Virus record (IMG/VR): IMGVR_UViG_3300006793_000354 | Coordinates: 1-21,131 of that record | DNA length: 21,131 bases | DNA from: a virus | Direction: 5' to 3' (one strand) | Part shown: positions 1 to 21,131 of the stretch, in pieces | Layout: each line of letters begins with the position of its first letter | How positions within the stretch are numbered: the stretch's first letter is position 1 | The notes under the pieces: generated by a model | Database searches by the model: none | What the model was told of the DNA's origin: nothing | Seen by the model: the letters and a program-made list of their open reading frames with translations, nothing else | Made by a program: the position numbers and the translations under genes

Positions 1-1626
1 GTTTTCAAACGTACTAGATACAACATCAGTTATAGTTTTACCTTCAACATGAAAATTACTAATATAAACCTCAACATTAGAGTTACTACTGGTTAACGGC
101 TTACTAACAGTTATACCAGGCCTATAAAGCGTATTAGTATCGAAAGATAGCTTGGTTATATTTTTAGTAAGTATATTAGTAAAGTCATTATCTGTCTCAC
201 CTTTATAATCAACGTAAATTGTCCTGCCGTAATTACCCAATCTACCACGTAAAGTTTTTATACCGTCGCTTAATATATCAAATGCATCTATAGATACGTT
301 TGAATCTTGATAACTATAACCAGAAGCTTCATCACCTCTTATAGATATTGAATTAAACTTTCTACCAGATAAAGGAATACCGGTACGTGAAGTAGTATCT
401 TCATAGGTCTTTTCCAGAGCATAAAAACCATGAGTATCAAATCCTACGCCTAAAATACCACCACTCAATCCACGTGATCGTATATCACCTGAAGCACCAC
501 CAGAATACCCTAAATCATCTCCAACTCCACCTCCAGTTAATGGTACTGTAGCGTTCTGCAAAAACATAGTAAATCCTAGTTCATCATCAGCATTCCAATT
601 TTTGACTTCATAATTAAAAGACCAAGTTATATCATAGGAAGGTGATACACCATCTTCGAAGACTGCGAGAGAAGTAGCAGATAGCGGTAAGGCTGATAAC
701 GCTGGTGATGTGTAAGTTTCTGGGGTATATTTATAGTAATTCTCTAAATTGTAATCGGTTAAAGTATAACCTGAAGCAGCAAATCCTCCAGCTGCGGCAT
801 AATCAGTATCAACATCAGTTATTAGACGATTTATGTCATTATAATTACGTGGTGAGCTTATAAACGGACCAGATCCCACATAGTGAAAAAGCCCTAATAA
901 TATAACTTCGTTATTTTGAAGCATTAAAAGAGGGCTACCTGAGTCACCTGGGGAGTTGTTATAATTCCATAATTTTGCTGTACTATCAGTAGACGTGTTA
1001 ACATTGAAAGTAGAATAACCACCAGCGGAGTAATTATTTGAGTCCGGGTCTGTAAGACTTGCAAAATTTACAACACTAAGATTTTTTATAGAAGCTAACT
1101 CGGATTGATTTGTATGTAATACTAATACTTCATCGGGTTGAGATGCTGTTCTCCAGAAAGTATTACTTATGAAATATTCACTGTTAAAATATCTATATGA
1201 TTCTTTAGGTAATACCTTTAGTACATCAATAGTATCAGGTAAATCGGATTCTAAGAGGGCAATCCCATAATCACCGTATGCAAGAGGGAAGTTTTTAGTT
1301 GCTACTACATCTCTTGTAATAAGTGTATTATCTTTAGTTACAAAATAAATAGTATCACCTGCTATGTAACTAGCGTGCTTGCTGTATACAACATGTCGCT
1401 TTGTGACCGCTGCTCCGCCTATCTCTGTACTCGTCCTATCATTCCACGCAACTATACCAGTTACACCATCAAAATCATAGACCCAGCTGCTTATATTTCG
1501 CGTTAAACTGCCGACTGCAGTATAATCACTAAATATAGCTCTATCAGTAAAGGGACTCTTACCGTCAATTGCAGATAGAATTGAGCTTGTTGTGGTCTCT
1601 TGTAGTAATTGGACTGGATTAGACAT
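1..1626 (-). CDS. Trypsin-like serine protease with L-type-lectin-like domain, 3' end outside window
   Basis: This frame is open from an ATG at 1624-1626 to the window edge, giving 542 residues without a stop; the C-terminus is missing. Residues about 50-270 read as a chymotrypsin-fold protease. A strand ends in VTKRHVVYSKHA (74-85) with His84 where the catalytic His of a TAAHC-type motif falls. GDYGIALLESDLP (118-130) resembles the Asp strand, with Asp119 as candidate. PGDSGSPLL (226-234) is the classic nucleophile loop, Ser229. Residues about 330-540 resemble an L-type (legume-like) lectin: DELGFTMFLQN (348-358), a GGG-rich turn (366-377) and ILGVGFDTHGFY (391-402). There is no signal peptide. 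It is the last gene seen in the fibre block, so a virion-associated enzyme acting on host-surface or capsule protein is inferred. The spacing after Asp119 is two residues longer than usual, so the Asp assignment is weaker than His and Ser. Fold calls come from motifs only. Confidence 0.8.
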   Translation of the reverse strand, partial: MSNPVQLLQETTTSSILSAIDGKSPFTDRAIFSDYTAVGSLTRNISSWVYDFDGVTGIVAWNDRTSTEIGGAAVTKRHVVYSKHASYIAGDTIYFVTKDNTLITRDVVATKNFPLAYGDYGIALLESDLPDTIDVLKVLPKESYRYFNSEYFISNTFWRTASQPDEVLVLHTNQSELASIKNLSVVNFASLTDPDSNNYSAGGYSTFNVNTSTDSTAKLWNYNNSPGDSGSPLLMLQNNEVILLGLFHYVGSGPFISSPRNYNDINRLITDVDTDYAAAGGFAASGYTLTDYNLENYYKYTPETYTSPALSALPLSATSLAVFEDGVSPSYDITWSFNYEVKNWNADDELGFTMFLQNATVPLTGGGVGDDLGYSGGASGDIRSRGLSGGILGVGFDTHGFYALEKTYEDTTSRTGIPLSGRKFNSISIRGDEASGYSYQDSNVSIDAFDILSDGIKTLRGRLGNYGRTIYVDYKGETDNDFTNILTKNITKLSFDTNTLYRPGITVSKPLTSSNSNVEVYISNFHVEGKTITDVVSSTFEN

Positions 1627-1634
1627 TTACGTTA

Positions 1635-1850
1635 TTATTTAATCTGATAAACAAATACCAGAGTAAAAGATTCACCAGACTTTATAGTAGATTTGTGTAC
1701 GAGTTGGTACCCTATTTTTTTAAGCTCATAATAGATAGTTCTAAAGTAATCCTTTTTAATGTTGACGACGAGGCTTCTACGATTCTTATCTTCAAGTATA
1801 AAATCGGTAAATTCCTCTAGAAAGGAGCTGGCTCGTTCCCGTACATCCAC
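1635..1850 (-). CDS. Small unknown protein (71 aa)
   Basis: The reading frame starts at GTG (1848-1850); no ATG is available, because the overlapping ATG frame ends after nine codons and the frame upstream is closed by TGA. An ATTAAATA motif lies 5 bases before the GTG, as at neighbouring genes. The product is charged and appears alpha/beta, with an acidic amphipathic N-terminal half (residues 3-22) and a strand-rich end (FTLVFVYQIK). There is no membrane segment and no recognised family. It lies 8 bases after the 54-codon gene and 8 bases before the protease-lectin gene, so it is probably co-expressed with them. A role as assembly helper for a neighbouring fibre is possible only by position. 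Its length and tight packing favour a real gene. Confidence 0.6.
   Translation of the reverse strand: MDVRERASSFLEEFTDFILEDKNRRSLVVNIKKDYFRTIYYELKKIGYQLVHKSTIKSGESFTLVFVYQIK
1636..1643 (-). promoter_or_regulatory. ATTAAATA start-proximal motif before protease-lectin gene
   Basis: The octamer ATTAAATA (minus strand) ends 9 bases before the ATG at 1626 and overlaps the stop codon of the 71-aa gene. It shares the TAAATA core with the T4-type late octamer TATAAATA. It could be a weak late promoter or an AT-rich initiation signal; sequence alone does not decide. Confidence 0.4.
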
Positions 1851-1855
1851 CTTAA

Positions 1856-1863
1856 TATTTAAT
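1856..1863 (-). promoter_or_regulatory. ATTAAATA start-proximal motif before 71-aa gene
   Basis: ATTAAATA on the minus strand ends 5 bases before the GTG start at 1850. It contains the TAA stop of the 54-codon gene. The same octamer recurs before the genes starting at 1626, 10569, 16178 and 18515. Confidence 0.4.
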
Positions 1864-2023
1864 CACTTTGCAGTGCTTCTACTATTTGGTTAATTTTATT
1901 ATACAGTGAATATACATCTGCATACCCTAAATCACTAGATAGAGTAAAGGGATACGTTTCTATTAACTTATGAAGAATTTTAAAATCTTCCGGTGTTACA
2001 CCATCAACAACTAGCTCGTCCAT
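1859..2023 (-). CDS. Small unknown protein (54 aa)
   Basis: An ATG at 2021-2023 opens 54 codons ending in TAA at 1859-1861. The protein starts MDELVVDGVTPEDFKILHKL and ends IVEALQSD. It is acidic, looks mostly helical (two predicted helices around residues 10-23 and 37-53), and has no Cys and no membrane segment. It fills the gap between the 71-aa gene and the 536-aa fibre gene almost exactly (29 bases upstream, 8 bases downstream), which is the main reason to call it a gene. ATTAAATT, one base off the local start motif, precedes the ATG by 5 bases. No family is recognised. It could be a small fibre-assembly or regulatory protein, but nothing in the sequence shows this. Confidence 0.55.
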   Translation of the reverse strand: MDELVVDGVTPEDFKILHKLIETYPFTLSSDLGYADVYSLYNKINQIVEALQSD

Positions 2024-2028
2024 AAGCT

Positions 2029-2036
2029 AATTTAAT
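2029..2036 (-). promoter_or_regulatory. ATTAAATT, near-match to start-proximal motif
   Basis: ATTAAATT on the minus strand ends 5 bases before the ATG at 2023. It differs by one base from the ATTAAATA motif found at five other starts in this block. Confidence 0.25.
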
Positions 2037-2052
2037 GTAACTTTTCTAGAAA

Positions 2053-3663
2053 TCAAAGGCCCCATTCAAACTTTATAAGTCCATCAGCGGTATCAACTGT
2101 ATCACCATTGTGACCTCCAGCACCAGCGCCGGCAACATTATCTGATCCCCAGAAAGAGGCAGTACCTCCAACATCTTCGCCTCCGTTGTTTGTATCCCAA
2201 CCACCGCGACCACCATCAATTATATGACCACCTAAAACGTATGCTGACTGGCCACCTGCTAGACCTGTGCCGTTTGTTGAGAGGTTGCCAGTATTAGTAC
2301 TACTATCCGGCACTAATCCGGAGGGTTGAGTAACAGCACCATGAGATCTTGCAATCTCAACTGTATTAATAGAAAGGAATGACGGATTACCTGAAGCACC
2401 GTTGGCACCTGTAGCGCCAGCACCTATTGTAAGGTCAATATCAGTACCGATAGGAGCTGAGAGAATACCAGTAATAGTGGCAGCAGCGCCACCTGTACGT
2501 ACACCTCCCTTTGAACCTGAACCAGTTAACCAAAATTTAGTATATTCTGCTAAAGTAGTAAAAGTATAACTACCAGCATTTGAATTAGCAGTAATACCAG
2601 GTGTTCCGGTGCTTAATACAAGATTACCTGAGAGAGGTGAAACTGCTGAAGTCTCTGCTGTTCCGTTAACAGTTAATGCTAGTGGTGATTTGACTTGAAT
2701 TGTTGATTGCGCTAAACTATCAGGTATTGCTTTAATAATAAACAATGCACCTTTCGCACTTAAGGAACCAGTACCTGTACCAATGTTTAATGTTGTGGAT
2801 CCTGCAGGATCAGACTCAACACCGTATAAAGCAGAGTCGGTATAGTTTGGTAATTTAAAGTTAGTAGCATTACCACCAAATTCAGAACCTATAATAGCAT
2901 AAAGGTCAGGATAAGTTGCTGAAGCAATTGTCTGCCCGTTGCACAATAGCCAACCCTCAGGTGCAGCGTTAGCAGACACATATGGCATAATTGTACCTAC
3001 TGGAATGGGACCTGCAGTAGAGTTAAAGAAGAAAGTAGAGGCTTGATCAGGTACTCTCCATGTAAGATTACCTGATACATCAGTCCCTAAAAATTTATTA
3101 CTACCAACGCCACCAACTGGAAAAGTATAATCTACCGCGTTGATACTTAGCTTTTGCGGTAAGTTAAGATACGTGGTACTATTAGGAGTAATTCTATCCA
3201 CTGAAATATTTGTACTGCTTAAGGCAACTCTACCATTAGTATCTATTTCTAAAGAATTACCCAATGCATCAGCGTGAAAATTGTTAGCAGATAAAGTACC
3301 AACCACAATAGACCCATCTGCATCATCAATAGAAATAGTACCATCACCAGCTGTTAAAATTCTACCAGCCGATAACCAGGAGGATGTAGTTTTGATATAG
3401 AGTATATTACTAGTAGAGTTATGGGCATAATCTCCCTCAACTGCATCAGTTATTGTAGTATGATCTACACTAGAGCCTTTGTATTTGTTACCTGTAACAT
3501 GACCACCAGCTGTTGTCCCATCACCCACAAACAATCTTTTTCCATCTATGGTATATCCTAGCTCCCCTTCTGATAGTATAACATTTTTACGATCTACTTC
3601 ATCTCCTTGTCTTACGAGAAGCTTTAACAAAGTATTTTCTAGAATTTCAATTTTTTTTGCCAT
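2053..3663 (-). CDS. Tail fibre with collar domain and glycine-rich tip
   Basis: This 536-residue protein has three visible parts. Residues about 8-60 form an N-terminal module with ILSEGELGYTIDGKRLFVGD (29-48), shared with the neighbouring 338-aa protein and typical of marine phage fibre proteins, probably for attachment or trimerisation. Residues about 219-275 are a phage tail-collar domain: PVGTIMPYVSANAAPEGWLL (221-240), then CNGQTI, YPDLYAIIG, and FKLPNYT. Residues about 365-536 are glycine-rich with repeated GG pairs (GAGATGANGASG 414-425, GGRGGWD 484-490, GAGAGGHNG 512-520), like the Gly-rich tips of phage adhesins that contact the receptor. A distal receptor-binding fibre is inferred. 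The gene starts 4 bases after the stop of the 338-aa gene, without a Shine-Dalgarno sequence; the ATG directly follows TTAAAACA, as at the paralogous start. Confidence 0.88.
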   Translation of the reverse strand: MAKKIEILENTLLKLLVRQGDEVDRKNVILSEGELGYTIDGKRLFVGDGTTAGGHVTGNKYKGSSVDHTTITDAVEGDYAHNSTSNILYIKTTSSWLSAGRILTAGDGTISIDDADGSIVVGTLSANNFHADALGNSLEIDTNGRVALSSTNISVDRITPNSTTYLNLPQKLSINAVDYTFPVGGVGSNKFLGTDVSGNLTWRVPDQASTFFFNSTAGPIPVGTIMPYVSANAAPEGWLLCNGQTIASATYPDLYAIIGSEFGGNATNFKLPNYTDSALYGVESDPAGSTTLNIGTGTGSLSAKGALFIIKAIPDSLAQSTIQVKSPLALTVNGTAETSAVSPLSGNLVLSTGTPGITANSNAGSYTFTTLAEYTKFWLTGSGSKGGVRTGGAAATITGILSAPIGTDIDLTIGAGATGANGASGNPSFLSINTVEIARSHGAVTQPSGLVPDSSTNTGNLSTNGTGLAGGQSAYVLGGHIIDGGRGGWDTNNGGEDVGGTASFWGSDNVAGAGAGGHNGDTVDTADGLIKFEWGL

Positions 3664-3667
3664 TGTT

Positions 3668-4684
3668 TTAATTAGTTGGTACTTTAAATACAGGTATTGC
3701 TACTACTCCTTCAGTGCCAGTATCAAACTGTATAAACCCTGCAGAAGAAAGATTTACTGAAGCAGTAGTCCCAGCGCTGTTAGCAGAAGTAGCTGCTATT
3801 AATGTGCCCCCACTCCATGGAGCGCTAGGATATTGGTTTAAATAGCCTTTATATGCAGTATCTACCCCTGTTATATTTTGCACTACTGTAGAAGCACGAG
3901 AAGAAACACGTCCATATATATCGTAGTTTATAGCATCTAATGCATTTGTTGCTCCGTTACCTATTGTTGCAAGATTTAAAACATTACCAGAAACATTAAG
4001 TGTTGCGCCTAAGCTACTACCTTTAAGAGCATTTGCATCCACGACACCAGCCGGTACAGAAGCTATTTCTAATTCACCGCTTGGAAATGAGAAAGTGCTA
4101 GTCGCATCGATACTTATTGTTGTACCACTACCACCTTCAATACCGTTTCCGAAAGAAGAAGTATCAATATGGTTTTCATCTATCGTTAATACTGATAATT
4201 TATTAGAATTAATTTGTATAGTAGAGTTATCAACATTTGCGGAGAGTCCTTCAGTTGCATTTAATCCAATTGCACCAGCTGAATATACAGAATCAGGGTT
4301 TAAGTTTCTGGCAGAAATAGCGTTATCAATAACATGTAATTTGTTAGAAGCATTATAATCTATAGTGTTTGTATCTGGCACTGATCCAATAAATCCCCAA
4401 CTCGATAATAAAGAGTAATCAGAACCTGATAATTGGTATAGGAAGTTGTTTTCATATACCAAGTCACCAGTCGTGGCTGTTGCTAAAGCAGTTCTAGAGG
4501 TAATTGATAGTGGTGGATGGACTATATTACCTGTAATGTTACCACCTGAGGTAAATCCATCACCTACCCAGATACGCTTATTATCAGTTGTATACCCAAG
4601 TTCACCTTGCTCGAGAATAACTGAAGTTCTTTGAGCTTCAGTACCTCGTCTAATTTTAAGTTTTACTATTTCAATATCTGGCAT
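3668..4684 (-). CDS. Phage tail fibre protein (338 aa)
   Basis: The N-terminus (residues about 6-55) carries VKLKIRRGTEAQRTSVILEQ followed by GELGYTTDNKRIWVGDG, the module that also begins the 536-aa fibre next door. The remainder is Ser-, Thr-, Asn- and Ala-rich with short alternating strands (for example INSNKLSVLTIDENHIDTSS), as in beta-helical or beta-prism fibre shafts. The short C-terminal segment (FIQFDTGTEGVVAIPVFKVP) could be a small globular cap. There is no collar domain. It follows the 197-aa collar protein by 12 bases and precedes the 536-aa fibre by 4, so the three are probably made together. It probably acts as a fibre shaft or alternative adhesin. The family assignment rests on the N-terminal module and the context. 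Confidence 0.8.
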   Translation of the reverse strand: MPDIEIVKLKIRRGTEAQRTSVILEQGELGYTTDNKRIWVGDGFTSGGNITGNIVHPPLSITSRTALATATTGDLVYENNFLYQLSGSDYSLLSSWGFIGSVPDTNTIDYNASNKLHVIDNAISARNLNPDSVYSAGAIGLNATEGLSANVDNSTIQINSNKLSVLTIDENHIDTSSFGNGIEGGSGTTISIDATSTFSFPSGELEIASVPAGVVDANALKGSSLGATLNVSGNVLNLATIGNGATNALDAINYDIYGRVSSRASTVVQNITGVDTAYKGYLNQYPSAPWSGGTLIAATSANSAGTTASVNLSSAGFIQFDTGTEGVVAIPVFKVPTN

Positions 4685-4696
4685 TGTTTTAAATTG

Positions 4697-5290
4697 TTAA
4701 GCTGTTCTCTTCCATACATACAAACCAAAAGAAGGTGGTATGTTATTATGCGCTGTTCCGCTACCAGCTGGGTCTGATATTATATCATTTACTGGTGTAC
4801 GTGTTGCGTTATTAGAAATGCCTTGACCATACCCATCACCATCTATACCATTAGCATCACTTATAGGTAAGTCGTGGCTATGAGCTGGAAGTTCAGCCAC
4901 TGTTAAGGTATGTTTATATTTTCCTGTAGAATCGTTACCCGCGGGGACTGCTTGTGTATTAGTACCATCGTTACCTGTACCAACACCGGCAATAAATCTT
5001 CCTTCTGCTTCTTGTATCCAGGTTGTTCCAGAGAATCTAACTCCAGGATTTGTATTATCAGCAGAAAATATAACAGCCCCTACAGGGTAAAGTGCATCTA
5101 TAAAACTAGAACCTAAATTACCATCAATATCGATTCCTTCACCTGCTCTACCAATCTTTAATGAACTCTTATTACCAAAGCCATCATATACATCCTGCAA
5201 CCCACTAGCAGGTATAGGCTCTCCTTTAGCATGCAGGACTCCAGGATATGTATCACTAATATTTGTATTAGTTAATGATGTAGTTGCCAT
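4697..5290 (-). CDS. Collar-type short fibre, gp10 C-terminal-like domain
   Basis: This 197-residue protein ends in a domain of the kind found at the C-terminus of T4 gp10 and in many collar-type fibres. It has ALYPVGAVIFSADNTNPGVR (66-85), then SGTTWIQEAEGRFIAGVG, a His motif HTLTVAELPAHSHDLP (127-142) and the terminal IPPSFGLYVWKRTA. The HSH pair is in the position of metal-binding histidines in trimeric collar fibres. Residues 1-60 include a short segment (GNKSSLKIGRAGEGIDIDGN) that may trimerise. It is short for a fibre, so it is more likely a baseplate-attached spike or connector. A TATAAATA late-promoter octamer lies 5 bases before the ATG, so the gene probably begins a transcription unit covering it, the two fibres and the genes beyond. 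Confidence 0.87.
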   Translation of the reverse strand: MATTSLTNTNISDTYPGVLHAKGEPIPASGLQDVYDGFGNKSSLKIGRAGEGIDIDGNLGSSFIDALYPVGAVIFSADNTNPGVRFSGTTWIQEAEGRFIAGVGTGNDGTNTQAVPAGNDSTGKYKHTLTVAELPAHSHDLPISDANGIDGDGYGQGISNNATRTPVNDIISDPAGSGTAHNNIPPSFGLYVWKRTA

Positions 5291-5295
5291 ACAGT

Positions 5296-5303
5296 TATTT
5301 ATA
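5296..5303 (-). promoter_or_regulatory. T4-type late promoter octamer TATAAATA
   Basis: An exact TATAAATA on the minus strand lies in the 33-base gap between the 636-aa gene and the collar gene, ending 5 bases before the ATG at 5290. It matches the consensus used by gp55-family late sigma factors. The spacing is the same as at 18979, 19012 and 19504, which argues against chance. A start site about six bases downstream would give an almost leaderless mRNA. Confidence 0.6.
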
Positions 5304-5323
5304 AGCTAAAGCCATTTATCCAA

Positions 5324-7234
5324 TTAAATTAGTATTATACCCTGAGAATTATATGCTGTTTGAACAGTAGAACCAGCGTCAGGTAAAACGAGATTAGTTA
5401 TTTTACTCTGTACATCGTAAATCTCAGAAAAACATCTGTTTAGTACTCCTACAAGACTTTCTTCATTGGTATGTATAAGCATGTTTTCTAAATCCTCACG
5501 AACAAACTCTTCAAAATTAAGATTATAATTATAATCTCCTAACTCTAAGATATCTTGATTATAACGACCAGCAAATCTACCAACAATGTTATTTTTAAGA
5601 GTTATAACATCCTGTACAATCTTTGTAATCTCGTTATTAATAGTAGAAGTCTGTATGTATTGATCCTTATTAAGTGAAAACCCTTGTTTACCGTAATTTA
5701 TGTAATTGCTATGCTTTATTACTCGTTGATAAGCTTCGTGAGTATTTTCACTAAAGAAGTATATTCTACTATTAGTCATCATTACAATTCTATCATTGCC
5801 TGATGCACTAGGAAATAAATTAAAACTGTTAACATCACTTATTAAAAGACCATTATCAGAAGCGTCATTTGTGTTTATAATATTCCAACGAAAATTAGCA
5901 TTCTTCCAGTTTATATCTTGAAAATTCCATCTGTTATTTTCTGCTACAACTGGTTGCACATCTATTAAGCCTAATCTAAAATTATCGAAAGTTCCTATAA
6001 CCTTTTCTGGCCTAGTTTTATATTTTTTGTAAATTTTCTTTGTAGTAGAAAAAAACCAATAATTACTAGAAACACCTGAAAAAGCTATATCTACTATTTT
6101 ATTATCATCTATTTTATCTTCCAATACTACACGTTCTAATCTACCATAATTATAACCAGAATATCTATATAGATAAGCCGTAAAACCAGTAGCTTGTGTT
6201 ATACTTGGACCGTAAGTTAAGATATATAAAGATTTAAAATCTGGATCAAACTCCATCGCACCAAAAGTCTCCTTGTTAAAGTTTATTGAAATGCGTGTTT
6301 GATAGTTAAGCATCGTATCAAATATCTTAATTACTTTGTTACCGGAATCATAAACTGCTATTTCAGTATCACAGCATGCTAATTTAGTAGGTCGTATAAA
6401 TTTGGTTTTATTTCTACCATCCCCATGACCTCCTAATAGTTCGATAAAATTACGCTTATTACCCAATGATGAATCATTATTAATAAACCCTTCAATATCA
6501 TATTTTAAGACAACATTATTAACTGTATCAGTTAAAAATACATTTTCTTTATTAGATGCTATTCCACCTAACTCTCCAAAACGTAACTCGTTATCATCGT
6601 CTTCATATTTGTTGGTATTTAATATAACATCAAGGGATGTATCACTACCTGTCATAGCAATAAAAGTGCTACTTGTTATAGCGAATAGTGCAAATCTATC
6701 ATTAAAGTCTAAATTTAATTGCGCAGTTGATTCTATTACATCGCCAAAAGCACTAAGCTTGTTTGAATTACTAAAAGGTATAGAATCATTAAAGGTAGGG
6801 CTATTAGCGGACAGCTCTTGCACAGTAAAAGTACTATCAGAAATAGATGTTAGGCTAGCATATCTTATATCTGTAGACCATGGTAATTTATTAGAAGCAA
6901 TAAAACATCTAGAAAATATAAAATTAGTATTTTCTCTTATTTTGTCTAATTTAAATTTAAACAAATTATAATCAAAAGTATCATTTATAGCAAAAGTACA
7001 TTCTTCAATTGTATTTGGCAGATCTATAGTTAAGTCAGAAATTACCCTGTCTTTAAAAACTCTTGAAAAGGCTAGATCCGTATCAAAAGTATTTTTTGAA
7101 GTTAGGACTTTTTTAGTACCTAATTCAACGGCTACATTATTTTCAACTTCAACTAACCCATAAAAATCTGCACCTGTTAAAGTAAACAAATCTCCATCAG
7201 AGTAGAATTTTTTATATGATTTGTAATCAGTCAT
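5324..7234 (-). CDS. NHL-type beta-propeller virion protein (636 aa)
   Basis: The ATG overlaps the TGA stop of the 1112-aa gene (ATGA), so translation is probably coupled. Residues about 215-310 contain NHL-like propeller blades: FGELGGIASNKENVFLTDTV (219-238) with NNVVLKYDIEG, then RPTKLACCDTEIAVYDSGNK (281-300) with VIKIFD. Further blade-like strands continue to about residue 420. Residues 1-200 and 500-636 are not recognised; the C-terminus has a helical stretch that could mediate oligomerisation (FVREDLENMLIHTNEE). NHL propellers in other proteins bind proteins, RNA or glycans; here a peripheral baseplate or adhesion role is inferred from the position between a LamG-like protein and the collar and fibre genes. 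No enzyme motif was seen. Confidence 0.75.
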   Translation of the reverse strand: MTDYKSYKKFYSDGDLFTLTGADFYGLVEVENNVAVELGTKKVLTSKNTFDTDLAFSRVFKDRVISDLTIDLPNTIEECTFAINDTFDYNLFKFKLDKIRENTNFIFSRCFIASNKLPWSTDIRYASLTSISDSTFTVQELSANSPTFNDSIPFSNSNKLSAFGDVIESTAQLNLDFNDRFALFAITSSTFIAMTGSDTSLDVILNTNKYEDDDNELRFGELGGIASNKENVFLTDTVNNVVLKYDIEGFINNDSSLGNKRNFIELLGGHGDGRNKTKFIRPTKLACCDTEIAVYDSGNKVIKIFDTMLNYQTRISINFNKETFGAMEFDPDFKSLYILTYGPSITQATGFTAYLYRYSGYNYGRLERVVLEDKIDDNKIVDIAFSGVSSNYWFFSTTKKIYKKYKTRPEKVIGTFDNFRLGLIDVQPVVAENNRWNFQDINWKNANFRWNIINTNDASDNGLLISDVNSFNLFPSASGNDRIVMMTNSRIYFFSENTHEAYQRVIKHSNYINYGKQGFSLNKDQYIQTSTINNEITKIVQDVITLKNNIVGRFAGRYNQDILELGDYNYNLNFEEFVREDLENMLIHTNEESLVGVLNRCFSEIYDVQSKITNLVLPDAGSTVQTAYNSQGIILI

Positions 7235-10200
7235 GAGTAGTTTTTAAATTTAATATCGTTAATTTTTGTACCAACTGGTAAGATAGATGAGGCTTCTGAT
7301 AAAATACTTGTACGTATTTGAGATCGTACACTTTCATCTGTTATAGAAAGATCGCGTATAACTATATCTATAGAGTTACTTGAATTATGACGATCAAACT
7401 TGAAATATTTTTCTATTTGTGTTTTATTTACCCTCTGACCAGCTGGTAGAGATAATACAATATCATCAATCTTTTGCTCTAATAAATATAACGCATAAAC
7501 TAGAGTAGTACTTATGGCTCGATCGTATACAAATAAATTTCTAACTTGCATATCTTTTGAGTAAAAATATTCCGGCTGTTTAAGGTAAGTAGATAGATCA
7601 GTGCCATCTTGAAAACCAGCAGATCCAATATATAATTCATCTTTAAATATATTTTGTATATGAAATTTACCTGGTGCAAGAGTTAGATTTTGATATAAAT
7701 TACCATCTAAGTATAAAGTCATATTACCTTGAATACTATCAAATCTAAAAGTAAAATTATGATAGCCAGTTAGTAAGGTCGACGCATCAAAAGATATTGT
7801 TTTAGTTGTGTAATCTTCTGAATCTAAATAGTTTTGTAACGTTAACTTAAAATCTAATGTCTCAGCATCTAGAGTTCGATTTAATGTATTGTAATTAGTC
7901 ATTCTTACACCACGTGTATTATTATCCCGCTTAATAGCAGTTTCATTATCACTATCAAAAAGTGGTGAAGCTAATAAGGGTTGTGTACCTATACCATTAA
8001 CTATAAATAAATCTTTGTTATCAGCTTCGCAAAGTAAAACAGGATATTTAAATTGCTCACCACGTATATACTGATTAACATAATCTATCGTTAATATAGA
8101 ACCACTTGATAATGGTGTAGTACCTGTTGATGTTTGCGCGTCTCCAATATCAGCTGATAATCCAAATACTCCTGAAGTATTATATTGGAAGAGTTTGTTA
8201 TCTGTTGCGATATGTATAGTGCTACCAATAATATTAATATCATTAATGTCTGTAGAAGATTTTAGAAACGATTCAGGACCATTTCTAAAATTATGCTTTA
8301 CAACATACTTATCTATTACATAAAATACAGTTTCATCGTTTTCCCATCTAGTTTTAGATCCAGGTAATTTATAATCTACACCGTCTCTAATAATTACATT
8401 ATCATATAAACAAAGTTCGTTTTTATAAACATCAAACTCTGCAGCAGTAATAGTTTGTGACTCTAACGTTAACACATCTAAACGATGCACAGTTCCTGAT
8501 GTATCTATAAAATCTATAAATTCATCTTCTTGGTGGTGGCCAATATAATTAAGAATATCTGAGGCGCATTCAAGTCTTAGTTTATTACCTTGCGCATCAA
8601 CTCTATAAAATAGATTACCGTTACATGCTACGATAAACTCATCTAAAGCACCTCTTTTAAATAAATTTTTTATCTTACGTATAAAGGTTACTTTATTTAA
8701 TAATACATTATCACTATTATAAATGTATAACACGTTACCGCTTACTACATGAATAAAAGGAGTAGATGTTTGATCTTGAAACAATCCAAACCCTGCGTTC
8801 GTGTTGTTACCGAGTAACTGATAGCCTGTTTGTAAGTCCGGATCTATCCATAAATCAAAAGACATTGTAAATGATTTTGATTTATTAATACTTTCATAAA
8901 CACTCAACTTTGAATAAAATGTACCATCAAAGTTGAATGTATTATCATCACAGGAGTAGCATATATTTTGAACTTCACCACCTACTGTTTTTGATTTATA
9001 GTAGTTATCAAATGTAGACATAAGCGGTGATGATGATTCGACTATCTCTTTAATAGTATCTCTACCAACTCTTTCATACTTTAAACCTACACTAGGAGTA
9101 ATAGCTACATCACTCTTCTTATCAAAAAACTTTTCTTTAACTAATAATTCATTAGTTACTTCTAGATCAATACTGTCTACACTGTCAATAAAGGAAGGAG
9201 TAAATAAAGCTGTACTTGATAGAGCTTCTAATTTAGTAATTTTATCAGGGTAGTAGTATCTATCAACCCAAACACCTTGTTGAGCTAAACTACCAGCGGA
9301 GAGCCACGTGCATAGGTATCTACCGTTATTGTATTGATCACTATGAGATCTCCTTACATATAATTTATCTGCTAAAATAGGTGATGGTCCAGCAAAAGCT
9401 CCATTAGCCGTAAATGTTGAATCATTTACATTAAGACGCTCATAAGGATATATTGATGATGGAGCAGTGAAGAATGTATCGGCGCCATTTTTAATTGCTA
9501 TATCCTTATCGTAAAAAACATAATTTAATTGCAGTTTTTCAGTTCCTCTTTCTTGCTCATTACCAGAATGAAGTGTATTATAATCTCTATAATCAAAACT
9601 AGGAATACCGAAAGGCGTATCGAACATATTTGACCCTCGTTTAATAAAGCTGTATTCTGACCTATTGTTATCAAGTGTGAGATAATTTAAATCTAACTTA
9701 TCAGTAGATATAGTATTATAATTAGTATGCAGTAAGTATTGTCCTTTATTATCAAATATACTAGCTGTTGTATCAATTATAAGATTGTCTCTCTTATCTT
9801 TATTATAGGATACAAACGCGTTGTCAATACTAGTAGGTACAGTATCGTTATTATAGTCAATAAAAATTAAATTATTAGAGTTTCTATTTAAACTACTACT
9901 AACCATTTGTGTAAATGTCAACGCGCTACCACTTAACGAAAGAACCTTAAGCTCATCATTAATAAATTTATAGATCTGTAAATATCCATCATCATCAATA
10001 TTATATCTAAAAGTATCTAGTCTTTCACTTTTAACTAGAGATATGTCTTCATCATAATTATAGAAAACGACACTATTCGTGCCAGTATCATAATTTAAGA
10101 AATAATCAGATCTTCCGTTATTATGTTTAATACGTAATAATCTACTGTCTATAACTTCTAATTCAAAATTGTAGTTGTTCGCGAAAGTATTTACATCTTT

Positions 10201-10569
10201 TAAAGGCTTTACTCCTACAGGTTTTTGAACATCTGTTGCAGATACAGAATTCGTATTAAACATATAAATGTATTCGAGATCTTTATCTAACCCTCTATAA
10301 AAAGCTAATTTAGTGGTAACTGTTTGTAGGTTACTTGAATCCAGAGAAGATAACTCAATAAAATTAGATAGTAAATTCTTATCTGATAGATACAACGAAG
10401 AATAATTGTTAATTCTCGTATCTAAAGCGCCAGATAAAGCATTTATGCTTGTAACGTTAAACTGCTGCTCTAAATTAGATTTAGACTGTTTAAATGTAAC
10501 AAATCTATCCGAATATGTTGCTTCTGGGAAAGCTATAGAGCTAACTGATTTATGTAATGTCGTTGCCAC
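7231..10569 (-). CDS. Large adhesion/structural protein with LamG-like and propeller-like segments
   Basis: This 1112-residue protein starts at GTG (10567-10569); the ATG just upstream is followed at once by TAG. Residues about 550-625 resemble a concanavalin/LamG sandwich (KSFTMSFDLWIDPDLQTGYQ, then GNVLYIYNSDNVLL). Residues about 630-860 show repeated strand pairs of beta-propeller type (DEFIVACNGNLFYRVDAQGN and similar). A second LamG-like segment spans about 900-1020 (GYHNFTFRFDS, MTLYLDGNLYQNLTL, MQVRNLFVYDRAIS). GVWVDRYYYPDK (432-443) resembles a motif remembered from other large marine phage virion proteins. The last 90 residues are alpha/beta and may dock to the baseplate. The stop TGA overlaps the next ATG. 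Carbohydrate or surface-polymer binding is inferred from the LamG-like segments; no catalytic site was seen. Confidence 0.72.
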   Translation of the reverse strand: MATTLHKSVSSIAFPEATYSDRFVTFKQSKSNLEQQFNVTSINALSGALDTRINNYSSLYLSDKNLLSNFIELSSLDSSNLQTVTTKLAFYRGLDKDLEYIYMFNTNSVSATDVQKPVGVKPLKDVNTFANNYNFELEVIDSRLLRIKHNNGRSDYFLNYDTGTNSVVFYNYDEDISLVKSERLDTFRYNIDDDGYLQIYKFINDELKVLSLSGSALTFTQMVSSSLNRNSNNLIFIDYNNDTVPTSIDNAFVSYNKDKRDNLIIDTTASIFDNKGQYLLHTNYNTISTDKLDLNYLTLDNNRSEYSFIKRGSNMFDTPFGIPSFDYRDYNTLHSGNEQERGTEKLQLNYVFYDKDIAIKNGADTFFTAPSSIYPYERLNVNDSTFTANGAFAGPSPILADKLYVRRSHSDQYNNGRYLCTWLSAGSLAQQGVWVDRYYYPDKITKLEALSSTALFTPSFIDSVDSIDLEVTNELLVKEKFFDKKSDVAITPSVGLKYERVGRDTIKEIVESSSPLMSTFDNYYKSKTVGGEVQNICYSCDDNTFNFDGTFYSKLSVYESINKSKSFTMSFDLWIDPDLQTGYQLLGNNTNAGFGLFQDQTSTPFIHVVSGNVLYIYNSDNVLLNKVTFIRKIKNLFKRGALDEFIVACNGNLFYRVDAQGNKLRLECASDILNYIGHHQEDEFIDFIDTSGTVHRLDVLTLESQTITAAEFDVYKNELCLYDNVIIRDGVDYKLPGSKTRWENDETVFYVIDKYVVKHNFRNGPESFLKSSTDINDINIIGSTIHIATDNKLFQYNTSGVFGLSADIGDAQTSTGTTPLSSGSILTIDYVNQYIRGEQFKYPVLLCEADNKDLFIVNGIGTQPLLASPLFDSDNETAIKRDNNTRGVRMTNYNTLNRTLDAETLDFKLTLQNYLDSEDYTTKTISFDASTLLTGYHNFTFRFDSIQGNMTLYLDGNLYQNLTLAPGKFHIQNIFKDELYIGSAGFQDGTDLSTYLKQPEYFYSKDMQVRNLFVYDRAISTTLVYALYLLEQKIDDIVLSLPAGQRVNKTQIEKYFKFDRHNSSNSIDIVIRDLSITDESVRSQIRTSILSEASSILPVGTKINDIKFKNYS

Positions 10570-10575
10570 TACATA

Positions 10576-10583
10576 TATTTAAT
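10576..10583 (-). promoter_or_regulatory. ATTAAATA start-proximal motif before 1112-aa gene
   Basis: ATTAAATA on the minus strand lies in the 22-base gap between the 172-aa and 1112-aa genes, ending 6 bases before the GTG start. It is intergenic, so no coding constraint explains it. No Shine-Dalgarno sequence is visible. Confidence 0.45.
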
Positions 10584-10591
10584 ACACCATA

Positions 10592-11110
10592 CTATTTTTG
10601 TAAGTATGTAATATATGTTTGTTTGTTAAATTTACTCTGTAAGTTGGCTATAGTATTGGAAGTAGATAGCGAATTCATTTGAGTATTGTTAATGGCAAAC
10701 TTTTTAATATTATCGTAGTATGACTCACTAACTAAAGTAAGTGGGTAGTAAATATCAGCATAAACACCATTAGAGTAATAAATTAAAAGCTGAGCTGTTA
10801 GTGAGGTAAAATTTGAAGAAGGGTCTAAGGAAAATTCATGATTATAATCAGTCATCACACTACCACCCAACTTACCATATATAAGCTCGTTAAATATAGT
10901 TTTCTCTTTATAGTTATAAACTAAATCTTTCTTGTAATTTTCTATAGTAGAATCGCCCCAGTTTATTTCTAAGGATATAGCATCATTTACTTCTTCATTT
11001 ACGCCGGTCAGAATAAACTGCAATGTTGAATCTCCTTTGAGATATAACTCTTCGTTTTTTAGAGTGTTGTTACTATAAATTGAACTTAGATTGACGTATA
11101 CAGTATTCAT
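10592..11110 (-). CDS. PKD-like small virion protein (172 aa)
   Basis: The ATG overlaps the TGA of the 973-aa gene (ATGA), indicating coupled translation. Residues about 25-120 have the pattern of a PKD or Ig-like domain: SLEINWGDSTIENY (46-59), in which WGDST resembles the PKD WDFGDG turn, and later DYNHEFSL (88-95) in place of the usual HxY strand, then SLTAQLLIYYSNGVYADIYY. The C-terminal 45 residues are helical and polar (SKFNKQTYITYLQK). This is a second PKD-like protein within about 5 kb. The domain is more diverged than that of the 711-aa protein, so the call is tentative. It is probably a small baseplate or connector subunit partnering the 973-aa product. Confidence 0.65.
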   Translation of the reverse strand: MNTVYVNLSSIYSNNTLKNEELYLKGDSTLQFILTGVNEEVNDAISLEINWGDSTIENYKKDLVYNYKEKTIFNELIYGKLGGSVMTDYNHEFSLDPSSNFTSLTAQLLIYYSNGVYADIYYPLTLVSESYYDNIKKFAINNTQMNSLSTSNTIANLQSKFNKQTYITYLQK

Positions 11111-14028
11111 GCTGATAATATAAAGTTGTTTGTGTTAAAGCTTCCTGAGTTAGCGCTAATTTCTGCAAATAACGACTTACTGCCAAAGGTTGATGAACGA
11201 ATAAGACTATTTGTAGTATCATATCTAGATATATTACTAATAGCTAATGTATTATTTTCTATAGTAAAGTCAATATCAAAGAAGTGAGATAATTCATTAA
11301 TATCATTAACAATATAAGTTAATTTGAATAAATTGTTTACACTGTTAAACGTTAGACGAGGGGTAATAATCTCCTCTGGGGTAAAATTGTTATTTTCAGC
11401 TCCAGAAACGCTAACTTGAAATGTAGTTATTATATCTTCTGTTATACTATCCGGAAACACTTTTTCATTGGTATTATTACTAAGATTATATTCGTAAATA
11501 CTCGGAATAACTGACCAGTAATTTTTAGCATTATCCCCTGTAACTGCAGTAAACTTAGTAAAGTAAGCTTTATTTGAAGTTTCTACAAATAGTCTATTTG
11601 AAAAGACTTCTAGCTTGTTAGCAGAATTAATAGAGAATAGTGTATTATTATTAGATGAAATAATAAACTCACTACCATCGTAGTTTATAACATCAATAAC
11701 TAAGTTATTAGGAGTCTCTATAAATATATTATCACCTATAATATCAAAATCTATAGCATGATTAAAGATATCATATTGAACTGAATCGCTATATTTGCTA
11801 AAGGTTAGTTCTAATGCAGACTGTACCGGTGCCGATGTAGAGAAGCTTTGATTTTTTACATATAGAGCACCCTCTAAACTCCTACGCTCTTCTTTAGTAA
11901 GTAGATTACCTGTAGATGAAATTGCTAACGTGGTAGTCGCTCGTGAATCTACACTATCTATATAACGATATTCCTTTTCATAATTAAAGTCGTTATCAAG
12001 TGATAAATCATCCGCAAAATAACCGCAATCATAATAACGGTAAGTAAAATCAGTAGCAGATAGGTAGTTTTTAACGTCAGTTAGAAAGTTAAACTCCACC
12101 TCACCTGTTATAATAGATTGTTCCAATTCTGAAGTGATTGTACTTAGTGGAGTTTGATCAGTAGTAACTGATATGTCAACAGGAAATGTAGCATCTGCGT
12201 AAATGGAATAATAATAGTTACGTGGACCTGGAAAACGAGGATCCCAACCATCAAACGGCTCAGGTAAAGGGGCTCCATCTAAAAAGGTAAAAGCACCACC
12301 ATCTCTATACTCAGGTATTATATTTCTTACTGAATCTGCTAATTCTTGATATGGGAAAAATTCTCTAAAGTATAAAGTATAAAAATCTTTTAGTACAGAG
12401 TAACCATTTGTATTAGCAGTAAGACCTGATCTTATAGTAGTGCCGTTTCTTGATGCTGTAGAATAGTCGAAATTATAACCTTCGTAAATATCATAGAAAG
12501 TGTGTCCGTTAAGTAGTAAGTTTAAGATATTAGTGTTTGCTGGCTCTATACGGGCTTTCGGTAGGCTAGACTTAAATAACGCATATTCATTACCATAAGA
12601 ATCAAACTGATATTTTGAAATAGCACCTTCATTATACAAATCAGAAAAATTTAACTTTTCACTAATAGTATTTAGATTTAGTAATTCTGATGTAGATCTT
12701 TCTTTAGTAGTGTAAGATTCAAACGTACTAGCTTTATTATCTATTAAAGGGTCACCTGCGGCGAGTCCACTAGAAACGTTTCTAGAATTTTTTCTATTAT
12801 TAATTCTAAATTGTATAGGGTAAGCACTTTGTGGATTAGTAGATACGTTACCATATAAGTCAGGATCTGGAAAAACGTAAAAGAAATCACTTTCTAAGTT
12901 TTCACTATCTAATGTATAGCTATAATTATCAGCGTTAAGTTTAAATAATCCTATATCATCTGGTTCGAAAAATAATCCAACATCTCGTAATAACTTTGCA
13001 TCGTTACTAACTACTGTAGCTGTATCGGCAGTTTGTAAGTTAAGAAGATTGTTTGTTGGATTATCTGATTGAATTAGTAATCCAGAAACAGCTGGTGTTA
13101 CAGAAGTATCTAAAAAATAAATATCTGTACCAATATACTTACTAAACAACTGACGTTTGAGTCTATAAAGATCTGATATAGTTAAATTACCTTTGGTTTC
13201 GTTGTTAAATAGCTCAGCTAGAGGGTTATCTGGATCGCAAATATCGTCGAACGTGTCTACTGTTATAGTAGGAGGGTTAATTTTAAATGCCTCGAGTCCA
13301 GATAAGAAGTTTGTAGTAGTTAATGCCTCTATACCTAACGGATCTAAATAGTATTTTGCATCTATATCATTAATATTACTAGAATATAACTCAGCTCTTG
13401 TATCATCTTCATCCGTTGGCGTTCTAGGTAGATCGAAATAACTCCCATACACATCAATATATTCTTCTATATTGATACCAAGCTTAGCAGTGACACTATC
13501 GATATCAAAGGTTTTAGCATTTAAGGTATCTTCGGCAGTTAGTATATAGTTGTATATGTTATCAAAAATAGCTTTTTCAACACCTGTCGTACTACCTTTA
13601 AGCTTATTTCTTTCTATTACATACTTACCTTCATCGCGCCTCTTTTTATAGAAAAGAGCAACCTCTTTTAGTTTATTGGCGAAGAATGGAATCGCAATAT
13701 CTAAATCTGCAGGATCAGTAAAATCGATTTTTTGTAGAAATCTCTTTTCATTCTCTGTAGTATAGCTAATTACTATCTCTTCTATAAACTCCCTATAATA
13801 ATCTTTAAAGAGGTTGATCTGTTCTGTTTTAGATACATCTTTTAAAGAGTAATACTTTTTTAAGTATGCAGTATAAAAAGAGCTATATTCTTCTGGTGAG
13901 TAATCAACATTAGTATATTGAATAAAATCAAGAAAAGAGAAAGGTGATATAGTATCCCTCGGATCATCTACCTCTGGATTAGTTATAGAGTAATTAACTT
14001 TTACTTCTCTGTAATTTTCTTCAACCAT
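11107..14028 (-). CDS. Large virion protein, probable baseplate-associated (973 aa)
   Basis: No known domain is recognised. The N-terminal 190 residues look helical and charged (YSSFYTAYLKKYYSLKDVSK; FFANKLKEVALFYKKRRDEG); the rest is strand-rich and Asn/Ser/Thr-rich, with Tyr-rich stretches around residues 585-620. The C-terminus is beta-rich (VIDVINYDGSEFIISSNNNT). It sits two genes after gp6 and is followed by the ATGA-coupled 172-aa protein, so a peripheral baseplate-wedge role is likely. Its length is close to that of T4 gp7 (1032 aa), but gp7 directly follows gp6 in T4 and no specific gp7 similarity is seen, so that identity is not claimed. The sequence before the ATG is CTTATAAACATATG, without a Shine-Dalgarno sequence. 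Confidence 0.7.
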   Translation of the reverse strand: MVEENYREVKVNYSITNPEVDDPRDTISPFSFLDFIQYTNVDYSPEEYSSFYTAYLKKYYSLKDVSKTEQINLFKDYYREFIEEIVISYTTENEKRFLQKIDFTDPADLDIAIPFFANKLKEVALFYKKRRDEGKYVIERNKLKGSTTGVEKAIFDNIYNYILTAEDTLNAKTFDIDSVTAKLGINIEEYIDVYGSYFDLPRTPTDEDDTRAELYSSNINDIDAKYYLDPLGIEALTTTNFLSGLEAFKINPPTITVDTFDDICDPDNPLAELFNNETKGNLTISDLYRLKRQLFSKYIGTDIYFLDTSVTPAVSGLLIQSDNPTNNLLNLQTADTATVVSNDAKLLRDVGLFFEPDDIGLFKLNADNYSYTLDSENLESDFFYVFPDPDLYGNVSTNPQSAYPIQFRINNRKNSRNVSSGLAAGDPLIDNKASTFESYTTKERSTSELLNLNTISEKLNFSDLYNEGAISKYQFDSYGNEYALFKSSLPKARIEPANTNILNLLLNGHTFYDIYEGYNFDYSTASRNGTTIRSGLTANTNGYSVLKDFYTLYFREFFPYQELADSVRNIIPEYRDGGAFTFLDGAPLPEPFDGWDPRFPGPRNYYYSIYADATFPVDISVTTDQTPLSTITSELEQSIITGEVEFNFLTDVKNYLSATDFTYRYYDCGYFADDLSLDNDFNYEKEYRYIDSVDSRATTTLAISSTGNLLTKEERRSLEGALYVKNQSFSTSAPVQSALELTFSKYSDSVQYDIFNHAIDFDIIGDNIFIETPNNLVIDVINYDGSEFIISSNNNTLFSINSANKLEVFSNRLFVETSNKAYFTKFTAVTGDNAKNYWSVIPSIYEYNLSNNTNEKVFPDSITEDIITTFQVSVSGAENNNFTPEEIITPRLTFNSVNNLFKLTYIVNDINELSHFFDIDFTIENNTLAISNISRYDTTNSLIRSSTFGSKSLFAEISANSGSFNTNNFILSA

Positions 14029-14042
14029 ATGTTTATAAGTTA

Positions 14043-16178
14043 TTAAAATAGATCCAATCCATCGTATAATGCATTAGCGAAGATGTTTGATACTATACCG
14101 TTGTCTTGCGTCCAGTCACTATATGATGACATGTTATGTGTTATTGTTGTGTTACCATCACTGAAGTTTATAATCGATCCAGTAATATCCCCTGTTAACT
14201 CTTTTTGATAATAGAAGTTATATATATCAAATATACTTCTACCTCCTCCAGATAAAATAGGCCAGCCCCATGAAGCATCAAAAGCGCTTAAAATATAATA
14301 ATTATTAGCAGTACCAACGCTCGCGACCATTGACCCTGTTGATGAACTATAGAATAACCCAGGATCTGTAAATAGAGTAGGGCTTTGTGAGGCAGATAGA
14401 GGTAAGTTTGTGTTAAGAGCTACATAAGTACCACTATACTTTTCGAATCCAACAATTATATCACCCGGTACCACCTTGCTAGTTATGGTAAGTCTATCAC
14501 CTAAATTTTGCCCATAAATTTCACTTTCCCTATATCCAAAAGTATTATAATCTTCATTGTTTAAATTTCTATAACCAAATAATTTACTCTTACTTAAAGA
14601 GAGTAAATCAACCAATCGCTTGAGCTTAGGAGGAAAAGAGTATTTAGGTATAGCAGGTAAATCGATAGTCTCTAGTAATGAAGCTAATTGATCAACATTA
14701 GCAGTATCAATAACACTATTATTATCTAAGAAGTTTTGGATTTTTTCGTATGTACTCTTACCTATACTCGTTTGAGCAGAGCTAAGATCGCCGAATATGC
14801 TACCTAAGAAATCATTCATAAGTACAGGTGCATCATTAAATAAAGGCTGCTGTACTACTTCCGCGAACGTGTTTTTAAAGTCTATATCCTCGTTTTGTTT
14901 AGCAACGACGTAATAGCTACTTGGATGTATCGTAAAGGTATTACTAGCTCCGGATAAGGTAGTTGAATTGTAAACAGTGTATGCAGAAAGATATACATTT
15001 GTTAAATCTGCATCGTTAGTGGTAGTAAAATAACCTTTAAAGAAGCTACCTCTATCTAATGTGGATAGCTCTTGAAAATTAGATGTAAATGTAGCGTTAT
15101 AATTAGTAGCCCCATCCGTTAAGACAATATTAAGAACTGGTGATGATGGTACAGCACTAAGTAACGGTAAATTTTTAAGGGTATTAAAATTACTATCCTT
15201 TACTTTAACTACAAAAGCTATTTTAGTATTAGCAAATTTACTACTGTTAATATTAAAGCTCGTAATAGCTGAACCTTCACCATCTATACCATTTGAAGAT
15301 ATAGATAAGGAATTATAATCTTCGTTAGCAGAAAGAGATGTAGATAAAGCATAACTAGTTGTATTAGTATGAGTAAATATATCCCCTGTTTTATAACCAA
15401 ATATTAAATTATAATCTTCTAGATAATCACCTTTAAAGTAAACATCACCGGTACCAGATAATCCTGCAAATACACCACTAGGGTCGGTTGATGTAGTATT
15501 CACTAAATTGTTACTACTATCTAACTTAACATAAATATTTGTATCATCTGTTGTTACTTTATTAACCTCTACAGACTCAACAACGTTATTTGTTGTTAGA
15601 TATTGATAGAAAGATGTATACGGGTATAGATGACCATATGTATCGTTAATAAGACCTCTAGAAAAATAATCTCTATCTATACCACTACTACCGGATGCAT
15701 AAGGAGTAATTGTAGGCACACCACTTTCAACAGATCTATAAGAATTAAATCGAGTAATTTCGATAGCTGGCCCCGTTAAAGCACTTTCTTTTCCTGTTAA
15801 AGAATTGTTAACAGTAGATATTAAAAGTTTATCTTCTATGTAGTCTGAGATATCTACCTTTACACTAAATGTATCATAATACCCTGTACCTTCACCATCA
15901 TATAAATAGCATGTAACTTTATATCTACCAGGTGTAGTATACGCATGACTAGCAGTTATGGTCTCTGTGGTAGTACCATCACCAAAATCCCAAACCAACC
16001 GCTTATTACTTATAAAGTCTTCAATACCGTCTGTTAGATTTGGTATAAATGTAAGAGGTGTAATAGGAAGAGCATAACTAGAGTAGGATTCTTGACCAGT
16101 ATAATCCCTTACGTAAAAGAAGTTATATAAGAGATCAAACTCACCAGAGCTGTCTAGCTGTAATGCACTTAGAGACAT
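14043..16178 (-). CDS. PKD-domain virion protein (711 aa)
   Basis: Residues about 40-112 form a clear PKD domain: KRLVWDFGDGTTTETITASH (59-78) with the WDFGDG turn, followed by HAYTTPGRYKVTCYLYDGEG (78-97). PKD domains are extracellular Ig-like modules that mediate protein or polysaccharide contacts. The remainder (113-711) is beta-rich and low in charge with many SLSA- and YNS-type segments, no recognised domain and no enzyme motif. It directly follows gp6 with 16 bases between, so it probably attaches to the baseplate wedge; a gp7- or gp8-equivalent position is possible, but similarity is not visible. ATTAAATA lies 7 bases before the ATG with AAGG in the spacer, one of the few starts with a recognisable Shine-Dalgarno element. 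Confidence 0.8.
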   Translation of the reverse strand: MSLSALQLDSSGEFDLLYNFFYVRDYTGQESYSSYALPITPLTFIPNLTDGIEDFISNKRLVWDFGDGTTTETITASHAYTTPGRYKVTCYLYDGEGTGYYDTFSVKVDISDYIEDKLLISTVNNSLTGKESALTGPAIEITRFNSYRSVESGVPTITPYASGSSGIDRDYFSRGLINDTYGHLYPYTSFYQYLTTNNVVESVEVNKVTTDDTNIYVKLDSSNNLVNTTSTDPSGVFAGLSGTGDVYFKGDYLEDYNLIFGYKTGDIFTHTNTTSYALSTSLSANEDYNSLSISSNGIDGEGSAITSFNINSSKFANTKIAFVVKVKDSNFNTLKNLPLLSAVPSSPVLNIVLTDGATNYNATFTSNFQELSTLDRGSFFKGYFTTTNDADLTNVYLSAYTVYNSTTLSGASNTFTIHPSSYYVVAKQNEDIDFKNTFAEVVQQPLFNDAPVLMNDFLGSIFGDLSSAQTSIGKSTYEKIQNFLDNNSVIDTANVDQLASLLETIDLPAIPKYSFPPKLKRLVDLLSLSKSKLFGYRNLNNEDYNTFGYRESEIYGQNLGDRLTITSKVVPGDIIVGFEKYSGTYVALNTNLPLSASQSPTLFTDPGLFYSSSTGSMVASVGTANNYYILSAFDASWGWPILSGGGRSIFDIYNFYYQKELTGDITGSIINFSDGNTTITHNMSSYSDWTQDNGIVSNIFANALYDGLDLF

Positions 16179-16185
16179 ATACCTT

Positions 16186-16193
16186 TATTTAAT
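16186..16193 (-). promoter_or_regulatory. ATTAAATA start-proximal motif before PKD-protein gene
   Basis: ATTAAATA on the minus strand ends 7 bases before the ATG at 16178, in the gap after gp6. The 7-base spacer AAGGTAT includes a weak Shine-Dalgarno AAGG. Confidence 0.45.
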
Positions 16194-16194
16194 A

Positions 16195-18033
16195 TCAAAG
16201 CCTCTGTATTGCAATTTTACTTGGGATATTTGATATTTCGTAAAAGTAAGCAAATTCAAAATCTTGGAGATTATAGTCTTGAGTTTGTATAAGGTTATCT
16301 TCTAATCTATAATCCGGATTCCAAACTATAAAGCTTAAATTTGGTGTAACGTTATCACCATTTACAGTGTCTATGCTAATAACACCATCGATGTTAAGTA
16401 TATCTCTCGATATATTACCTGTCTCTACATTACCCCCTAACTGTATAAGATCAAAATATTTTAAAAATATGTTAAGAACTTTTGTTCTTATTGAGCTACT
16501 ACTCGCTGCAATATTCTGATCAACACTCAAACGTATAAACGAGTCATTAATTATATCATCTAATTTATCAGGATCGTCTTGTATTGCTGAGCTACCTACC
16601 CCAAAGCTGATAGCTTTAAATATTGGATCTGCAACTACGACATTATGAGTCACGTCCTTTTTATCTATACAAAAATTACTTATTATTTGCTTTTGAGCGG
16701 GATTTAAGTAATTGGGTATTTGTTCGTTTATTACTGGTTGGTTAGACGGTACAGTATAAACATAGACGTTATTAAAATTAGTTGATGTAGAAAATCCTAC
16801 TTGACTTAGCAATACCCGTCCATCATCGTTAGGTCGATCTAACCCGATTCTATTAAAATACCGTAGATATTGGCCAGTGTAATCGTTATTATCAAGTACC
16901 TTGACATCTTTAGTTATATTATTAAAGCTACGATTAATTTGTGTCTCATAATCCGTCTTTGAAACTAACCTGTTTTGTGTTGAAAAGATTTTAGGTGCGT
17001 TATCGCGTATTTGATCAACCGTTTCAGCTTTTTTAACTGGAGTTGATTGATATTGGTTTGATATAAGTATGTTATTTTTATTAGAAGTACCTATAAGATT
17101 TGTACCTTCATCATAAATGTAATTAGATATTGTATTAAACGAAGGTGATGAATAAAAATTAAAGGTAGCGTTAGTTATAGAATTAGGACTAGCTATAGCT
17201 ATTTCATTGTTAGATGTGATATAAAATATTAAAACAGTATCATTAGCGTTTAACTTTCTACCGTTACTATTATTACCAAATCGGAAATCATAGTTTCCAT
17301 TCTCGTTAAACTTTTTTTCATAAGAGGTAGCAGTAGGTGACTCTAAAAATAACGAAACTGACTCCTTCCATTCAGACCAAACCAATGTATCAACATCTTT
17401 AACAAATACTCTAAATGTATTATCTGATATAAACTGCTTATCGTTAACTGTTCTTGTTGGTTCAACTATTTGTTGTGTAGTGAATGTATCGACTAAAGTT
17501 ATAGTTTCATAAGGCTCGCCTATTGCGCTATACCTAGCTTCTGTTATTGCTCCTTGATATAAAGTATTATTACTTACTGATACTGCCTCTAATACAGTAT
17601 CTGTTATCTTTTGAAATGTTATATCATCTAGAGTTGAGTATGTAAATCCATTAACATCTACTGAAGAAAAGCGAGGAACTGTATAAACATTAGAATTTAA
17701 ATTACGTACGTCTAAATTAAAGTTAAGTAGTGATGTTTGATCTCCTTGAGGCTTGTAACCAATATTAGAAACAAGCTTGCTCATATTATCATAAATAGTT
17801 GCGGTATTAAATGTTGACTCGTTAGAGGTAGTATTAAGCTGAAATAGTAATACGTGATACATATACGAGACAACATCAATAAAAGCGCTGAAGTTAGAAC
17901 CTTCAAAATTTTGATCTGTGAATGTTTCGTTCTCGTTTAACCTATCTATGATTAACGACTTAAGACTAGTCGCATCAAAGCTAAGATACGCATTTTTCGG
18001 TAATTTATAATCTGTAAAATTTTCTAAACTCAT
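16195..18033 (-). CDS. 6: Baseplate wedge protein, gp6-like (612 aa)
   Basis: This protein matches the T4 gp6/Baseplate_J-like pattern: FEGSNFSAFIDVVSYMYHVL (43-62), NESTFNTATIYDNMSKLVSN (71-90) and IGYKPQG (91-97) near the N-terminus, then FRFGNNSNGRKLN (250-262), and NRLVSKTDYETQINRSFNNI (354-373), which resembles the conserved asparagine-arginine/DYE segment of this superfamily. Its length of 612 aa is close to T4 gp6 (660 aa). In T4, gp6 dimers link the baseplate wedges into a ring around the hub and undergo the conformational change on contraction; the same role is expected. The ATG overlaps the TGA of gp25 (ATGA), so the two wedge components are probably translated in coupled fashion; AAGGAAGG also lies about 12 bases before the ATG. 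Confidence 0.9.
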   Translation of the reverse strand: MSLENFTDYKLPKNAYLSFDATSLKSLIIDRLNENETFTDQNFEGSNFSAFIDVVSYMYHVLLFQLNTTSNESTFNTATIYDNMSKLVSNIGYKPQGDQTSLLNFNLDVRNLNSNVYTVPRFSSVDVNGFTYSTLDDITFQKITDTVLEAVSVSNNTLYQGAITEARYSAIGEPYETITLVDTFTTQQIVEPTRTVNDKQFISDNTFRVFVKDVDTLVWSEWKESVSLFLESPTATSYEKKFNENGNYDFRFGNNSNGRKLNANDTVLIFYITSNNEIAIASPNSITNATFNFYSSPSFNTISNYIYDEGTNLIGTSNKNNILISNQYQSTPVKKAETVDQIRDNAPKIFSTQNRLVSKTDYETQINRSFNNITKDVKVLDNNDYTGQYLRYFNRIGLDRPNDDGRVLLSQVGFSTSTNFNNVYVYTVPSNQPVINEQIPNYLNPAQKQIISNFCIDKKDVTHNVVVADPIFKAISFGVGSSAIQDDPDKLDDIINDSFIRLSVDQNIAASSSSIRTKVLNIFLKYFDLIQLGGNVETGNISRDILNIDGVISIDTVNGDNVTPNLSFIVWNPDYRLEDNLIQTQDYNLQDFEFAYFYEISNIPSKIAIQRL

Positions 18034-18515
18034 ACTACTACGTATCCTTCCTTATTTAATGTTGCGTTTAATGATAAATTGTAAATATCTAAATCTGGTA
18101 TTGAAAATCCAATCGATATACGGTACTCATTTTCATCTGGTATACCTTTAATTTCCATACCGTTAAGTTTAACTCTAGGCTCTTGAACTCCTAAACTATT
18201 GTATATATCTAAGCCAATAAAGTAAGAAATTGTGTTACTAACATTTTCAAACAAATAACTTCTTAGATCTAGTCCGATAGTTGGGTTAAGTAATTTCTGA
18301 CCAGGTGTTGTTGTAAGTATATTTTTAACCGAATTAATAATAGCAGAGCCGTCCTGTAATTCAGATAAATCATTAGGTTCCGTTTTTGAATATAACTCTT
18401 TCTTAGTATATCGACCAAAAGAAAGATCTAGATCTATATCTTTATACAGATAACCATTCTCTAAAGAGTTTACCTCGGTAGTAGATTGTTTTAAGTTATC
18501 TAAGCGTATAGCCAT
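18030..18515 (-). CDS. 25: Baseplate wedge protein gp25, GPW/gp25 family (161 aa)
   Basis: The protein has the hallmark segment of the GPW/gp25 family: IINSVKNILTTTPGQKLLNP (59-78) followed by TIGLDLRSYLFENV (79-92), and a beta C-terminus (VKLNGMEIKGIPDENEYRIS). It is somewhat longer than T4 gp25 (132 aa) through an N-terminal extension of about 25 residues. In T4 gp25 sits in the inner wedge, next to gp6 and gp53, and helps nucleate the sheath; the same role is expected. The gene is followed by gp6 with an ATGA overlap, the order known from T4-like phages. ATTAAATA precedes the ATG by 6 bases. Confidence 0.92.
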   Translation of the reverse strand: MAIRLDNLKQSTTEVNSLENGYLYKDIDLDLSFGRYTKKELYSKTEPNDLSELQDGSAIINSVKNILTTTPGQKLLNPTIGLDLRSYLFENVSNTISYFIGLDIYNSLGVQEPRVKLNGMEIKGIPDENEYRISIGFSIPDLDIYNLSLNATLNKEGYVVV

Positions 18516-18521
18516 TTATAT

Positions 18522-18529
18522 TATTTAAT
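18522..18529 (-). promoter_or_regulatory. ATTAAATA start-proximal motif before gp25
   Basis: ATTAAATA on the minus strand lies in the 41-base gap between the 140-aa gene and gp25, ending 6 bases before the ATG. No Shine-Dalgarno sequence is visible in this gap. Confidence 0.45.
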
Positions 18530-18556
18530 CGTGTATGCTGTTACGCGTAATTAATC

Positions 18557-18979
18557 TTACCACTTCTTACAGCTCCAGTAACCAGCAGAAAACTTATCTT
18601 TCTTTTGATCACACTTATGACGAGCTCTAAATGATTTGCGTCGCTTTGGATTGCTCTTCTTAATTCTCATGTTTGGATCACCAAAGCGGACAATCTTCTC
18701 TTTACCATTCTTACAAGCCTTAACAACAAACTTTTTACTACCTCCACGCTTGGGCGAGTTACACTTCATACGGTCCTTATCGATCTTACCTTCAGCATCT
18801 TCCTCTTCATTATTCTCATTAGGATTTTTGTATGTAGGATCTGAACGATACTTAGGACCCCCATCACCATCAGCATCTGCGTCACCAGATTTTAAAGCAC
18901 CTCTAGAGGTATAATGTTTACCTTTTGGAGCTTCTTTTGCTTCTCTAAGTAATTTTTCAACTAAATCATCAAATTGCAT
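18557..18979 (-). CDS. Basic Cys-containing conserved phage protein (140 aa)
   Basis: Function is not known. Residues 1-20 are a helix-like start (MQFDDLVEKLLREAKEAPKG), 30-70 are an acidic, Asp- and Asn-rich linker, and 71-140 are strongly basic with four cysteines (73, 89, 123, 137) and four aromatic or Trp-rich end residues. The C-terminal signature runs NPKRRKSFRARHKCDQKKDK (110-129) then SAGYWSCKKW; this RKSFRARH...YWSCKxW pattern recurs, from memory, in small proteins of marine T4-like phages. The Cys/His spacing could suit metal binding or a disulphide-stabilised fold, and the basic surface suits nucleic-acid or capsid contact; both are inference. It is the first gene of the leftward block, under an exact TATAAATA late octamer, and starts 32 bases from the rightward gene. 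Confidence 0.82.
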   Translation of the reverse strand: MQFDDLVEKLLREAKEAPKGKHYTSRGALKSGDADADGDGGPKYRSDPTYKNPNENNEEEDAEGKIDKDRMKCNSPKRGGSKKFVVKACKNGKEKIVRFGDPNMRIKKSNPKRRKSFRARHKCDQKKDKFSAGYWSCKKW

Positions 18980-18984
18980 ATTAA

Positions 18985-18992
18985 TATTTATA
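18985..18992 (-). promoter_or_regulatory. T4-type late promoter octamer TATAAATA (leftward)
   Basis: An exact TATAAATA lies 5 bases before the ATG at 18979, heading the leftward virion block. It matches the T4 late consensus recognised by gp55-type sigma factors. Transcription would start at or very near the start codon. Confidence 0.65.
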
Positions 18993-18998
18993 GGACAG

Positions 18999-19006
18999 CA
19001 TAAATA
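18999..19006 (+). promoter_or_regulatory. Late promoter octamer CATAAATA (rightward)
   Basis: CATAAATA ends 5 bases before the ATG at 19012. It differs by one base from TATAAATA and fits the NATAAATA form described for late promoters of marine T4-like phages. It is in mirror image to the leftward octamer. Confidence 0.6.
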
Positions 19007-19011
19007 TTAAT

Positions 19012-19467
19012 ATGGCTAAACAACATAATAATTTTAAAAACGATATGGAAAGGCTAAATGAAGCCTATAGTAATATCAATAAAGTTAATAGCGAAGAGAT
19101 TCTTCAAGAATCTGCGGATGCTTCTAACCCTGTCGAAGACGGTACCCCTGCTTATAAAGGTGGTAACGTTGAACACGATTGAGCATCTCACATTAAAGCT
19201 CCTCCGTTTGGGGAGTCAATTAAGAAGATCCTTCACCACAATCTCACTGAAGAAGGTATAGTAGAAGAGTACTATGTAGAGCACAATGGCAAACTTGTCG
19301 GTGTTGTTGCAGAGAGTGTAGAAGTTGTTATGCTTCAAGAGCATGATGAAGAAGAGCCTGAAAAGGAAGATGAAGAAAAAGAAGAAGATGAAGAGACTCT
19401 AAGCGAAGGTAAAAGTCCTAAGCATGGTGCTCGTCCTAAGCTTCAAGGTGTAAAGGTTTACAGATAA
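19012..19467 (+). pseudogene. Acidic small-protein gene interrupted by an in-frame TGA
   Basis: The frame from ATG 19012 runs 56 codons, meets TGA at 19180-19182, and then stays open for another 94 codons to TAA at 19465-19467. Read through, it gives 151 residues: a polar helical start (NFKNDMERLNEAYSNINKVN), then NVEHD-stop-ASHIKAPPFGE, a beta-type segment (EEGIVEEYYVEHNGKLVGVV, 81-100), and a Glu/Asp-rich tail (110-133) ending GARPKLQGVKVYR. There is no in-frame ATG, GTG or TTG between the TGA and codon 107, so the second half is not an independent gene. The middle segment resembles, from memory, small phage proteins with an xWASHxxH...G pattern, where Trp fills the position of the TGA. It may be a nonsense mutation, a sequencing or assembly error, or programmed readthrough. 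If not read through, only a 56-residue peptide is made. Function is unknown. Confidence 0.75.
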
Positions 19468-19490
19468 TTAAGGATAAAGCTCATTTGTAG

Positions 19491-19498
19491 CATAAATA
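19491..19498 (+). promoter_or_regulatory. Late promoter octamer CATAAATA (rightward)
   Basis: CATAAATA ends 5 bases before the ATG at 19504, in the 36-base gap after the TGA-interrupted gene. The context GCATAAATAT is the same as at 19012, suggesting the two rightward genes each have their own late promoter. Confidence 0.6.
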
Positions 19499-19503
19499 TA
19501 AGT

Positions 19504-20067
19504 ATGGCTAGAGAAAAGAAATTTGTACCTCTGTTTGAGGAGTACATGAGTCGCTATGAACGAGGTGGATTCTTGGTTGGTGATGTCTTTAAGTTTAATG
19601 ATAACTTTAAAAGCGAAGAAGCTTATAAAGCGTTAGGTGATAACGTTAAAGGAGTTATTGATCAGATGATTGATTCTGGTTTACATATTAGAGTCACTAA
19701 CATTAAGAACGAAGATCCTACTAGATTTCCTGGTAGTAATCAAAACTCTCAACTCGAGCCATTCTTAGAGATAGGTTTAGATACAGGTGGTGGTAGATAT
19801 ACACATAAAGTATCTATTCCATGTTGCTGCGGTGAGCCTGTCAAATACGCGCCTAACTTACTTCCAATACCTGACGCTATGCGCCGTAAGGATAATGTAA
19901 ACATTAAGCCTAAAGAAGTAGAAGAAGATGAAGAGAATTTATCTAATAAGACAGATAAAGGTAACGGGGAATTAAGTCAGACGGAGTTAAAACTACCTAC
20001 TGATAACACAACATTACCTAACTCAACTCAAGCCCACACTGTAAATTACTTACAAGGGTTGAAGTAA
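19504..20067 (+). CDS. Conserved phage protein of unknown function (187 aa)
   Basis: The first 120 residues look like a compact alpha/beta domain: FEEYMSRYERGGFLVGDVFK (11-30), then FNDNFKSEEAYKALGDNVKG, VIDQMIDSGLHIRVTNIKNE, and a beta segment GGGRYTHKVSIPCCCGEPVK (75-94). The run CCCGEP and the following YAPNLLPIPDAM could bind metal or form a tight loop. Residues 125-187 form a polar, acidic, probably disordered tail (VEEDEENLSNKTDKGNGELS). The RGGFLVGD...FNDNF pattern is remembered from small proteins of marine T4-like phages, but no function is attached to it. No signal peptide or membrane segment is seen. It has its own CATAAATA octamer and ends before a bidirectional terminator. A virion or late-stage role is suggested only by the late-type promoter. 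Confidence 0.8.
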   Translation: MAREKKFVPLFEEYMSRYERGGFLVGDVFKFNDNFKSEEAYKALGDNVKGVIDQMIDSGLHIRVTNIKNEDPTRFPGSNQNSQLEPFLEIGLDTGGGRYTHKVSIPCCCGEPVKYAPNLLPIPDAMRRKDNVNIKPKEVEEDEENLSNKTDKGNGELSQTELKLPTDNTTLPNSTQAHTVNYLQGLK

Positions 20068-20088
20068 GACCAATAACCTTTTATAAAG

Positions 20089-20115
20089 AAAGAGGAGCTA
20101 TAGCTCCTCTTTTTT
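20089..20115. terminator. Bidirectional rho-independent terminator
   Basis: The 24-base perfect palindrome AAAGAGGAGCTATAGCTCCTCTTT (20089-20112) is written here as its two halves, AAAGAGGAGCTA and TAGCTCCTCTTT. On the plus strand it is followed by further T residues to 20115, giving a hairpin plus U-tract. On the minus strand the hairpin is followed by TCTTTATAA, a weaker tract. It lies between the converging 187-aa and clamp-loader genes and overlaps the clamp-loader stop codon at 20114-20116. Confidence 0.85.
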
Positions 20116-21034
20116 ATTGCGCACGTTCAAGATTGACTAAGCACGCAAATGCATTAATTTCTTTATCAATTACGAATGCGCTTTTATAGAGATGCTCGGC
20201 TATAATGGCTATCATCTCTTTCTTTTTCATATCTGCTATATCTTGATCGTAAAGGTAGTCAAGAAAGTTAGCTAGTAACGTATCATAATCACCTTGGAAT
20301 CTATCCTCATTCTCGATGAGATACTTACGTACACCTAACGAGTCTTTTTGTACCCCTTCGAAGATTTTTTGAAGTAACTCGCTGTCACTCCCGTTACTAT
20401 CAATGCAAAGCTCATTATCAATAACCGACTTTTGCAGCTCATTGATAGTTTTTCTGAGGTCAGGGAAGTACCTTTTAACCAGCATGACAAATTTTTTCTT
20501 TTGCTCATCACTTATATTTATGTTTTCTTGTTGTAGTATATTGTAACATCTTTTAACAGCTTGATCGATTACGGGTTTAAGATCTAATGATTGACATCTA
20601 GACTGTAGCGCAGGTATAATCTTATGTTTGTAGTTAGCAGTAAGAATAAACCGGCAGTACTTAGCGTACGTCTCCATAGTATTACGAAGCGCAGCCTGTG
20701 CCTGAGAGGTTAGCCCGTCAGCCTCGTCTAGAATTACTACTTTTATACCCCCATCGAAGGACTTAGTCTGAGCGAAGTTAGTAATGTTATGACGTATAAC
20801 ATCGATACCTGATTCATCAGAGGCATTAATGTAAAGATAGTTACAATTCAGCACATCATTAACTAGAATACGAGCTAGCGTTGTCTTTCCAGTACCTGGA
20901 CTACCAACAAACAGCAAGTTAGGTATCTCACCTTTAAACTGCTTGACCACTCTTAATGACTTATCATCAAGAATAAGATCTTCCAGTTTATGCGGTCTAT
21001 ACTTCTCAACCCAAATCTTATCAAACTCAACCAT
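20114..21034 (-). CDS. 44: Sliding-clamp loader ATPase subunit, gp44/RFC-like (306 aa)
   Basis: This AAA+ ATPase has the RFC-box start WVEKYRPHKLEDLI (8-21), Walker A GSPGTGKTT (44-52), Walker B VVILDEADG (99-107) with the DEAD tetrad at 103-106, sensor 1 LTANYKHK (131-138) and the SRC motif SRCQS (145-149) with the arginine finger. Its length of 306 aa is close to T4 gp44 (319 aa). Together with a small gp62-type subunit it would load the gp45 sliding clamp onto primer-template DNA at the fork. The C-terminal half is helical, as in the clamp-loader collar. The ATG follows the dUTPase stop by 3 bases, with AGGT-like bases about 12 before it inside the dUTPase end, so the two are probably in one leftward operon ending at the terminator just after the stop. 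Confidence 0.95.
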   Translation of the reverse strand: MVEFDKIWVEKYRPHKLEDLILDDKSLRVVKQFKGEIPNLLFVGSPGTGKTTLARILVNDVLNCNYLYINASDESGIDVIRHNITNFAQTKSFDGGIKVVILDEADGLTSQAQAALRNTMETYAKYCRFILTANYKHKIIPALQSRCQSLDLKPVIDQAVKRCYNILQQENINISDEQKKKFVMLVKRYFPDLRKTINELQKSVIDNELCIDSNGSDSELLQKIFEGVQKDSLGVRKYLIENEDRFQGDYDTLLANFLDYLYDQDIADMKKKEMIAIIAEHLYKSAFVIDKEINAFACLVNLERAQ

Positions 21035-21037
21035 AGC

Positions 21038-21131
21038 TTACTTACCTGAACTACCGAAGCCTTTCTCGCCTCGCTCTGACTCTACAACATCACCTTCAGT
21101 CACGATTACATCATGATTAGTATAAACTACA
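21038..21131 (-). CDS. dut: dUTPase, C-terminal end only
   Basis: Only the last 30 residues and the stop (21038-21040) are inside the window; the 5' part lies beyond the right edge. They end in ESERGEKGFGSSGK, which is the motif V of trimeric dUTPases (RGxxGFGST/SG), the flexible arm that closes over the bound nucleotide with Phe stacking on the uracil. The enzyme splits dUTP to dUMP and pyrophosphate, keeping uracil out of phage DNA and feeding dTMP synthesis. The stop is 3 bases upstream of the clamp-loader ATG, so the genes are likely co-transcribed. The family call is firm despite the short segment because motif V is distinctive. Confidence 0.88.
   Translation of the reverse strand, partial: VVYTNHDVIVTEGDVVESERGEKGFGSSGK

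Follow-up and report, generated by a model that had tools for sequence, protein, structure and literature searches.

What function might a trypsin-like domain serve when it is encoded among the tail fibre genes of a virus and joined, in the same polypeptide, to a lectin-type β-sandwich? The question is raised by the window analysed here (positions 1 to 21,131 of IMG/VR virus record IMGVR_UViG_3300006793_000354; 21,131 nucleotides), in which a first-pass annotation, made from the sequence alone, had proposed such a fusion.

The fusion gene and its neighbourhood

The fusion gene lies at one edge of the window on the minus strand; its ATG is at positions 1624–1626, and its 3′ part lies beyond the contig end. 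The missing 3′ end, which the first-pass annotation had asked for, was obtained from a copy that is 100% identical to that of the window, located at positions 8001–10274 of a 45.7-kb viral contig (IMGVR 3300025085_000047, hereafter denoted L001). The complete protein encoded there has 757 residues, adding 215 to the 542 of the window. The features referred to below are as follows.

1–1626, minus strand: protease–lectin fusion gene, 542 codons, truncated by the contig end (open reading frame list and identical full-length copy)
757–1626, minus strand: trypsin-like domain with a conserved N-terminal extension, residues 1–290 (sub-cut-off Trypsin_2 match, family alignment, PDB profile search and Foldseek)
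1375–1377, minus strand: codon of His84, candidate catalytic histidine (VTKRHVVYSKHA), invariant in 27/27 and 28/28 aligned members
1270–1272, minus strand: codon of Asp119, candidate catalytic aspartate (GDYGIALLES), invariant in 27/27 and 28/28 aligned members
931–948, minus strand: GDSGSP, residues 227–232, contained in SPGDSGSP
940–942, minus strand: codon of Ser229, candidate nucleophile; Asp228-Ser229 is invariant in 25/25 and 28/28 members where the region is present
697–756, minus strand: linker, residues 291–310, between the two domain alignments
7–696, minus strand: predicted L-type-lectin-fold domain, residues 311–540 (AlphaFold model, Foldseek and at least 79 related loci)
2053–3663, minus strand: upstream fibre gene with Mtd_N and tail-collar domains (Pfam Collar, E 1.8e-18; Mtd_N, E 8.4e-7)
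3668–4684, minus strand: Mtd_N fibre gene (Pfam Mtd_N, E 1.2e-11)
4697–5290, minus strand: gp10 C-terminal/collar-like gene (Pfam Gp10_C, E 3.8e-18)
16195–18033, minus strand: gp6-like baseplate wedge gene (nearest relatives by tblastn are those of cyanophage baseplate wedges, best E 2e-18, 23–29% identity)

The motifs on which the fusion had been proposed are all present in the translated open reading frame: the His strand VTKRHVVYSKHA contains His84, the Asp strand GDYGIALLES contains Asp119 and SPGDSGSP contains Ser229, each at the residue assigned to it, and the lectin strands GFTMFLQN and LGVGFDTHGFY and the GGG turn were also located. From the Mtd_N and collar fibre genes, the gp10-C-like gene and the gp6-like gene, the window is recognised as the tail module of a T4-like phage not previously described. 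The fusion gene, which is the last fibre gene visible in the window, ends a fibre block with Mtd_N and collar neighbours, in agreement with the earlier proposal that a trypsin-like domain is encoded among phage tail fibres. A 71-residue open reading frame directly upstream of it (window positions 1635–1850) is matched by neither Pfam nor PHROGs.

The trypsin-like domain and its sequence family

Searches with single sequences gave only faint signals. Trypsin_2 was matched with E values of 0.021 (the whole window protein) and 0.035, and residues 1–290 matched it with E 0.0042 and 18.3 bits, under the Pfam cut-off of 27.6 bits; this was the best value in the family sets scanned with Pfam, none of which yielded Trypsin or Trypsin_2 at curated strength, and no PDB trypsin was matched by the single window sequence. 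Of the domain models suggested in the first-pass annotation, Trypsin_2 thus appeared below threshold, and no Pfam lectin model was matched. Because no verdict could be drawn from searching Pfam, PHROGs and the PDB with single sequences, a family was built from viral contigs, its members being gathered by iterated IMG/VR scans.

In an alignment of 27 members, nine of the 280 scored columns are invariant (H78, H84, F95, R105, D119, P140, D228, S229 and P232); by our arithmetic, the chance that three random columns would all fall among these nine is approximately 2e-5. A broader alignment of 28 members, which takes in sequences with 16–24% identity to that of the window and has a mean column identity of 26%, retains H84, F95, D119, D228 and S229 as its invariant columns. 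The order His, Asp, Ser and the GDSGxP-type motif required of S1/PA-clan enzymes are found in both alignments, and a complete Ser-His-Asp triad is, as judged from the aligned residues, retained across the family. The choice of His84 as the candidate catalytic histidine holds up, because it is kept in 28/28 members while H78 is missing from one distant member.

The first-pass annotation had remarked on irregular spacing around Asp119. The spacing is a trait common to the family, D-[hydrophobic]-x-[I/V]-x-[L/V/F], and not a defect; every second residue that follows the Asp is hydrophobic, like those in the D-I-x-L pattern of the trypsin Asp strand. Some distant members carry textbook trypsin strings, namely GDSGGP (L110 and L113) and GDIALYEL (L114). 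The oxyanion-hole residue Gly227 is variable among members, next to the invariant Asp228 and Ser229. In one copy (L009, positions 1079–2653), where the domain is fused to the tail protein gp15, the His, Asp and Ser are kept and GDSGSP is replaced by YDSASP, with loss of the oxyanion-hole glycine; catalysis could be weakened in members with such changes.

Comparison of the 28-member profile with the PDB (hmmsearch) returned 132 sequences at E≤1, the best being urokinase (E 4.7e-4); the best 60 of the 132 are all S1 proteases or the trypsin-like Umb subunit, and plasma kallikrein, plasmin, tryptase and chymotrypsin are among the matches. An AlphaFold model of the domain, made from a shallower, earlier alignment that left out one row from the phage collection, is poor (pLDDT 47, pTM 0.58). 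Foldseek with this pLDDT-47 model nonetheless returned S1 proteases with E 1.3e-5 and probability 1.00, at TM scores of approximately 0.32–0.46 and an rmsd of approximately 10 Å; the closest match among predicted viral proteins is an uncharacterised phage protein (E 3.9e-7). Both the Foldseek and the PDB profile matches include the Umb1 particle (8w20). A joint protease–lectin alignment, intended for one structure prediction, was dropped because MAFFT had placed the second half of the protease-only rows on the lectin.

Since triad conservation, the PDB profile matches and the Foldseek results agree, membership of residues ~1–290 in the trypsin-like superfamily is well supported by these comparisons, as is the earlier call of a trypsin-like protease. 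The family resembles the S1 trypsin/chymotrypsin enzymes (PA clan; Pfam Trypsin, Trypsin_2) in the order of the triad, the GDSGxP motif and its profile and fold matches; it differs from them in falling under the Pfam cut-offs, in carrying an extra conserved N-terminal segment, in being inserted in tail proteins and in its variable oxyanion-hole glycine. To judge from these searches it is a trypsin-like family outside Pfam and PHROGs, and both folds of the fusion protein are already known.

The lectin-fold domain

The second domain belongs to a family of at least 79 loci in viral contigs. An AlphaFold model from a 38-row alignment has pLDDT 91.7 and pTM 0.89, and the 50 PDB matches listed by Foldseek are all L-type lectins and not generic fibre folds; peanut lectin is the best (E 1e-6), the top matches (peanut lectin, Griffonia lectin GS I-B4, Emp46p and VIP36) all have probability 1.00, and the archaeal legume-lectin domain of M. 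jannaschii (7elv) is also among them. The model indicates that residues ~311–540 adopt the L-type lectin fold, and upholds the original assignment.

The phage domain shares with L-type lectins (legume lectins, VIP36, Emp46p and 7elv) the β-sandwich, the GGG turn and the FDT strand, whose Asp397 is invariant in 37/37 aligned domains. It differs in its putative ligand-binding residues, and Pfam returned no lectin match for it. The metal-site Glu of the V-E-F-D strand is not conserved in the alignment, position 395 being mostly Gly or Ala, and the sugar-binding Asp before the G-[FL]-x-x-F strand is absent, residue 350 (before Gly351) being Leu, Gly, Ala or Phe; a Glu or Gln stands at position 349, one residue upstream of the usual position of this Asp. 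Because these canonical metal- and sugar-binding positions are not kept, glycan binding by the domain is uncertain.

Association of the two domains

The lectin family was collected without reference to the protease. In 4 of the 79 lectin contigs (window/L001, L033, L022 and L053) the protease lies upstream of the lectin in one open reading frame, in 16 further contigs a protease gene directly follows the lectin gene, and in three it is found elsewhere on the contig, so that 23/79 lectin contigs carry a protease (some are near-copies, and the contigs are not independent). The family was detected in only one of 50,697 phage records (MW202510, an environmental genome; tblastn E 8e-11). Set against this figure, which is a background of phage records and not a formal IMG/VR rate, the association of the two sequence families looks far above background.

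Several contigs share one arrangement, in which an Mtd_N fibre gene and an Mtd_N-collar fibre gene are followed by the lectin gene. Two of them (L001 and L100) encode protease and lectin as a single protein, and in L102 and L106 the protease is at the C-terminus of the following gene; in L017, which has the same order, no protease was found on the contig. A tree of 28 protease domains requires at least three changes of lectin linkage, and there may have been a single origin. Each of the contigs of L062, L063, L064 and L080 encodes two trypsin-like domains, one adjoining the lectin gene and the other in a different tail gene. The fusion had been described as unusual; it is real and recurring, but it is not unique, because the protease domain has been shuffled into many phage proteins.

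Other carriers of the protease domain

The carriers identified beyond the lectin proteins are diverse. The domain makes up the C-terminal part of a gp15 tail-sheath stabiliser (L009; PF16724, E 4.2e-63), and also lies inside a baseplate-wedge-like protein of ~1,100–1,600 residues encoded after gp6 (L007, L008 and L010–L014), and within proteins of 581 residues (L015) and 730–760 residues (L101, L104 and L105); in a podovirus (L004) it occupies a 411-residue protein of its own, with no lectin. A lectin was found in 0/13 of the non-lectin protease records tested, most of which are short fragments. Homologues of a window tail gene (10592–11110) have a C-terminal protease domain with GDSGGP in L110 (1932–3518) and L113 (1298–2779); the window gene itself stops before this domain.

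Two pattern scans, whose reach is confined to sequences sharing short conserved peptides, returned no relatives of the family from bacterial or archaeal genomes. Sinorhizobium phage phiM9 gp102 (L108, 9457–10149), which likewise belongs to a T4-like phage and is annotated as a ‘trypsin-like serine protease’ with Trypsin_2, was considered as a known member and rejected, as it is not matched by the family profile. It also differs in its length (230 residues), in being HtrA-like by our reading, and in lying on the opposite strand beside head genes.

Proposed function

We are inclined, if only slightly, to regard the tail protein as a virion-displayed protease of the trypsin type that would cut where its lectin-type domain binds. 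The protein, which is predicted to run from the trypsin-fold protease domain through the L-type-lectin-fold domain to a C-terminal module, would sit on the virion; the lectin-fold domain would tether the virion to a surface ligand such as a glycan, leaving the protease to cleave nearby host-surface proteins, or proteins of the surrounding matrix, during adsorption. The protease domain itself appears to be a mobile module that phages have inserted into several unrelated tail proteins. That sequences so far apart have all kept the triad implies that catalysis is under selection. The domain has been grafted repeatedly onto tail proteins unrelated to one another, so its function should not depend on which of them carries it, and its recurrent pairing with the lectin fold implies that it acts at a surface to which the particle is bound. 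Its presence in so many unrelated tail proteins suggests an enzyme that is reused from particle to particle among phages.

A broader proposal, which we advance tentatively and would place somewhat short of an even chance, is that environmental tailed phages share an undescribed, virion-borne family of trypsin-type proteases, mobile among sheath-stabiliser, baseplate-wedge, fibre and lectin proteins, that binds and cuts together with adhesins on host or particle surfaces. A protease copy on gp15, a protein located in T4 close to where the tail joins the head, is not at an obvious site for a surface-cutting enzyme, and counts against display for that purpose.

The intact triad would also suit a maturation enzyme, one that, as the tail is assembled, excises itself from its carrier proteins or trims these or their neighbours. 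The placement of the domain at either end or in the middle of tail proteins, together with the adjoining lectin and protease genes, would be in keeping with such a role. We nevertheless think it unlikely: the carriers are unrelated and the position of the domain varies, inspection by eye revealed no common flanking cleavage motif, and in several members (L007, L015 and L101) the domain is mid-way in one continuous reading frame. Splicing into unrelated tail proteins is easier to reconcile with an accessory enzyme on display than with a single fixed step of assembly. S74 chaperone domains undergo self-maturation by other chemistry; Pfam and PHROGs reveal no S74 domain in the 757-residue protein, where the trypsin-like domain is N-terminal.

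A similarly low probability attaches, in our estimation, to a non-catalytic peptide clamp, in which the trypsin cleft would mount the lectin on the particle by gripping a strand of another tail protein. The analogy is with the umbrella toxins of Streptomyces, in which UmbA joins a trypsin-like domain to lectins within a secreted particle and its cleft holds UmbB, binding rather than cutting it (PMC11062931). The architecture is the same in the window/L001, L033, L022 and L053, the Umb1 particle is among the structural and profile matches noted above, and grafting onto many structural proteins is how a connector might behave. However, the UmbA proteins of S. coelicolor have an incomplete triad and no activity was detected for them (PMC11062931), whereas the phage triad is intact and invariant, for which a pure clamp would have no need; the setting is also a phage tail-fibre block and not a toxin particle. 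A chance resemblance, in which a generic β-rich fibre protein carries a coincidental GDSGSP, is compatible with the weak single-sequence searches but is most improbable given the triad invariant in 28 diverse members, the S1 proteases found by the profile and the agreement of Foldseek.

If a displayed, cutting protease is the correct reading, a recurring tail protease paired with a lectin-fold adhesin would offer an added route past protein surface layers, pili and matrix, and would be to proteins what the depolymerases on phage tails are to polysaccharides. Many ‘hypothetical’ tail proteins of environmental viromes would gain a testable function, and the contrast with UmbA, where the pairing occurs without a full triad, makes catalysis versus docking directly testable. 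Phages graft domain types of other kinds, Ig-like and further decorating domains, onto many unrelated virion proteins in the same way; those are, however, binding domains, whereas the protease family carries a conserved putative catalytic triad. A review of the enzymes with which tailed phages cross host barriers refers to peptidases only in connection with signal processing and with the digestion of peptidoglycan, and the word ‘protease’ is absent from it (PMC6116005). We found no description of the protease family or of a phage protease–lectin pair in open-licence articles, and an earlier account may exist elsewhere.

The C-terminal module

A module from the C-terminal region of the 757-residue protein (L001, 9627–10271) is repeated in the next gene (L001, 10277–10756), with 35% identity over 100 residues (E 1e-15). 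In that gene the shared module is followed by long S-V-T-P repeats, and many fibre genes related to it (L017, L018, L020 and L053) contain similar stretches rich in Pro and Thr or in Thr.
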